From assembly GCF_000422705.1 (NCBI RefSeq), contig NZ_AUGO01000003.1, positions 310,001 through 374,000 on the forward strand: a stretch of 64,000 nucleotides of DNA, read 5' to 3'. The notes below the pieces were generated by a model. That model saw only the letters and a program-made list of their open reading frames with translations. It was not told the DNA's origin and did no database searches. The position numbers were made by a program, and so were the translations under genes. Of the stretch, positions 1 to 64,000 are shown one piece after another; the first letter of the stretch is position 1, and every line of letters begins with the position of its first letter. The stretch is from Flavobacterium soli DSM 19725 (lineage in GTDB: Bacteria; Bacteroidota; Bacteroidia; Flavobacteriales; Flavobacteriaceae).

Positions 1-387
1 CAGCTGATGCGTGATAAAAACCGACGTGATTTTCTTGCTATAAACTCCCAATCGATTATCGGATATGATCCCAGAAATATTATATTCCTTAATCCAACCT
101 TTCACCATTTTTCGTTCCTTGAGGATGGCCTCAATCATTCTTGGTGTGTTCTTGATCATCTTCCATTTAAAATGATTGCCATTTTTGGCATATTCAATTT
201 CGTAAGAAGGCAATTCTAAAATTTGCAGGTGCGAAAATTCTTTTTTTAGCATCTCGAGTGCAATTCCATCTGAGGCAATAATAGGATTATAGCCTTGGTT
301 TTCCAAAGCTTTAATGATAGGAATACAACGTGTAGCGTGACCCAATCCCCAGTTTAATGGTGCAACAAGAATATTTTTTTTAGACAT
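1..387 (-). CDS. Glycosyltransferase, MurG/GT28-like, C-terminus cut off by window edge
   Basis: Reading leftward from an ATG at 387, 129 codons stay open to the left edge, so only the N-terminal half is visible. The start reads MSKKNILVAPLNWGLGHATR. The Gly-rich GLGHATR loop near residues 14-20 is the acceptor-side signature of GT28/MurG-like and related GT-B glycosyltransferases. A later ISDNRLGVYS stretch also fits this fold, in families often annotated as UDP-GlcNAc:LPS transferase-like. The donor-binding C-terminal domain lies outside the window, so substrate specificity cannot be judged. The start is clear: a run of Lys codons follows ATG and the upstream gap is repeat-rich and non-coding. 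It is transcribed away from trmB. Confidence 0.75.
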   Translation of the reverse strand, partial: MSKKNILVAPLNWGLGHATRCIPIIKALENQGYNPIIASDGIALEMLKKEFSHLQILELPSYEIEYAKNGNHFKWKMIKNTPRMIEAILKERKMVKGWIKEYNISGIISDNRLGVYSKKITSVFITHQL

Positions 388-450
388 TTCTGGCTTCTAT
401 TAAAATCAATTCATTTTTATTTAGAGCAAAATTTTAGGCACTTTTTAATC

Positions 451-560
451 CATGTTCCCGCTGCAGCAACTCGCTTTAAAACTGTTGGTCACAGTTTTAA
501 GAGCTCAAATCCCGAAGCTTCGGGACAGCATCGGGGCTAAACTAAAATCTTTAGGCTTCT
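451..560 (-). repeat. Dispersed palindromic repeat, copy A
   Basis: On the minus strand this reads AGAAGCCTAAAGATTTTA, then TTAGCCCCGATGCTGTCC, a CCCGAAGCTTCGGG palindrome (511-524), a perfect 10-bp hairpin (476-485 with 491-500, loop TGGTC) and an end motif GCGGGAACATG. The same layout with different hairpin sequences recurs at 624-735, 14841-14950 and 47901-47998. A second imperfect CCCGAAACTTCGGG palindrome follows at 561-574. It lies in the 444-bp non-coding gap between the glycosyltransferase and trmB, which holds this copy, copy B and a promoter candidate. Confidence 0.7.
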
Positions 561-623
561 CCCGAAACTTCGGGATAAACTTTCCCTTCAACTCCGATTC
601 CAACTAAACAATAGAGTTTCCAT

Positions 624-735
624 TTAGCCCCGGCTGGAGGGAAAATCCTTTTTTAAATTGCCTTGGGTTTTAACCCGAGGCAATTTAAAAAAGATTTGGA
701 AGGAATGACGGGAACATGGTCTTGTGAAAATGCCC
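624..735 (+). repeat. Dispersed palindromic repeat, copy B, with a 21-bp stem
   Basis: Starts TTTAGCCCCGGCTGGAGGG, runs into AAATCCTTTT, then a hairpin whose arms 649-669 and 672-692 pair over 21 bp with a single G-U, and ends AAGATTTGGAAGGAATGACG followed by GGAACATGGTC. The ends match copy D (47901-47998) closely while the stem sequence is unrelated, so the stem covaries between copies. The A/T-rich outer stem could also stop transcription. A short minus-strand open frame across it (624-863) is treated as chance. Confidence 0.7.
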
Positions 736-781
736 GAGCCATTCGCTCCAAAAAAATTTAACACACTGCAAGATAAAACTA

Positions 782-811
782 TTTGAGTTCGTTTATATTT
801 CCTTAATTTTA
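782..811 (+). promoter_or_regulatory. Candidate Bacteroidota promoter for trmB
   Basis: TTTG at 782-785, an 18-nt spacer, then TAATTTTA at 804-811, one base from the TAnnTTTG -7 consensus. The predicted start, about 818, gives a leader of roughly 14 nt before the GTG start at 832. Assigned by motif only. Confidence 0.35.
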
Positions 812-831
812 CCAAAATATTAAATAGCGTT

Positions 832-1506
832 GTGGGAAGTAAAAATAAATTAAAAAGATTCAAGGAAAACGAAACATTCGAAAATGTTTTTCAACCAACT
901 AGAGAAGAAGTTGTGGGGAATTTATTTCCGCTCAAAGGCAAATGGAACACGGATTTTTTCCAGAACGATAACCCGTTGATTCTAGAATTGGGTTGCGGAA
1001 AAGGCGAATATTCTGTTGGTTTGGCCGAACGTTATCCTGATAAAAATTTTGTTGGAATTGACATCAAAGGAGCGCGTTTTTGGCGTGGTGCAAAGACAGC
1101 GGTTGACGACGGAATGCGAAATGTGGCCTTTGTGAGAACCCAAATCGAACTGATTGACCATATTTTTGCCGAAAATGAAGTCGACGAGATTTGGATTACT
1201 TTTCCGGATCCACAAATCAAATACAAGCGTACAAAGCACAGGATGACGAATTCGGAATTCTTGAAATTGTATAAAAAAATCTTGAAACCGGATGGCGTGA
1301 TGAACCTGAAAACCGATAGCGAATTTATGCACGGTTACACACTCGGATTGCTTCATGGCGAAGGTCACGAGGTTTTGTATGCCAATCATAATGTCTATAA
1401 AAACGAGGGAAGTCCGAATGAAGTTACTAGTATTCAGACGTTTTATGAAAAACAATATTTGGAAATTAACAAAGCAATTACTTATATTAGATTCAAAATA
1501 AAATAA
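832..1506 (+). CDS. trmB: tRNA (guanine-N7-)-methyltransferase
   Basis: TrmB methylates N7 of G46 in the variable loop of tRNAs using S-adenosylmethionine. The 224-residue protein has the SAM-binding glycine loop LELGCGKGEY (51-60) and the family motif WITFPDPQIKYKRTKHR (121-137), matching the FPDP-x-xKxRHxKRR region of TrmB. The opening MGSKNKLKRFKENETF is typical of Flavobacteriia homologues and begins at a GTG; no in-frame ATG lies near, so GTG is taken as the start. The stop is followed two bases later by the ATG of the LysE-type exporter, suggesting co-transcription. The length is normal for the family. Confidence 0.95.
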   Translation: MGSKNKLKRFKENETFENVFQPTREEVVGNLFPLKGKWNTDFFQNDNPLILELGCGKGEYSVGLAERYPDKNFVGIDIKGARFWRGAKTAVDDGMRNVAFVRTQIELIDHIFAENEVDEIWITFPDPQIKYKRTKHRMTNSEFLKLYKKILKPDGVMNLKTDSEFMHGYTLGLLHGEGHEVLYANHNVYKNEGSPNEVTSIQTFYEKQYLEINKAITYIRFKIK

Positions 1507-1508
1507 AA

Positions 1509-2144
1509 ATGACAATAGCTTTACCGCTTGCTTTAGGATTTATCACTTCTGTAATTGGCATCACGCCTCCAGGACTGATAAACATGACGGCGGCCAAAGT
1601 GAGTGTTGAAGAAGGTAGAACTCGGGCTTTTGTTTTTGCTGGAGGAGCTACCTTTATTATTTTGATTCAGACCTTTCTGGCGGTTATTTTTGCAAAATTC
1701 ATCAACCGAAATCCCGATGTGGTGATTGTGCTTCGCGAAATCGGACTTGCTATTTTTCTAGCCTTGACGTTTTATTTCTTTTGGACTTCTAAAAAGATGA
1801 AACCGAAGGAAAAGAAAGTAAAATTGCGGACCAAAAGAAGTCGGTTTTTTCTAGGAATGTTGCTTTCGGCTTTGAATCTTTTTCCGATTCCGTTTTATGT
1901 TTTAATAAGTGTTACGCTTTATTCGTATAATATTTTCTCGTTCGAAAAGCCTTTTGTTTATTTGTTCGTACTTGGTTCTGGAATTGGAGCTTATTTTGCG
2001 TTTTATTGCTACATCGCCTTCTTTAAAAAAATGGAAAGTAAGACGGCTTTTATCCTGAACAATATGAATTATATTATCGGTTCGATAACGGGATTGGTTT
2101 CGATTATCACGCTTATCAATGTGATTAAATATTATTGTGATTAA
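1509..2144 (+). CDS. LysE/RhtB-family exporter
   Basis: A 211-residue polytopic inner-membrane protein with about six hydrophobic segments (roughly residues 3-27, 38-62, 70-92, 110-135, 142-168, 180-205). Near the N-terminus it carries GITPPGLINMTAAKVSVEEG, the LysE-family pattern (G-x-x-P-G-P/L-x-x at the end of TM1). The family exports amino acids and related metabolites by proton antiport; the substrate here cannot be told. A basic loop KKMKPKEKKVKLRTKRSR separates the two halves. It follows trmB by 2 nt and ends before an inverted-repeat terminator candidate at 2153-2208. Confidence 0.85.
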   Translation: MTIALPLALGFITSVIGITPPGLINMTAAKVSVEEGRTRAFVFAGGATFIILIQTFLAVIFAKFINRNPDVVIVLREIGLAIFLALTFYFFWTSKKMKPKEKKVKLRTKRSRFFLGMLLSALNLFPIPFYVLISVTLYSYNIFSFEKPFVYLFVLGSGIGAYFAFYCYIAFFKKMESKTAFILNNMNYIIGSITGLVSIITLINVIKYYCD

Positions 2145-2152
2145 TTTTTTTG

Positions 2153-2208
2153 AACCATTAAGATATTAAGAAAATTAAGGCTTAATGAAACTTAATATCT
2201 TAATGGTT
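2153..2208. repeat. Perfect 18-bp inverted repeat, likely terminator and dispersed repeat
   Basis: AACCATTAAGATATTAAG (2153-2170) pairs perfectly with 2191-2208 across a 20-nt loop. It sits 9 bp after the LysE-family stop and can terminate in that direction. The right half (2181-2209) is present again, inverted, at 63091-63119 next to tyrS with one mismatch in 29 nt, so it belongs to a dispersed family. Confidence 0.7.
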
Positions 2209-2244
2209 TAAAATTCAAGTTGCTTTCTTTTAAAATAGTAATGT

Positions 2245-2586
2245 GTGGCTACAAAAAATCCAGATAACGACAATTTTTTCGAAAGAGTTTATACTATCGC
2301 GAGGCAAATTCCTTATGGAAGAGTGACATCTTATGGAGCCATTGCCAAATGTTTAGGAACCGCCCGTTCAGCCAGAATGGTAGGTTGGGCCATGAATGCT
2401 TCGCATAATCTTGATGATGTTCCTGCTCATCGAGTGGTAAATAGAAAAGGATTATTAACTGGAAAACATCATTTTGATGGAACAAATTTAATGCAACAGC
2501 TTCTGGAAAGTGAAGGTGTGAAAATTGTAGACAATCAGATTGTGAATTTGGAGAAATACTTTTGGGAACCCGAAATGCCTCAATAA
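2245..2586 (+). CDS. Alkyltransferase-like protein (MGMT/Ogt fold, no active-site Cys)
   Basis: This 113-residue protein is the C-terminal DNA-binding half of O6-alkylguanine-DNA alkyltransferase. It has the Arg-finger region RSARMVGWAMN (41-51) and the active-site loop VPAHRVVN (59-66). In true MGMT the loop reads PCHR; here the Cys is Ala (PAHR), so it cannot accept alkyl groups. Such ATL proteins (E. coli ATL has Trp) bind O6-alkylguanine and hand the lesion to nucleotide excision repair; that role is inferred. The start is GTG at 2245; the ATG four bases upstream is out of frame and soon stops. It converges with the histidine kinase gene: the two stop codons abut at 2586/2587. Confidence 0.85.
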   Translation: MATKNPDNDNFFERVYTIARQIPYGRVTSYGAIAKCLGTARSARMVGWAMNASHNLDDVPAHRVVNRKGLLTGKHHFDGTNLMQQLLESEGVKIVDNQIVNLEKYFWEPEMPQ

Positions 2587-3906
2587 CTACCCCATCAAAC
2601 AAATCATAAATTTAGTTCGCTCCTCCTCTATCTGATAATTTAGATAACCTCCGTGGGCTTCGATAATATTTTTTGATAAAGTCAAACCGATTCCTGCTCC
2701 ATCTTTTCTGGTAGTAAAAAAGGGTAAGAAAATCTTGTCTTCTATTTCCTTTTCGATGCCGTTTCCTGAATCTGAAATGATGATAAAAATACGGTTACTT
2801 TTTATTTCAGTAGAAATTTCGATGTGTTTTTCCGCTTTTCCTTCCAAAGCATACATACTGTTGGTTAGCAGATTGATCAGAACTTGTTCCATTTGCAGTT
2901 TATCGACAGAAAGCCAGCGATTGAAATTTATCGTGTTATGAATCGCTATATTTTCCTTTTTCAAAAGCGGATTCATAATCTGCAGAACACCTTCAATCAA
3001 TTGATTGAGTTCTGTTTTCTCCTTGTTTGGTGTTGGTAGCATTGCCAATTTTCTATAACTCTCCACGAAATTCTGCAAATGATCGCTTCGGTAAATCATC
3101 GTCGAAACACTTTGCTTGATGTCGTCTAAATCTTCTTTTGAGAGCGATTCCTGTTGCATCAAATCGTTCAGATTTTGCGTCAAGGAACGGATTGGCGTGA
3201 TGGAATTCATCAACTCATGGGAGATGACTTTCATCAGATTAATCCAAGCTTCTTTTTCTTTTTTCTCAATTACTTTTTGGATAGAATCCAATAAGATGAT
3301 ATAATATTCTTGGTTGAATGTAGTGGTTGACGAAGCCTGAAGAATAAAAGTTTCACTTTCTTTCTTGTCAATCTTGATTTGTAAAGAGGTTTTTATTTCT
3401 TCGAAATTTCGTTCTTCTAAAATATTGCAAAGCGATGGAAGATGACTTTTCAGATACTGCCATTTCGAAACTTTTGGCACGAGAAAATGTTTGGAGAAAT
3501 AATCGTTTATCAGGAAAATGTTCCAGTCGTTTTCGTCTTTTTGTAGAATCAGAACACCAGTTTCGATGTTGTTTAAAATCGAGCGATAGACCAAATCTTT
3601 TGAAACTTGATCGTTCTGATTGCTTTTTAAATGATCGTAAAGCTTGAAGAGGTTTTTGTAATTCTCAAAGGATTTATGTTTAGAAAAATCAGCTGAAAAA
3701 TCATTGTTCAGAATCGCACTGATGGTTTTATCATAAAATAAAAAGGTGTTTTTTACGAATGAATACAATTCCATCAGCAACAAAAAAGAAATAAAGGCAC
3801 AGAAAAATCCTGAGAAAACCAATCCCTTTTGGAATAAGAAAACGCCAAATGCGATCCCGATTAAAATCAGAATCATACGGATGAAAATGGCATTGTAGTG
3901 TTTCAT
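2587..3906 (-). CDS. Sensor histidine kinase, partner of the NtrC-type regulator
   Basis: Taken from the ATG at 3906 (439 aa). Two transmembrane helices (about 8-25 and 30-50) precede a PAS-like region (about 100-210). A HisKA domain follows with H-box VISHELMNSITPIR (phospho-acceptor His230), then HATPase_c with N box NLLTNSMYAL (345-354), G1 DSGNGI and G2 GAGIGL. There is almost no periplasmic loop, so it probably senses a membrane or cytoplasmic cue. The frame is open to a TTG-like start at 3954, but the extra residues come from the repeat at 3941-3999; a second ATG at 3912 is a possible alternative. It follows the response regulator gene by 99 nt and presumably phosphorylates it. Confidence 0.88.
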   Translation of the reverse strand: MKHYNAIFIRMILILIGIAFGVFLFQKGLVFSGFFCAFISFLLLMELYSFVKNTFLFYDKTISAILNNDFSADFSKHKSFENYKNLFKLYDHLKSNQNDQVSKDLVYRSILNNIETGVLILQKDENDWNIFLINDYFSKHFLVPKVSKWQYLKSHLPSLCNILEERNFEEIKTSLQIKIDKKESETFILQASSTTTFNQEYYIILLDSIQKVIEKKEKEAWINLMKVISHELMNSITPIRSLTQNLNDLMQQESLSKEDLDDIKQSVSTMIYRSDHLQNFVESYRKLAMLPTPNKEKTELNQLIEGVLQIMNPLLKKENIAIHNTINFNRWLSVDKLQMEQVLINLLTNSMYALEGKAEKHIEISTEIKSNRIFIIISDSGNGIEKEIEDKIFLPFFTTRKDGAGIGLTLSKNIIEAHGGYLNYQIEEERTKFMICLMG

Positions 3907-3940
3907 AAACATTATTTTTTTAAACACAGTTAGTTTTTTC

Positions 3941-3999
3941 AACACAAATTTCACAGATTTATACAGATTGAATTTGTGTTAATTTGTGGAATTTGTGTT
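3941..3999. repeat. Inverted repeat of the AACACAAATTTCACA type
   Basis: AACACAAATTTCACA (3941-3955) pairs with 3985-3999 (14 of 15 positions). Closely related words (ACACAGATTTCACAGATTT, AACACAAATTTCACTG) recur at 7547-7622, so this is a dispersed intergenic repeat. It lies between the response regulator and its kinase and may attenuate read-through. Confidence 0.55.
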
Positions 4000-4005
4000 T
4001 GATTT

Positions 4006-5352
4006 TTAGCTCTTCAACTCAAACTTCTCCATTCGTCTGTACAAAGAAGCCCTGGAAAGCCCCAGTTCATCGGCGGATTTGCTGATGTTATAATTGTGTT
4101 TTTGCAAGACTTTCTCGATCGTTGCCTTTTCGATATCCATCAACTGCTTATCTTCATTAGTTTCTTCTACTATTGAAATGGTTTCCAAATCCAAATCAGA
4201 AATAGTAATCATATTGTTTTCGCACAAAATCACGGCACGCTCAATCCTGTTTTCCATTTCTCGGATGTTGCCGTTCCAAGAATGCTTTTGCATTTGCTCC
4301 AATGCTTTCTCATCGAAAACTATCTCGCTTCGTTCATATTTCTCTAGGATGTTTTCCAATAAAAACAAAGCCAACGAAACGATATCCGACTTCCGTTCTC
4401 GAAGTGGTGGCAAAAGAATCTCCATCGTATTGATGCGGTAAAACAAATCTTCCCTAAAATTTTTATGACTTACTTCATTTTTTAAATCAATGTTAGTTGC
4501 CGTAATAATCCTCACGTTCAGTTGACGGGATTTTGCTTCTCCCAATCGCGTTACCGATTTATTTTGAATGACTTGTAATAGTTTTGACTGCAAGTGCAAA
4601 GGTACATTCCCTATTTCATCCAAGAAAATCGTTCCGTTTTGAGCCAATTCGAATCTTCCCGGTGTGTCTGTTTTGGCATCCGTAAAAGCACCTTTGGCAT
4701 AACCAAAAAGTTCACTTTCGAAAATGTTATCATTCAAGGAACCTAGATCGACGTGGATAAAAGGCTGCTCTTTTCTGTTGGAATTTTGATGAATATAATG
4801 TGCCAGAACAAATTTTCCGGTTCCGTTTTCGCCTAATATTAAAACATTTGCATCGGTTTTGGCTACTTTTTCGGCTAATGAATAGGCTTTTTGAATGCTT
4901 GGAGAATTACCAATGAAAACGGTGTTCTTTTTTTCTTCGGTTGATGCTTTTTTCTTGACTTTTCGGGATTCATCAACAGCAGATTTTACGATGGAAACCA
5001 ATTTATCATTGTCCCACGGTTTTAAGATATAATCAAACGCTCCAAGTTTCAAACCTTCGACAGCTGTTTCTACCTTTCCGAAAGCGGTCATTAAAATCAC
5101 TACAGTTTTGGGCGAAAAGGTTTTTATTTCTTTTAACAGATAAATGCCTTCTCGTCCTTCTTCGAAGCCAATACGGTAATTCATGTCCAAAAGCACAACG
5201 TCGATTTCGTTTTCTGAGAGAAGACGGATTACTTTTTTAGGGTCAGTCAACGTGAAAATCGTCTCGAAATGTTTCTTCAAGACCATTTTGGAAGCAAAAA
5301 GAATATCTTCCTGATCGTCGATGACTAAAATTTGAGCATTGGTCTTTTTCAT
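4006..5352 (-). CDS. NtrC-family sigma-54-dependent response regulator
   Basis: 448 residues from the ATG at 5352 (a TTG 21 nt upstream lies inside a putative operator and is rejected). Domains in order: receiver (1-125) with acidic pocket IDDQED and phospho-acceptor Asp56; AAA+ sigma-54 activation domain (about 145-375) with Walker A GENGTGK (174-180), loop GAFTDA (221-226), Walker B TIFLDEIG (241-248) and NIREMENRIERAV; Fis-type helix-turn-helix (about 405-445, SKSADELGLSRASLYRRMEK). The canonical loop is GAFTGA; the Asp variant is the only departure I see. Divergent from the efflux operon, with two palindromes in its own leader, it probably activates that operon and may regulate itself. 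Confidence 0.92.
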   Translation of the reverse strand: MKKTNAQILVIDDQEDILFASKMVLKKHFETIFTLTDPKKVIRLLSENEIDVVLLDMNYRIGFEEGREGIYLLKEIKTFSPKTVVILMTAFGKVETAVEGLKLGAFDYILKPWDNDKLVSIVKSAVDESRKVKKKASTEEKKNTVFIGNSPSIQKAYSLAEKVAKTDANVLILGENGTGKFVLAHYIHQNSNRKEQPFIHVDLGSLNDNIFESELFGYAKGAFTDAKTDTPGRFELAQNGTIFLDEIGNVPLHLQSKLLQVIQNKSVTRLGEAKSRQLNVRIITATNIDLKNEVSHKNFREDLFYRINTMEILLPPLRERKSDIVSLALFLLENILEKYERSEIVFDEKALEQMQKHSWNGNIREMENRIERAVILCENNMITISDLDLETISIVEETNEDKQLMDIEKATIEKVLQKHNYNISKSADELGLSRASLYRRMEKFELKS

Positions 5353-5356
5353 GGTA

Positions 5357-5392
5357 TGTTCGTTTTCGGACAAAAGTGTTCATTATCGGACA
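5357..5392. promoter_or_regulatory. Paired 16-bp palindromes, candidate enhancer (UAS) for the NtrC-type regulator
   Basis: TGTTCGTTTTCGGACA (5357-5372) and TGTTCATTATCGGACA (5377-5392) are imperfect palindromes of the form TGTYCG-N4-CGGACA, spaced exactly 20 bp, close to two helical turns, as expected for dimers bound on one face. They lie 65-100 bp upstream of the -24-like GG at 5457, a normal distance for sigma-54 enhancers, and within 5 bp of the regulator's own start codon. The binding protein is inferred from position. Confidence 0.6.
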
Positions 5393-5455
5393 CTTGAGGA
5401 TTTTTATTAATTCTATAAATCGCTATTAATTAAGCTTTTATAAACTTTAAACTTT

Positions 5456-5470
5456 TGGCATAAAATTGCT
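5456..5470 (+). promoter_or_regulatory. Candidate sigma-54 (-24/-12) promoter of the efflux operon
   Basis: TTGGCATAAAATTGCT resembles TTGGCAC-N5-TTGC, with GG at 5457-5458 and GC at 5468-5469. The GG-to-GC distance is 11 rather than the usual 12, one base short, which weakens the call because sigma-54 spacing is strict. It sits 25 nt upstream of the adaptor gene, downstream of the paired palindromes. Confidence 0.4.
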
Positions 5471-5494
5471 ATATCATCTTACAAATAATTGAAA

Positions 5495-6733
5495 ATGGAT
5501 ACCATCGTTCCTCGTAAAAATAAAAAAAATAAATACCTTTTGATTGGTTTGCCGATTTTTTTATTGGCAAGTTATTTTGTCTATTCGGCTTTGACAAAAA
5601 AAAGAAGCCTTGATGTAAACCGAAATGAAATTACAATCAAAACGGTTGAGAATGCCTACTTCGAAGACTTTATTGTATTTCAGGCTAAGGTTGAACCTTT
5701 GAATTCTATGTTGCTGAATGTGATTGAAGGCGGTTCGATTCAAGAGATTTTTATTGAAAATGGTGATTTCGTTCAGAAAGGGCAACCGTTGGCAAGATTG
5801 TATAATCCGAATACGGAATTGGGTTATATGACACAGGAAACTTCGATGATTGAACAGATCAATAATTTGAACAAGGCGAAGCTGGATTTGAGAACTCAAG
5901 AGTTGAACTTGGCGAAAGACTTGGTGGCGATTGAGCACGACTATCTTGATGCCAAAAATTTATATGTTTTGAATGAGAAATTGTTCAAGGAAGAGATTTT
6001 ATCCAAAAATGAATGGGAAACTACGAAGGAAGCTTATCGGTTTCAGACTGAAAGAAAAAATATTATTCAGCAGAGTGTTCAAAAAGAAAAACAGGCGAAT
6101 GCCATCCTGATTTCGCAGATTAATCAATCGCAGGGGATTATGCAGAAAAGCTTGGAGATTTTGAGAAATAACAAAAAGAATTTCTTGGTAACGGCTCCAC
6201 TTGCGGGAAGGATTTCTTCGTTTGAACCGGTTTTGGGTAAAAACTATGTAGCAGGCGAAAGCATCGGGAAAATTGATGTGATGAAAGGCTATAAATTGAT
6301 GGCTGATGTGGATGAATTTTATCTGGAGAAAATTTCGGAAGGACAAAAAGGAACGGTCGATTATAAGGGAGAAACGATTCCTGTGGTGATTTCGAAAGTG
6401 ATTCCGGAGGTAAAAAACGGTCGGTTTTTAGTAGAATTGCAATTTGAATCTGCAAAAGAATTAGACCTTCGTCAAGGATTGAGTTTTGGCGTGAGACTGA
6501 TGCTTTCGGAAAAAACCAAAACAACTGTTCTTTCAAAAGGAAGTTTTTCTCAGGACACGGCAGGAAAATGGATCTTTGTAGTGAATGGTGACAAAGCCGA
6601 ACGTAGGGAAATTAAATTAGGTCGTGAAAATCCGTTGTATTATGAGGTTCTTGGCGGATTAAAGGCTGGAGAAAAAGTCGTTACTTCGGGGTATAAGGAT
6701 TATATGGAAATTCAGGTTTTAAATCTTAAATAA
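5495..6733 (+). CDS. HlyD/AcrA-type periplasmic adaptor (membrane-fusion protein)
   Basis: 412 residues from the ATG at 5495 (a TTG two codons upstream is less likely). A single membrane anchor (about 14-32) is followed by a biotinyl-lipoyl-like half (VIEGGSIQEIFIENGDFVQKG), a long alpha-helical hairpin (about 100-215, Gln/Lys/Glu-rich), the second lipoyl half (LVTAPLAGRIS) and beta-barrel and membrane-proximal domains ending in VLGGLKAGEKVVTSGY. Such adaptors couple an inner-membrane MacB/FtsX-type ABC transporter to a TolC channel. It is first in the rightward operon that continues to the TolC gene at 16287, and the first gene downstream of the putative enhancer and -24/-12 element. Confidence 0.9.
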   Translation: MDTIVPRKNKKNKYLLIGLPIFLLASYFVYSALTKKRSLDVNRNEITIKTVENAYFEDFIVFQAKVEPLNSMLLNVIEGGSIQEIFIENGDFVQKGQPLARLYNPNTELGYMTQETSMIEQINNLNKAKLDLRTQELNLAKDLVAIEHDYLDAKNLYVLNEKLFKEEILSKNEWETTKEAYRFQTERKNIIQQSVQKEKQANAILISQINQSQGIMQKSLEILRNNKKNFLVTAPLAGRISSFEPVLGKNYVAGESIGKIDVMKGYKLMADVDEFYLEKISEGQKGTVDYKGETIPVVISKVIPEVKNGRFLVELQFESAKELDLRQGLSFGVRLMLSEKTKTTVLSKGSFSQDTAGKWIFVVNGDKAERREIKLGRENPLYYEVLGGLKAGEKVVTSGYKDYMEIQVLNLK

Positions 6734-6758
6734 AAAATATAGTAAACTAATAAATGAT

Positions 6759-6822
6759 CAGTCCTAATCAAGCTGGAGTATCAATCATCAAGTCAAAAAG
6801 CAAACAGTTCTAATCAAGCTGG
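6759..6822 (+). repeat. Short direct repeat between adaptor and ATPase genes
   Basis: CAGTCCTAATCAAGCTGG (6759-6776) is repeated as CAGTTCTAATCAAGCTGG (6805-6822), 17 of 18 identical, 46 bp apart. No hairpin is obvious. It fills most of the 113-bp gap within the operon; function unknown. Confidence 0.5.
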
Positions 6823-6846
6823 CAAACAATTTAAAAAGGAAACATT

Positions 6847-7548
6847 ATGATTAAAATTCAGAATCTATCGAAAATCTTCAGAACTGAGGAAGTGGAAACA
6901 AAGGCCTTGAATGAGATTGCCTTGGAAGTGAAACAAGGTGAATTTATCACAATTATGGGTGCGTCAGGTTGCGGAAAATCGACCTTGCTGAATATAGTAG
7001 GACTTTTAGACAGTGCTTCGAGCGGAAGTTATAAGTTACTCGACCAAGAAATGCTGGGCTTGAGCGAATCGGAAAAATCTAAAATCAGGAAACAAAACAT
7101 TGGTTTTATCTTCCAGAACTTTAACCTCATCGATGAGCTTTCGGTGTATGACAATATTGAGTTGCCACTCATTTACAACAACGTTTCATCATCTGAAAGA
7201 AAGAAAAAAGTAGAGGCTATTGCAGAACGTTTGGCAATTTCGCACCGTTTGAAACATTTTCCGCAACAACTTTCGGGTGGACAACAGCAGAGGGTTGCCG
7301 TTGCGAGAGCATTAATCAACGATCCTAAAATTATCCTCGCGGATGAGCCAACTGGCAACTTGGACAGCAAGAATGGTAACGACGTGATGGAATTATTGAC
7401 GGATTTGCATGCCAATGGAGCCACAATCCTGATGGTAACACACTCGGATTATGATGCTTCGTTTTCGCAAAAAACCATTTTCATGAAAGACGGAATGGTG
7501 CTTTCGGAAAAAACCAATGGCAGGAATGTGGATGTGTTTGTTCAGTAA
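6847..7548 (+). CDS. ABC transporter ATP-binding protein, MacB/LolD type
   Basis: A 233-residue nucleotide-binding protein with all ABC motifs: Walker A GASGCGKST (38-46), Q-loop FIFQNFNLI (Gln90), signature LSGGQQQRVA (142-151), Walker B IILADEPTGNLD (162-173) and H-loop Thr-His199. The QNFNLI and EPTGNLDS context is characteristic of the MacB/LolD/FtsE subfamily, which powers mechanotransmission rather than transmembrane substrate passage. It is the only ATPase in the operon and must therefore serve one or both of the permeases at 7672-10104 and 12376-14796. Confidence 0.93.
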   Translation: MIKIQNLSKIFRTEEVETKALNEIALEVKQGEFITIMGASGCGKSTLLNIVGLLDSASSGSYKLLDQEMLGLSESEKSKIRKQNIGFIFQNFNLIDELSVYDNIELPLIYNNVSSSERKKKVEAIAERLAISHRLKHFPQQLSGGQQQRVAVARALINDPKIILADEPTGNLDSKNGNDVMELLTDLHANGATILMVTHSDYDASFSQKTIFMKDGMVLSEKTNGRNVDVFVQ

Positions 7549-7622
7549 ACACAGATTTCACAGATTTACACAGATCTAATTTGCCAAAAATCAACACAAA
7601 TTTCACTGATTCACACAAATTT
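7547..7622. repeat. ACACAAATTTCAC-type dispersed repeat
   Basis: Two related units, AACACAGATTTCACAGATTT (7547-7566) and AACACAAATTTCACTGATTC (7593-7612), share their core with the inverted repeat at 3941-3999. They occupy the gap between the ATPase and the first permease. Confidence 0.5.
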
Positions 7623-7671
7623 GGTACGTCTATAAATGTTTTAAACCTAATTTTCATCAATCAAAATAAAA

Positions 7672-10104
7672 ATGCTTAAAAACTGGTTCAACATATTCAT
7701 CTATCAGATAAAAAACAACAAGCTCTTCACGGCTCTCAACGTTTTGGGGTTGAGTTTGGGAATGGCGGGGGTGGGTTTTGCGATTCTGTATTGGAATGAC
7801 GAGCATTCGTATGACGCTTGGAATCCAGAGAAAGACAAGGTGTTTTTATCGATAACTTCTGTTGGCAATAACATCAAGTGGGCTTCGAATGTGGCAGGTT
7901 TTGAGCCTTACTTTAAAAAAGATTTTCCAGAACTTGAAGAATATTGCTATTTTGAAAACTGGTATGAAAAAGAAGTCCTCAAAACGTTGAACCGCAAAAC
8001 CATTGCTAATGTGAGTGCGGTTCAAGACAACTTCTTTTCCTTTTTTCCATTTGATTTCATAGAAGGAAATGCAAAGAATGCTGTTGCAGATGAAAGCAGT
8101 ATTGCCATTTCTGAAAGTACTGCAAAAGCTTTGTTTGGAGAGGGCGAGGCACTGAACCAAGAAGTCAGCTACAAGAAGAAAAAATATGTGGTTCGTGGTG
8201 TGTATCGCATTCCGGGAAAATCTTCAATGGCTCCCGATGTTGTGATGAACGATATGCAAAAACGATTGAAGACTGACCTGACCGAATGGGGAAATTTTAA
8301 TTATGGCTTGCTTTTAAAGGTTAAAAAACCCTCTGATACGGCTTCGGTAATTAAAAAAATGGAACACATCCTTTTTGAAAACCGCGATTTGAAATGGGCA
8401 AAGGCCGAGGGGATCACATTAGCGGAATGGCATAAAAAAGGTGGAAGACCAACTAAAATTGAATTACAACCCTTAACTGATGCCCGATTAAATTCAGATG
8501 TTGAAGGATATCCAGGAGGCAAGGGAAACTTGCAGTTCCTAAGGATTATGATGGGAATTTCGATTCTGATATTGATTTTATCAACGGTTAATTATATCAA
8601 TCTTGCGACTGCAAATGCCATCAAGAGGGCAAAAGAAGTAGGACTTCGAAAAATTCTTGGCGCTTCAAAAGCAAATATCGTTTGTCAGTTTTTATTAGAA
8701 ACCGCTCTGACTGCGATAATCGCCTTGTTAATTGGACTTGTAATCGTTGAACTTTCATTGCCTTATTACAATGACTTTTTAGGGAAAACCTTAAAAATCC
8801 ATACCCAGGAGTTCTATTTGCAATTGCTTATGATCTTGGCGGTTATCGTTGTCTTTGCAGGCATCTTTCCAGCACTTTATGTGGCTAATTTTGAAACCGT
8901 AAAAGTACTGAAAGGCAATTTTTCCAGAAGCAAAAACGGCATCTGGCTCAGAAACGGAATGCTTGTTTTTCAATTTGCCATTGCCTCGTTCTTTATGGTA
9001 GGCTCCTATATTGTTTATCAGCAGATTGACTATTTCAGCTCGAAAGACCTCGGCTTCAATGGCGACCAGATTGTGCAGGTGGAATACCGAAACACCTATG
9101 ACTATGAGGAAAAAGACTTTATCCAGAAAACGACCAATCGCTACAGCTTTATCAAACAAGCCCTTTCAAAGATTGAAGGCGTGAAGAGTGTTTCGGCGGG
9201 CTCTTTCTCGTTTGGAAAGACCGTTTCGGCTTCCTCCAGCTTTGACTACAACAACAAAGTTACCGTTCAAAGCAAAAATATGCTCATTGATTTTGGCATG
9301 CTTGACATGATAAACATAAAAATCAAGGAAGGAAGAGACATTTCGGCTGCATTTTCTGCAGACACCGCTACTTCTATTTTGCTAAATGAAACAGCCATAC
9401 GGATGATGAACGAGAAAAACCCAATTGGAAAAAAAGTCACTTGGAATAACAAGGAGCTTGAAATTATTGGTGTCGTAAAAGATTTTCACATCAATGGCCC
9501 ACAAGAAGATATTCCGCCAATGACTTTTTTCCATTATAAAACCAGCGACTGGATGATCCTAAATGCAGAATCAATCTATTTGAAGATTGAACCCGAAAAA
9601 ATGGAATCGGCCTTGGCAGAAATTGAAGCCTTTTGGGTTAAAAATGTAGAGGGAGATTTTCCGTTCACCTATGATTTTGTGGACAAGAATTTTTCCCGAT
9701 CCTATCAGAATTATGTCTATCAACGTAATTTGTTTTCACTGTTGAATTTGGTTGTCATCATTATTTCCCTTTTCGGATTATTCGCACTTGCCTCCTATTC
9801 CATCCAACGAAGAATGAAGGAAATTGCCATCAGAAAAACATTGGGAGCCGAAACGAAAACATTATTAAAAGAATTGTCAAAACAATATATCATCTTCTGT
9901 ATCATCGGATTTGTAATGGCTCTTTTTCCTGTGTATTTCCTGCTGGACAAATGGCTCGAAAATTTTGCTTACAGAATTGACATATCAGCAATTCCGTTCG
10001 TGATTGGGTTTGCAGCCTTGGTAATTCTGACCTTGATTGTGGTGCTTTCACGGGCTTATCAGGCGACAAGGATGGATGTTTTGAAGTATTTAAAATATGA
10101 ATAG
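7672..10104 (+). CDS. FtsX/MacB-like ABC permease, first paralogue
   Basis: An 810-residue double-FtsX permease of the Bacteroidota type. A first TM (about 19-40) and a MacB periplasmic core (about 45-280) precede the first FtsX domain (about 288-410, three helices, with the cytoplasmic motif KRAKEVGLRKILGASK). A TM near 425-445, a second periplasmic core (about 450-680) and a second FtsX domain (about 686-810, with RRMKEIAIRKTLGAETK) follow. The C-terminal tail YQATRMDVLKYLKYE is shared with the second permease. It has no nucleotide-binding domain, so it depends on the ATPase just upstream. The product is expected to move hydrophobic compounds or peptides from the periplasm to TolC; the substrate is not evident. 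Confidence 0.9.
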   Translation: MLKNWFNIFIYQIKNNKLFTALNVLGLSLGMAGVGFAILYWNDEHSYDAWNPEKDKVFLSITSVGNNIKWASNVAGFEPYFKKDFPELEEYCYFENWYEKEVLKTLNRKTIANVSAVQDNFFSFFPFDFIEGNAKNAVADESSIAISESTAKALFGEGEALNQEVSYKKKKYVVRGVYRIPGKSSMAPDVVMNDMQKRLKTDLTEWGNFNYGLLLKVKKPSDTASVIKKMEHILFENRDLKWAKAEGITLAEWHKKGGRPTKIELQPLTDARLNSDVEGYPGGKGNLQFLRIMMGISILILILSTVNYINLATANAIKRAKEVGLRKILGASKANIVCQFLLETALTAIIALLIGLVIVELSLPYYNDFLGKTLKIHTQEFYLQLLMILAVIVVFAGIFPALYVANFETVKVLKGNFSRSKNGIWLRNGMLVFQFAIASFFMVGSYIVYQQIDYFSSKDLGFNGDQIVQVEYRNTYDYEEKDFIQKTTNRYSFIKQALSKIEGVKSVSAGSFSFGKTVSASSSFDYNNKVTVQSKNMLIDFGMLDMINIKIKEGRDISAAFSADTATSILLNETAIRMMNEKNPIGKKVTWNNKELEIIGVVKDFHINGPQEDIPPMTFFHYKTSDWMILNAESIYLKIEPEKMESALAEIEAFWVKNVEGDFPFTYDFVDKNFSRSYQNYVYQRNLFSLLNLVVIIISLFGLFALASYSIQRRMKEIAIRKTLGAETKTLLKELSKQYIIFCIIGFVMALFPVYFLLDKWLENFAYRIDISAIPFVIGFAALVILTLIVVLSRAYQATRMDVLKYLKYE

Positions 10105-10129
10105 CCCCCTAACCCGCCACGGCGGGGAA
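10103..10129. repeat. GC-rich palindromic intergenic element
   Basis: AGCCCCCTAACCCGCC followed by ACGGCGGGGAAT. The arms CCCGCC (10113-10118) and GGCGGG (10121-10126) form a tight hairpin. Its GC content stands out in this AT-rich gap right after the first permease stop. It may be a short dispersed repeat. Confidence 0.45.
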
Positions 10130-10190
10130 TTGTTGGAACGGAATCACTTTATAAATAGAAATAAAAAATAATTAATAAAAAAATAAAATT

Positions 10191-10991
10191 ATGATACGAG
10201 TTATCTTCTTTACAACAGCAGTATTATTCAGTTTATTAACCAATGCACAGGTTTCAGAAAATCGAACGGTTGGCGAATTCTCGAAAATTAAAGTTTCAAA
10301 CGGAATCGAGTTGATTTACACCCAATCATCCACTCAAGAAGTAAAAGTTGAAACTGATGATAATGAGAAATTACAATACATCAAAACCGAAATCGAAGGT
10401 TCGACTTTACGAGTTTATCTGAATACCGAAAATGCTCCAAAACCTGAAACCAAAAAGAAACGCAAAAGAAAAAATTACAGCAACAGCTACAACAACATCA
10501 ATTTTGACGTCTTGAAAGTATATGTTAGTAATGCATTAGTTGAAGATTTTAGAGCGAGTTCTTCGGGTTCGATTTTCATCAAAAACAGCCTGAATGCAAA
10601 GAATATAGCCATTGATTGTTCGTCAAGCGGAAGTTTTGCCGGAACGATTAAATGTTCGAATGCTATGATAGAATCTTCGTCCAGTGGCGATGTAGATGCC
10701 AATATCACAGCCGATGCAATTGATGTGAAAGTCAGCAGTTCGGCAGATGTGGAATTGTCTGGAACAACCGAAAAAATAACCATAAAATCAAGCAGCTCGG
10801 CCGATTGCAAAGCGAAGAACTTAATCGCTAAAAATGCAGTTGTAGAATCCAGTAGTTCATCTGATGTTGATATCCATGCAACCGAAAAACTAGTGGCAAG
10901 TGCTTCTTCGAGTGCTTCGATTACTTTTTTTGGAAATCCAACTAGTGTTGAAAAAAGCGAAAGTTCCTCGGGTTCTGTATCTAAAAGATAA
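10191..10991 (+). CDS. Head GIN domain (DUF2807) protein, periplasmic or surface
   Basis: 266 residues with a signal peptide (MIRVIFFTTAVLFSLLTNAQ, cleavage after about 20). The rest matches the DUF2807 or head-GIN pattern: VGEFSKIKVSNGIELIYTQS, then a repetitive right-handed beta-helix rich in S-S-S/G and D-V steps (for example VSSSADVELSG, ESSSSGDVDA) spaced about 20-25 residues. A basic Lys/Arg/Asn-rich insert lies at about 84-104. The molecular function of DUF2807 is unknown; such proteins often sit beside two-component or efflux genes in Bacteroidota. Here it lies between the two permease paralogues in the efflux operon. Confidence 0.85.
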   Translation: MIRVIFFTTAVLFSLLTNAQVSENRTVGEFSKIKVSNGIELIYTQSSTQEVKVETDDNEKLQYIKTEIEGSTLRVYLNTENAPKPETKKKRKRKNYSNSYNNINFDVLKVYVSNALVEDFRASSSGSIFIKNSLNAKNIAIDCSSSGSFAGTIKCSNAMIESSSSGDVDANITADAIDVKVSSSADVELSGTTEKITIKSSSSADCKAKNLIAKNAVVESSSSSDVDIHATEKLVASASSSASITFFGNPTSVEKSESSSGSVSKR

Positions 10992-11018
10992 TTGTATTTT
11001 ACTTGAAACCCTATCATT

Positions 11019-12302
11019 ATGAAGAAAATATTTTTATTTCTTTTTTTAATTACATTTTTGACTCCATCAAGTGCTCAAAAAATCTGCTCGTCTGATATTA
11101 GTAATTTTTGGATAGCCTTTGATAGCCTCCAAAAGACCGACAAAAACAAAAGGGAAATTCTTAATGCTCTTTTTTTAAATAAAAAATCAGACGGATTAAA
11201 ATCATTTATGGAGATCAAAAATTTTGGAGAAGATGATTATTTATATGTTATGGAAAAGTATCCTCTGTTTTGGAACTCTATAAGAGCCAATACCATAGTA
11301 AACGATACTAAAATTGAGAAAATCAACAAAGCATTGAAAAAACTAAAAAAGCTATATCCTCATAATTTACAGGGAACAATTTACTTTACATTAGGTACCT
11401 TAAAATCAGGAGGAACTGCTACAAATGAAGATTTACTTTTGGGCCTAGAAAAAATAGTGGGAGATAAAAATACCATTGTTTCGGAATTTGAAAATAATGA
11501 ACTTCAAAAAATCTTTTCATATTCTAGTTCATCACAGTTAGAACAGGTTACTGTTCACGAAACGGTTCATCTTTTTCAGAAAGAAGGAGAAATCAATGTG
11601 TTAGCAAAAGCAATCAAAGAAGGTTCATGCGATTTTATTGCAGAATTAACTTTAAACAAAAAATTCACAGCACATTACATTAATTATGGAATAACGAATA
11701 ATGAAGCTATAATGTCTGCTTTTAAACAGGAAATGTTTAGTCAAAACTTTAGCAACTGGTTTTACAATTACCAAAACAGCAAACATCCAGATTTAGGATA
11801 TTATGTTGGCTATATCATTTCCAAAAAATACTATAAAAACGCAAGCCATAAAAAACAAGCCATAAAAGATATTATAGATTTAGATTTCAATGATGAAAAA
11901 GCCGTCCTACATTTTTTAGAAAAGTCAAAATATTTTAAAGAAAGCATAGATGTGGAACAAATAAAATCTACTTACAAAAGCAATCAACCTCAGATAATCC
12001 GCATCCAAGAATTTGAAAACGGTAGCGAAAATGTAAGTCCGGATATCAACAAAATTCAAATTGTATTTTCCAAACCAATGCAAGAGAATATTTCTATAAA
12101 TTTTTCAAAATTTGGGAAAGAACATTTTCCATTACAAAAAATTTTAGGTTTAAACGATACAAAAACAATCTTAACAATTGAAACTATAGCCCTAAAACCC
12201 GACACCGAATATGACTTTTATATCACTGATAGATCAACAAAATCAATAGATGGCTATCCATTTGGAGCTCAAGAATATAAAATTGCATTTAAAACAAAAT
12301 AA
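11019..12302 (+). CDS. Exported protein with HExxH metalloprotease-like motif and C-terminal Ig-like domain
   Basis: 427 residues with signal peptide MKKIFLFLFLITFLTPSSAQ. The middle contains TVHETVHLFQKEG, an HExxH zinc motif (His180, Glu181, His184), followed by EGSCDFIAEL (201-210) placed where gluzincins supply the third ligand; this resembles the DUF2268/GldB-like family of predicted Zn proteases. The last 95 residues (FSKPMQENISINF, LKPDTEYDFYITD) look like a bacterial Ig-like domain of the SbsA type. The gene looks more AT-rich than its neighbours. It lies 27 nt after the DUF2807 gene and 73 nt before the second permease. A protease acting on the transporter's cargo is possible but untested. 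Confidence 0.7.
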   Translation: MKKIFLFLFLITFLTPSSAQKICSSDISNFWIAFDSLQKTDKNKREILNALFLNKKSDGLKSFMEIKNFGEDDYLYVMEKYPLFWNSIRANTIVNDTKIEKINKALKKLKKLYPHNLQGTIYFTLGTLKSGGTATNEDLLLGLEKIVGDKNTIVSEFENNELQKIFSYSSSSQLEQVTVHETVHLFQKEGEINVLAKAIKEGSCDFIAELTLNKKFTAHYINYGITNNEAIMSAFKQEMFSQNFSNWFYNYQNSKHPDLGYYVGYIISKKYYKNASHKKQAIKDIIDLDFNDEKAVLHFLEKSKYFKESIDVEQIKSTYKSNQPQIIRIQEFENGSENVSPDINKIQIVFSKPMQENISINFSKFGKEHFPLQKILGLNDTKTILTIETIALKPDTEYDFYITDRSTKSIDGYPFGAQEYKIAFKTK

Positions 12303-12375
12303 ATAGAAGGTTTAGTTTACATCAAAAAAGTGCTATAAATCTAAAGTTAATTCATCATCAAAAAACGAACACATC

Positions 12376-14796
12376 ATGCTGAAAAATTGGTTTAAAATAT
12401 TTCTGTATCAGATAAAAAACAATAAATTATTTACCACTCTCAATATTTTAGGATTGAGTATGGGAATCGCCGGACTTGTTTTTGCCATCTTGTATTGGAA
12501 CGACGAGCATTCCTACAATGTTTGGAATCCGGAGAAAGAAAAAGTTTTTCAGGTACTAAATAATGTTAGCGAAGACACTTATTGGAACACCAATGTAGCT
12601 CCACTTGAGAATCATTTAAAAAACTTTCCAGAACTCGAAAGTCATTGTTTTTTAAACAATTGGTATTTTAATGAAATCCTAGAATATAACGGAAAAAAAA
12701 CATTACTCAACGGTATCTTGGATGCACAATCTACGTTTTTTTCCTATTTCCCATTCGAGTTTATTCAAGGTGATCCAATATCAGCGATAAAAGACAACAC
12801 GAGCATTGCACTCTCCGAAGCTACAGCCCAAAATCTCTTTGGAACAACTAAAGTTTTAGGCAAACAGCTTCACTATTCTGGACGAACAATGGTGGTTCGG
12901 GGAGTTTATAAAATTCCTGGCAAATCATCATTTGCACCTTTGGCCGTTACCAGCATCATTGATGGAAGAATTGCAGAAGAAAGTAAAAACGAAAACTGGG
13001 GAAATTTTAGTTTCGGATTGTTAGTAAAATTAAAAGACCCGACAAAAACCCAAGCTGTTATTGATAGAATTGAGGCTTTGTTTTATGAAAACAGCATTAA
13101 AAGATGGGCAAAAGAAGAAGGAATTTCGCCAGAAGAATACATCAAAAAAAATGGCAGAAATAAAGTAGTCCTTGAACCGCTTTCAACAGCACGATTGCAT
13201 TCTGTTACAAACAGTTACCCAGAAGGCCGAGGCAATTATCAATTCTTGATGATCATGATGGGATTATCAATTTTAATCCTCTTTCTCTCTATTGTCAACT
13301 ACATCAATCTTGCTACGGCAAATGCCATAAAAAGAGCCAAGGAAGTAGGAGTTCGAAAAATAATTGGTGCAACAAAAAAAAATATTGTTTGTCAATTTAT
13401 TTTTGAAACCGCACTCATCACTTGTTTTGCAATACTATTAGCTTTAGTAATTGTAGAGCTTTCTTTACCTTTTTACAATGATTTTCTAGGAAAACAATTA
13501 GTCATCGAGGGTAGTTTGTTTTTTATACAACTCCTGGCTATTTTTTGTTTGGTGATTCTAGTCGCCGGAATTTTACCTGCCATTTATGTCGCAAATTTTG
13601 AAACGCTAAACGTTTTGAAAGGCAATTTCGGACGAAGCAAAAGTGGCGTCTGGCTCCGAAACGGAATGTTGGTGCTGCAATTTGCAATCGCTTCGTTCTT
13701 TATCATTGGTTCCTACATCGTGCATCAACAAGTAAAATTCATGAGTACAAAGGAAATTGGTTTTCAAGGCGATCAGGTATTAGACATCTATTATAGAAGA
13801 CCCGATCATGATGATCCAAAAAAAATCTTCAACCGCTATCACACACTAAAACAAGAGCTATTAAAAATTAAGGGGGTCGAAGACGTTTCTACAGGTGCTT
13901 TTTCTTTTGGCAACAGTTCCAATTCTTCATCAAGTTTCACTTATAACGGTCTCAGCATTCAAGGTCAAAACATGGCGGTCGATTTTGAACTTCTTGACAT
14001 GATGAAAATAAAAATGCTTGAAGGTCGAAATTTCAATCCTCAAATTGCATCCGATACGATTAACTCTATGATGATAAACGAAACGGCTTTAAAGCAAATG
14101 AACGAAAAAAATCCAATTGGAAAGGTAGTAGATTGGAACGACGAAAAACTAAAAATTATCGGTGTCGTAAAAGATTTTCATCTTTATGGACCACAGGCCG
14201 AAATTCCTCCAATGGCATTTTTCCATTTCAAAACCATCGATTGGATGTCCTATAATCTCAACCGAATCTACATTAAAGTCCAAGCCGAAAATATGCAAGA
14301 AACGGTAACTGCTATCGAAAAATTTTGGACCACAAAAGTTAATACCGATTATCCGTTTGAATATGATTTTGTAGATAAAAATTATGCCCGAACCTATCAA
14401 GCCTACGTCAAACAACGAAACCTGTTTAGTTTATTGAATATAGTCGTAATTCTAATCGCCGTTTTCGGATTGTTCGCCCTCGCCTCCTACTCGATCGAAA
14501 GACGAATGAAGGAAATCGCCATCAGAAAAACCCTTGGTGCCGAAACCAAAACATTACTCAAGGAACTTTCAAGACAGTACATCGTGTTTTGTGTAATTGG
14601 CTTCTTGATTGCTCTATTTCCAGTTTATTATTTACTTGGAAAATGGCTGGAGAATTTTGCTTTCCGAATCGAAATCTCCATCCTCCCATTCCTTATTGGA
14701 TTTGTAGTTTTACTGATTCTCACCTTGCTTATCGTATTGTCAAAAGCCTATCAAGCCACCAGAATCGACGTATTGAACTATTTAAAATATGAATAA
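12376..14796 (+). CDS. FtsX/MacB-like ABC permease, second paralogue
   Basis: 806 residues, clearly homologous to the permease at 7672-10104 over its full length: both start MLKNWF(N/K)IF(I/L)YQIKNNKLFT and end YQATR(M/I)DVL(K/N)YLKYE. The layout is the same: TM, periplasmic core, FtsX (KRAKEVGVRKIIGATK), TM, periplasmic core, FtsX (RRMKEIAIRKTLGAETK). The periplasmic cores diverge more than the membrane parts. It has no ATPase of its own. The pair may form a heterodimer with one shared ATPase, or two homodimers with different cargo. Tandem duplication with two genes between the copies is the simplest origin. Confidence 0.9.
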   Translation: MLKNWFKIFLYQIKNNKLFTTLNILGLSMGIAGLVFAILYWNDEHSYNVWNPEKEKVFQVLNNVSEDTYWNTNVAPLENHLKNFPELESHCFLNNWYFNEILEYNGKKTLLNGILDAQSTFFSYFPFEFIQGDPISAIKDNTSIALSEATAQNLFGTTKVLGKQLHYSGRTMVVRGVYKIPGKSSFAPLAVTSIIDGRIAEESKNENWGNFSFGLLVKLKDPTKTQAVIDRIEALFYENSIKRWAKEEGISPEEYIKKNGRNKVVLEPLSTARLHSVTNSYPEGRGNYQFLMIMMGLSILILFLSIVNYINLATANAIKRAKEVGVRKIIGATKKNIVCQFIFETALITCFAILLALVIVELSLPFYNDFLGKQLVIEGSLFFIQLLAIFCLVILVAGILPAIYVANFETLNVLKGNFGRSKSGVWLRNGMLVLQFAIASFFIIGSYIVHQQVKFMSTKEIGFQGDQVLDIYYRRPDHDDPKKIFNRYHTLKQELLKIKGVEDVSTGAFSFGNSSNSSSSFTYNGLSIQGQNMAVDFELLDMMKIKMLEGRNFNPQIASDTINSMMINETALKQMNEKNPIGKVVDWNDEKLKIIGVVKDFHLYGPQAEIPPMAFFHFKTIDWMSYNLNRIYIKVQAENMQETVTAIEKFWTTKVNTDYPFEYDFVDKNYARTYQAYVKQRNLFSLLNIVVILIAVFGLFALASYSIERRMKEIAIRKTLGAETKTLLKELSRQYIVFCVIGFLIALFPVYYLLGKWLENFAFRIEISILPFLIGFVVLLILTLLIVLSKAYQATRIDVLNYLKYE

Positions 14797-14840
14797 TTTA
14801 AGGAGCATCACATAAGGCTTTTTCATCCCGAAGCTTCGGG

Positions 14841-14950
14841 ACATGTTCCTGCTGGATGCACTATCTTTTGTTCTGTCCCGACGCTTCGGGGCCAGAACAA
14901 AAGGATAGTTGCAACCATCAGGGCTAGATAAAATCTTTAGGCTTCTATTA
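14841..14950 (-). repeat. Dispersed palindromic repeat, copy C
   Basis: On the minus strand: AGAAGCCTAAAGATTTTA, then TAGCCCTGATGGTTGC and a hairpin with arms CTATCCTTTTGTTCTG (14893-14908) and CAGAACAAAAGATAG (14861-14875) enclosing a GCGTCGGG palindrome, ending CCAGCAGGAACATGTC. A CCCGAAGCTTCGGG palindrome flanks it at 14828-14841. It shares its outer flank with copy A and has an unrelated stem. It separates the second permease from the TolC gene. Confidence 0.65.
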
Positions 14951-14988
14951 AACCTTAATCCCAGATGATTCAAAAAAATATAATTCCA

Positions 14989-16287
14989 ATGAAAAAATTA
15001 ATTTTGAGTTTGCTCTTAATTACTTCGAGCATTTTTGTGAATGGCCAGGAAAATTCTTGGTCATTGCAAAAGTGTGTTGATGTAGCCATGCAAAACAGTA
15101 TTGATATAAAAGTAAAGCAACTCGAAGTCACAAAGGCTCAAAAACGCTACACACATCCTCTTTTGGAACTTTTCCCAAGCGTGAGTTTAAACGGAAATCA
15201 CAGTTATAATTTTGGCTCGACCATCGACCCAACAACCAACAACAGGGTAAGCTCTGACATTCAGTGGGACAATTTTTTCCTGAATGCCAATATGAATATT
15301 CTCGACTTTAATAATTTGGCTACAGCCAAAAAAAATAAAATTGAAATCGAAATGGCAAAAGCCGATAAATCAGTCATTGAATACGACTACAAATTGCAAC
15401 TATTGGAAAAATACTTCGATGCTTTGTTCTCACAGGAGTTGGTTAAAATCCAAAAAGAGCAATTAAAAAATAGCACCTTCAACCTTAACAGAATTGAAAA
15501 AGAAGTCGAAATTGGCAACAAGCCCCAAAGCGATTTATACGACATTCAATTGAGTTTCTCTCAAGACGAAAAACGCCTTATGGAAGCCGAACAATTGTTT
15601 GAAACCCAAAAATTGCAACTTTTTCAATTGATGAATTTTAAAGTGGAAAACCTAGAGGATATCGTTCTGGAAACTTATTTAGGAAATGAAACCGAGATTG
15701 TTTCCTCCGAAATCAATAATCCAAAAATTCAATTTGCCGAATTGGCTTATAAAAGTTCCAAGACGGATATTTCGATTCAACGTTCTGTTAACCGTCCTAC
15801 ACTTTCAGCCTTTTATCAATTATCAACTTTTTATTCTTCTCCAATCAATCAGCCAAATGCTAATGTTGTCGGTTTTCGAACACAATTGGACGATAATAAA
15901 AACCATCAGGTAGGCTTGCAAATGAGCATCCCGATTTTTACAGGATTCAGAAACAACAAACAAATCAAGGCATCGAAGATAGAATCTGAAAGGACAAAAC
16001 TGCTTTCGGAACAAGAAAAAATTAAAATCGAACAACAAATCGAACTCGAAAACATGCGTAAAAAGCAATATCTGAAGCTGTCCGACAACTTAAAAAACAC
16101 CTTGAAATATGCCCAAGAATCGTTCAAAACCACACAGTCAAAATTCACTAGCGGAAAAATTGATGCCGTTGGGTATAATTCGGTCAAAAACCAATTGCTT
16201 TCTTCCGAGTATGATTTTCTGAAAAATAATTTATTACTGCAATATGCTTCTTTGAAAATAAATTTAATTCAAAAAAACGAATTATAA
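14989..16287 (+). CDS. TolC-family outer-membrane channel protein
   Basis: 432 residues from the ATG at 14989, chosen because the signal peptide MKKLILSLLLITSSIFVNGQ begins there; an upstream ATG at 14965 adds eight unlikely residues. The mature protein has two outer-membrane efflux repeats of long amphipathic helices (WSLQKCVDVAMQNSIDIKVKQL; LEKYFDALFSQELVKIQKEQLK; QVGLQMSIPIFTGFRNNKQIKAS; KFTSGKIDAVGYNSVKNQLL). TolC trimers form the outer-membrane duct of tripartite pumps. Last in the efflux operon and separated from the permease by repeat copy C, it may also have its own transcript. Confidence 0.9.
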   Translation: MKKLILSLLLITSSIFVNGQENSWSLQKCVDVAMQNSIDIKVKQLEVTKAQKRYTHPLLELFPSVSLNGNHSYNFGSTIDPTTNNRVSSDIQWDNFFLNANMNILDFNNLATAKKNKIEIEMAKADKSVIEYDYKLQLLEKYFDALFSQELVKIQKEQLKNSTFNLNRIEKEVEIGNKPQSDLYDIQLSFSQDEKRLMEAEQLFETQKLQLFQLMNFKVENLEDIVLETYLGNETEIVSSEINNPKIQFAELAYKSSKTDISIQRSVNRPTLSAFYQLSTFYSSPINQPNANVVGFRTQLDDNKNHQVGLQMSIPIFTGFRNNKQIKASKIESERTKLLSEQEKIKIEQQIELENMRKKQYLKLSDNLKNTLKYAQESFKTTQSKFTSGKIDAVGYNSVKNQLLSSEYDFLKNNLLLQYASLKINLIQKNEL

Positions 16288-16348
16288 ACTGACAATACCA
16301 CCATAAACAAAACCAATCCTTTATCTTTATTTTAAGAACATTTCGTAT

Positions 16349-16356
16349 TATCTTTG
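16349..16356 (+). promoter_or_regulatory. -7 promoter element (TAnnTTTG) for the Mrp gene
   Basis: TATCTTTG is an exact match to the Bacteroidota -7 consensus, about 60 nt upstream of the ATG at 16416. No clear TTG -33 element is found 19-21 nt further upstream. Confidence 0.45.
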
Positions 16357-16415
16357 CAATCTAAATTCAATCTTAATAAAAAAGCAATTGAAAAGAATTG
16401 CACCTCATATATCCA

Positions 16416-17546
16416 ATGAAATTAGATAGAAAAGAAATACTTAAAGCTTTAGAAACGTTATCAATAGCAGGAGAAGGAAAAAATATGGTCGAAAGCGGAG
16501 CCGTTACAAATGTCGTGACATTTGGCGAAGAAGCAATCGTAGATTTAACGATTTCGACACCTGCAATGCACATCAAAAAACGCGCTGAAGAAGACATCCG
16601 AAAATTAATTCAGGAAAAGTTCAATCCAGACGCGAAAGTAAAAGTCAACATCAAAGTTGAAACTCCAGAAAAACCTACCGAAATAAAAGGAAAAGCAATT
16701 CCTGGAATCAAGAATATAATTGCCGTAGCTTCAGGAAAAGGTGGCGTAGGAAAATCTACCACTACCGCAAATCTTGCTGTTACATTGGCAAAAATGGGGT
16801 TCAATGTTGGTGTTTTGGATGCTGATATTTATGGACCTTCCATGCCAATTATGTTTGATGTAGAATCTGAAAAACCAATTTCAGTTAATGTTGACGGAAA
16901 GTCAAAAATGAAGCCAATTGAAAGTTATGAAGTAAAAATACTTTCAATCGGGTTTTTCACAGCACCAAGCCAAGCCGTAATCTGGAGAGGACCAATGGCC
17001 TCCAAAGCCCTGAACCAAATGATTTTTGATGCAGATTGGGGTGAACTTGACTTTATGCTAATCGATTTGCCTCCAGGAACTGGGGATATTCATCTTTCCA
17101 TCGTTCAATCTTTGCCAATTACAGGAGCTGTTATCGTAAGTACGCCACAAGCCGTTGCCTTAGCCGATGCTAAAAAAGGAGTTGCGATGTTCCAATCGGA
17201 CAGTATCAACGTTCCAGTTTTAGGAATCATCGAAAATATGGCTTATTTCACTCCAGAAGAATTACCAGAAAATAAATATTATATCTTCGGAAAAGAAGGT
17301 GCAAAAAATCTTGCAGCAGATTTAAATGTTCCCTTTTTAGGAGAAGTCCCAATCGTTCAATCCATCCGTGAAGCAGGAGATTATGGTCGTCCGGCTGCTT
17401 TGCAAACCGCATCACCTTTGGAAAAAGTTTACGAAGAAATCGCTAGAAATGTAGTGCAGGAAACCGTAAACAGAAACGAAAATTTACCACCTTCCGAAGC
17501 AGTGAAGATTACTACAATGGCAGGTTGTTCGGCAGTAAAGAAATAA
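16416..17546 (+). CDS. Mrp/NBP35-type Fe-S cluster carrier ATPase
   Basis: 376 residues from the ATG at 16416; the TTG six codons earlier is rejected. An N-terminal MIP18/DUF59 domain (about 1-80) is joined to a ParA-like deviant Walker P-loop ATPase with SGKGGVGKST (106-115), DADIYGPS and DLPPGTGDIHL. This family carries and transfers Fe-S clusters in the cytoplasm. The paired Cys (CxxC) of E. coli Mrp/ApbC is missing: the matching segment reads FTPEELPENKYYIFGKEG, with no Cys. A lone Cys lies near the C-terminus (MAGCSAVKK). The NifU-like gene follows closely, then two genes for ferredoxin redox partners, consistent with Fe-S maturation. Confidence 0.92.
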   Translation: MKLDRKEILKALETLSIAGEGKNMVESGAVTNVVTFGEEAIVDLTISTPAMHIKKRAEEDIRKLIQEKFNPDAKVKVNIKVETPEKPTEIKGKAIPGIKNIIAVASGKGGVGKSTTTANLAVTLAKMGFNVGVLDADIYGPSMPIMFDVESEKPISVNVDGKSKMKPIESYEVKILSIGFFTAPSQAVIWRGPMASKALNQMIFDADWGELDFMLIDLPPGTGDIHLSIVQSLPITGAVIVSTPQAVALADAKKGVAMFQSDSINVPVLGIIENMAYFTPEELPENKYYIFGKEGAKNLAADLNVPFLGEVPIVQSIREAGDYGRPAALQTASPLEKVYEEIARNVVQETVNRNENLPPSEAVKITTMAGCSAVKK

Positions 17547-17607
17547 TTTAGATAATAGAGCGAAATCTTTAAATCCTTTAAATTTTTCAATCTTTAAATC
17601 AAGAAAT

Positions 17608-17847
17608 ATGAACACAGAAGAATTAACATTGAACATCGAGAAAGCGTTGGAAGAAATTCGTCCGTTTTTGAATTCAGATGGTGGCGACATCAAGCTCATC
17701 TCAATCGAAGATGACAAACACGTAAAAGTGCGTCTTGAAGGAGCTTGCATTTCTTGCAGTGTCAATCAAATGACGCTAAAAGCGGGTGTAGAAACTACCA
17801 TTAAAAAATATGCACCACAAATTGAAACTGTGGTAAATGTTGCCTAG
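17608..17847 (+). CDS. NifU-like C-terminal-domain Fe-S scaffold
   Basis: 79 residues, essentially one NifU C-terminal domain (Nfu type): RPFLNSDGGDIKLISIED and GACISCSVNQMTLKAGVE, with the cluster-binding pair Cys47 and Cys50. Dimers of Nfu domains hold a [4Fe-4S] cluster between the two CxxC motifs and deliver it to apoproteins. The gene lies 61 nt after the Mrp-type carrier, the two probably working in sequence. The length is complete for a single-domain Nfu. Confidence 0.93.
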   Translation: MNTEELTLNIEKALEEIRPFLNSDGGDIKLISIEDDKHVKVRLEGACISCSVNQMTLKAGVETTIKKYAPQIETVVNVA

Positions 17848-17869
17848 GAAATTGAAGTAACCAATTATT

Positions 17870-17912
17870 AAAACTATCATTTCTATCAGATTAGACTAGA
17901 ATTGATAGTTTT
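17870..17912. terminator. Possible terminator hairpin after the NifU-like gene
   Basis: AAAACTATCA (17870-17879) pairs perfectly with TGATAGTTTT (17903-17912); the 23-nt loop is long. It lies 22 nt after the stop codon. Confidence 0.4.
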
Positions 17913-18018
17913 AACTATGAAAAAAAGCTGCCAAAATCATTTGAGAACAAGCAATTGTTAAACAAAATTTCCATTTCCCAAACTGACAAATGTCATAAAA
18001 TAAACTTCTAAGTTTTGA

Positions 18019-18056
18019 GAACTTTGTAACTCAGAAACTTTGAATCTCAGAAACTT
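18019..18056 (+). repeat. 16-bp tandem repeat upstream of ferredoxin reductase
   Basis: GAACTTTGTAACTCAG (18019-18034), AAACTTTGAATCTCAG (18035-18050) and a partial third unit AAACTT. The array ends 7 nt before the start codon of the reductase, so it forms most of the visible leader. Function unknown. Confidence 0.55.
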
Positions 18057-18062
18057 AAAAAA

Positions 18063-19115
18063 ATGATTAAAACAGATATACTTATTATTGGAGCAGGTCC
18101 GACTGGACTTTTTGCTGTTTTTGAAGCAGGATTACTAAAATTAAAATGTCATATCATCGATGCCCTACCTCAGCCTGGAGGACAATTATCTGAATTATAT
18201 CCTAAAAAACCAATCTTCGACATTCCCGGATTTCCAGAAGTTTTAGCTGGTGATTTAGTAGATAATTTGATGGAACAAATCAAGCAATTCCAACCAGGAT
18301 TTACACTTGGAGAACGTGCTGAAACCATTGAAAAACTCGAAGACGGAACCTTTATCGTAACCACTCACAAAGGAACGAAACACCACGCCAATTCTGTAGC
18401 AATTGCTGGAGGTTTGGGAAGTTTTGAACCTCGAAAACCTTTGATAGAAGACATTGAATTCTATGAAGACAAAGGCGTAAAATATTTTATCAAAAACCCA
18501 GAAAAATTTAGGGATAAGAGAGTTGTAATCGCTGGTGGTGGAGATTCGGCTTTAGACTGGAGTATCTTCCTTTCGAATGTTGCTTCAGAAGTTACCTTGA
18601 TACACCGAAGAAATGAGTTCCGTGGTGCTTTGGATTCTGTCGATAAAGTGCAGGAATTAAAAAACGAAGGAAAGATAAAACTGATTACTCCTGCAGAAGT
18701 TGTAGGATTAAACGGTGCCGAACGTCTTGAATCTATTGATATTGAAGAAAATGGAGCTCATAGAATTATCGAAACTGATTATTTTATTCCGCTTTTTGGG
18801 CTTTCGCCAAAATTAGGTCCAATCGCAAATTGGGGATTAGAAATTGAGAAGAATGCCATCAAGGTTGATAATTCATTAGACTACCAAACCAACATTCCAG
18901 GAATCTATGCCATTGGTGATGTAAACACGTATCCAGGCAAATTAAAATTGATTCTTTGCGGTTTTCATGAAGCCACTTTAATGTGCCAAAGTGTGTATCA
19001 ACGAATGAATCCTGGTAAAAAATATGTAATGAAATACACAACAGTTTCTGGTGTCGACGGTTTTGATGGAACTAGAAAAGAGGCTGAAAAAGCAGTTGTT
19101 AAATCGATAGATTAA
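18063..19115 (+). CDS. Ferredoxin--NADP reductase, thioredoxin-reductase-like (type 2 FNR)
   Basis: 350 residues with an N-terminal FAD-binding motif (IIGAGPTGLFAVFEAG, 7-22), the PQPGGQLSELYPKKPIFDIPGFP segment (split here by family convention around GGQL) and an NADP(H) motif VVIAGGGDSALDWSIFL. The C-terminal half has GIYAIGDVNTYPGK, typical of the pyridine nucleotide-disulfide fold. The redox-active CxxC of thioredoxin reductases is absent, matching the Bacillus YumC/Chlorobium type FNR. It would pass electrons between NADPH and ferredoxin. The 2Fe-2S ferredoxin gene starts 2 nt after its stop, which supports this assignment. Confidence 0.9.
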   Translation: MIKTDILIIGAGPTGLFAVFEAGLLKLKCHIIDALPQPGGQLSELYPKKPIFDIPGFPEVLAGDLVDNLMEQIKQFQPGFTLGERAETIEKLEDGTFIVTTHKGTKHHANSVAIAGGLGSFEPRKPLIEDIEFYEDKGVKYFIKNPEKFRDKRVVIAGGGDSALDWSIFLSNVASEVTLIHRRNEFRGALDSVDKVQELKNEGKIKLITPAEVVGLNGAERLESIDIEENGAHRIIETDYFIPLFGLSPKLGPIANWGLEIEKNAIKVDNSLDYQTNIPGIYAIGDVNTYPGKLKLILCGFHEATLMCQSVYQRMNPGKKYVMKYTTVSGVDGFDGTRKEAEKAVVKSID

Positions 19116-19117
19116 TT

Positions 19118-19447
19118 ATGGCACAAGACGTTACCATAAAAATTACCGACCGAGAAGGTATCCAGCACGAAGTTCAAGCACCAACCGATATGAACATGAA
19201 TATTATGGAACTTGTTCGTGCTTACGAATTGGCTCCAGAAGGAACAATCGGAATTTGTGGCGGAATGGCCATGTGTGCTTCTTGCCAATGCTATGTGCTG
19301 AATGAAGTTGAATTGCCGGAAATGAGTGATGATGAAGAGGCGATGTTATCAGAAGCTTTTCATGTAAAATCAAACAGCCGTTTGGGTTGTCAACTCCATA
19401 TTACGGAAGAACTGGAAGGTTTGGAATTGGAATTAGCTCCGGAATAA
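19118..19447 (+). CDS. 2Fe-2S ferredoxin (adrenodoxin type)
   Basis: 109 residues with the ligand pattern Cys47-x5-Cys53-x2-Cys56 ... Cys91 (GICGGMAMCASCQCYV and RLGCQLHI), the spacing of adrenodoxin/ISC-type ferredoxins. An extra Cys58 lies beside the cluster loop. It is strongly acidic (DDEEAMLSEA, ITEELEGLELELAPE), as expected for a partner of basic reductase surfaces. It is probably translated together with the reductase just upstream and may serve the Fe-S assembly genes of this region. Confidence 0.93.
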   Translation: MAQDVTIKITDREGIQHEVQAPTDMNMNIMELVRAYELAPEGTIGICGGMAMCASCQCYVLNEVELPEMSDDEEAMLSEAFHVKSNSRLGCQLHITEELEGLELELAPE

Positions 19448-19463
19448 TCATTTTTGATAAAAC

Positions 19464-19500
19464 AAAAACAGCCAAAAAGAAATTCTTTTTGGCTGTTTTT
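19464..19500. terminator. Bidirectional terminator between ferredoxin and SGNH lipoprotein genes
   Basis: AAAAACAGCCAAAAAG (19464-19479) and CTTTTTGGCTGTTTTT (19485-19500) form a perfect 16-bp stem with a 5-nt loop and A/T tails on both sides, placed between convergent genes. Confidence 0.85.
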
Positions 19501-19502
19501 GT

Positions 19503-20258
19503 TTACTCCAAACTCAAAATTGCTTTAGGCAAAATCCGTTCTACAAATTGAGCATAAGCCAAAGCTGAAGGATGCAAGCCATCTGATGCAACTAAAGCTG
19601 GATTCGCTAAACCCTGCCTTGTGATGTCAGTAATATTCACGAATACAACTCCATTTTGTGTCGCATAATTTTCCGCGAAAGCGTTATAAGCATCAATCTG
19701 AGTTGAAATAATCGAAGAACCATTTCCATAAGGCGTGAAAGCATAATCTGGAATGGAGACCACAATCACATTATTCTTATCGCCTTTGGCTAAAGCAATA
19801 GCTGTTGTTAATAGTTCGGGGAATTCCTGTTCATATAACGAAAATGGCTTATTCTGATATTGATTGTTCACTCCAATTAAAAGCGTCACCAAATCATAAT
19901 CAGTACTTGGATTTTGGCTCGAAATAGCATTCTTTAAGTTTGTCGTCGTCCAACCTGTTTGTGCAATAATCTTAAGTTCAATGTCAGCATTCAGATTACT
20001 TTCTAAACCTTCTTTCAATTGATAAGGAAATCGACAAGTTTCACAAACATTTTGCCCAATCGTATAACTATCACCCAAAGCCAAATACTTAAATTCGTAG
20101 GTTACGGGATTTTCTTCTCCTGAATCTTCTGGGATTGAATCTTCCTCCACAGGGTTCTGCATTGGATTATTGTTGTTTGACACATGATCATCATTGCTCG
20201 AACAAGAGGCAAAAAGCAATCCAATGAAAAATAAAAAGCTACTAAAAAATACTTTCAT
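19503..20258 (-). CDS. SGNH/GDSL hydrolase lipoprotein
   Basis: 251 residues from the ATG at 20258 (a TTG upstream is rejected). A lipoprotein signal peptide ends at LFASC (lipid Cys19), followed by SSNDD and a Glu/Pro/Asn-rich linker. SGNH blocks: ALGDSYTIG (block I Ser nucleophile), LLIGVNNQ (block III) and SDGLHPSALAYAQF (block V Asp/His). These enzymes remove acyl or acetyl groups from lipids or glycans; the substrate is unknown. It probably sits at the cell surface or in the periplasm. It is monocistronic, between a bidirectional terminator and the atpC end. Confidence 0.87.
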   Translation of the reverse strand: MKVFFSSFLFFIGLLFASCSSNDDHVSNNNNPMQNPVEEDSIPEDSGEENPVTYEFKYLALGDSYTIGQNVCETCRFPYQLKEGLESNLNADIELKIIAQTGWTTTNLKNAISSQNPSTDYDLVTLLIGVNNQYQNKPFSLYEQEFPELLTTAIALAKGDKNNVIVVSIPDYAFTPYGNGSSIISTQIDAYNAFAENYATQNGVVFVNITDITRQGLANPALVASDGLHPSALAYAQFVERILPKAILSLE

Positions 20259-20317
20259 AACGATCAATTTATATTTATTTACGTCATTTTCAAAAGAGTA
20301 GTTTAAATTTTATGCAA

Positions 20318-20342
20318 AAAAGCTACCCAAAGGATAGCTTTT
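20318..20342 (-). terminator. Terminator after atpC
   Basis: AAAAGCTACCC and GGATAGCTTTT pair with one mismatch around an AAA loop. On the minus strand the stem is followed by a T-run, as expected downstream of the atpD-atpC transcript. Confidence 0.7.
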
Positions 20343-20367
20343 AATATAATTCTAATAGTGTTTTTAT

Positions 20368-20649
20368 TTAATCTACAAGGATAATAATTTTATTATCTTT
20401 CATTTCCAAAGTACCAGACTTGATCGGTAGATGGTGTTTTTTATCGCTTCCAATGAAGAACTTCGCTTCGCCTTCTTTAGTAGCTTTAAAGTTGTCGGCT
20501 ACAATTTTGATGTCACCTTCAACAAGGATTGATATGATAGCAGCGTGATGGTTTAACATCTGAAATTCACCGTCAATTCCTGGAACAGTAACAGAAGTTA
20601 CTTGTCCTGAAAATAATTTTGCCTCTGGCGATACAATTTCTAAAGTCAT
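20368..20649 (-). CDS. atpC: ATP synthase F1 subunit epsilon
   Basis: 93 residues matching the N-terminal beta-sandwich of F1 epsilon: TLEIVSPEAKLFSGQVTSVTVPGIDGEFQMLNHHA is the family opening (VxxPGxxGxxxxLxxHAP type). The C-terminal alpha-helical inhibitory hairpin of E. coli epsilon (about 138 aa) is absent, common in Bacteroidota epsilon subunits. Epsilon couples rotation of the central stalk to F1 catalysis. It is read after atpD; the other ATP synthase genes are not in the window. Confidence 0.95.
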   Translation of the reverse strand: MTLEIVSPEAKLFSGQVTSVTVPGIDGEFQMLNHHAAIISILVEGDIKIVADNFKATKEGEAKFFIGSDKKHHLPIKSGTLEMKDNKIIILVD

Positions 20650-20656
20650 AATATTT

Positions 20657-20695
20657 AGTGTTCAGTAGTCAGTGTTCAGTTGAATACTGAACACT
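20657..20695. repeat. Intra-operon hairpin with two alternative 5' arms between atpD and atpC
   Basis: AGTGTTCAGT occurs at 20657-20666 and 20671-20680. Either copy can pair perfectly with ACTGAACACT at 20686-20695; the nearer pairing leaves a 5-nt TGAAT loop. The element fills the 58-bp gap just before atpC and could affect mRNA stability or the beta:epsilon ratio. Confidence 0.6.
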
Positions 20696-20707
20696 GCTAA
20701 CTATTTT

Positions 20708-22222
<1,515 letters not shown>

Positions 22223-22280
22223 TTATGTATTTATTAAATAGCTATTTAGGTTTATGAAAAACACCTCTTTTTTCAGAGTG

Positions 22281-22310
22281 CAAAGATAATTTTTTAAAAT
22301 ATAAAATCAA
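22281..22310 (-). promoter_or_regulatory. Promoter of atpD-atpC (TTG-N19-TAnnTTTG)
   Basis: Reading leftward, TTG at 22310-22308, 19 nt, then TATCTTTG at 22288-22281: both Bacteroidota promoter elements with ideal spacing. It predicts a start near 22275 and a leader of about 55 nt before atpD. Confidence 0.7.
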
Positions 22311-22398
22311 TAGTATTCGGCTATTTTTTTATTTAAAAATTATGATTTTGTAGAAGCTGGTATTGAATGATAAAGAATTCTTCATTTTATGAATTAAA

Positions 22399-22426
22399 AA
22401 AAGCCATCAAACTAGTGATGGCTTTT
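22399..22426 (-). terminator. Terminator after the TonB receptor/SGNH lipoprotein operon
   Basis: AAAAGCCATCA (22399-22409) and TGATGGCTTTT (22416-22426) pair perfectly with a 6-nt loop; on the minus strand a T-run follows. It lies 18 nt after the stop of the SGNH lipoprotein gene. Confidence 0.8.
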
Positions 22427-22443
22427 AAGAATTTATACCTCAG

Positions 22444-23970
22444 TTATTGCAAATTTGCAGGGTAACTGATTGGAAAATTTCCTGGTTTGTAAGGTCTCAA
22501 TGTTGAACCATAAGTCGCATTAATAGCTTTCATAAATTCATTAGCTACATACGCATTTGCTCTCGCTGTCAAGTGAATTCCGTCCAATCCAAAGGCTCCA
22601 CCTTGAACAAAAGCAGCTGTCATGTGGTAGTTGTCAAAACGAACTCCACCATTAGCCAATTGACGTAGTATGGCATTAGCGTCAACAAAAGCCAAACCTG
22701 CTTGATCTGCTGCTGTTTTTATGATTTGGTTAAATGCATCAGTTGCTACTTTAATTTCTTGTTGTTCGCTTGGTAGCAATACCCATTTGTCTTGCAAAGG
22801 ATAGGTAACTCCGTTAACCGCTAATTGACCTGCAGTTGCCTGAGGAACTCCCATTGAAACTAATTGGCTAAAATATTGTTGATTTAAAGTTGCTATCACG
22901 CTAGATGCTGGCAAAACAAATAAATCATCTTTAGTAGCTTGGCGTGATTGTCCAAATTGGCTTGCTAATAAACCAGCTGTCAAAGGATCTAACCCTCCAG
23001 CTTGTAAAACTTGAGCTAGTTGTGGTGCAATATTTGGCAAACTTTCGTCATGAATTACCAACGGACTTGCAGCCGTTGTAGAGAAAACGATTGAACGTTC
23101 TGGCACTTGCAGGAATGCAAAAGCTTGATTCAATTGTGCAAATGTAGCATTCAAAACAGGGATTTGTGGGCCAAAAGCTGGATTTGCCGGATTTAGCGGG
23201 TTGAAAGGCACCACTTTAAAATGTGGAATAGTGCTTACATCAGGAATATTGGCTACGACTCCTTTTGCTCCACCAGATGTCAAGGTTGTTACAAGAGTAT
23301 TATAAGCTGTGCTAAACATTCCTTCTGGAGTAATTGGGTTTGTTCCATCTCCTCCTGTTGTGGCATATCCTAAAACATCATTATTTCCAATCCATAAAGA
23401 AAAGAAAGTTGGGTTTTGAGCCATTGCATCGGCAACAACAGAAGTTGAAGCACTTGATCTAAAGCGAACAAAATATGGGTTTGCTGTTCCAGTCATTACC
23501 CCAGCAACATCTCCATAATTTGGAGCTAGTAAGTGAAAACTTTTTGCACCAGGAACTCCTAGATTGTTGAAAGGGCCTGTTAAAGGTACTGCAATTTCTG
23601 TAGAAGGCATTGCTCCAGGAAGCGGAATAGGTGAAGTCCCATTAAAGATTAATCTTGGTCCAGCAATTAGGTTTCCACCTAAGAGTAATCCTCCAAAATT
23701 ATCATTTGTAAAAGGAGTTTTGAACTCGCCACCGCCAACTAATGCAAATTGATCCGCTAAAAGTTTTGGATAGGCATTTTCTTGTCCAGCTATAAACAGT
23801 GCTCCATCACTAAAACCTGCTGTTAATGAATTTCCTAAGGCTACATATTTTGAAAAATCTGCCGAGCCTGCTGTTAATGGTAACTCTTCTACTGAAGAAC
23901 CATCATCGTCCGAACTACATGCTGCAAAGGTTAGAGAAACCAAAAGCAGCCATTTTATATTTTTTATCAT
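22444..23970 (-). CDS. SGNH-family lipoprotein paired with a TonB-dependent receptor
   Basis: 508 residues with a lipoprotein signal (MIKNIKWLLLVSLTFAACSS, lipid Cys18) followed by an acidic SSDDDGSS stretch of the kind that directs Bacteroidota lipoproteins to the cell surface. SGNH-like blocks: YVALGNSLTAGFSDG (GNSL instead of GDSL, Ser kept), SLWIGNNDVLGYAT (block III) and GLDGIHLTARANAYVANEF (Asp/His block V). It is about twice the length of simple SGNH esterases, with a large insertion. It follows the TonB-dependent receptor by 36 nt in the same direction, where SusD-like partners usually sit, so it may feed hydrolysed lipid or ester products to that receptor (inference). Confidence 0.82.
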   Translation of the reverse strand: MIKNIKWLLLVSLTFAACSSDDDGSSVEELPLTAGSADFSKYVALGNSLTAGFSDGALFIAGQENAYPKLLADQFALVGGGEFKTPFTNDNFGGLLLGGNLIAGPRLIFNGTSPIPLPGAMPSTEIAVPLTGPFNNLGVPGAKSFHLLAPNYGDVAGVMTGTANPYFVRFRSSASTSVVADAMAQNPTFFSLWIGNNDVLGYATTGGDGTNPITPEGMFSTAYNTLVTTLTSGGAKGVVANIPDVSTIPHFKVVPFNPLNPANPAFGPQIPVLNATFAQLNQAFAFLQVPERSIVFSTTAASPLVIHDESLPNIAPQLAQVLQAGGLDPLTAGLLASQFGQSRQATKDDLFVLPASSVIATLNQQYFSQLVSMGVPQATAGQLAVNGVTYPLQDKWVLLPSEQQEIKVATDAFNQIIKTAADQAGLAFVDANAILRQLANGGVRFDNYHMTAAFVQGGAFGLDGIHLTARANAYVANEFMKAINATYGSTLRPYKPGNFPISYPANLQ

Positions 23971-24006
23971 GATCTTTATTTTTTTATACTATTTGACTAA
24001 GATTGA

Positions 24007-26811
24007 TTAAGGATTGATCGTTAGAGAAGCGAAAATTTGCTGTCCGATAGATCCTGCTCCGATAACTTGGATGTAATCTTTTCCGAAAAGATTTGCAGCA
24101 CCTACTTTCAAGACTGATTTAATTACTGGAATCGCATAGTTAATTTGTGCATCAAAAACAGTGTTTTCAGGAACCATACCATCAGCAAAAGAAGCTTGCC
24201 ATAAATATTCGGTGTTCCATCTTACATTAACATTAAAACCAAAGTTTTTGAATAGTTTTGTGTTTCCTAAAGAAGCTTTGATTCTATGTTTTGGAGTATT
24301 GAAACCTGCAATGAATGAAGGATCTTTTGATTGGTCAAATTCAAAATCAGAGAAGTTGTAATTTGCTCCAATTTCGAAATCTTTGTATACTTTTTTAGAT
24401 AGACCTAAACCAAATCCCATAGAAGTTACGGTTTCTGTCGTGTTTGTATATACTTGGAATACACGTCTATCTCCGTTTGAAATTGCTTGAAGACCTAAAA
24501 GAACTTCAGGATTTGTTAAGTCTGAACCTACAACTCCATAATAAGGATTAATTACTCTTGAAGTACTCATGAAGTCATTATAAATATTATAGTAGATATT
24601 AGTGTCAACTGACAATCCATTTTCTAATACTGATTTATAACCTACTTCAAATGCTTTAACTTGTTCTGGTTTAACAAGGCTAACGTTTGCAATTTCTAAA
24701 TCTGCAGGATTTTGTGTTTGTGCAAATCTTGTTACTGATGGAACTGAATATACTGGAGTGTTGTAGGCATCATTTCCTGTTAAAGTTACTGTTGATGGAT
24801 TGCCTAGAGCCTGTCCAGCAGCACTCACATTCATAGTTTCTACATAACGATCAAGGTTTTCTGCAGCAGAACCAATCAAAGCAAATGGTCCTAAATCTAA
24901 ACCAATATATTGATCTTGAGTTGTAGGGTTTCTAAAACCTGTTTGGAAGGAAGCTCTAAAATTGTGATTTTTTTGTTTGCCAGCAGTATATACAAAGGAG
25001 ATTCTTGGAGAATATTGTCCTTCGAAATTTTGAGATTTGTCATAACGAACAGATCCTGTGAATTTTAAACGGTCATCCATGAATTTCTTTTGCATTTGGG
25101 TGTAAATACCGAATTCATTATAAGTAATCGGACCATCAAAATCCGTAAAAATAGTTCCTTTCGAATTTAATTCATATTGTCTAACGGAACCTCCAAGTTG
25201 AAATTCTGCAAAATCAATTAAATCTTTAAAGTTATAATTTGCATCTGAATGATAAATTTTTGATTCATCTTGAAATTGTGCTCCAGTTGTTAGATCTGGA
25301 TTGGTGATTACGCTGTTAAGTGCTTGATTGAATTGTGCAGTTCCCGGAAGATACCTGGCATCTCCCGAAGGATTAGGTTGTGGAATGTTTAAAGCATTTA
25401 ATCCTGGAATTGGAATGTTGTTGTCGGCAAAATTTCTTGCATTTGCAGCTGCTTGGTTAGCATTTGCACCTAAGAATAATTGCGATAATTGGAATGCTGT
25501 TCCGTAATCGGTAAACCAACCCACATCCGATTTCCAAGCTCTGTTAACATTCCAACCTGCGAAACGCATATCGTAAGAATTTCCAGCATCCTCAGTTGTC
25601 ATATACCCTCTAACAAAGAAATTCTTTCCTTTTACTTCTACTTTGGTTTGGTCCATGTAGAAATCTTTCAAAGAATATCTGTTAGCACCTTGATAAATAG
25701 TGTTTCCAAAACCTAATTTATGTTGCAAGATAATTTCGAAGTCATTTGCCCAAGGCTTGAAGTGTAAAGAGAAATCTGCTTTAACGCTTTCTACTTTGTT
25801 ATCGGTCAAATCTTGTTCTCTATAACCTGTTCTACTAACCTGCCCTATGTTTGGAATAAAGGTAGTTACCTCGTCACCATACGTGTTTAGTCCATCATAA
25901 TTTTGATTGTCGGCATGGCTTGTTCCGCCCGTCATACTTCTTGAATCGTTTGCAATCCATTCTGTACCATTCATGAAATTGAAATTTACTTTTACTGCAA
26001 AGTGTGGTGTAAAAGCATGGGCGGCACGAATTCCAAAATCCCTGTAGGTATTGTCTCCTGCAGCATCTTGAGAAGTTATTCCTTGTTTATAATAGGTGCT
26101 GATTCCTTGACTTGTAAACGGACTTCTACTGTTCATGAATAATATTCCGTTGAAGGCATTTGCACCATATAATGCAGATGAAGCTCCAGGTAAAAGCTCT
26201 ACACTGGCTACATCTAGTTCTGAAAGTCCAATCAAGTTACCTAAAACGAAATTTAAGGCTGGAGATGAATTGTCCATTCCGTCCACTAACTGCATAAAAC
26301 GTGTGTTTGCTACTGTTGCAAAACCTCTCGTATTGATGGATTTGAACGACAAACTACTCGTGTTGAAGTGTACTTCTTTTAGATTTTCTAATCCATCATA
26401 AAAGGTTGGAGAAGTTGTATTTCTAATTTCTTGAAGTCCCATTCTTTCTATAGTAACCGGAGATTCAAGTACTCTTTCAGGAGTTCTAGAAGCAGAAACT
26501 ACAATTTCATTAAGTTTATTTTCTTCTTCCAAAAGTTTCACATTCACTGTTTGGTTATTACTAGTGATGTTGACTCTTTGACTAAGGAATCCAACACTAG
26601 AAATCTCAATAACATAAGGAGGTTGTTTGGATGTTTTTAGGCTAAATTTTCCGTCGGAGTCAGCGATTGTTCCAATGCTTTCTCCAACAATGGCAATATT
26701 GGTTCCTGGAAGAGGCATACCATTACTGTCTGTAATAGATCCCGAAATTGTATTTTGAGCAAAAGAAATGCCACAAAAAAACAATGACAAAATAATAAAA
26801 TACACTTTCAT
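24007..26811 (-). CDS. TonB-dependent outer-membrane receptor with carboxypeptidase-regulatory-like domain
   Basis: 934 residues with signal peptide MKVYFIILSLFFCGISFA. An N-terminal CarboxypepD_reg-like domain (about 20-105; ISGSITDSNGMPLPGTNIAI) is followed by a TonB box-like region (LNEIVVSASRTPERVLESPV), the plug domain (about 115-225; GASSALYGANAFNGILFM) and a 22-strand barrel type C-terminus ending in ASLTINP. Such receptors import large or scarce substrates using TonB-ExbBD energy. It is first in the transcript with the SGNH lipoprotein. No SusD gene is adjacent, so it is not a classical Sus pair; lipid or lipophilic cargo is suggested only by the partner. Confidence 0.92.
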   Translation of the reverse strand: MKVYFIILSLFFCGISFAQNTISGSITDSNGMPLPGTNIAIVGESIGTIADSDGKFSLKTSKQPPYVIEISSVGFLSQRVNITSNNQTVNVKLLEEENKLNEIVVSASRTPERVLESPVTIERMGLQEIRNTTSPTFYDGLENLKEVHFNTSSLSFKSINTRGFATVANTRFMQLVDGMDNSSPALNFVLGNLIGLSELDVASVELLPGASSALYGANAFNGILFMNSRSPFTSQGISTYYKQGITSQDAAGDNTYRDFGIRAAHAFTPHFAVKVNFNFMNGTEWIANDSRSMTGGTSHADNQNYDGLNTYGDEVTTFIPNIGQVSRTGYREQDLTDNKVESVKADFSLHFKPWANDFEIILQHKLGFGNTIYQGANRYSLKDFYMDQTKVEVKGKNFFVRGYMTTEDAGNSYDMRFAGWNVNRAWKSDVGWFTDYGTAFQLSQLFLGANANQAAANARNFADNNIPIPGLNALNIPQPNPSGDARYLPGTAQFNQALNSVITNPDLTTGAQFQDESKIYHSDANYNFKDLIDFAEFQLGGSVRQYELNSKGTIFTDFDGPITYNEFGIYTQMQKKFMDDRLKFTGSVRYDKSQNFEGQYSPRISFVYTAGKQKNHNFRASFQTGFRNPTTQDQYIGLDLGPFALIGSAAENLDRYVETMNVSAAGQALGNPSTVTLTGNDAYNTPVYSVPSVTRFAQTQNPADLEIANVSLVKPEQVKAFEVGYKSVLENGLSVDTNIYYNIYNDFMSTSRVINPYYGVVGSDLTNPEVLLGLQAISNGDRRVFQVYTNTTETVTSMGFGLGLSKKVYKDFEIGANYNFSDFEFDQSKDPSFIAGFNTPKHRIKASLGNTKLFKNFGFNVNVRWNTEYLWQASFADGMVPENTVFDAQINYAIPVIKSVLKVGAANLFGKDYIQVIGAGSIGQQIFASLTINP

Positions 26812-27101
26812 TTGATTTTGATTTTGTTGGTTAGTGTAGCCAAAGTACGAATATTTTTGATATTAATAAAAATAGTGTACTATATTTTGAGAATCATTAA
26901 AAAAAGCAAACCTTTATTGTGTATTTTATATTATATGATTTTTATGTTTTTGTTAACGTTTTGTAAATTACCTTGATGAAAATATTATGCAAGCATATAA
27001 TTAAGGTGGAAAAATAAATAATCTCTAAAAAAATCAATCCTTAAAATAAATAAAAAAAAGACGAGATAAACTCGCCTTTTTTCTAATTTAAATGTAAAAA
27101 A
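26812..27101. other. AT-rich intergenic region between TonB receptor and glmS
   Basis: Holds the leader of the TonB receptor and the glmS terminator (27053-27082). A minus-strand GTACTTTG at 26841-26848 resembles, but does not match, the TAnnTTTG element. No open frame or structured RNA is apparent. Confidence 0.5.
27053..27082 (-). terminator. Terminator after glmS
   Basis: AAAAAAGACGAG pairs with CTCGCCTTTTTT with one A-C mismatch around an ATAAA loop, with a T-run on the minus strand, about 20 nt after the glmS stop. Confidence 0.75.
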
Positions 27102-28949
27102 TTATTCTACCGTCACTGATTTTGCCAAATTTCTTGGCTGATCAACATTGCATTCTCTCATCACTGCAATGTGATATGATAATAATTGAAGAGGAATTGT
27201 AGTCAACAATGGCGACAATGCATCAACTGTATCTGGAATTTCGATTACATAATCTGCAAGTTCACGAACCTGGGTATCGCCTTTAGTTACAACTGCAATA
27301 ATTTTACCGCTTCTAGATTTTATTTCTTGGATATTACTTACCACTTTGTCATAATGACCTTGTTTTGGAGCAATTACAATTACTGGCATGTGCTCGTCGA
27401 TCAAGGCAATAGGACCGTGTTTCATTTCTGCAGCAGGATATCCTTCGGCATGAATGTATGAAATTTCTTTTAATTTCAAAGCTCCTTCTAATGCTACTGG
27501 GAAGTTGTATCCTCTACCAAGATAAAGACAATTTGGTGCATCTTTAAAAACAGCAGCAATTTCTTTTGCTTTGTTGTTTGTAAGCAAAGCTTCTTCTACT
27601 TTTTCTGGAATGATTTCCAATTCTTGTAAATATCTGTGGAAATCAGAGTTTGAAAGTGTTCCTTTTGCTTTAGCAATTCGTAAAGCAATCATAGTTAAAA
27701 CTGTGATTTGTGTAGTGAACGCTTTTGTAGAAGCAACTCCAATTTCTGGCCCAGCATGAGTATAAGCTCCAGCATGGGTTTCTCTTGAAATTGATGAACC
27801 TACAACATTACAAACTCCAAAAACGAAAGCACCGTTATCTTTTGCTAATTTTATAGCAGCCAAAGTATCAGCAGTTTCTCCTGATTGGGAGATTGCAATC
27901 ACAACATCTCCTTTATTGATAATTGGATTTCTATATCTAAATTCCGAAGCATATTCAACTTCAACAGGAATTCTTGTAAACTCTTCGATGATATATTCAG
28001 CAACTAAGCCAGCATGCCAAGAAGTACCACAGGCTACAATAAGGATTCTGTCAGCATTTAAAAAACGCTCCAGATTATCCTCAATACCAGCCATTTGGAT
28101 AATACCTTTGTTTGCATGAAGTCTACCTCTATAGGTGTCTTTGATTACATTTGGTTGTTCATAGATTTCTTTAAGCATAAAGTGATCATAACCACCTTTT
28201 TCAATTTGCTCAAGGTTCATTTGTAGTTCTTGAACATAAGGATCTACCAATGAATCATCTTTAATTTTACGTATTTTTAATCCTTTATTCAAACGAACAA
28301 TTGCCATCTCTTCATCTTCCAGATAGATTGCATTTGAAGTATATTCAATAAAAGGTGAAGCATCAGAAGCGATGAAAAACTCACCTTCTCCAACACCAAT
28401 GGCTAAAGGACTTCCCAAACGCGCTACCACTATTTCATTTGGTTTTTTTGTATCAAACACACAAATAGCATAAGCTCCAACCACTTGATTTAGAGCAACT
28501 TGAACTGCCTTCCCTAATTTAAGGTTATCTTTCTTCTGAACTTCTTCGATTAGATTTACTAAAACCTCGGTATCTGTATCGGAATGAAAAACATAACCTC
28601 TTTTGATCAATTCGGTTTTCAAGGGCTGATAGTTTTCAATAATACCGTTATGGATTATTGCAAGTTCCCCTGAATTAGAAAGGTGTGGGTGTGAATTCAC
28701 ATCGTTAGGAACTCCATGAGTTGCCCATCGGGTGTGTCCCATTCCTATGTTTCCATTGGTTGTGATTTCCTTTGAAGATTTTTCTTCCAAGTCTGAAACT
28801 TTACCTTTTGTTTTGGAAAGTTTTAAATTCTCTCCATCAAAAAGCATAACTCCAGCACTGTCATATCCTCTGTATTCTAGTCTTTTAAGTCCTTTTATAA
28901 CAATAGGATAAGCTTCTCTATGTCCTATATAACCTACGATTCCACACAT
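27102..28949 (-). CDS. glmS: Glutamine--fructose-6-phosphate aminotransferase (isomerizing)
   Basis: 615 residues. GlmS makes glucosamine-6-phosphate from fructose-6-phosphate and glutamine, the entry to UDP-GlcNAc, peptidoglycan and LPS. The N-terminal Ntn-type glutaminase begins MCGIVGYIGHREA (catalytic Cys2) with GHTRWATHG and HNGIIENY. Two SIS domains follow (ACGTSWHAG, SQSGETADT; YLGRGYNFPVALEGALKLKE), ending NLAKSVTVE, the canonical C-terminus. Normal family length. It is last in an operon with the DUF4270 lipoprotein (9-nt gap) and the GT5-like protein. No glmS ribozyme-like leader is seen. Confidence 0.98.
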   Translation of the reverse strand: MCGIVGYIGHREAYPIVIKGLKRLEYRGYDSAGVMLFDGENLKLSKTKGKVSDLEEKSSKEITTNGNIGMGHTRWATHGVPNDVNSHPHLSNSGELAIIHNGIIENYQPLKTELIKRGYVFHSDTDTEVLVNLIEEVQKKDNLKLGKAVQVALNQVVGAYAICVFDTKKPNEIVVARLGSPLAIGVGEGEFFIASDASPFIEYTSNAIYLEDEEMAIVRLNKGLKIRKIKDDSLVDPYVQELQMNLEQIEKGGYDHFMLKEIYEQPNVIKDTYRGRLHANKGIIQMAGIEDNLERFLNADRILIVACGTSWHAGLVAEYIIEEFTRIPVEVEYASEFRYRNPIINKGDVVIAISQSGETADTLAAIKLAKDNGAFVFGVCNVVGSSISRETHAGAYTHAGPEIGVASTKAFTTQITVLTMIALRIAKAKGTLSNSDFHRYLQELEIIPEKVEEALLTNNKAKEIAAVFKDAPNCLYLGRGYNFPVALEGALKLKEISYIHAEGYPAAEMKHGPIALIDEHMPVIVIAPKQGHYDKVVSNIQEIKSRSGKIIAVVTKGDTQVRELADYVIEIPDTVDALSPLLTTIPLQLLSYHIAVMRECNVDQPRNLAKSVTVE

Positions 28950-28958
28950 ATACTTTAA

Positions 28959-30680
28959 TTAATTAGGTTTTGTATAATAAATTTCAAGTTTCACTCTTTT
29001 ATCAAAAGGAACATTTATTCCGGTGCCATGCAGAACGGTTCCTAAGGGATTCATTACAGAAGCTTGGGGAACTCGGTCAATAATCACTTTTCCGTCATTA
29101 TTAAGCACTGGTGTTTCAAGCCAAGCATTTTGATTGTTTTCAATTGCCTCTGTAATCACCAATCCCAATCTAACATTGGTTGAGTCACTTTCTTTGACCA
29201 GATTTCTAATATGATTTGTAATTCTAACTCTGTATTTTGTTCCTTTTTTAGTAACTTCACCTCTCTGGATAAGACCGTCGTGAATGAATTTATTGAATTT
29301 AGGAAGACCCAGTGTAGTGGTTTGATCACTAAAATAATCAAACAGCGGTCGTTTGTTTTTTACATCATATAGATAAACTCTTTGGGGTTCATCATCCTTG
29401 TTAATGGAATTCATTTTGTCTGTGTCGATATGAAAAGTCAAGTTAGCTTCGTTAATCAACCAGTTTTTTGTTTTTACATTGTATCTAATAATATCTAGCT
29501 CATCAGGAACTTCATTTGGTTGGCCATTAGGTTCACCTGTAACATCGTCAATGCCAAAATTATCAGGTCCAAATAAGTCTATTAGCGTCACTGATCCTTG
29601 TCCACCTTTTAGGTATAATTTTTCATCACCAACAATTGTATCGAAGTTTTGAAGTGCTGCGGCATATTCTGCACTTGGGGTGTTGTTAAATAAGTTTACC
29701 GTATTTCCTGTTAATCTTAATACGAATGTTTTAGCTAACATGATTGGTTCATTAGGATAAAGGGCATCGGTATCTGGGAACTTCGTTGGAACGCCATCTT
29801 TTACTTCCGAATATTCACGGTAATGCAATGTAACATCTGCATCCGAGAAACGAAATTTCATAAGTGTTCCCGAAGCGGCATCTTCTACATGAAAATATAA
29901 ACCTCTAAAATACTCTTTAAAAATGCTATTATTAATCAATTTTCCATCTGGAGCATTGATGATTTTGTTCTTGAAAAAAGCGGTATCAAGATGCAATCTA
30001 ATTCTTGGCGTTAGTCTAGCTTCGATATTTGTTGCAGTGTCTTTCGCTCTAAGACCTTTATCTCTTTTATACGTAATGATTTCTTTGAGACTTGTTTCAA
30101 ATTCAGTATTTTCTTTTGGATTAGAACTGTTGTTTAATACGTTTCCAATTTTGTAGGTATTGAAATTGGTGTCATCAGAATAATATTTCTGAGTATCTTC
30201 AAAATCTGGTGGAATTAGATCATTTAATACCACACCTGATTCGAATATTTTTAAATTGATTTTACCAGAACCATAAATAGAATCTAATTCATAAATTCCA
30301 TTGCCATCTGAATCGGTTTCGGTTTTTCTGCTAAAATAAGGAATAGAAAGTACAACACTGTCAAGTTCAATAAATTTTTCTAAATCGAAAGTAGGGTTTG
30401 CTGTAGCCATTTGGATCTGGCTCACAAAATCAGCTTTTGTTTTTCCGAAAACAGGGTTGTTGTAAATTCCCAAAGAATTAATCAACATATTGTTGGATTG
30501 GACAGCACCTGTAGCTTGATTGAATGCCACAACTGTTGATAAATCATCTGGAAGTAAGTCAAAATGGTCTTCGCCAATGACATCCGAACCTATTTCGTTA
30601 AAATCTTTGTCACAAGAAGCCAATAAAAATAATGTTGTTGCAACAAATACTATTGACTTGAAAATTGAACTCTTATTCAT
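28959..30680 (-). CDS. DUF4270 lipoprotein
   Basis: 573 residues with a lipoprotein signal (SIVFVATTLFLLASCDKDF, lipid Cys at about 23) and the DUF4270 opening NEIGSDVIGEDHFDLLPDDLSTVVAFNQATGAVQS-like pattern. The rest is predicted beta-rich and has no catalytic motif that I recognise. DUF4270 is widespread in Bacteroidota and of unknown function. Its position between a glycogen-synthase-like gene and glmS, with gaps of 22 and 9 nt, is a clear operon and is the usual neighbourhood I would expect in Flavobacteriia; a cell-envelope role is plausible but not shown. Confidence 0.85.
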   Translation of the reverse strand: MNKSSIFKSIVFVATTLFLLASCDKDFNEIGSDVIGEDHFDLLPDDLSTVVAFNQATGAVQSNNMLINSLGIYNNPVFGKTKADFVSQIQMATANPTFDLEKFIELDSVVLSIPYFSRKTETDSDGNGIYELDSIYGSGKINLKIFESGVVLNDLIPPDFEDTQKYYSDDTNFNTYKIGNVLNNSSNPKENTEFETSLKEIITYKRDKGLRAKDTATNIEARLTPRIRLHLDTAFFKNKIINAPDGKLINNSIFKEYFRGLYFHVEDAASGTLMKFRFSDADVTLHYREYSEVKDGVPTKFPDTDALYPNEPIMLAKTFVLRLTGNTVNLFNNTPSAEYAAALQNFDTIVGDEKLYLKGGQGSVTLIDLFGPDNFGIDDVTGEPNGQPNEVPDELDIIRYNVKTKNWLINEANLTFHIDTDKMNSINKDDEPQRVYLYDVKNKRPLFDYFSDQTTTLGLPKFNKFIHDGLIQRGEVTKKGTKYRVRITNHIRNLVKESDSTNVRLGLVITEAIENNQNAWLETPVLNNDGKVIIDRVPQASVMNPLGTVLHGTGINVPFDKRVKLEIYYTKPN

Positions 30681-30702
30681 GCTTAATTTTAAAATAATTT
30701 AT

Positions 30703-31509
30703 TTATAGAACCTTGGTTTTGTAGAAGTTAGTATACACTTCTGCAAATTTTTCTTTCGGTGTGAAAGGTAAAAAAGGTTTTCCTGATGATTCTATAAATT
30801 TTGTTAAACTTGGCGACACGCTTTCTGATGCTATAATGACTGCATCTGAGTGCATTACCGAAGCTCTTATGATATTTTCGTAGTTAGGAATTTCTAAGTC
30901 AGCAATTAAATCTGCTGGAACTCCATCAAATTTCACTTTGTCTATCATTTTTTTATCCAAAGTCCCGTCGAAAGACTGGCTGTAGACAGAAGTAACGATT
31001 TTAGTATCAGCAAATAAAGCTTCATCTTTATAATAATGCTTCATGTAAATTGGTAGCATTGCAGCAAGCCAACCGTGAACATGAATAATATCTGGAACCC
31101 AATTCAATTTCTTTACGGTTTCAACTACTCCTTTTGCAAAGAAAATGGCTCTTTCGTCATTGTCAGGATATAGAACACCTTCCTCATCTGTGAAAGTCGC
31201 CTTTCTTTTGAAGTATTCATCATTGTCGATAAAATAAACCTGAATTCTTTCTTTTGGAATCGAAGCTACCTTAATAATTAGCGGCATATCAAGGTCGTTA
31301 ACAACTAAATTCATACCTGAAAGTCTTATAACTTCATGTAACTGATGTCGTCTTTCATTGATATTGCCATAGCGTGGCATAAAAATTCTAATTTGTCCTC
31401 CTTGGTCATTGATCATTTTCGGAACATCATACGATGTTGATGAAACTTCATTTTCTGCCAGGTAAGGCACCACTTCAGATGATACGAATAATATCCTCTT
31501 TTCCTCCAT
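30703..31509 (-). CDS. GT5 (glycogen/starch synthase)-like protein, N-terminal domain only
   Basis: 268 residues from the ATG at 31509 (TTG at 31536 rejected). It matches the N-terminal Rossmann domain of glycogen/starch synthases: RILFVSSEVVPYLAENEVSS, DVPKMINDQGGQIRIFMPRYG, VYFIDNDEYF and PDIIHVHGWLAAMLPIYM. The K-x-G-G-L ADP-glucose loop near the start is degraded to AENEVSS, and the whole C-terminal GT-B domain carrying the donor site is missing. The next gene follows after 22 nt, so there is no frameshifted remainder. It is therefore probably not a glycogen synthase; a regulatory or glycan-binding role is possible. First gene of the operon with DUF4270 and glmS. Confidence 0.8.
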   Translation of the reverse strand: MEEKRILFVSSEVVPYLAENEVSSTSYDVPKMINDQGGQIRIFMPRYGNINERRHQLHEVIRLSGMNLVVNDLDMPLIIKVASIPKERIQVYFIDNDEYFKRKATFTDEEGVLYPDNDERAIFFAKGVVETVKKLNWVPDIIHVHGWLAAMLPIYMKHYYKDEALFADTKIVTSVYSQSFDGTLDKKMIDKVKFDGVPADLIADLEIPNYENIIRASVMHSDAVIIASESVSPSLTKFIESSGKPFLPFTPKEKFAEVYTNFYKTKVL

Positions 31510-31547
31510 ATTGTGTTGTACTTTGTATATTGCCAATAAATAACGTG

Positions 31548-31555
31548 CAAAATTA
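31548..31555 (-). promoter_or_regulatory. -7 element for the GT5-like/DUF4270/glmS operon
   Basis: Minus-strand TAATTTTG is an exact TAnnTTTG match, 38 nt upstream of the ATG at 31509. It is divergent from the panC element at 31587. The -33 element is unclear. Confidence 0.5.
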
Positions 31556-31586
31556 CAAAAATTTATGCAGTTATTAACTAATATCT

Positions 31587-31594
31587 TAAGTTTG
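31587..31594 (+). promoter_or_regulatory. -7 element for panC-panD
   Basis: TAAGTTTG is an exact TAnnTTTG match, 21 nt upstream of the panC ATG. No strong TTG -33 element is visible. Confidence 0.5.
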
Positions 31595-31615
31595 CACCTT
31601 ATTTAATGTTAAGCT

Positions 31616-32464
31616 ATGCTCATTTTCTCTACTCAAGCTGATTTAAAAGCACATTTAAAATCGGTTTCTTCTTCAAAAATAACAATTGGTTTTGTTCCAA
31701 CCATGGGAGCTTTGCACAAAGGGCATCTCTCGCTTATGACAGAATCTTTAAAGGAAAATGACTTGACAGTGGTGAGCATTTTTGTAAATCCGACACAATT
31801 TAACAACAAAGAGGATTTGGAAAAATATCCCAGAACTCTCGAAAGTGATGTGGAGAAAATGAAAACACTTGACGATGCTATTATCGTTTTTGCTCCATCA
31901 GTCGATGATATTTATGAAGGAAAAACCATTTCACAATCATTTGATTTTGATGGCTTGGAAAATCAGATGGAAGGCAAGCATAGACCCGGACATTTTGACG
32001 GTGTTGGCACAATTGTAAAACGTCTTTTTGAGATAGTAACTCCTACAAATGCCTATTTTGGAGAAAAAGATTTTCAGCAATTGCAAATTGTAAAAAAGAT
32101 GGTCGAAAAGGCAAAACTTCCCGTAAATGTTATCGGAAGACCTATCTTTAGAGAAAAAAATGGCTTAGCAATGAGTTCCAGAAACGAACGATTGACTGCC
32201 GAAGAAAAAGAAAAAGCTGCCATCATAAACAAAACGTTACTGGAAGCAAAAGAGCAATTTGGCACGAAAAATGCAAATGAAATTATCGAATGGGTTGAAA
32301 AAACATTCAAAAAAGAAACTGATTTTAAATTAGAATATTTTGAAATTGCTGATGAATCTACCTTATTACCGATAGAAACAAAAGTGGATGGCAAAAAATA
32401 CAGAGCTTTCATTGCTGTTTTTGTTAACGAAATCAGATTGATAGATACAATTTCATTAAATTAA
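31616..32464 (+). CDS. panC: Pantothenate synthetase
   Basis: 282 residues. It ligates pantoate and beta-alanine with ATP to give pantothenate, the vitamin B5 core of coenzyme A. It has the nucleotidyltransferase HIGH-type motif [16 protein letters not shown], the pantoate-binding [48 protein letters not shown] and the KMSKS-like MSSRNERL. The ATG at 31616 gives the normal N-terminus. It is followed 13 nt later by panD, which supplies its beta-alanine. Confidence 0.97.
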
Positions 32465-32477
32465 TTACCTTTGCCCC

Positions 32478-32828
32478 ATGCAAATTGAAGTAGTAAAATC
32501 CAAGATTCACCGTGTTACGGTAACTGGAGCAGATTTAAATTATATAGGAAGCATCACTATAGACGAAGCTTTGATGGAAGCTTCAAATATTATTGAAGGT
32601 GAGAAAGTTGCTATCGTAAATATTAACAATGGAGAACGTTTAGAAACCTATGCAATTAAAGGAAATCGAAATAGTGGCGACATTACGCTAAATGGTCCAG
32701 CTGCTCGAAAAGTACAAAAAGGAGACATTATCATTATCATTTCATACGGGATTTTAGATTTTGAAGAAGCAAAATCATTCAAACCAACTTTGGTATTTCC
32801 GAATGAAAAAGACAATTCCCTAACATAA
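32478..32828 (+). CDS. panD: Aspartate 1-decarboxylase (pyruvoyl enzyme)
   Basis: 116 residues. The proenzyme self-cleaves at Gly24-Ser25 in NYIGSITID to create the pyruvoyl cofactor, then decarboxylates aspartate to beta-alanine for Pan[32 protein letters not shown] and the [10 protein letters not shown] region are all standard. TACCTTTG, an exact -7 consensus, lies at 32466-32473 just before the start, so a nearly leaderless second transcript is possible besides read-through from panC. Confidence 0.97.
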
Positions 32829-32831
32829 GCC

Positions 32832-33794
32832 TTGAAACAAAAAATAAGCAATGCATTGTCAATCATCATCCCTCTTTTATTAGGGCTCGGATTGATGGCT
32901 TATTCTTATAAATCTTTCACTGATGAACAATTGGCAGTCATGCAAGCCTATTTCACGACAGCTGATTATAATTATGTACTCATATCGTTACTTCTTGCTG
33001 TTTCAGGTTATGTTTTAAGAGCCTATAGGTGGAAATATACTCTAACTCAAATTGGTTATGTTCCTGATTTTAAGCTCAATTTTTTAGCCGTTAGCATTGG
33101 ATATTTTGTCAATCTCACGATTCCTCGATCAGGTGAAGTTTCAAGGGCTTTGATTCTCAAAAAATACCAAGACATTCCTTTTGATAAGGCTTTTGGAACC
33201 ATTATCGGAGAACGAATCGTAGATTTTTTTATATTGTTGTTTTTTATTTTTCTTTCGTTAGTTGTTGAATTCGATACCCTAAAAAGTTTTCTTTTGAGTT
33301 ATATTCCTGTTGGAAAATTAATTCTGATTTTAGCCATTGGTTTAGTTGGATTTTTGATTTCGTTATACCTCTATTTTTATTCCAAATGGAAAATAATTCT
33401 AAACATAAAATCGAAGGTTGAAGGATTGAAAGAAGGTGCTTTAAGTATCTGGAAAATGCCCTACAAATGGGAGTTTTTAATTTACACCTTGCTGATTTGG
33501 TTTTCGTATGTCCTGATGTTTTATGCAGCAACATTTGCCTTAAAAGAAACGAGTAACATTACTTTTGGAACCGCTTTGGTCGCTTTTGTAATTGGAAGTT
33601 TAACCATCACTTTCACCAATGGAGGTTTCGGATTTTTTCCAGTTCTAATTGCAAAAATATTATTTCTCTACAATGTTCCAATCGAAGCTGGAAATGCTTT
33701 TGGTTGGATTGTGTGGACTTCACAGTTAATTATCACCGTCTTTTTAGGTCTTTTTTCCCTTTTTGCATTGCCGTTTGTAAGGAAAAACAAATAA
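32832..33794 (+). CDS. UPF0104/LPG-synthase-TM family membrane protein
   Basis: 320 residues with about eight transmembrane helices and family motifs ISLLLAVSGYVLRAYRWKY, SIGYFVNLTIPRSGEVSRALILKKYQ (continuous) and FGTIIGERIVDFFI, as in the flippase-like domain of lysylphosphatidylglycerol synthases (MprF) and YbhN/UPF0104 proteins. The aminoacyl-transfer domain of MprF is absent, so lipid translocation or an unknown role is likelier than lysyl transfer. The start is TTG at 32832, 3 nt after the panD stop; the next in-frame Met is at residue 22 inside TM1. It is probably co-transcribed with panC-panD. Confidence 0.82.
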   Translation: MKQKISNALSIIIPLLLGLGLMAYSYKSFTDEQLAVMQAYFTTADYNYVLISLLLAVSGYVLRAYRWKYTLTQIGYVPDFKLNFLAVSIGYFVNLTIPRSGEVSRALILKKYQDIPFDKAFGTIIGERIVDFFILLFFIFLSLVVEFDTLKSFLLSYIPVGKLILILAIGLVGFLISLYLYFYSKWKIILNIKSKVEGLKEGALSIWKMPYKWEFLIYTLLIWFSYVLMFYAATFALKETSNITFGTALVAFVIGSLTITFTNGGFGFFPVLIAKILFLYNVPIEAGNAFGWIVWTSQLIITVFLGLFSLFALPFVRKNK

Positions 33795-33844
33795 TTTACT
33801 ATATTGCTCTACTGATTCAAAACAAAATTAAAATCCAGTTGAGT

Positions 33845-34981
33845 ATGAAAAATCTTTACCTTTTTCTCGCCATAACCTTTTGTTTTCCTGTGTTTTCACA
33901 AAAAAGCATCGACACTATTCATTCAGAAAAGCTAAATGAAGATCGGGTTTTTTCGTTTTCATTACCGCCTTCCTATCATAAAAACAAGGATCAGAAATAC
34001 CCACTTTTGCTTTTGCTCGATGGCGATTATCTTTTTGATCCTTTCAGCGGAGCATTGTCTTATGGAAACTATTGGGATGATTTGCCGGAAGTAATTATTG
34101 TTGGGATTCATCAAGGCAAAGAGCGTGAATATGACTCGGATGTTGAAGCAGAATCTGGGCTTCCGATTGAAAAGGGAGCGAAGTTTTTTGAATTTATTGG
34201 CAGTGAATTACTTCCCGCAATCGAAAAAAAATACCGAGTAGCACCTTTTAGAATTATTGCTGGACATGATGTAACGGCAGGTTATTTGAACCTATTCTTA
34301 TACAAAGACAACCCGATTTTTGATGCCTATATTTCACTAAGTCCTGAACTTGGAATTGACATGGAAACCAGAATCCCATCCCGATTGGCATTGGCCAAAA
34401 AGCCACTTTTCTACTATCAATCTACGGCTGATGGCGATTTGAAAAAGACACAGAAAAGAATAAAAGATCTAGATGCGAATATCAAAACGTTAATGAATCC
34501 AAATTTATATTACCAATTGGATGAATTTAAAAATGCCTCACATTATTCATTAGTTACCTTTTCGATTCCAAATGCTTTGTACCATCTTTTTGGTGCCTAT
34601 CAACCCATTTCTACGGCAGAATTTCAGGAAAAAATAGTGAAACTTCCAAGTGATTATGTGGGTTATTTGACTAAGAAATACGATTTAATCGAAAAATCAT
34701 TTGGAATCAAAATGCCAATTCGTGTCACCGATTTTAAAGCAATCGAAGCTGCAATTTTAAAAAATAATGCTTACGCAGAATTTGAGCAGCTCGCCACACT
34801 TTCCAAAAAAAGTTACCCAAAATCCATGTTGTTTCAATACCACATGGGAATGTTTTATGAAAAAACGGGTGATACAAAAAAAGCTTCAAAAGCCTATATG
34901 AATGCCTATATGCTAGATGAAATTGGCGATTTGACAAAAGACTTTATGCTTGAAAAAGCAGATGAAATGAAGACGAAATAA
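33845..34981 (+). CDS. Alpha/beta-hydrolase-fold exported protein with Asp in the nucleophile elbow
   Basis: 378 residues from the ATG at 33845, where a signal peptide begins (MKNLYLFLAITFCFPVFSQ); the longer open frame overlaps the upstream gene and is rejected. It resembles the esterase-D-like COG2819 family: FSFSLPPSYHKNKDQKYPLL, LLDGDYLF, IIVGIHQGKEREYD and AYISLSPELG. The nucleophile elbow, normally GHSxGG, reads GHDVTAG (140-146): Asp142 replaces Ser. A candidate catalytic His is in ASHYSLV (His233). The C-terminal 120 residues look TPR-like (FYEKTGDTKKASKAYMNAYML). It is either a pseudo-enzyme or an Asp-nucleophile hydrolase. It converges with the kinase gene at 34986. Confidence 0.8.
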   Translation: MKNLYLFLAITFCFPVFSQKSIDTIHSEKLNEDRVFSFSLPPSYHKNKDQKYPLLLLLDGDYLFDPFSGALSYGNYWDDLPEVIIVGIHQGKEREYDSDVEAESGLPIEKGAKFFEFIGSELLPAIEKKYRVAPFRIIAGHDVTAGYLNLFLYKDNPIFDAYISLSPELGIDMETRIPSRLALAKKPLFYYQSTADGDLKKTQKRIKDLDANIKTLMNPNLYYQLDEFKNASHYSLVTFSIPNALYHLFGAYQPISTAEFQEKIVKLPSDYVGYLTKKYDLIEKSFGIKMPIRVTDFKAIEAAILKNNAYAEFEQLATLSKKSYPKSMLFQYHMGMFYEKTGDTKKASKAYMNAYMLDEIGDLTKDFMLEKADEMKTK

Positions 34982-34985
34982 AAAA

Positions 34986-36854
34986 TTAATGAAGCTTTGT
35001 TAATTCTAAAATTGCTTTTACACCTTTGTTGTCCTCTCCTTGTTGGAATGAAAAACGCCCCAATATCGAAGACATTCTTTGCTGAATACTGTAAAGCCCT
35101 TGGGATTCCTTGGTGATTTCTCCAATAAATCCTACACCATCATCACTAATTTCAATTAAAAGAGTATTGTTAGTTTGACTAAAATGGATTGTGGCTATCT
35201 GAGCTTGAGAATGCTTAATTGTATTGTTGATCAATTCTTGAATCATACGAAACAACATCAATTGTTTTTGAATGGATAGAGTTAATTCTTCTTTACTGTC
35301 ATTGGTCACAATTATTTTCAATATTCCTGTTTCAGAAATCTCCTTTGCAAATTGTTCAGTAGCTTTAATTAACCCTTCTTTTTCGAGGGTTATCGGCAGT
35401 AAATTATGGGCAATGTGTCGAATATCTGCATGTGTATTTTCTAAAATTTGTACCACTTTTAGAATTTGATCTTTTTGTTTTTCTTCAGGAAGATGAGGAA
35501 GGGTTTCCATATTCATCTTTGCAACACCAATCATGGAGGCAACACCGTCATGCAACTCTTGCGAGATCCTACTTCGTTCGCGTTCTTCACCATTTATAAA
35601 AGCCGATAGAACTTCGTTTTCTTTTTCTTGAATGGTTTTTTCTTGCTTTATTTTTTGATTTTTTCGATAAAGAAATAATATACTTAATACTGTCAAAACC
35701 GAAATAACACCAACAATAAGAATCAGTCTTTTTTGATTTTGTTCTCTTTCTATAGTCAGTTTTTGCTCAGCAAGAAGTTTTTCTTTCTGTTCGGTTTCAT
35801 ACTTTGTATTGAGTTCGTTAATCGTTTTTATTCTTTGTTTAGACTTCAAGCTGTCGCTTAATTTTTTGGATTCATATAAAAAAGATGCTGCTTTTTCATA
35901 CATTTTATTTTCCCGGCTTATTATTCCTGCTATAAACAAATTATCTGCAAGTCCAGGTTGGAAGTCTATTTCTCTGTGAATTTCAACTGCTTTTTCGATG
36001 GCTTCTTGTGCTTCAGGAAATTTTTTTCTTTCCATCAGTGCTTCTGCATAAGCAACATAAGAATTTCCTAACATAAGCCTTTCGTTTTTTGCCTGTGAAA
36101 GGGCAACAGCCTTTTTGGAATAGATAAGTGAACTGTCAGGATATGTTTTCAAATAAATCTTTGAAAGCGTGTTGTAGGCTATAATTTTTCCTCTATAATC
36201 TCTTGAATAGTCTTTTATCTTTAAAGCTTTGTGTGACCATTTTGCTGCTTGATCATATTTTTTTATTGAAAAATAACCTTCGGCAATATTTCCAACAGTT
36301 GTAGCAATGTATGTTGTGTCTTTAATTTTCTGGAGAATATCAAAACTCTTTATCAAATATTCAAGTGACTTCTGGTCATTTTCCTGTGAGTCAAAAAGAT
36401 TTCCAATATTCGTATACGTGTAAGCTAATTTCTGCCAATCTTGCTTTTCTTTAAGTTTATCGGCCAGCAAAATAAATATTTCAAGAGCAGCATCTATATC
36501 TCCTCTATTATAGAAAATACCAGCTTTTAAATTGAGTAACGAAGCTTCAGATTCAAAATTAGTGCTGCTTTTCAATCCTAAATCGATATAAACTAGTGAT
36601 GAGTCTTGCTGGTAATTATTAAAATGATATTGAGATAGCTTATAGTACAAAAAATCCATGTACTTCTCCTTAGATTGTCTGCCTAGCAAAATAGCCTTAT
36701 GATAAAGTAGTTCGCAATTTTTATTTCCTTGTGAAAAACATGCATCTGCTTCAGTAATAACAGTTCTTATTTTGGGAGATGTAATGATTTTTTCTCCTTG
36801 TGCGAAAGAAATCAAATTCAAAAACAGGAACAGTAATAAAATGAAATATCTCAT
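34986..36854 (-). CDS. TPR-containing sensor histidine kinase, NarX/DesK type
   Basis: 622 residues: signal peptide (MRYFILLLFLFLNLISFAQ), an extracytoplasmic TPR array (about 40-345; AYTYTNIGNLFDSQENDQKSLEYL and similar), a coiled coil, one TM (about 377-396), then HisKA_3 with RISQELHDGVASMIGVAKMN (phospho-acceptor His435) and HATPase_c with QELINNTIKHSQA and SDDGVGF. It partners the NarL-type regulator, which is read just before it (12-nt gap). TPR kinases of this kind are common in Bacteroidota; the signal is unknown. Confidence 0.92.
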   Translation of the reverse strand: MRYFILLLFLFLNLISFAQGEKIITSPKIRTVITEADACFSQGNKNCELLYHKAILLGRQSKEKYMDFLYYKLSQYHFNNYQQDSSLVYIDLGLKSSTNFESEASLLNLKAGIFYNRGDIDAALEIFILLADKLKEKQDWQKLAYTYTNIGNLFDSQENDQKSLEYLIKSFDILQKIKDTTYIATTVGNIAEGYFSIKKYDQAAKWSHKALKIKDYSRDYRGKIIAYNTLSKIYLKTYPDSSLIYSKKAVALSQAKNERLMLGNSYVAYAEALMERKKFPEAQEAIEKAVEIHREIDFQPGLADNLFIAGIISRENKMYEKAASFLYESKKLSDSLKSKQRIKTINELNTKYETEQKEKLLAEQKLTIEREQNQKRLILIVGVISVLTVLSILFLYRKNQKIKQEKTIQEKENEVLSAFINGEERERSRISQELHDGVASMIGVAKMNMETLPHLPEEKQKDQILKVVQILENTHADIRHIAHNLLPITLEKEGLIKATEQFAKEISETGILKIIVTNDSKEELTLSIQKQLMLFRMIQELINNTIKHSQAQIATIHFSQTNNTLLIEISDDGVGFIGEITKESQGLYSIQQRMSSILGRFSFQQGEDNKGVKAILELTKLH

Positions 36855-36866
36855 ATCTAAACTCTA

Positions 36867-37487
36867 TTAAATTTCAACAAGGCCTAACATAATGGCTTTC
36901 CGGACTATTCCAGCAATATTTCGGGCTTCTAATTTCAACATGAGATTTCCTCGATGTGTTTCTACTGTTTTTTCAGAAATAAACAAAAGTTCGGCTATTT
37001 CCTTGGTGGTTTTTTCTTCTACAATGAGTTGCAGGATATCTTTTTCGCGTTGCGTAAGTTCGATGTTGGGCTTGAAAGTTTGGGTTTCAAAGAATGTTTG
37101 CTGGGTTTGCGAACTAAAATATTTCTCACCCGTAATAACTGTTTTCAAGGCTTTTTCGATTTCAATTCGGCTGTCGGTTTTAAGCAAATAACCATCAAAT
37201 CCAACATTTATAGCTGATTTTATTGTCGCCATATCACTATAGCTTGTCAAGGCAATTACTTTTATAGCTTGATATTTCTTTTTAATTTCCAAGATAATTT
37301 CCCTGCCATCAAATTTTCCAAAATGAATGTCAAGCAACAAAACATCAAATTCATCCTGTTCCAGAATTTCTTTCAAAGAAGGATAGTCAGCAGCTCCAGC
37401 AGTTTTTTCTACAAAATCAAACGTAGATAGCAACAGCTCTAGTCCATCTAGAACAAGAAAATGATCGTCAGCAAGTACTAATTTCAT
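36867..37487 (-). CDS. NarL/LuxR-family response regulator
   Basis: 206 residues from the ATG at 37487 (TTG at 37496 rejected). Receiver domain with DDH acidic pocket and phospho-acceptor Asp53 (DVLLLDIHFGKFDG), Thr switch residue in VIALTSYSD and Lys in YLLKTDS. The C-terminal LuxR helix-turn-helix reads LTQREKDILQLIVEEKTTKEIAELLFISEKTVETHR, continuous. It is read first, with the TPR kinase following, so it is the cognate regulator. Targets are not evident; the PID-CTERM-like and LRR genes lie upstream in the same direction. Confidence 0.94.
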   Translation of the reverse strand: MKLVLADDHFLVLDGLELLLSTFDFVEKTAGAADYPSLKEILEQDEFDVLLLDIHFGKFDGREIILEIKKKYQAIKVIALTSYSDMATIKSAINVGFDGYLLKTDSRIEIEKALKTVITGEKYFSSQTQQTFFETQTFKPNIELTQREKDILQLIVEEKTTKEIAELLFISEKTVETHRGNLMLKLEARNIAGIVRKAIMLGLVEI

Positions 37488-37601
37488 GTTCCTCAAAATT
37501 GATAAGTGAGAAACAAATTTAAGAAAATATTAACTACAAATTTCTAATATGAATAAAAATCTAAAAGTATTTTTTAGGCTAAAAACAAGCATTACAGCTC
37601 T

Positions 37602-37838
37602 TTAAGTTTTTAAATTTGAAACACCTTTTCTTTTCATCATAAAATAGATGCCCAACAATAAGCCTGCAAAAAGCAATACCAACAAATGATCATCAATTGG
37701 AGCTGGATCTACTTCTGAATAGGGATCTTCTTCTCCATCTGGCGAATCGGGACCTTGCATTAAGTACTCTAAAGCCTGAACACGGCAAACAAATAGTAAA
37801 ATAAAAACTAGGCTAAATTTTAAAGCGATACGTGTCAT
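37602..37838 (-). CDS. Small exported protein with PID-CTERM-like sorting tail
   Basis: 78 residues: signal peptide (MTRIALKFSLVFILLFVCRVQA), a short acidic linker (GPDSPDGEEDPYSEVDPAP), then PIDDH, a hydrophobic segment (LLVLLFAGLLLGIYFMM) and a basic end (KRKGVSNLKT). The PID-motif/TM/basic tripartite tail matches what is annotated in Flavobacteriia as a PID-CTERM sorting signal, thought to be handled by an exosortase-like enzyme (from memory, not searched). With almost no mature sequence, it is nearly all sorting signal. It follows the LRR protein gene by 11 nt and is probably co-transcribed. Confidence 0.75.
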   Translation of the reverse strand: MTRIALKFSLVFILLFVCRVQALEYLMQGPDSPDGEEDPYSEVDPAPIDDHLLVLLFAGLLLGIYFMMKRKGVSNLKT

Positions 37839-37849
37839 AACTTTTGTTT

Positions 37850-40800
37850 TTAATTGATTATTTTTCTTGTAGTAATTCGGTTGTTGCTTTCTACACTTAT
37901 AAGCAGCATTTCAGCATTTATAAGGTTCGATGGGATTTGGAAAATAGTTGTATTTACTTTTTCATTGCTGTAAATCAGTCTGCCTAAAACATCATAGATT
38001 TTTATTTTTTGAATTTCTTCATCTGATTTTACGATAATGTTTTCTTGGAATTTGTAAATGAAAAGACGGCTTGTTGTATCGGGGTTTTCAATACCCAACG
38101 TGGATTGGTAGACAACTTCAAATCGTTCATTAAATGTTCCGGCATCCGATAAAAAACTATAAGGAGTTTGTAGGTTATGCGTCATATTGGTTTGATTGTC
38201 TTTCAAATGGATGATGACATCGCCTTCTAAAAACAAACCATCAAAATTGGCTAAAGAAATTGTAAAAGTCCCCATATTTTCAGCCTTAAACCCTAACGGA
38301 ACCACATCAGAAACTTCAAATGGCAATCCTTTTCCTTGAATGCTGTATTTTTCGTCTTCAATCAAACTATACAAAGCCGAACCTTCGTAGCCAAACATTT
38401 TCCCGTCAATTTGGGTATCAACTCCATCAGTTGCACCGTCCATATAACTCACCAAAATCTGATTGTAGTTTACATCGTTTTCTCCTTTAAGATTTAACCA
38501 AAAACGGTGTCTCTCGGCTGTATTTGTTCTAAAGAAATTAGTAGTATTGTTTACTCGCATTGCGTTAGTAAAAGTAACCTGAGTCGTATCATTGTAAGCA
38601 ATAAATCCTTGACCAACTGCGATATGGTTTGTAGGTTCTACACCTTCTTCATTTACGGCAGTTCCCCCAGCAATGGTATAGGTTGCATAATTGTTTTGGG
38701 TATAATCACCATCTTCAGCAGCATAGGTATTGGTCCAGAAATACAAAGCTCCAAGTGACGGATTGGCATCAAAAAGCTCCAAAGCATCGATAGTAGAAGG
38801 ATATGGATTTCCAATTGATGTAAAACTATCTTCGTAAGTTGAGACAATTAAACTTCCGTTGTTTGGAGTTCCAATAAATTCACCTTCATAAGCTATTGGG
38901 GTAACTTCATCCCAAGTGTTTGGAGCTCTGAAAAGATAGCCTTTTGCATTTGCAAAAACAGCATCTGCAGTAAATGGACTGGGGTTGATATAGCCACTTG
39001 TCCCTTCATACACATAAATTCTTCCTGTTGCTCCAATATAATTCGTAACTCCGTTTATCGTTTCGGGTGAAAATCCAAATAAATTCTGATTGGAAATTGG
39101 CGAAGACCACATCGTATAATCCAAACGCTTGAAAGGTGTGTTTTCTTTGTAAACGATAATTTCGCCTTGATTTTTTCGAGTTGAAGCCGTTGTGGTTTGC
39201 ACCAAATTACCGTCGTTTTCTACAATAAAATTTGCTGGTTCTAGATTATTGATGATCGAACCATCGATAGAAAGTGAAGCTTCGGGCAAAATGCTGAAAA
39301 TGCCACTATTTACCGTGAAATTTTTTGCCGAAAGGCTGGTTGTCAATTCCAAGTTTCCTTCGATTATTGCCGAACGGCTTGCATTTGGCTCTCCATCGCT
39401 CCAAGCTGTTCCGTTCCAAATTGTGGGACATGAACTTTGAATTTCAGTAACATTATTGCAACCCGATGCGTTGGTGTTGATCGTTCTAGGTTTGGCTGTC
39501 GCCAAATAGTCACAGATGTTTTTCAAATCGCAAACTTCCACTTTTGGATTGGTCGAAATGAGAAGATTCAAAATGGTAGTTTGGTTGATATTTCGAACTC
39601 CTTGAATACTTTCTAGATTTTGATTGTTAAAAATGGAAAGTAATCTGGTATCAGAGGTCATGTTTAGCAATGTTATCCCCGAAAGACCATTGATGTTTTC
39701 TAGCAAAGGATTGTTTTGTATTAGAATTCGCCCAGCTTTTGTCAGGTTTTTCAAACCATCAAGGTTGGTTAATGTCGCATTATTCATGACTTCCAAACTC
39801 ACGTTATTTATTGCATTTGTCAACGAAATCAATCCATCAATATTATTTAGCAGCTGATTGTCTTTTATCATCAAATAACTCGAAGTGATACTCGTGAGGC
39901 CTAATCCGTCAAGGTTTTGAAGGCTGTCATTATTGATTACTCTAAAACCATTAGTCGCTTGAGTAATATTTTGAAGTCCAGAAATATCGGTCAATAAAGA
40001 ATTGTTGTCAATTAATAATGAAAGGACTGTTGATGCAACTCCAATTTCTAAATCAATCGCTTGAAGAGAATCATTTCCTAAAATTTGAAATTGGCCATTT
40101 ACTTTTTCAATAAAAAAGCCATCAAGATTGGGCAAGGCATCATTGTTTTCTATGATTATATTATTACTAAAACCAAAAATAGCCGAAGTAATATTGATTG
40201 CCGAAACATCCTGCAAAGAAGTGTTGTTTCGCAGCGTAAAACTCCCTTTGAGTGAAGCTAATGAAGCCAATCCGTCCAGATGTTCCAAAGCAGTATTGTT
40301 GATAATCAGAATTCCTTCAGCATTTCCTGAAAGTCCTACTGAAGCAAGGTTTTGCAACCCGTTCATCTCTTCCAAAACCGCATTATCCTGAATCGATAAA
40401 TAGCCATAATTAATTGATGATACAGCATTTAGCCCGTTTAGGTTTTCCAATGCATCATTGTTGTGAATTTCCAGGTTTCGGTTAATAGTTGCTATTTCAC
40501 TTAAACCCGTAACATCGTTTAACAAAGGATTGTCATTAATAATTAAATCTCCGGTAGTCCCTATTCCAATAGCTGTAATATTTTCTAGAGCATCTAGGTT
40601 TGAAATATTGGTTCCAATGATGCTAAGATTGGTCAAAGTCCCCGATAATCCCGATAATCCATCAATAGAAGTCAAAGCGGGATTTACATTTATTCTAATA
40701 GCTCTTAAAACAGTAGTCAGGTTTTGGAAACCTAAATCTTGCAACAAATTATTCTCAATAAAATCGATTCCTCCCTTAACAGTATGCAAACTCGAAAAAT

Positions 40801-41527
40801 CTACATTTTCCAGATTAATTCCCTGATAAACCTCAAATTTTCCGCTGTTAATTTGAAAATCGCCTAGCAAGTTTGCACCAACTTCTTCCAATGCTGGAAA
40901 ATTTGCAGTTTCAAGATTATCGTTAGAATGCAAATGGAATGTTGTCCCAACGGTTTCAAGACCATTAAAATCAACGGTTATTAAGTTGTTATTTTCTCTA
41001 AGATCAAATCGGGCAACACTCGTAAGATTTGGCAAAGAAATACTAGTAAAATCCGTATTTCCTAAATATTGAATCAAAAAATTCCCGCCAACAGTGGTAA
41101 GGTTAGAAAGTCCTTGAATGGATGTAATATTTTGAAAACTCTGAACCGAAAGCATTCCGTCAACGCTTTCCAAACCTGCCAAACCATCTAGATTCACCAG
41201 CGGAAAATTGAAACCATCAAGTTCCAAATTACCCCCAATACTGGTAATATTATGCAATCCTTGAAGCGAGGTCAACGAAGCATTCCCCCAAAGCCTGAGA
41301 TTTCCAGTAACCGAAGTCAATTGAGCCAGAGGAGTCAAATCCGTAATATCGCTACCACTAATTTGAAGATTTCCTGTAAACAAACTACAACCTGAATAAT
41401 TGGTGACAAAATCGTCAACCGCTTGCTGGGAATCAAGCGTTACCGTGCCACTTCCGCATTGTGAAAAGCCACTAAAATCAGACAGTATTACACAGAAAAA
41501 CAACAACTTGAAAGTAAAATTTTTCAT
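37850..41527 (-). CDS. Giant leucine-rich/receptor-L-domain surface protein with T9SS type A tail
   Basis: 1225 residues with a signal peptide (about 1-22). Residues about 25-690 form more than 20 irregular repeats of about 24-30 residues in the L-domain/LRR style (ITDLTPLAQLTSVTGNLRL; LQNLDGLGLTSITSSYLMI). Next come a Cys-containing cap (VCDLKNICDYL ... GCNNVTEIQSSCP), a beta-rich region (about 700-1130) with few recognisable motifs, and a C-terminal type A T9SS domain (about 1150-1225; IQKIKIYDVLGRLIYS, ending NNRITTRKIIN). It is exported by T9SS and attached or released at the surface, probably for adhesion or glycan binding. The usual last repeats and sorting domain are intact, so it appears full length. 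Confidence 0.88.
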   Translation of the reverse strand: MKNFTFKLLFFCVILSDFSGFSQCGSGTVTLDSQQAVDDFVTNYSGCSLFTGNLQISGSDITDLTPLAQLTSVTGNLRLWGNASLTSLQGLHNITSIGGNLELDGFNFPLVNLDGLAGLESVDGMLSVQSFQNITSIQGLSNLTTVGGNFLIQYLGNTDFTSISLPNLTSVARFDLRENNNLITVDFNGLETVGTTFHLHSNDNLETANFPALEEVGANLLGDFQINSGKFEVYQGINLENVDFSSLHTVKGGIDFIENNLLQDLGFQNLTTVLRAIRINVNPALTSIDGLSGLSGTLTNLSIIGTNISNLDALENITAIGIGTTGDLIINDNPLLNDVTGLSEIATINRNLEIHNNDALENLNGLNAVSSINYGYLSIQDNAVLEEMNGLQNLASVGLSGNAEGILIINNTALEHLDGLASLASLKGSFTLRNNTSLQDVSAINITSAIFGFSNNIIIENNDALPNLDGFFIEKVNGQFQILGNDSLQAIDLEIGVASTVLSLLIDNNSLLTDISGLQNITQATNGFRVINNDSLQNLDGLGLTSITSSYLMIKDNQLLNNIDGLISLTNAINNVSLEVMNNATLTNLDGLKNLTKAGRILIQNNPLLENINGLSGITLLNMTSDTRLLSIFNNQNLESIQGVRNINQTTILNLLISTNPKVEVCDLKNICDYLATAKPRTINTNASGCNNVTEIQSSCPTIWNGTAWSDGEPNASRSAIIEGNLELTTSLSAKNFTVNSGIFSILPEASLSIDGSIINNLEPANFIVENDGNLVQTTTASTRKNQGEIIVYKENTPFKRLDYTMWSSPISNQNLFGFSPETINGVTNYIGATGRIYVYEGTSGYINPSPFTADAVFANAKGYLFRAPNTWDEVTPIAYEGEFIGTPNNGSLIVSTYEDSFTSIGNPYPSTIDALELFDANPSLGALYFWTNTYAAEDGDYTQNNYATYTIAGGTAVNEEGVEPTNHIAVGQGFIAYNDTTQVTFTNAMRVNNTTNFFRTNTAERHRFWLNLKGENDVNYNQILVSYMDGATDGVDTQIDGKMFGYEGSALYSLIEDEKYSIQGKGLPFEVSDVVPLGFKAENMGTFTISLANFDGLFLEGDVIIHLKDNQTNMTHNLQTPYSFLSDAGTFNERFEVVYQSTLGIENPDTTSRLFIYKFQENIIVKSDEEIQKIKIYDVLGRLIYSNEKVNTTIFQIPSNLINAEMLLISVESNNRITTRKIIN

Positions 41528-41688
41528 AACCTTATGCTTTTATAAATTGATAAGGCAAAATTGAATTTAAAAATGAAGTTTCTTTTAAGGGTAAATCGGG
41601 AAATTGCAACTCAGGGTTTTCCCTGATAAAGGTTGAAATCATTTTCTGAAGAAGAAAAAGTGCTACTTTAAATTTGAATAAAAAATAG

Positions 41689-41696
41689 TACTTTTG
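41689..41696 (+). promoter_or_regulatory. -7 promoter element for radA
   Basis: TACTTTTG is an exact TAnnTTTG match, 64 nt upstream of the radA ATG, within a 233-bp divergent gap that otherwise holds no obvious feature. No -33 TTG lies at the right distance. Confidence 0.45.
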
Positions 41697-41760
41697 ATGG
41701 AATGTCAATAGATAGAAAAGATAAAGGATAGTTTGAATTAAATCGATTTACAGCCCATCA

Positions 41761-43125
41761 ATGTCAAAAATAAAAATCGCTTTCTTCTGCCAAAATTGTG
41801 GCACTCAATATTCAAAATGGCAAGGCCAATGCAATGCTTGTAAGGAGTGGAATACCATAGTAGAAGAAATCATCCAAAAAGAAGAAAAGAAAGATTGGAA
41901 AATCGCCACTGCTCCAGATGCAAAACGTGCTACCAAACCTTTAAAAGTACACGAAATAGACAGTGCGGAAGAAATTCGGCTTGACACTCGTGATGGCGAA
42001 TTAAACCGCGTTCTTGGAGGCGGAATCGTTCCTGGTTCGCTGATTCTTTTGGGTGGAGAACCAGGTATCGGAAAAAGTACCTTGCTGTTGCAAATTTCAC
42101 TGAAATTACCGTACAGGACTTTATATGTTTCAGGCGAAGAAAGTCAGAAGCAAATCAAGATGAGAGCTGAAAGAATCAATCCTTTAAGCGATAATTGCTA
42201 TATTCTTACCGAAACCAAGACACAAAACATCTTCAAGCAAATTGAAGCCATCGAACCCGAGATTGTCATCATCGATTCAATTCAAACGCTTCACACCGAT
42301 TATATAGAATCGTCTCCCGGAAGTATTTCTCAAATCAGGGAAACTACTGCGGAATTGATAAAATTTGCTAAGGAAACCAATATTCCAGTTATTTTAATCG
42401 GACATATTACAAAAGACGGAAACATCGCGGGACCAAAAATATTGGAACACATGGTCGATACTGTCCTGCAATTTGAAGGCGACAGAAACCATATTTACAG
42501 AATCCTTCGTTCGCTCAAAAACCGTTTTGGCTCTACAGCCGAACTCGGAATTTACGAAATGCAAGGTTCAGGATTGAGAGAAGTTTCAAACCCTTCCGAA
42601 ATTTTGATTTCGCATAAGGAAGAAGAACTTTCGGGAACGGCAATCGCTACAACCATGGAAGGAATGCGACCGATTATGATTGAAATCCAAGCATTGGTCA
42701 GTACGGCAGTTTATGGAACTCCTCAACGAAGCACAACAGGTTACAACGCCAAAAGACTGAACATGATTTTGGCTGTTTTGGAAAAAAGAGCCGGTTTTAG
42801 GCTTGGCGCCAAAGACGTTTTCCTCAACATTACGGGAGGAATTTCTGTTGATGATCCCGCAATTGACTTAGCTGTTGTAGCTGCAATTCTATCCTCCAAC
42901 GAGGATATTCCTGTCGGAAAAGATTTTTGTTTTGCTGGAGAGGTTGGACTTTCTGGCGAAATCCGACCTGTAAATCGAGTGGATCAAAGAATTCAAGAAG
43001 CAGAAAAATTAGGCTTTTCAACGATTTTTGTTTCGAAGTACAATAAGATTACCTTGAAAAACACGTTTATCAAGATTAGATTGGTTTCGAAGATTGAAGA
43101 CGTGGTTGGGGAATTGTTTGGATAA
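41761..43125 (+). CDS. radA: DNA repair protein RadA
   Basis: 454 residues. RadA is a RecA-like, DnaB-type branch-migration helicase in recombinational repair. It has the N-terminal zinc finger CQNCGTQYSKWQGQCNACKEW (four Cys, shown here as one run of family motif), Walker A GGEPGIGKSTLL, the RadA signature KNRFGSTAELGIYEM and a C-terminal Lon-like domain (SVDDPAIDLAVVAAILSS; FAGEVGLSGEIRPV). The ATG at 41761 gives the standard start. It stands alone: divergent from the LRR gene and followed by an unrelated GT51 gene. Confidence 0.97.
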   Translation: MSKIKIAFFCQNCGTQYSKWQGQCNACKEWNTIVEEIIQKEEKKDWKIATAPDAKRATKPLKVHEIDSAEEIRLDTRDGELNRVLGGGIVPGSLILLGGEPGIGKSTLLLQISLKLPYRTLYVSGEESQKQIKMRAERINPLSDNCYILTETKTQNIFKQIEAIEPEIVIIDSIQTLHTDYIESSPGSISQIRETTAELIKFAKETNIPVILIGHITKDGNIAGPKILEHMVDTVLQFEGDRNHIYRILRSLKNRFGSTAELGIYEMQGSGLREVSNPSEILISHKEEELSGTAIATTMEGMRPIMIEIQALVSTAVYGTPQRSTTGYNAKRLNMILAVLEKRAGFRLGAKDVFLNITGGISVDDPAIDLAVVAAILSSNEDIPVGKDFCFAGEVGLSGEIRPVNRVDQRIQEAEKLGFSTIFVSKYNKITLKNTFIKIRLVSKIEDVVGELFG

Positions 43126-43204
43126 TCACAACTTGTTAATTCTGTTTTTTTAACGATTCACTTTCTATTTATAATTTATATTTGCGAGAACAACTCCACC
43201 CCAA

Positions 43205-45178
43205 ATGAAAACAAGAAAACAAAAAATAACACGAATTTTAATTGGCATCGGGATTTTTCTCGTGCTTTTAATTATTTTATTTTTTGCTTTTAGAAATACC
43301 ATTTTAGATAAGGCGATTGATAGAATTGTCAATAAAATGGAACGCGATTACGACAGTAAATTCACTGTTAAAGAAGCCACTTTCCAAGGATTGACAGGTG
43401 TGTCGATGAAAGAAATTGCATTGGTTCCAAAAGGTCAGGATACGCTTTTCAGTATCCAAAAGATGGAAACCAGTGTGAGCTTTTGGCATATTATTACTGG
43501 AAATGTTCAATTGGGAACGCTTCATGTGGAAAACGGTTTTGTGCAATTGGTCAAGAAAGGCGATGTCAAAAACTTTGGCAAATTCCTTAAAAGAGAAGCT
43601 ACAGATGATGATTTATCTGCTGAAAAAACCAAAAAAAGAGATTATGCTGAACTTGCCTACAGCCTGATATCTAAAGGACTCAACTTGATTCCGACGGACA
43701 TGAACGTGAAAAATCTTGCGTTTCGTTTGGATGATAACGGCAAGAAAGCCAACATCAACTTCAATGAATTGCTTTTGGCTGATAAGCAACTCGAAACTTC
43801 CATCAGAGTGCAAACCAATACTTTCACGCAACGTTGGAAAATAAAAGGTTTTGCCGATCCAAGAAATAAAAAAGCCGATATTGCCTTTACGAATATGGAT
43901 ACTGGAGCGATTAAAATGCCCTATTTCGATGAGCGTTTCAACTTGAAATCCAGCTTCGATTCCATCCGTGTAAACGTCGAAAATATTGATATGAGTGGTG
44001 GCGAATTGCACATTGACGGTTTTTCTTCCATCAAAAATCTGACAGTAAATCACGCCAAGATTGCCAAGAAAGATGTTGTCATCAAGGATGCACGCTTTGA
44101 TTATCGTTTACTGCTTGGCGAAGATTTTGTTTCGGTTGATAGCAGTTCTACAGTGATGTTGAATAAGATAAAATTCAACCCGTTTTTAGAATTCAATACT
44201 GAGGAAGATACGATTTATAAGATGAAAGTCGTGATTCCCGAAATGAAAGCACAGGATTTTATCACGTCGCTTCCCGAGGGTTTGTTTACTAATTTTGAAG
44301 GTATGGAAGCCGAAGGAAATTTCGATTTCAACTTGAGTTTTATCTTCAATAAAAACAAACCAAACGATTTGGTTTTTGATAGCAAATTAAGCAAAAACGG
44401 TTTCAAGATTCTCAAATATGGCGAGGCAAATTTGAGCAAATTGAACGGAGAGTTTGTTTATCGGGCTATTGAAAACGGTCGGGCTCAACGAGGAGTTTTG
44501 GTTGGAAATGCCAATCCAAATTATACTCCGTTAAGCGAAATTTCGCCTTATTTAAGAAAAAGTGTCCTCACAACCGAAGATCCATCCTTCTTTTCGCACA
44601 AGGGTTTTATTACCGAAGCCTTCAAGCAATCTATCATTAAAAATATCAAGACCAAGAAGTTCAGTCGTGGCGGAAGTACGATCAGTATGCAATTGGTAAA
44701 AAATGTTTTCTTGACAAGAGAAAAAACACTTTCGCGTAAACTCGAAGAAATTTTATTGGTTTATATCCTCGAAAACAATCGAATCGTCAGCAAGGAAAGA
44801 ATGCTGGAAGTGTATTTCAATGTGATCGAATGGGGACCAAACGTTTACGGAATTGGCGAAGCTTCAAACTTCTATTTCCAGAAACATCCTTCGCAATTGA
44901 ACTTGAACGAATGCCTGTTTTTGGCTAGCATTGTTCCGCGACCTAAGGGATTTATGTGGAAATTTAATGATGAAGGAAACTTGAGAGACGGTGCGGTAAA
45001 AATGCAAAACTACCTCACAAATTTAATGCTTCGAAGAGGAGTTTTGACGGCTGATGACACGATTTACAAGTCGTTCCCGGTTGTCGTTTCCGGTCCAGCA
45101 AGATCCTTTATCCGAATCAAAGAAGTAGATTCTACTGCAATTGATTCGGTTGATGTGTTGGATGAGTTTGATTTTTAG
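43205..45178 (+). CDS. GT51 peptidoglycan glycosyltransferase with long AsmA-like N-terminal region
   Basis: 657 residues. One N-terminal TM (about 10-30) is followed by a long beta-rich periplasmic region (about 35-435; TLHVENGFVQLVKKGDVKNFG, GGELHIDGFSSIKNLTV), reminiscent of AsmA/DUF748 proteins. A C-terminal GT51 domain (about 440-605) follows with EDPSFFSHKGF (catalytic Glu), RGGSTISMQLVKNVFL and KERMLEVYFNVIEWGPNVYGIGEA. No transpeptidase domain is present, so it is monofunctional like MtgA but about three times as long. GT51 polymerises lipid II glycan strands. The fusion to a possible lipid-transfer module is unusual to my knowledge. It converges with the LytTR regulator gene with 1 nt between stop codons. 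Confidence 0.85.
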   Translation: MKTRKQKITRILIGIGIFLVLLIILFFAFRNTILDKAIDRIVNKMERDYDSKFTVKEATFQGLTGVSMKEIALVPKGQDTLFSIQKMETSVSFWHIITGNVQLGTLHVENGFVQLVKKGDVKNFGKFLKREATDDDLSAEKTKKRDYAELAYSLISKGLNLIPTDMNVKNLAFRLDDNGKKANINFNELLLADKQLETSIRVQTNTFTQRWKIKGFADPRNKKADIAFTNMDTGAIKMPYFDERFNLKSSFDSIRVNVENIDMSGGELHIDGFSSIKNLTVNHAKIAKKDVVIKDARFDYRLLLGEDFVSVDSSSTVMLNKIKFNPFLEFNTEEDTIYKMKVVIPEMKAQDFITSLPEGLFTNFEGMEAEGNFDFNLSFIFNKNKPNDLVFDSKLSKNGFKILKYGEANLSKLNGEFVYRAIENGRAQRGVLVGNANPNYTPLSEISPYLRKSVLTTEDPSFFSHKGFITEAFKQSIIKNIKTKKFSRGGSTISMQLVKNVFLTREKTLSRKLEEILLVYILENNRIVSKERMLEVYFNVIEWGPNVYGIGEASNFYFQKHPSQLNLNECLFLASIVPRPKGFMWKFNDEGNLRDGAVKMQNYLTNLMLRRGVLTADDTIYKSFPVVVSGPARSFIRIKEVDSTAIDSVDVLDEFDF

Positions 45179-45179
45179 T

Positions 45180-45929
45180 TTATTTGAAATTTCGCAGAAA
45201 TTCTTCCTTGTAAGTAGGTGAAACTTCAATTTCTGAGCTATCATGCAACGTGATATAACCTCCTTTGTTGTATGATTTCACAAAACTCATATTGATGATA
45301 TGCGATTTATGAACCCGTAAAAAAGGCAGTGGTAAAATTTCTGAGAAATGCTTTAAAAATCGACAAACCATTTTTTTATTTCCGTTATTGAGGTAGAGAT
45401 CCGTGAAATTTCCGTTACCACGAAGACGTACAATTTCTTCCATTTTTACCACTTCAAAACCTTCCAATGTTGGAAGAATAACTTGTTGCTTTTCAGGTTT
45501 TGTTTCACGAAAATTCTCGACAATAATCTTGTTTCTGTTGAAGATTTCGTGATTCAGGATTTGCTGATGCACTTTATTTACTGCCACAATCAACTCTTCT
45601 ATACTGATTGGTTTCAATAAATAATAAGCAGCACTTTGATTCAATGCTTTGAGTGAATATTCGGAAAAGGCAGTTACAAAAATGGTTTCAAAACGTAAAT
45701 CCTTACAAGCTTCCAGTACATCAAAGGCATTTCCGAAAGGCATTTCTACATCTAAAAAAACCAATTGAGGTTGCAATTCGTGCAATAGCGGAACGGCTTC
45801 CTTGATGTTTTGGGCTTCACCAATAACTTCAATTTGGGGACAATATTTGCTCAAGTAGTTTTTCAAAACTTCTCTTGCAGCAACTTCGTCCTCAACGATT
45901 ACACTTTTTATTTTTTGCAGGGTCATCAT
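45180..45929 (-). CDS. LytTR-family response regulator
   Basis: 249 residues. Receiver domain with VEDE acidic pair and phospho-acceptor Asp60 (LVFLDVEMPFGNAFDVLE), then a LytTR DNA-binding domain (about 150-248; VKMEEIVRLRGNGNFTDLYLNNGNK, RVHKSHIINMSFVKSYNKGGY). LytTR proteins bind paired direct repeats upstream of their targets. Its start overlaps the kinase stop by 4 nt (ATGA at 45926-45929), so the two are translationally coupled. Confidence 0.95.
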   Translation of the reverse strand: MMTLQKIKSVIVEDEVAAREVLKNYLSKYCPQIEVIGEAQNIKEAVPLLHELQPQLVFLDVEMPFGNAFDVLEACKDLRFETIFVTAFSEYSLKALNQSAAYYLLKPISIEELIVAVNKVHQQILNHEIFNRNKIIVENFRETKPEKQQVILPTLEGFEVVKMEEIVRLRGNGNFTDLYLNNGNKKMVCRFLKHFSEILPLPFLRVHKSHIINMSFVKSYNKGGYITLHDSSEIEVSPTYKEEFLRNFK

Positions 45930-47731
45930 AATTTATCGATAAAAGTACAGCCAATTCTAACAACGGTTCCTGTTTCGGGAGTTTCCTTTTCGGTAATTTG
46001 AAAAGTAATTTCCTTTTTATACAACTCGTTCAATAAAGCGATTCTTTCTTTTGTATTGGTCATTCCGCGGGATTGATGCACTTTTTGATTTTGGGTTTTC
46101 AATTCCTGGCTTTTTGACATTCCTATGCCGTTATCATCGATTGTCACCACTACTTTTCCGTCTATTAATTGAAACTTCAAGAGTAACATTCCTTTATGTT
46201 CCAGATATCTTAATCCATGCCAAATAGCATTTTCTAAATGGGGTTGTATGATCATATTTGGAAAAAAAGTAGTCTCGACATCCAGTTTTTCATCAACTGA
46301 AATTGAGAAATCAAACTTGTCCTGAAAACGCAGATGTTCCAAATCCAAATACTTTTGCAATTGCTCGATTTCGTTCCCCAAGGTTACAAAATCTTTATTG
46401 GAATTCTCCATCATATTTCGCATCAGATTGGAATAGGAAGTCAGGTATTTATTGGCTTCCAATTCCTTATTTTGAGAAATAAATTGATTGACACTGTTCA
46501 AACTATTGAAAATAAAATGCGGATTCATTTCTCTTCTCAAGGATTGCAAAGCGATTTCCTTGTTCTTGATTTTAATCGAATACAACGCTTTTACGATCAA
46601 AGCAAAAAACAATAGCAACAATGAAATAGAACCTAAAAGAACATAATTAAAGGTGTTTTTCTTGGAAATCAATTCATCTTTAAGTCCTTTTTCTTTTTCC
46701 AATTGACGAATTTTCTCTTCCGTAAGTTGGAATTTTTTTTCGTTTGTAAGAGCTGTATCGGATTGAATTAAATGGTCAAGGTTATTGAAAAACTGTTCAT
46801 ATAAGGCAATACTTTCGGCATCATTCTTATTGGTTTTATAATACTGGAGCATTTGCGATAAGCTCTTTTTTGCTTCCGCAGAATTGCCTTTTTCAGAAGC
46901 AATTTGGTAAGCACTTTTTAATTTTGAAATCGCTTTTTCAGATTCATTTTGCTGAAAGTGAATGGATGCCAAGGCTTGCAACTGCTTTATTTGTGTGGAA
47001 TAATCCTGATTGTTCTTGGCTTCTTCTAGCAGTTTTGTATTGATTGCAATGGCTTTGTCAAATTGATTGTCAGAAGCATAGACCTTGGCAATTTCATTTT
47101 TAATCTTGATTATTTCTTTTGGTTTGTCTTTAACAAAAGTCAAGGCCTGGTTATAACTTTGAATGGCTTCAACATTATTTTTTTCTTTAAGGCTCACTTC
47201 GGCTTTTTGGACATAGGCATCGGCTACTTCTTCTACCTTATCTTCTTTTTCCAATAACCTTATATTGGAATTGGAATATTCTTTTTGGGCAACGGAATTG
47301 GATACACTTTTAAGCCTGTTAGCATCATTAGAATTTATTTTTTCTTCTTTTTTATCTGATGCTAATTCTCCTGCAACTTCATAGTTTTTTATGGCTTCGG
47401 AAATTTTATTTTGTGATTCCTGAATTTTAGCCAAGGCTCTTGTGATACGAGTTTTGTCGGCGTTTAATTTCAATTTCGTGTAGCTTGTCAGTGCTTTTTT
47501 CAGGTATTCTTCGGCTTTTGCATTGTCGCCTTTTTCTATAAAAGTATTGGCCAATGCTTCGTAGTTTTTTGCAATTTGAACTTCATCATTAACATCCAAT
47601 GATTTTTTTAATTCATTGGCAACCTTGTCTATTTTTGATGTCTTTTTTTTAATGGTATCCTGTGCTACTGTTTCGTTTGGAAACAATAACAGTATAAAAA
47701 TAAAACCGAAAGACCCTACTAGATTACGCAT
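45926..47731 (-). CDS. TPR-containing LytS-type sensor histidine kinase
   Basis: 601 residues: signal peptide (MRNLVGSFGFIFILLLFPNETVAQ), an extracytoplasmic TPR array (about 45-315), a coiled coil, one TM (about 362-384), then a His_kinase domain of the LytS/YehU type with REMNPHFIFNSLNSVNQFIS (phospho-acceptor His405) and a HATPase_c domain (ENAIWHGLRYLEHKG; IDDNGIGMSKS). It forms a two-component pair with the LytTR regulator read immediately after it. Signal and targets are unknown. Upstream (47732-48045) lies a 314-bp gap with repeat copy D and nothing else recognisable. Confidence 0.93.
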   Translation of the reverse strand: MRNLVGSFGFIFILLLFPNETVAQDTIKKKTSKIDKVANELKKSLDVNDEVQIAKNYEALANTFIEKGDNAKAEEYLKKALTSYTKLKLNADKTRITRALAKIQESQNKISEAIKNYEVAGELASDKKEEKINSNDANRLKSVSNSVAQKEYSNSNIRLLEKEDKVEEVADAYVQKAEVSLKEKNNVEAIQSYNQALTFVKDKPKEIIKIKNEIAKVYASDNQFDKAIAINTKLLEEAKNNQDYSTQIKQLQALASIHFQQNESEKAISKLKSAYQIASEKGNSAEAKKSLSQMLQYYKTNKNDAESIALYEQFFNNLDHLIQSDTALTNEKKFQLTEEKIRQLEKEKGLKDELISKKNTFNYVLLGSISLLLLFFALIVKALYSIKIKNKEIALQSLRREMNPHFIFNSLNSVNQFISQNKELEANKYLTSYSNLMRNMMENSNKDFVTLGNEIEQLQKYLDLEHLRFQDKFDFSISVDEKLDVETTFFPNMIIQPHLENAIWHGLRYLEHKGMLLLKFQLIDGKVVVTIDDNGIGMSKSQELKTQNQKVHQSRGMTNTKERIALLNELYKKEITFQITEKETPETGTVVRIGCTFIDKL

Positions 47732-47900
47732 TTTCAGTGCTTTGTTTAGAATGGTAAAGATAAATTAATTTCAAATGGTTTTGCTATAGGTTTCACCAAG
47801 TCGGGAATGGTTTTTACCCTTTCTTCAAATTAGGTTTTGTTTGTATGGGTAAGTTTGTAAGGCAATCTAGGAAATGATTCCAAAGTGCTATTAGTTTCCT

Positions 47901-47998
47901 TTTAGTCCCGATTGAAGAGGAAATCCTTTTAGCTTGTTCCTTTAACAAGCCAAAAGATTGGAACGGAAAGCGGGAAAATGGTCTCCTAAAATGCCTAT
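47901..47998 (+). repeat. Dispersed palindromic repeat, copy D
   Basis: TTTAGTCCCGATTGAAGAGG, AATCC, then a hairpin CTTTTAGCTTGTT / AACAAGCCAAAAG (47936-47965), then ATTGGAACGGAAAGCGGGAA followed by AATGGTC. Flanks align with copy B (624-735), including the preceding AGTTTCC-x-TTTAG; the stem sequence differs. Located in the gap upstream of the VWA lipoprotein. Confidence 0.65.
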
Positions 47999-48045
47999 CG
48001 ATTTGCTTCTAAATAAAAAAACAAAAAACTTAAAAATTAGAAATT

Positions 48046-49230
48046 ATGAAAACAACAAATCAGAAATTCAAAAAGAGCTACAACTTGCTAATGGCAACAT
48101 TTTTAGTAACCTCAATTACTTTTGCAGGTTGCAAAAACGCTACTGAGGAACCAATTGCCGTTAATGATACGGTAAAAACTGTTGATGAAAGCACCAAAAT
48201 TCAAGTTGCACTTTTGCTGGATACTTCGGGTAGCATGAGTGGCTTGATTGATCAGGCAAAATCCAGATTGTGGAATATTGTAAATACCTTGACAACCTTG
48301 AAATATTCTGGAATGACACCTAATATTGAAATTTCGTTGTATGAATATGGAAATAGTGGTTTGTCTGCACAATCAAATTATATCCGACAGATTACACCAT
48401 TGACGACAGATTTGGATTTGATTTCTGAGAAATTATTTTCATTAACCACAAATGGAGGTGAGGAATATTGTGGTGCTGTAATCCAAGATGCTGTGAGAAA
48501 ATTGGAATGGGGAAACAAATCTGAAAACATGAAATTGATTTATATTTCGGGAAATGAACCTTTCAATCAAGGAAATGTGAATTATAAAGAAGCAATTAGC
48601 GATGCTTTGAAAAATAATATTTATGTGAATACCATTTTTTGTGGCGGAAGCATGGAAGGAATCAACACCTTTTGGAAAGATGGTGCAGATTATGGCAAGG
48701 GAAAATACTTTAATATTGATTCGAATGAGCAAATTAGATACATCCAGACGCCATATGATGATAAGATAAGTGAATGTAATGTAAAAATAAACAGCACTTA
48801 TATTGGTTATGGGACCAAAGGAATCGAGAAAAAAATGAATCAGGAGGTGCAGGATAAAAATGCCGAAAGTGTTTCAAAATCCAATTATGCAGAACGTGCT
48901 GTTAGCAAATCCAAGGAAGTGTATAAAAATGAATCTTGGGATTTGGTGGATAAGGTAAAAGAAGACAAAGAGGCGGTTTCTAAACTTAAAAAGGAAGAGT
49001 TGCCAAAAGAATTACAGAATAAGAGTACGGAAGAAATCAAAGTGATTATAGAAAAAAAGGCAAAGGAGCGAGAAGTAATTCAGAAGGAAATTGCGGATTT
49101 GGCCAAAAAACGTCAGGAATATATTGATACCGAAGCTAAAAAAACCAAAACGCAGGACGATTTAGGGAATGCCATCAGCAACTCTATCGTGACACTTGCG
49201 AAAACAAAGGGATATACGGTAGAAAAATAA
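48046..49230 (+). CDS. VWA-domain lipoprotein
   Basis: 394 residues with a lipoprotein signal (VTSITFAGC, lipid Cys29). A von Willebrand A domain (about 50-235) shows a MIDAS motif LLLDTSGSMSGLID (Asp59, Ser61, Ser63) plus later TTNGGEEYCGAVIQDAVRKL and IYISGNEPFNQG. The C-terminal 140 residues are Lys/Glu-rich with predicted coiled coil (KLKKEELPKELQNKSTEEIK). VWA domains bind metal and protein partners; the partner here is unknown. It lies 76 nt before the DUF4139 gene in the same direction, so the two may act together in the envelope. Confidence 0.85.
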   Translation: MKTTNQKFKKSYNLLMATFLVTSITFAGCKNATEEPIAVNDTVKTVDESTKIQVALLLDTSGSMSGLIDQAKSRLWNIVNTLTTLKYSGMTPNIEISLYEYGNSGLSAQSNYIRQITPLTTDLDLISEKLFSLTTNGGEEYCGAVIQDAVRKLEWGNKSENMKLIYISGNEPFNQGNVNYKEAISDALKNNIYVNTIFCGGSMEGINTFWKDGADYGKGKYFNIDSNEQIRYIQTPYDDKISECNVKINSTYIGYGTKGIEKKMNQEVQDKNAESVSKSNYAERAVSKSKEVYKNESWDLVDKVKEDKEAVSKLKKEELPKELQNKSTEEIKVIIEKKAKEREVIQKEIADLAKKRQEYIDTEAKKTKTQDDLGNAISNSIVTLAKTKGYTVEK

Positions 49231-49306
49231 ATAAAAAAGTATCCCAACCTTTTGCTTGTTTTTATACTCTATGTAATAAAGACATCATTCAACTCAAAAA
49301 AAAGCT

Positions 49307-50917
49307 ATGAAAAAATTATTTTTACTCCTGTTATTTCCGGCATTCCTCTATGCTCAAAAACCCATTTTCACGACTGCAAAGGTAAAAGCTGCAACAGTTT
49401 ATTTTAATTCGGCTGAGATTTCGCAAAGCACTTCGGCGGTTTTGCCAAAAGGGACAAGCGAAATCGTGATTAAAAATGTGGCCGATTATTTGAATGAAAA
49501 TACGGTTCAGATTGGAGCTCCAGCAAACGTAACGGTACTTTCGGTTCAGTTTACGAACAATTATATTTCGGAATATGAGATTGATGAAAATTCTCCCGTC
49601 ATAAAAAAAGTGCGGGACAGTATCAATTTGGTAGAAAAGGAAATCCAAAGGGTTACAAATGCAAAAGTAGCCGAATCGAAAACCATTGAATTATTGGACA
49701 AAAATCAGCAAGTTTCGGGTGTAAACTCAGGTTTAAGTGTGGCTGAACTCACCAAAATGGTCGACTATTATAAAGCAAAACGATTAGAACTAAACAATTC
49801 TTTTGATGCTTTAGATGAAAAAATAAAAAAACTAAACACGGTTTTATCACGTTTGAAAAACAAACTCGAAATCAATACCCAAAAAGAAGACAAGACTTCA
49901 AAAGGAAAATTAGTACTTCAAATCATGAATGAAGTGGCTGGAAATGTTGATTTCAGTATTAATTATTTGACAAATAATGCCAACTGGAAACCGTTCTATG
50001 ATTTGAGGGCCAATAGTATTTCGGCACCAATCGAGATGATGTATAAAGCACAGGTTGTTCAAAACACCGGAATCGATTGGAAACAGGTGAAACTTACGTT
50101 GTCAAGCGGAAATCCGAACCAAAATAATCAGGCTCCAATTTTGAGTTCTTGGTTTTTGAGGTATGGATATGATCAAGATTATGGATATTTGAATGAAGTT
50201 GAAGTTGTAGCAAACAGACTTCAAGGGCAAGTGGCAGGAGTTTCAGTTGGATATGGTTCTGTTCAAGCAGATAAATCCATATCTAATTACACCACCATCC
50301 AAGAAAACCAACTCAATATTTCATTCGATATCGACATTCCGTATGATATTTTATCCAACGGGAAAGCCCATAGTGTAGCCTTGAAAGAAATTAATCTTCC
50401 TGCAACCTACAAATATTATGCAGCTCCAAGAGTGGAAAAAGAAGCATTTCTTTTGGCAGAAATCAGCGATTATTCAAAATACAATTTGTTGCAAGGCGAA
50501 GCCAATATCATATTTGAAGGCATGTATGTTGGGAAGACGTTCATCAACCCGAATCAAACTTCCGACACTTTGAATTTGAGTATGGGAAGGGATAAAAAGA
50601 TTTCTATCAAGCGTGAAAAAGTGGTAGACAAATCGGGAACCAAATTCTTGTCTTCAAAAAAAGAACAAACTTTCACTTATGACATCACGATTCGAAACAA
50701 TAAAAAAGAAGCTGTTCAATTGTTGCTAAAAGATCAATATCCGTTGAGTTCCGACAAGGAAATCGAAATTGAACTTAAAGAAAGTGACGGAGCCAAAATC
50801 AATGCTGAAACCGGAATCCTAACTTGGGATTTGAATTTGAAACCAAATGAAACCAAGAAAATCCGCATCAGTTATAAAGTGAAATATCCAAAAGATAAGA
50901 TTATTGATAACTTATAA
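49307..50917 (+). CDS. DUF4139 (MuiA-like) exported protein with a TonB-plug-like insert
   Basis: 536 residues: signal peptide MKKLFLLLLFPAFLYAQ, an N-terminal DUF4140 region (AATVYFNSAEISQSTSAVLPKG, NVADYLNENTVQIG), coiled coil (about 90-195) and a DUF4139 beta-rich domain (NVDFSINYLTNNANWKPFYDLRA; GILTWDLNLKPNETKKIRISYKV). DUF4139 includes Myxococcus MuiA, a mucoidy inhibitor; the biochemical role is unknown. Within it, near residues 290-325, NEVEVVANRLQGQVAGVSVG resembles the start of a SusC/TonB-plug domain (VVxGRVAGVxVG). That stretch is an unusual insert and may be a recruited peptide or a chance resemblance. Confidence 0.85.
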   Translation: MKKLFLLLLFPAFLYAQKPIFTTAKVKAATVYFNSAEISQSTSAVLPKGTSEIVIKNVADYLNENTVQIGAPANVTVLSVQFTNNYISEYEIDENSPVIKKVRDSINLVEKEIQRVTNAKVAESKTIELLDKNQQVSGVNSGLSVAELTKMVDYYKAKRLELNNSFDALDEKIKKLNTVLSRLKNKLEINTQKEDKTSKGKLVLQIMNEVAGNVDFSINYLTNNANWKPFYDLRANSISAPIEMMYKAQVVQNTGIDWKQVKLTLSSGNPNQNNQAPILSSWFLRYGYDQDYGYLNEVEVVANRLQGQVAGVSVGYGSVQADKSISNYTTIQENQLNISFDIDIPYDILSNGKAHSVALKEINLPATYKYYAAPRVEKEAFLLAEISDYSKYNLLQGEANIIFEGMYVGKTFINPNQTSDTLNLSMGRDKKISIKREKVVDKSGTKFLSSKKEQTFTYDITIRNNKKEAVQLLLKDQYPLSSDKEIEIELKESDGAKINAETGILTWDLNLKPNETKKIRISYKVKYPKDKIIDNL

Positions 50918-50920
50918 ACT

Positions 50921-50953
50921 AAAAAAGGGTGTCGTTTCAAGTGGCACCCTTTT
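50921..50953 (+). terminator. Terminator after the DUF4139 gene
   Basis: AAAAAAGGGTGTC and GTGGCACCC followed by TTTTTTT: a GC-rich stem with a T-tail starting 4 nt after the stop codon. Confidence 0.8.
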
Positions 50954-51030
50954 TTTATCTCCTAAAACTTTAACAAATCTCCAAAGCCTAAAAAAATAAA
51001 TTTCTATCTTTAGGACATCAAAACCCAAAG

Positions 51031-52098
51031 ATGGCCTTTTTTAAAATCATTCTTTATATTTTATCGATACTTGCATTGCTAACAGTCCTGATTCCTTTTG
51101 TCAAAAAGGATTTTTGGATGTTTCGTGTTTTCGATTACCCGAGGTTTCAAAAGTTTAGCATCATCGGAATGCTAACCATTATTTGGATTGTTATTTTTCC
51201 TAAAACCGAAGTCTTGTTCGACATCATTTTGATGGTTGCACTCGCGATTTCGTTTTTGTATTTGGGATACCTGATTCTTCCGTTCACGCCTTTCGGCAAA
51301 AAAATGATCGATGAGGTAAAAAAAAGTAACGGGAAAGAATGCCTGAATTTGCTCGTTGCCAACATTTACCAACACAACACCAATTATCAAAAGCTTTTAG
51401 ATCTGGTTGAAAAACGAAACCCCGATATTATTTTCCTCTTGGAAACCGATCAAAAATGGCTGGAAGGTGTGAAATCGCTCCGCAAAAATTATCCGTATCA
51501 TATCGAAATTCCACAAGAAAACACCTATGGATTGTTGTTCTACAGCAAGCTTCCGATTAAGCATCAGGAAATTAATTATCTAATTGATAAAGAAATTCCA
51601 TCCATCATTGCCGATGTGGAATTTGATAACGAAGTGGTTCGCGTCTATGGATTGCATCCAACACCTCCAGTTCCTCAAGAGAATTCTCACAGTACAGACC
51701 GCGATGCCGAAATCCTGATGATTGGAAAAATGGCCAAAGAATATGACAAACCTTGCTTGGTAATTGGCGATTTGAATGACGTGGCTTGGAGCTATACCAC
51801 AAAATTATTCCTGAAATCGAGCGAACTATTGGATCCAAGACGTGGACGAGGGATGTACAGTACATTTAACGCCAAATACAAACTGCTTCGTTGGCCCTTG
51901 GACCATTATTTTGTGAGTAGTCATTTTCGATTGGTGGATATGAAAGTCGAAAACCATATCGATTCAGATCATTTTCCAATTAGCATTTGCTTGTTGCTTT
52001 CGCATGAAGACGAAGAAAATAAAATGGAAGCCGATCAAGAAGACAAAGCATTGGTGGAAGAAAAAATACAAGCAGGAATAAATGATGAGCCGCTTTAG
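51031..52098 (+). CDS. Membrane-anchored endonuclease/exonuclease/phosphatase (EEP) family protein
   Basis: 355 residues with three N-terminal hydrophobic helices (about 5-24, 42-56, 64-88) and a C-terminal EEP domain (about 105-335). Motifs: LNLLVANIYQHNTNYQ, IIFLLETDQKWL (metal-binding Glu), VYGLHPTPP, VIGDLNDVAWSYTT (Asp/Asn pair) and HIDSDHFPISICLLL (catalytic Asp-His). The fold covers nucleases, sphingomyelinases and phosphoinositide phosphatases. Similar membrane-anchored Bacteroidota proteins are not assigned a substrate. An Asp/Glu-rich tail (DEEENKMEADQEDKA-like) ends the protein. TATCTTTA at 51005-51012 could be its -7 element. Confidence 0.85.
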   Translation: MAFFKIILYILSILALLTVLIPFVKKDFWMFRVFDYPRFQKFSIIGMLTIIWIVIFPKTEVLFDIILMVALAISFLYLGYLILPFTPFGKKMIDEVKKSNGKECLNLLVANIYQHNTNYQKLLDLVEKRNPDIIFLLETDQKWLEGVKSLRKNYPYHIEIPQENTYGLLFYSKLPIKHQEINYLIDKEIPSIIADVEFDNEVVRVYGLHPTPPVPQENSHSTDRDAEILMIGKMAKEYDKPCLVIGDLNDVAWSYTTKLFLKSSELLDPRRGRGMYSTFNAKYKLLRWPLDHYFVSSHFRLVDMKVENHIDSDHFPISICLLLSHEDEENKMEADQEDKALVEEKIQAGINDEPL

Positions 52099-52171
52099 AA
52101 ATTAATGTAACTATAAGATTTTTAGTAAAGTATATTAGTTAACTTTACTCAACACCCAAATTTTTACATAT

Positions 52172-53530
52172 ATGAAAACAACTTTACTTACACTTTTATT
52201 TTTCAACTTGACATTTGCCCAAACTATAGGGTTGACGTCCTTTGCTACTGGATTTACTGATCCCGTGGAAATTGTAAATGCTGGTGATGCTCGACTTTTT
52301 GTTGTAGAACAAGCCGGAACCATCAAAGTAGTTACGGCTTCAGGAACAGTCAACTCGACACCATTTTTAAATATTTCAAGTTTGATCAGTGCTGGAGGAG
52401 AACGCGGACTTCTAGGCTTGGCTTTTCATCCAAATTATGCCACAAACGGGTATTTCTATGTGAACTATACCAATACTAGCGGAAATACAGTAATTGCCCG
52501 ATATTCGGTAAACACTACAAATCCAAATATTGCTCAAACCACGGGAACCGTTTTGATGACCATTACTCAACCTTATTCCAATCATAATGGAGGAACTATA
52601 AAATTTGGTCCCGATGGTTATCTGTATATCGGGATGGGAGATGGCGGAAGTGGAGGTGATCCTCAAGGTTATGGACAAAACATCAACAGTCTTCTCGGAA
52701 AAATGCTTCGCATCGATGTAGATTCGGGTACCCTTTATGGAAGTCCAGCTACCAATCCTTATGTTGGAATTCCAGGTGCTGATGAAATTTGGGCAATCGG
52801 ACTTCGAAATCCGTGGAAATTTTCTTTCGATAGCGAAACAGGCGATTTATGGATTGCCGATGTAGGTCAACAAAACGTAGAAGAAATAAATAAGGAACCT
52901 TCAACATCAGTTGGATTAAATTACGGTTGGAAATGCTATGAAGGAAGTGATGCTTATGCAACATCAGGCTGTGCTCCAATTGCAACGATGACCTTTCCAT
53001 TTGCCGAATATTCTTCTGCATCAGGAAGTCCATATTGCTCGATTACTGGAGGTTATGTGTACAGAGGAACAGATTATCCAAACTTTGAAGGTACTTATTT
53101 CTTTGCCGATTATTGTTCTAATAAAATTGCAACTGTAGATAGTGAAGGAACTGTAACCTTTTCACCTTCAATGCCAGGTGGTTTATATACTTCGTTTGGT
53201 GTAGATCAAGATGGCGAAATTTATGTCGCTTCCGCAGATAATGGAATTGTCTATAAAGTGGTGGATACGGATCAACTTTCAATTGAAGAAGCTCAAGCAG
53301 CCAAGTTCAGGATGTATCCAAATCCAGCCAAAGACGTTGTGTATTTTGCCGATGCAAATTTTCCAGCAACCATAACTATTTATGATATTTCAGGAAAAAA
53401 ATTGATTGATGCGACAATCGAAAGCAATGAAACAGCACTAAACACAAGCGGTTTAGAAACTGGAATTTATATGGTAAATGTTACGGATAATTCAGGAGTT
53501 ACTTCAACTTCTAAATTAGTAGTGAAGTAA
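52172..53530 (+). CDS. PQQ-type sugar dehydrogenase with T9SS type A tail
   Basis: 452 residues: signal peptide (MKTTLLTLLFFNLTFAQ), a beta-propeller of the glucose/sorbosone dehydrogenase (GSDH) family (FVVEQAGTIKVV; GLLGLAFHPNYATNGYFYVNYT; HNGGTIKFGPDGYLYIGMGDGG; EIWAIGLRNPWKFSFD; GLNYGWKCYEG), then a C-terminal T9SS type A domain (about 378-452; FRMYPNPAKDVVYFADANFP, ATITIYDISGKKLIDA). The family oxidises aldose sugars with PQQ; no PQQ biosynthesis genes lie in this window. It is exported by T9SS. A TAACTTTA element (52140-52147) could be its -7 box. It converges with the aldo-keto reductase gene. Confidence 0.9.
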   Translation: MKTTLLTLLFFNLTFAQTIGLTSFATGFTDPVEIVNAGDARLFVVEQAGTIKVVTASGTVNSTPFLNISSLISAGGERGLLGLAFHPNYATNGYFYVNYTNTSGNTVIARYSVNTTNPNIAQTTGTVLMTITQPYSNHNGGTIKFGPDGYLYIGMGDGGSGGDPQGYGQNINSLLGKMLRIDVDSGTLYGSPATNPYVGIPGADEIWAIGLRNPWKFSFDSETGDLWIADVGQQNVEEINKEPSTSVGLNYGWKCYEGSDAYATSGCAPIATMTFPFAEYSSASGSPYCSITGGYVYRGTDYPNFEGTYFFADYCSNKIATVDSEGTVTFSPSMPGGLYTSFGVDQDGEIYVASADNGIVYKVVDTDQLSIEEAQAAKFRMYPNPAKDVVYFADANFPATITIYDISGKKLIDATIESNETALNTSGLETGIYMVNVTDNSGVTSTSKLVVK

Positions 53531-53547
53531 AAACCAAATTTTTAAAA

Positions 53548-54585
53548 TTAAGGTGCAGGATCTGGAATCAGGTTTTGCACCTTTTCTATTTCCTTTAAAA
53601 TTTCTTCCGAAAGAAAAACTGAAGTTGTCTTGATGTTTTCTTCCAATTGTTCCAATGTTGTCGCACCGATAATCGTACTGCTAACAAATTCCTGTTGTCG
53701 GATAAAAGCAAGTGACAATTCTGTCAACGTCAGGCCATTTTGCTTTGCAATTTCGTTGTATAAAGCCGAAGCTTTCCTGCTGTTTTCAGAATTATAGCGG
53801 GAAAAATTCGGAAACAAATTGATTCGTGCATTCGGATGATTTTCACCAGTTAAAAATTTACCAGACAAAACACCAAATGCCAAAGGCGAATAGGCCAAAA
53901 GTCCAACATTTTCACGGTAGCACACTTCTGCATTTCCTACTTCAAAAGTCCTGTTTAAAAGCGAATACGGGTTTTGAACCGTTACAATTTTTGGCAAATT
54001 ATGTTTTTTACTTTCTTCCAAAAAACGCATCAATCCCCAAGGCGTTTCATTCGAAAGTCCGAAATGCTTGATCTTTCCTTCTTTAATCAAAGCCTGAACG
54101 GTTTCTAAAACCTGCTGGATGTTATCTTCCCAGGTTTCTTCTTTAACTTTAAAACCTCTTTGTCCAAAGAAATTCACATTTCGTTCCGGCCAATGCAGTT
54201 GGTATAAATCAATATAATCCGTTTGAAGACGTTGTAAACTTTTTTCAACTGAAAGGCGAATCGTAGCATCATTGTATCGTAAATCTTCACGGATATATTC
54301 CAGACCACGATTGGCTCCGGCAATTTTTGTAGCCAAGATTACGTCTTGTCGTCTGCCTGTTTTTTTGAACCAGCTTCCAATGATTTTTTCGGTACTACCA
54401 GAAGTTTTTTCTCGTGCAGGAACCGAATACATTTCGGCGGTATCGATAAAATTTATGCCTTTATCAAGTGCAAAATCAATTTGAGAATGTCCGTCAGCTT
54501 CTGAGTTTTGCTGACCAAAAGTCATAGTTCCTAAGCAAATTTCACTAATTTTTACATCAGTGTCTGGCAATACATTGTATTTCAT
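53548..54585 (-). CDS. tas: NADP(H)-dependent aldo/keto reductase, Tas-like
   Basis: 345 residues of TIM-barrel AKR fold. The start YNVLPDTDVKISEICLGTMTFGQQNSEADGHSQIDFA closely follows E. coli Tas (continuous in the translation). Catalytic tetrad: Asp48 and Tyr53 in FIDTAEMYSV, Lys87 in ATKIAG and His131 in YQLHWPERN. The cofactor site is STIIGATTLEQLEENI near the end. Tas-type enzymes reduce aldehydes or ketones with NADPH; the physiological substrate is unclear. It stands alone, convergent with the sugar dehydrogenase and tandem with the PAS gene. Confidence 0.9.
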   Translation of the reverse strand: MKYNVLPDTDVKISEICLGTMTFGQQNSEADGHSQIDFALDKGINFIDTAEMYSVPAREKTSGSTEKIIGSWFKKTGRRQDVILATKIAGANRGLEYIREDLRYNDATIRLSVEKSLQRLQTDYIDLYQLHWPERNVNFFGQRGFKVKEETWEDNIQQVLETVQALIKEGKIKHFGLSNETPWGLMRFLEESKKHNLPKIVTVQNPYSLLNRTFEVGNAEVCYRENVGLLAYSPLAFGVLSGKFLTGENHPNARINLFPNFSRYNSENSRKASALYNEIAKQNGLTLTELSLAFIRQQEFVSSTIIGATTLEQLEENIKTTSVFLSEEILKEIEKVQNLIPDPAP

Positions 54586-54617
54586 TTTTTTTATTTGGAA
54601 GACTACAAAAGTAGCAT

Positions 54618-55130
54618 TTATGCTGCTCTTTCGAAAGCAATAAAGTGAGAGAGTTCACCTTTTTTATTAAAAACGGGAAAACCTTTGATATGGCAATCAT
54701 ACATCTCTCCCGATTTTTTATAATTCACAACTGTTTTTTCAAAAGGCAAACGGGCATCAATCGCTTTTTTAATTTCGGCACTCGTTTTTTTAGAAGTCGC
54801 TTTTCCTTGAAATAATTTTGGGCTTCCGCCAATGAGTTCCTGACTTTCATAACCCGTCATGGTGACAATATTATGACTCGCAAAAACAATTTTCAGATTC
54901 GAATCCGTAACAACAATGATATTTTCCTGCTGAAGCTCCTTTTTGAAATCAAAAGACGATGTCCAATTGTGGCTTTCAGTTAAATTCTCAAGCATTTTCA
55001 AATCTGATAGATTATAATTGAGGCCCTGAAGAAATTGACCATAAAAATCCCATGAAGTTAAAGGCAATCTATTATAATTTAAGGTGTTATAATAGTGATA
55101 TTTTGCAGTATCATATTCTCTCAAATCCAT
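54618..55130 (-). CDS. PAS-domain protein, LOV-like but lacking the photoactive Cys
   Basis: 170 residues from the ATG at 55130 (TTG at 55154 is the alternative). The N-terminal 60 residues are unrecognised, rich in Tyr/Asn (YHYYNTLNYNRLPLTSWDFY). A single PAS domain follows: IVVTDSNLKIVFASHNIVTMTGYESQELIGGSPKLFQG. In LOV domains the equivalent loop is GxNCRFLQG with a flavin-reactive Cys; here it is GGSPKLFQG, so a LOV photocycle is unlikely. No kinase or output domain is attached; it may act as a small sensor or adaptor. It reads after dinB in the same direction (64 nt further on). Confidence 0.8.
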   Translation of the reverse strand: MDLREYDTAKYHYYNTLNYNRLPLTSWDFYGQFLQGLNYNLSDLKMLENLTESHNWTSSFDFKKELQQENIIVVTDSNLKIVFASHNIVTMTGYESQELIGGSPKLFQGKATSKKTSAEIKKAIDARLPFEKTVVNYKKSGEMYDCHIKGFPVFNKKGELSHFIAFERAA

Positions 55131-55218
55131 TTTTGGAGTATTAAATTCAAGCAAATTTAGTTTTTAATTTAAAAGAAAAATCAATTAGGGTTAAGTTTAA
55201 CGCTTGTTTAGCCTTGCT

Positions 55219-56301
55219 TTAAAAGTCAAATTTCAGCTGAACGGCAACTGCCTTTTTTTGTTCGGTGTTCAAATTATTGAGCGAAATTCCAAGTAGCCTT
55301 ACGGAATCTTTCATTCGTTCTTGATACAATAATTCCTTTGCCGTTTCGAGTAAAAGTGCTTTATCGGAAATAAAATACGGCAAGGTTTTGCTTCTGGTTT
55401 GCTGAGTGAAATCGCTATATTTTATTTTTAGGGTTACGGTTTTTCCAGCAACATTATACCTTTTTAATCGTTTTTCGAGTTGTTGGGCAATTATTTCCAG
55501 CTTTTCGATCATAAAAATTTCCGATGAAATATTTTCATCAAAAGTATGTTCTGTAGCAACTGATTTTGCAATTCGATGTGCTTTTACTTCACTGTTATGA
55601 ATTCCCCGAACGACATTAAAATAAAAACTTCCAGATTTTCCAAAATGTTTTACAAGGAATTCTAATGATTTGGCTTTCAAATCCGAACCTTTAAAAATAC
55701 CAAGCTGGTACATTTTTTCAGTCGTAACTTTCCCAACCCCATAAAACTTTCGGATGGGAAGTTCTTCTAGAAATTCCAAGATTTCATCAGGATTCACCGT
55801 TTTTTGTCCGTTTGGTTTGTTGATGTCCGAAGCAATTTTGGCAACAAATTTATTGACTGATATTCCTGCCGAAGCCGTGAGCCCAACTTCATAGAAAATC
55901 CTCTTCCGGATTTCTTGTGCAATTAGAGTCGCACTCGGATTTCCTTTTTTGTTTTGGGTAACATCGAGATAGGCTTCATCAAGCGAAAGTGGTTCAACCA
56001 AATCGGTATAATCATAAAAAATCTTGTGAATTTGCTTCGAAATTTCCTTATAACGGTCAAATCGAGGACGAACAAAAATAATGTGGGGACAATATTTTTT
56101 AGCCAAAACACCGCTAATGGCACTTCTCACTCCAAATTTTCTCGCCTCATAACTCGCCGCCGAAACTACTCCCCGAATTTCACTTCCACCAACAGCTACA
56201 GGCTTTCCGCGAAGTTCAGGATGATCCATTTGTTCCACCGATGCATAAAAAGCATCCATATCTACATGGATAATTTTTCTGTCAGTATTAAATGGATACA
56301 T
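55219..56301 (-). CDS. dinB: DNA polymerase IV (Y-family translesion polymerase)
   Basis: 360 residues. DinB bypasses lesions and extends mismatched termini. The palm carries IIHVDMDAFYASVEQMDHPELRGKP (metal Asp) and PLSLDEAYLDVT (Asp-Glu metal pair); the thumb, little finger and HhH regions follow (RKFYGVGKVTTEKMYQLGIF). The C-terminus QLKFDF resembles the QLxLF sliding-clamp binding peptide. The start ATG at 56301 and length are normal. It lies between the PAS gene and the Gcr-like gene, 2.7 kb from a second Y-family polymerase (umuC). Confidence 0.96.
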   Translation of the reverse strand: MYPFNTDRKIIHVDMDAFYASVEQMDHPELRGKPVAVGGSEIRGVVSAASYEARKFGVRSAISGVLAKKYCPHIIFVRPRFDRYKEISKQIHKIFYDYTDLVEPLSLDEAYLDVTQNKKGNPSATLIAQEIRKRIFYEVGLTASAGISVNKFVAKIASDINKPNGQKTVNPDEILEFLEELPIRKFYGVGKVTTEKMYQLGIFKGSDLKAKSLEFLVKHFGKSGSFYFNVVRGIHNSEVKAHRIAKSVATEHTFDENISSEIFMIEKLEIIAQQLEKRLKRYNVAGKTVTLKIKYSDFTQQTRSKTLPYFISDKALLLETAKELLYQERMKDSVRLLGISLNNLNTEQKKAVAVQLKFDF

Positions 56302-56321
56302 TTTTTATAAGGCTAAATTAA

Positions 56322-58382
56322 TTATTCAACTGGACCTTCGATGATTACTTTTTTCTTTCTTTCGGTAGGTAAGAAAAAGCTCATAGGTTTTCTTTTAAAA
56401 TGCTGCCAGATAGAACTGGTTACAAAGCGAAGTTCAAAGATTGAAATATCTCTGGAACGGAAAGCAAGTCCCAACGAAAGGCCAAAACTAACTAGGAAAT
56501 TGACCAAACCGATAATACCAATGCCAAAAACTCCCCAAAAAAGCATGGTGTTATCCATGACATAATTGGATCCATACATCGAAAGTGCGAGATTTCCGCT
56601 TGCAAAAGTGATGTGTCGAATATCGAGATTTAGACCTAAAAACAATCCGATTATTGCCGTACTTCCCATGAAAACACCAAACCAAAAATTAGAAATAATA
56701 CCAGCCCATCTTTTTTCATAGAGCTTTGCAAATTTCATTGTTCGTTTTTTGCCAATGGTTCTTTTCAAGAACGGATGTTCCTGAATCCTAAAATAAACCT
56801 GACCATGTTTGTCTCGATTGGCAACACTTCCTGAAATAATTCCCGACAAGAAAAGAAAAACACCCGCTATTGCTGCATGAAAAATGGCTGCAGAATGTAT
56901 CGGGCTTATATCGGTTATTAATTTCAGCCATTTTTCGCTGGCCATATTATAGTCAAAAGCATAATCAATCAGCCAAATTCCCAATAATGAAACAGGAAAG
57001 GCCATAATCACATTTCCTACAAAAGCAATAAACTGTGATCTAAAAACCCTTGCAAAAAGAATTGCAAAAGCACCATATTTTTCGGTCTTGTCACCTTGTT
57101 TTTTCTTTCCTTCTTCCAAAGCTCTAACCAAAGCCGAAGCCGTCATGGCCGGTTGCTTTGTTGCAAGTGTAAAGCCTAAAATATAAATGGCAATAAAACC
57201 AAAGGAATAGTTCATGCTGTATAAAAAGGCATGACCAAAATAGCTGGTTTCAACCCTTCCTAACCATAATTTTATAATGCAAAGTATGCCAACAATCAAG
57301 CCTCCTCCAAGGGCTGTGGTAAACATCCGGAAATATTCCCTCCGGCCTTCGGTTATATAATGTTCGCCTGTTTTGGCAGTATGTTGCGTGATTTCGTAGG
57401 AAATTAATTGGGTACTTTCTGCAATGAATTTCCTGACATTGTTTTTGTAGCAATTGAATTTTATAAGCTCAATTGCCAAAAAGATTCCATTCTTTTTTTC
57501 ATCCGATTTATTTTCTGTAACCAATAGAGGTAACAAGACCTTTAGTCGTTCCAGCTGTTGGCGAATCCTCAGAAGATTTTGATTCACCCGAAGCGAAATT
57601 CCATATTTGGAACTATTGCCGAAGGCTTTTTCAACAAATTCTTCACATTGCTTGTGCAAAACTTGCAATTGTTTATAGGACAAATCATCTGGAAAAATGG
57701 AGTACATTGGACCTACTTTGATTCGTTCTTCAATTTCTAGAAGCTCCTTTTCAAAAGCAGTGAACGGACTTTCATATCCGTCAAATTCAGGCACCATCTT
57801 GATCACATCGGTTTCCATGGCACGACCACTGATTCGTTGTGTAATCAAGGTCATGGAAATCATCAATTCCGAAAGCGGAGAAATTGGTTCAGGAGTTGTA
57901 TACAAAGAAGTAAATCCTAAAAGATCATACACACTTTCCAGTTGCTCCATCGGAATTTTCTTTACCCAAATGATATCCGTGTCCAGATAAAAAACCTGAT
58001 TTAACACATATTCCAGCGTGTCTTTTTGAGGCTGATTGGGCAAAAATTTAGCAAAAATTCTTTTCTTGACTTCAAATAAAAAGTCAACATCTTGCAATAT
58101 GGCAGCATCCGACAGGATTTTATTGAATTTTTTTTCTTCCAAAATCCCTTTGATATAAACCGAAAGATTATGGCTGTAAAGAGGATGTTGTTTTAGAAAA
58201 GCGATTAACTCCGAGATATTAACTAATAGGTTTTTCTTTGGTTTTGAGGGTCTTATAAAACCAATCAGTTGCACGATCAATTCTAAATCATCTTCGTTAT
58301 CGCGCCATTCTTCGTTATCACTGAAATATCTAGCGATAAATTCTTGCACTGTTGGCTTTGATTTTGATTTAAAGAATTTCAT
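56322..58382 (-). CDS. Gcr-family (PF10136, 'site-specific recombinase') polytopic membrane protein
   Basis: 686 residues from the ATG at 58382, which leaves an 80-bp divergent gap to the CYTH gene; a longer frame to 58463 is rejected. The N-terminal half (about 1-320) is helical and soluble-looking; the C-terminal half has about seven TM helices (FTTALGGGLIVGILCIIKLW; HAFLYSMNYSFGFIAIYILG; HAAIAGVFLFLSGIISGSVANRDKH; ISNFWFGVFMGSTAIIGLFLG). It matches proteins named 'site-specific recombinase Gcr', but no recombinase catalytic motif is visible and the topology argues for an integral-membrane role. Function is unknown. Confidence 0.78.
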   Translation of the reverse strand: MKFFKSKSKPTVQEFIARYFSDNEEWRDNEDDLELIVQLIGFIRPSKPKKNLLVNISELIAFLKQHPLYSHNLSVYIKGILEEKKFNKILSDAAILQDVDFLFEVKKRIFAKFLPNQPQKDTLEYVLNQVFYLDTDIIWVKKIPMEQLESVYDLLGFTSLYTTPEPISPLSELMISMTLITQRISGRAMETDVIKMVPEFDGYESPFTAFEKELLEIEERIKVGPMYSIFPDDLSYKQLQVLHKQCEEFVEKAFGNSSKYGISLRVNQNLLRIRQQLERLKVLLPLLVTENKSDEKKNGIFLAIELIKFNCYKNNVRKFIAESTQLISYEITQHTAKTGEHYITEGRREYFRMFTTALGGGLIVGILCIIKLWLGRVETSYFGHAFLYSMNYSFGFIAIYILGFTLATKQPAMTASALVRALEEGKKKQGDKTEKYGAFAILFARVFRSQFIAFVGNVIMAFPVSLLGIWLIDYAFDYNMASEKWLKLITDISPIHSAAIFHAAIAGVFLFLSGIISGSVANRDKHGQVYFRIQEHPFLKRTIGKKRTMKFAKLYEKRWAGIISNFWFGVFMGSTAIIGLFLGLNLDIRHITFASGNLALSMYGSNYVMDNTMLFWGVFGIGIIGLVNFLVSFGLSLGLAFRSRDISIFELRFVTSSIWQHFKRKPMSFFLPTERKKKVIIEGPVE

Positions 58383-58462
58383 TCGAATAGCTATTTGTGT
58401 AAAAATACAAATACGAACTAATAAATGTATTAACTTGCTCATAAAAATTATATCTCGTAGCA

Positions 58463-58945
58463 ATGATTGAAATAGAACGTAAATTTTTAGTGAATTCTAC
58501 CGCTTTCAAGCGTCAGGCTTTCGCCGAAAAGCGAATTGCCCAAGGTTATCTAAATTCTGATCCCGAAAGAACCGTTCGCATTAGGATTGCAAATGACAAA
58601 GGATTTCTAACCATCAAAGGAAAGGGAAATGAAAGTGGCATGTCGCGTTTTGAATGGGAAAAAGAAATTCCAGTGGAAGAGGCTAGAGCATTATTGGCGT
58701 TAAGCGAAAAAGGTGCTATCGACAAAACCCGATTTGAAATTAAAGCTGGAAATCATGTTTTTGAAGTCGATGAATTTCATGGCGAAAACGAAGGATTGAT
58801 TATGGCCGAAATCGAACTTTTATCTGAAGCTGAATCCTTCGAAAAACCCGAATGGTTGGGGCAAGAAGTTACCAATGACGAACGTTTTTATAATGCTTAT
58901 TTGAGTAAAAATCCATTCAAGTATTGGCTTGACCCTAAAAAATAA
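58463..58945 (+). CDS. CYTH-domain protein (inorganic triphosphatase/adenylate-cyclase-like)
   Basis: 160 residues of one CYTH domain, starting MIEIERKFLV, the ExExK signature of metal-binding triphosphate tunnel enzymes. Further charged strands: RTVRIRIANDKGFLTIKG, RFEWEKEIPVEEA, KTRFEIKAGNHVFEVDEFHGENEGLIMAEIEL (continuous). CYTH proteins hydrolyse tripolyphosphate or, rarely, make cAMP; triphosphatase is the commoner activity in bacteria and is inferred. It is divergent from the Gcr-family gene. Confidence 0.92.
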   Translation: MIEIERKFLVNSTAFKRQAFAEKRIAQGYLNSDPERTVRIRIANDKGFLTIKGKGNESGMSRFEWEKEIPVEEARALLALSEKGAIDKTRFEIKAGNHVFEVDEFHGENEGLIMAEIELLSEAESFEKPEWLGQEVTNDERFYNAYLSKNPFKYWLDPKK

Positions 58946-58979
58946 TCTTCTTAGATTTTCCTTTTTTTATCCGAAAAAG

Positions 58980-59047
58980 TTGTTCACAATACTTTAAAAT
59001 TAACTTTTATATTTCTTCTCAAGAAAGCTTATTCTGTAATTTTACAG
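58980..59047 (+). promoter_or_regulatory. umuC promoter and SOS-type operator candidate
   Basis: TTG at 58980-58982, 18 nt, then TAACTTTT at 59001-59008 (one base off TAnnTTTG). A 14-bp palindrome CTGTAATTTTACAG (59034-59047) ends 1 bp before the umuC ATG. CTGTnn...nnACAG symmetry resembles LexA-type operators, so damage-inducible repression is likely; the repressor is not in this window. Confidence 0.55.
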
Positions 59048-59048
59048 T

Positions 59049-60317
59049 ATGTATGCTTTAGTCGATTGCAATAATTTTTATGCTTCGTGCGAACGGGTTT
59101 TTCAGCCTGAATTCGTGGGGAAGCCTGTGGTTATTTTGTCGAATAATGATGGTTGTATTATTTCCAGAAGCGATGAAGCAAAGGCTTTGGGGGTGAAGAT
59201 GGGAGCTCCAGAATTTAAGGTTCGGGAAATGCTTAAGGAAAATAATATTAAAGTTTTTTCGTCGAATTATGCGTTGTATGGAGATTTAAGTGAAAGAGTG
59301 ATGGAAACATTAAAGCTTTTTACACCAAATGTTGAAGTATATAGTATTGATGAAGCTTTCTTGAATTTTGAAGGCGTGAAAGAAGGTGGTTTTGATGAAT
59401 GTGGTCAAGAAATGAAAAACCGCATCATGAAATGGCTGAGTATTCCGGTTTGTGTTGGTTTCGGAACAAGCAAGACACTTTCGAAAGTAGCTAATAAAAT
59501 TGCGAGAAAATATCCAGAACAAACCAAAGGCGTTTATGTGATTGATACTGAGGAGAAGCGAATAAAAGCTTTAAAATGGACGAAAATTGGAGATGTTTGG
59601 GGTATTGGTTACCGAATGAAAAAGAAATTAGAGGCTCGAAAAATTCTTACTGCTTATGATTTTATACAACCCTATCACCAAGATTTTATAAAAAACCAGA
59701 TGGGTGTCGTGGGTTTAAGACTTATTAGTGAGCTTAAAGGAGATTCGGTTTTGGGGATTGAAGAACCAGAGAATAAAAAAAGTATTGCCATAACCAGGAG
59801 CTTTCCAAAGCAATTGACAGAGTATGATGCACTTCGGGAGCGTGTTTCGACTTTTGCAATGGTGTGTGGCGAGAAGTTACGCAAGCAAAATTCTTGTTGC
59901 AACACGGTCATTGTAATGTTAGGAACGATGGATCATAATTCGGAAAACAAGAGAGTTTATTACCATCAATCGGCTACGATTCCGTTTGCAACAAATTCGA
60001 GTATAACCATTTCGAATATGGCTGTCAAAATGTTAGAAAAAGTATACGAACAAAATAAGGGACTTCGTTTTAATAAGGCGGGTGTTATCGTAACACAACT
60101 TACGAAGGAAGGCGAGAAGCAGTTTCAGCTATTCGAAGAAGAAAATCCGAAGCATCTGGCACTGATGAAGACCATTGATTTCATCAATAAAAAAGCAGGT
60201 GATCGAAAAGTAAAACTCGGAACTCAAGGAAAAGTAACCTGGAATATGAGGCAGAATTTATTGTCTCCAAAATACACTACAAGAATAAGCGATATACTGA
60301 AAGTGAAATGTCAATAG
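59049..60317 (+). CDS. umuC: UmuC-type Y-family DNA polymerase
   Basis: 422 residues, the catalytic subunit of error-prone polymerase V. Palm motifs: YALVDCNNFYASCERVFQP (metal Asp) and YSIDEAFLNFEG (Asp-Glu pair). Also VCVGFGTSKTLSKVANKIARK, KIGDVWGIGYRMKKKLE (HhH) and the UmuC-specific C-terminal region ending in NLLSPKYTTRISDILKVK. It overlaps umuD by 10 nt, with umuC first, the reverse of the E. coli umuD-umuC order. A palindromic operator candidate abuts the ATG, which is the first codon of the frame. Confidence 0.95.
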   Translation: MYALVDCNNFYASCERVFQPEFVGKPVVILSNNDGCIISRSDEAKALGVKMGAPEFKVREMLKENNIKVFSSNYALYGDLSERVMETLKLFTPNVEVYSIDEAFLNFEGVKEGGFDECGQEMKNRIMKWLSIPVCVGFGTSKTLSKVANKIARKYPEQTKGVYVIDTEEKRIKALKWTKIGDVWGIGYRMKKKLEARKILTAYDFIQPYHQDFIKNQMGVVGLRLISELKGDSVLGIEEPENKKSIAITRSFPKQLTEYDALRERVSTFAMVCGEKLRKQNSCCNTVIVMLGTMDHNSENKRVYYHQSATIPFATNSSITISNMAVKMLEKVYEQNKGLRFNKAGVIVTQLTKEGEKQFQLFEEENPKHLALMKTIDFINKKAGDRKVKLGTQGKVTWNMRQNLLSPKYTTRISDILKVKCQ

Positions 60318-60745
60318 AGAAAAAAAAGCTTACGTTTTTGAAGCCCGATTTGGAGAGCGAAATCAAAATTCCGTACATCAGTCATGGTGTTTCGGCTGGA
60401 TTTCCATCTCCGGCTTTGGATTTTATGGAAACCAGTATCGACTTGAACAAGACGCTTATTGAAAATCCTTTGGCAACTTTTTATGTTCAGGTGGATGGAA
60501 ATTCTATGATTGATGCTGGAATTCAGGACAAGGATATTCTGGTCGTAGACAGAAGCATCGAACCTGGAAATAAAAAAATAGCTATTTGCCTGATTGATGG
60601 CGAGTTTACCGTCAAGCGGATAAAAGTAGATACGGATTGCTTGTGGCTGATGCCCGAAAATTCGAGTTATACTCCTATAAAAGTTACAGAAGAAAACCAG
60701 TTGATTATCTGGGGAATTGTGACGTATGTGATCAAGAAGATTTAA
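60308..60745 (+). CDS. umuD: UmuD-type S24 peptidase, autoproteolytic subunit of polymerase V
   Basis: 145 residues. Cleavage site VSAGFPSPA at Ala30-Gly31 and the Ser/Lys dyad in GNSMIDAGI (Ser66) and FTVKRI (Lys103), as in UmuD/LexA. RecA-stimulated self-cleavage gives UmuD', which activates UmuC for translesion synthesis. No N-terminal helix-turn-helix exists, so it is not a LexA. Its last 4 nt (60742-60745, TTAA) are also the stop of the convergent galT. The start ATG lies within umuC, giving translational coupling. Confidence 0.95.
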   Translation: MSIEKKKLTFLKPDLESEIKIPYISHGVSAGFPSPALDFMETSIDLNKTLIENPLATFYVQVDGNSMIDAGIQDKDILVVDRSIEPGNKKIAICLIDGEFTVKRIKVDTDCLWLMPENSSYTPIKVTEENQLIIWGIVTYVIKKI

Positions 60746-61788
60746 TCTTTTTTATAATGAACATCAGGCAATCCTCTTAAAATCTCCGCACTTTTTTCTG
60801 GTGAAATATCACGTTGGGCTTCCCCCATCATTTCATAACCTACCATAAATTTTTTTACGGTTGCACTACGAAGCAAAGGCGGATAGAAGTGCATGTGAAA
60901 ATGCCATTCAGGATGCTCTTCGTTATCTGTCGGAGTTTGATGGATTCCCGACGAATAGGGAAAAGAAGTCTTGAAAAGATTATCGTATTTTACAGTTATC
61001 GTCTTTATTATTTCGGCGAAAGCCAACATTTCTTCCTCTGTCATTTGGGTTAGATTTCCGAAATGTCTTTTGCTTACAATAAGCGTTTCATAAGGCCAAG
61101 TTGCCCAAAACGGCACTAAAATCACAAAGTGCTGATTCTCCGAAACGATGCGTTCCTTTTTTTGAAGTTCTTGCTCTACATAATCTTTTAGTAAGCTCCT
61201 TTTGTGTTTTTCGTAATATTTCTTGAGGCTTTTCTGGGTTTTTTCTACTTGTGTTGGAAGGGAAGATTGTGCCCAAATTTGTCCGTGTGGATGCGGATTA
61301 CTGCAACCCATGACACTTCCTTTATTCTCAAATATTTGAACGTAATTGATAAAATCCTTGCTTCCTAATTCGATATATTCTGTTTTCCAAGTATCGATTA
61401 TTTTCTTGATTGCCTCAACTTCCATTTCTGGAAGGGTAAGATTGTGTTTTGGCGAAAAGCAGATTACCTTATTAATCCCTCTTTCGGGTTTAAATTGAAA
61501 CAAATCCGATTGTGGCATTTCATCTCGAACTTCCTCCTGAAGCAAGGCGGCGAAATCATTCTCAAAAACATAAGTATCCGAATAGTTCTCATTCTGAATT
61601 CCGTTTGAACGTTTGTTTTCTGCACACAAGTAACATTCAGGATCGTATTCTGGAAGTGTGTTTTCGGAAACAGACTCATTTTGTCCCTGCCAAGGTCGTT
61701 TAGAGCGATGTGGCGAAACTAAAATCCATTCATCTGTCAACGGATTGTAACGTCTATGTGGATGTTCGTTATTGTTGAAAGCTTCCAT
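60742..61788 (-). CDS. galT: Galactose-1-phosphate uridylyltransferase
   Basis: 348 residues. It exchanges UMP between UDP-glucose and galactose-1-phosphate in the Leloir pathway. The catalytic motif is CSNPHPHGQIWA (nucleophilic His in HPH). Zinc-binding pairs include ECYLCAENKRSNG. The start region RRYNPLTDEWILVSPHRSKRPWQGQ is the family signature; the C-terminus HWHFHMHFYPPLLRS is also typical. It follows galK by 3 nt in the same transcript. Confidence 0.97.
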   Translation of the reverse strand: MEAFNNNEHPHRRYNPLTDEWILVSPHRSKRPWQGQNESVSENTLPEYDPECYLCAENKRSNGIQNENYSDTYVFENDFAALLQEEVRDEMPQSDLFQFKPERGINKVICFSPKHNLTLPEMEVEAIKKIIDTWKTEYIELGSKDFINYVQIFENKGSVMGCSNPHPHGQIWAQSSLPTQVEKTQKSLKKYYEKHKRSLLKDYVEQELQKKERIVSENQHFVILVPFWATWPYETLIVSKRHFGNLTQMTEEEMLAFAEIIKTITVKYDNLFKTSFPYSSGIHQTPTDNEEHPEWHFHMHFYPPLLRSATVKKFMVGYEMMGEAQRDISPEKSAEILRGLPDVHYKKD

Positions 61789-61791
61789 ACA

Positions 61792-62961
61792 TTATTTTTT
61801 GTAGAGTGATGTGCCTTTTGAAATTTTTACTTTATAAGATTTTAAATCGATGCCAAAAGCAACTTTATATTTTTCAGAAATGTTTTTGATGATTTCCTTT
61901 TCCTGTCCTTTTTCCACTAAATTAATCGAGCAACCGCCAAAACCGCCACCCATCATTCTGGATCCCAAAACTGATTTTTCGTTTTTTACAGCATCTACTA
62001 AAAAGTCAATTTCCGCACAACTAACTTCATATTCATTTGATAAACCTTCGTGGGTTTCATGCATCAATTCGCCTAACTTTTTGAAGTTGCTATTTTCTAA
62101 AGCATTAACAGCATCCAAAACCCTTTGGATTTCCTTTACTACAAAAAAACATCTCTTGAAATGGACTTCGCCCAAAAGTTCACGTGTTTCCAAAACCATA
62201 GCTTCGGTACAATCCCTAAATGATTCTATGTGAGGAAATTGTTGTTCTAAAATTGAAAAACCTTGTTCCACTTCTTGTCTTCGGGTATTGTAGCCTGATG
62301 TAAGATGCGTGTGTTTTACCTTGCTGTCCAATAAAATCAGTGAATAGTTTTTGAAATCGGCTTTGTGGTATTCGTATTCCAAAGTTGTGCAATCCAATTT
62401 GATTACTTTATTCTTCTTGCCGAAAACACTCGCAAACTGATCCATAATACCGCAATTCACCCCCACAAAACTATGTTCTGATTTCTGGCCAATTAAGGCG
62501 ATATCTTCCTTCGACAGGTCAAGATGAAACAATTTTCGCATCGCATAACCAAAACCACATTCCAATGCGGCAGAAGAAGAAAGACCAGCTCCCATGGGAA
62601 TCGTACTACTGAAAACGATATTGAAACCTTCCAGATTGTTTGTCCTTTCTTTAAGCTGGTGCAAAACGCCAAGGATATAATTGGCCCACATCTTATCAAT
62701 CGGTTGCAGATTGTCGTTCAGATCAAACTCATGTGTTTCATCAAGGTCTTTCGCAATGATGGTGCATTTGCTGCTTCCAGATTTTGAAACCGCAAAACAA
62801 ATGTATTTATTGATAGCGGCCGGAAGCACAAAACCATCGTTGTAATCTAAGTGTTCGCCAATAATATTGATTCTTCCTGGTGATAGAAAAACATATTGGG
62901 CATCGTTTTGGAATAATTGTGTGAAATGGGATTTTGTATCCTGAATTAGTTTTTTCTTCAT
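61792..62961 (-). CDS. galK: Galactokinase
   Basis: 389 residues from the ATG at 62961 (TTG at 62994 rejected). A GHMP kinase that phosphorylates galactose to galactose-1-phosphate with ATP. Galactokinase signature SPGRINIIGEHLDYNDG, ATP-binding loop PMGAGLSSSAALE and motif 3 GSRMMGGGFGGCS; catalytic Asp in NCGIMDQFASVFG. First gene of the galK-galT operon. No galE, mutarotase or transporter gene is adjacent. Confidence 0.97.
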   Translation of the reverse strand: MKKKLIQDTKSHFTQLFQNDAQYVFLSPGRINIIGEHLDYNDGFVLPAAINKYICFAVSKSGSSKCTIIAKDLDETHEFDLNDNLQPIDKMWANYILGVLHQLKERTNNLEGFNIVFSSTIPMGAGLSSSAALECGFGYAMRKLFHLDLSKEDIALIGQKSEHSFVGVNCGIMDQFASVFGKKNKVIKLDCTTLEYEYHKADFKNYSLILLDSKVKHTHLTSGYNTRRQEVEQGFSILEQQFPHIESFRDCTEAMVLETRELLGEVHFKRCFFVVKEIQRVLDAVNALENSNFKKLGELMHETHEGLSNEYEVSCAEIDFLVDAVKNEKSVLGSRMMGGGFGGCSINLVEKGQEKEIIKNISEKYKVAFGIDLKSYKVKISKGTSLYKK

Positions 62962-63090
62962 TAGTGAAAAAGGGCTTTTCAAATAAGACTGCAAATTACA
63001 AGTTTTATAAGAAAAACTTTTGTTTTAAATTATCAATTTACAATAATATAATGACTCTCTTGATGAAATATCAATAGTGGATAATAAAAT

Positions 63091-63152
63091 AAACCATTAA
63101 GATATTAAGCTTCATTAAGTCCTCCTTAACTTATCTTAAACCTTAATGGTTT
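63091..63152. repeat. Inverted repeat next to tyrS, related to 2153-2208
   Basis: AAACCATTAAG (63091-63101) pairs with CTTAATGGTTT (63142-63152). The left part (63091-63119) is the reverse complement of 2181-2209 with one mismatch. It lies 25 nt downstream of the tyrS stop and could terminate leftward transcription. Confidence 0.65.
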
Positions 63153-63177
63153 AAATTTTTATAGAATTGAGCTTATT

Positions 63178-64000
63178 TTAGACCACTCTCAAAATAAAAT
63201 AATTTTTCTTTCCGCTTTGTAATAATACAAACTGATTATTAACTAGATCATTCGCGGTTAATACAAAATCTTCTTTAATTTTTTCTCTATTTACAGAAAT
63301 TGAATTTGCAGTTAAAGCACGTCTTGCTTCTCCGTTTGATTTGAAAAAACCTGATTTTTCGTTCAAAACATCAACGATATTGATTCCGTTTTCAATATCA
63401 GCTCGTGCAATTTCCGCTTGCGGAACACCATCAAAAACCTCTAAAAAAGTCGTTTCGTCCAGTTGCTTCAAATCTTCCGAAGACGAATTGCCAAACAAGA
63501 TGTTCGAAGCCTGAATCGCTTTTTCCAACTCTTCTTTCGAGTGAACAAATGTCGTTATTTCTTCCGCCAATCGTTTTTGCAACACTCTTAAATGTGGGGC
63601 GACTTTATGCTCTTCAATCAAACCGTCAATCACTTCCTTATCCAAGAATGTAAAGATTTTAATATATTTCTCAGCATCAACATCCGTACTGTTCAACCAA
63701 AATTGGTAGAATTTATATACCGAAGTCTTATCGGCATCCAGCCAAATATTTCCACCTTCGGATTTTCCGAATTTAGAACCATCCGCTTTTGTGATCAATG
63801 GCGTTGTCAAAGCAAATGCTTTAGCATTTTCGCCACCCATTCTGCGAACCAATTCCGTTCCAGTCGTGATATTTCCCCATTGGTCAGAGCCACCCATCTG
63901 TAACATACAGTTGTTGTTTTTGTACAAGTGGTAGAAATCATATCCTTGAATCAACTGGTAGGTAAATTCCGTGAAAGACATTCCTTCACCAATTTCTCCG
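63178..64000 (-). CDS. tyrS: Tyrosyl-tRNA synthetase, N-terminal part cut off by window edge
   Basis: The frame is open to the right edge (about 274 codons visible). Before the Met at 63981 it reads GEIGEG, which continues the family segment GEGMSFTEFTYQ, so the true start lies outside. Visible: QMGGSDQWGNITTG, the KMSKS loop as KFGKSEGG, and a C-terminal S4-type RNA-binding domain (GEARRALTANSISVNREKI). The enzyme charges tRNA-Tyr. The Rossmann-fold HIGH motif (residues about 40-50) is outside the window. Confidence 0.95.
   Translation of the reverse strand, partial: GEIGEGMSFTEFTYQLIQGYDFYHLYKNNNCMLQMGGSDQWGNITTGTELVRRMGGENAKAFALTTPLITKADGSKFGKSEGGNIWLDADKTSVYKFYQFWLNSTDVDAEKYIKIFTFLDKEVIDGLIEEHKVAPHLRVLQKRLAEEITTFVHSKEELEKAIQASNILFGNSSSEDLKQLDETTFLEVFDGVPQAEIARADIENGINIVDVLNEKSGFFKSNGEARRALTANSISVNREKIKEDFVLTANDLVNNQFVLLQSGKKNYFILRVV

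Follow-up and report, generated by a model that had tools for sequence, protein, structure and literature searches.

Organization of the Locus

The window (the whole stretch of DNA analyzed, 64,000 nt from Flavobacterium soli DSM 19725) contains two genes transcribed in the same direction, coding for a sensor histidine kinase and a response regulator, and a divergent row of pump genes (Table 1). The regulator shows the domain set of the NtrC family in Pfam, and the kinase is its likely partner; a divergent regulator and a divergent kinase were each matched in 77 of 80 related loci (the best 80 of 320 relatives). The start of the regulator gene was best set at ATG 5352, the TTG at 5373 of the ORF list adjoining palindrome I, and its orthologues begin MKKT or MRKK (one begins MKKI). 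The 142-nt gap between this ATG on the minus strand and the adaptor ATG (5495) on the plus strand holds two palindromes and a TGGCAT element.

Table 1. Features of the regulator-pump locus, with positions in the window.
Feature	Position	Strand	Remarks
Sensor histidine kinase	2587..3909	-	HATPase_c above cut-off, HisKA below it
Response regulator	4006..5352	-	Receiver, sigma-54 AAA+, Fis-type HTH (Pfam); GAFTDA
Palindrome I, TGTTCGTTTTCGGACA	5357..5372	.	Upstream one of two proposed regulator dimer sites
Palindrome II, TGTTCATTATCGGACA	5377..5392	.	Proposed second dimer site, about 2 helical turns from I
Sigma-54-type promoter element, TGGCAT-N4-TTGCT	5456..5470	+	Intact -24 half; spacing to the -12 half one base below standard
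Predicted transcription start	5482	+	24 nt past the second G of GG (5458)
Periplasmic adaptor, first pump gene	5495..6733	+	HlyD_3; best NCBIfam model DarC, below cut-off
Detached ABC ATPase	6847..7548	+	ABC_tran; best NCBIfam model DarD, below cut-off
Duplicated FtsX/MacB_PCD permease 1	7672..10104	+	NCBIfam: ADOP best, DarB second, both below cut-off
DUF2807 protein within the row	10191..10991	+	Match in 19/80 loci (best 80 of 320)
427-aa protein, HETVH motif	11019..12302	+	Motif by eye
Duplicated FtsX/MacB_PCD permease 2	12376..14796	+	NCBIfam ADOP, then DarB, below cut-off
TolC-type outer membrane efflux protein	14965..16287	+	OEP; TolC model below cut-off

Among NCBIfam models, the adaptor clears the cut-off of the general RND_mfp subfamily, the only one it passes. 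The pump resembles the darobactin exporter DarBCD and the ADOP permeases in that its adaptor and ATPase are best matched by DarC and DarD, and its permeases by ADOP; it differs in that all the window proteins fall below the curated cut-offs of these models (DarC 179 vs 450, DarD 282.5 vs 375, and DarB 65.2 and 81.4 vs 700 bits). MacB is an ATPase fused to a permease. The locus shares with MacAB-TolC the adaptor, the FtsX/MacB-type permease and the TolC parts, but its ATPase is encoded by a separate ORF and its permeases are duplicated. Because of this, and since the DarB/C/D and ADOP models are nearer, the term MacB-type given to the pump in an earlier note on this DNA turned out to be a loose label. 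The DUF2807 protein and the protein with the HETVH motif are interposed between the two permease genes (10191-12302). The HETVH protein, perhaps a metallopeptidase, showed no NCBIfam match and was found in 0/80 related loci (best 80 of 320) within the sequence covered.

A Conserved Palindrome Pair With Fixed Geometry

The two 16-bp palindromes described in the earlier note were confirmed, with a start-to-start distance of 20 bp. Palindrome I matches TGTYCG-N4-CGGACA without mismatches and lies upstream of the regulator gene, its start 4 nt from the ATG, and palindrome II deviates from the pattern at one position. Single palindromes with up to two mismatches were mildly enriched in the window (10 vs a shuffle mean of 3.4), and with up to one mismatch the genome gave 20 strand-hits vs 19 for a reversed control, although the window locus is the only perfect match genome-wide. 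Lone palindromes are therefore not rare, and one site by itself proves nothing. The pair was examined in a comparison set of 81 loci, made up of the window and 80 adaptor-bearing loci, the best 80 of 320 relatives (hereafter the best-80-of-320 set); nearly all of the 80 are labelled Flavobacterium or Flavobacteriaceae, and many are close relatives. The best pair score was 22-24 of 24 in all 81 loci, and the maximum reached in 16,200 first-order Markov shuffles was 20. The conservation at orthologous loci proposed as a check in the earlier note was thus found. When 199 genomes of the genus were searched with the exact pair pattern, 20 contained it, at one place each, vs one genome for a control pattern; this pattern under-detects, since the genomes G006 and G008 carry the module (at L002 and L007) with small deviations and lie outside the 20. 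A regulator was located within 60 nt for 17 of these 20 places by the parser, in every case with the loop sequence GAFTDA and with TGGYAY 61-63 bp past the end of the pair. The other three places (L221, L223 and L226) were unparsed; the genome of L221 also supplied L239, where a regulator lies 87 nt away.

Within the best-80-of-320 set, the two palindromes are spaced by 20 bp in 5 loci, 21 bp in 46 and 22 bp in 30, and in 80/81 a TGGYAY block begins 76-80 bp beyond the first base of palindrome II; the sole exception, L129, reads CGGCAC. On the other side, the regulator start could be parsed in 75 loci (L062, L090, L098, L099 and L101 were unparsed), and the distance from palindrome I to the regulator ATG is 2-4 nt in 35 of them, 11-12 nt in 27 and 25-204 nt in 13. 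In those 13 loci the pump-side distance is still 76-80 bp. Since the distance to the pump side is constant and that to the regulator ATG is variable, the sites appear to be anchored to the pump promoter, which is the strongest argument for an enhancer. In five further loci of the genus (L232-L236), where the closest pump gene codes for the ATPase rather than the adaptor, the pair is retained with a score of 23, and TGGCAY lies at 77 bp. Conservation thus strongly supported the proposal of the earlier note that the gap between an efflux operon and an NtrC-type regulator holds an enhancer pair and a -24-type promoter. That note had also suggested autoregulation; palindrome I lies within the regulator leader in the window, so binding there may also affect the expression of the regulator itself. 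Position is the one ground on which this is plausible, and it loosens in the 13 loci with the longer distances.

Among 58 more distant loci, 21 showed a pair score of at least 20, vs 1 of 2,320 shuffles. The other 37 gave no pair reaching 20, so that the operator is unrecognisable there at these settings. Across families, the enhancer-promoter distances fall at 58-59, 68-70 and 76-81 bp, with one at 85. Helical phasing of these distances is suggestive, as a post hoc comparison in which 3.2% of random sets were as good (n = 9 hand-entered lineages).

Each palindrome can fold as a hairpin (z about -2; 11 of 200 shuffles equally good). Palindrome II was also considered as an intrinsic terminator and rejected, terminator-like sites numbering 8 vs 11.4 in shuffles; the fixed geometry likewise disfavours a terminator.

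The Putative Sigma-54-Type Promoter Element

The element TTGGCATAAAATTGCT sits at 5455-5470; its TGG starts 99 bp downstream of the first base of palindrome I and 79 bp downstream of that of palindrome II. Taking the second G as -24, the palindrome centres would lie at about -117 (I) and -97 (II), and the predicted start would leave a 13-nt leader. In standard sigma-54 promoters, 10 nt separate the GG from the GC, vs 9 nt in the window (N4). Throughout the best-80-of-320 set, TTG at the standard spacing (N5) was found in 0/81 loci and TTG one base short (N4) in 31/81; a T-N-N-C is readable at the standard spacing in 43/81, three of them overlapping the 31, and 10/81 show neither. The 43 loci suggest that some members of the set may retain a degenerate -12 at the standard register. 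Past the -24 block, the T at position 12 is the only invariant base (74/74 loci; 49/49 non-redundant loci), the invariance of TGG and A5 in the 74-locus set being built into the search pattern. Of the -24/-12 element announced in the earlier note, the -24 half was upheld, and the -12 half was not conserved at the standard spacing. Either one lineage shifted the -12 half by a single base and it has decayed in others, or it may be hardly used.

The standard register is kept elsewhere. In elements hand-picked from the 21 pair-bearing distant loci, N5-TTG was read in 14/16 and N4-TTG in 2/16. When the palindromes were ignored, 56 loci (L245-L300) gave N5-TTG in 18, N4-TTG in 3, N6-TTG in 2 and none in 25, with 8 unparsed. 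Upstream of groES, the sequence TGGCAY-ARTTT-CTGA, which is in the standard register, was present in 30/30 Flavobacterium loci read, of 46 genomes searched, with the TGG starting 52-66 nt upstream of the groES ATG (L301-L330). This is a candidate for an unusually clean sigma-54 promoter, and groES of B. thetaiotaomicron is sigma-54-dependent (PMC12316311). It is because groES and the distant relatives keep the standard register that the non-standard -12 at the pump locus is notable.

Conservation extends to a further block, 17-32 bp before the TGG at 5456 (T at -32 in 43/49, A at -24 in 46/49 and T at -18 in 48/49 non-redundant loci); a DNA-bending protein site and the promoter of the regulator are candidates for it. 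On the regulator side, no convincing conserved promoter element was seen in the profile of the 49 non-redundant loci.

The GAFTDA Loop of the Regulator

The earlier note had called the regulator NtrC-type. This held for its domains and failed for the sigma-54 contact loop, which reads GAFTDA, not GAFTGA, in 11/11 aligned orthologues, the window included. GAFTDA was present in 77/80 loci (best 80 of 320 relatives), the loop not being found in the other three. In a wider set of 71 loci, of which 13 belong to the genus, the first such protein read by the parser at each locus had GAFTDA in 58, GSFTDA in 6, GAYTDA in 1, GAFTGA in 5 and GSFTGA in 1. The gene neighbourhood persists among remote relatives: a pump gene was matched at 56 of these 71 loci within the stretch covered, and a kinase at 69, a match that may be general. 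Other regulators of the window's genome carry GAFTSA (L031), GAFTGA (L032, L034) or GSFTGA (L033/L167). GAFTDA is among the loop variants judged compatible with activation, and it occurs in DVU2106 of Desulfovibrio vulgaris, for which target operons are given (PMC4641369). For VfmH of Dickeya, which also has GAFTDA, a pull-down detected no RpoN, and the cause was left open (PMC10714721).

RpoN and Genome-Wide Scans

The window's genome contains one RpoN gene. RpoN was found in 41/41 genomes of the genus, this one included, and it carries ARRT[IV]AKYRE in 30/30 loci examined. Upstream of rpoN, no common TGGCAY element was seen in these 30 loci, and hence no autoregulated rpoN promoter. In the genome of the window (L041), the sequence some 80 nt before rpoN contains an inverted repeat, its arms being TGGCACA and TGTGCCA; by eye, these arms are absent from the other 29 rpoN loci, where other inverted repeats occur (for instance in L175 and L185).

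The genome scan proposed in the earlier note, for the palindrome near -24/-12 elements, gave no further clear targets. Besides the window locus, L046 was the only place with TGGCAY within 170 bp downstream of a palindrome with up to one mismatch. This, together with the 20 strand-hits vs 19 in the control, led us to reject a multi-target regulon, and the palindromic site looks private to the pump locus. A scan of the genome for TGGCAY-N3..7-TTGCW gave 62 matches, distributed from N3 to N7 as 16, 10, 8, 20 and 8 (hand count), so that N5 was in no excess over the N3-N7 range.

Two side observations were made. Where a kdp row lies beside a GAFTGA regulator, at least one TTTTGGCAY block was present in 7/10 loci (two of the other three were unparsed), and in 5/10 two such blocks stand 68 bp apart between the NtrC-type regulator and kdp (L166:6050-6150, L203, L206, L207 and L208); no clear -12 accompanied the kdp blocks in the 10 loci. 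In addition, a contig labelled Candidatus Gracilibacteria (JABWCI010000017.1, L062) bears a Flavobacterium-like adaptor (81% identity) with the pair and the promoter element, and is probably mis-binned.

Discussion

We read the two palindromes as a putative enhancer pair for the divergent regulator, and the TGGCAT element as the sigma-54-type promoter of the pump row, with a probability of about three in four. Most likely, this pair and promoter put a Flavobacterium pump for efflux or export under the positive control of a two-component sensor. The sensor kinase would phosphorylate the NtrC-family regulator, whose dimers would occupy both palindromes on the same face of the DNA and assemble the AAA+ ring; the regulator would then loop to sigma-54 RNA polymerase poised at TGGCAT-N4-TTGCT, and this contact would switch on the row from adaptor and ATPase to permeases and TolC, possibly transcribed as a single operon. 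Against the involvement of sigma-54 stand the lack of conservation of the -12 GC and the replacement of GAFTGA by GAFTDA. A more tentative reading, which we hold to be less probable than its opposite, is that Flavobacterium has fixed a sigma-54 promoter whose halves are one base too close, or whose -12 is nearly dispensed with, and which is read by the phylum-wide GAFTDA regulators, the groES promoter staying standard.

Two other explanations were weighed against the enhancer reading. The palindromes might serve the regulator gene, as the operator of an autorepressor or as hairpins in its leader, with the pump transcribed from a sigma-A promoter and TGGCAT present by coincidence. The start of palindrome I only 4 nt from the regulator ATG, the hairpin that each palindrome can form and the non-standard spacing from TGGCAT to TTGC would all fit, but the geometry argues the other way: the distance to TGGYAY is fixed in 80 of the 81 loci (best 80 of 320), whereas that to the regulator ATG ranges over 2-204 nt in 75 loci. 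A sigma-A promoter was sought as well. The Bacteroidota-type pattern is TTG-N17..23-TANNTTTG; towards the pump it occurred in 12/81 loci vs 41% of shuffles, and towards the regulator in 14/81 vs 29% (both in the best-80-of-320 set), while sigma-70-type matches over 2400-17500 numbered 45 vs a shuffle mean of 44.9. We therefore consider this explanation unlikely. The pattern is not enriched towards the regulator either, so that no promoter for the regulator itself was located.

More improbable still is that the GAFTDA family has lost its contact with sigma-54 and activates another form of the polymerase, the -24-like block being a relic or the site of another protein. The prevalence of GAFTDA (77/80 of the best 80 of 320 relatives), the degenerate -12 half and the precedent of VfmH (PMC10714721) lend it some weight, but it sits poorly with the TGGCAY-N5-TTG kept by distant relatives in 14 of the 16 hand-picked elements, and with the judgement that GAFTDA is activation-compatible, as in DVU2106 with its target operons (PMC4641369).

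The enhancer-promoter arrangement resembles known sigma-54 promoters with paired NtrC-type enhancers in its TGGCAY block, its AAA+ response regulator and its two palindromes 20-22 bp apart, and differs from them in that TTG is missing at the standard spacing in 81/81 loci (window and best 80 of 320). DVU2106 is alike in being a sigma-54-type regulator with a GAFTDA loop and target operons, but it is single-component and its operons are labelled cell division (PMC4641369). Control of COG0577 antimicrobial-peptide permeases by sigma-54 was predicted in silico in 2025, with enrichment in Bacteroidia, gamma-Proteobacteria and Opitutia, using a class-wide matrix of consensus TGGCAC-N5-7-TTGCT (PMC12316311). 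The sigma factor and the permease group are common to that prediction and to our locus, but the sections of it consulted name neither this operator, the regulator, the short spacing nor, for COG0577, Flavobacteriia. The earlier note had seen sigma-54 control of the pump as a defined regulatory unit in Flavobacteriia; for this permease group, a published computational study has already predicted such control in Bacteroidia (PMC12316311). No description of an operator or promoter like the present one was found in the literature searched (open-licence PMC text), within which the novelty lies in the operator and its constant geometry, in the regulator family with GAFTDA and in a -12 region that is conserved yet non-standard.

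As far as the literature searched goes, sigma-54 regulation in Flavobacterium has been little explored. The locus is a self-contained unit of sensor, regulator, operator pair, promoter and pump, the geometry of which is fixed among the best 80 of 320 relatives. To our knowledge, the textbook view is that sigma-54 tolerates no change in the -24/-12 spacing; if true, the short spacing would be a natural exception to it and a test of how rigid sigma-54 promoter recognition is. If it is real, promoter scans that use N5-7 will tend to miss such promoters. For Flavobacterium, the locus points to a likely control point of an efflux or peptide-export pump.
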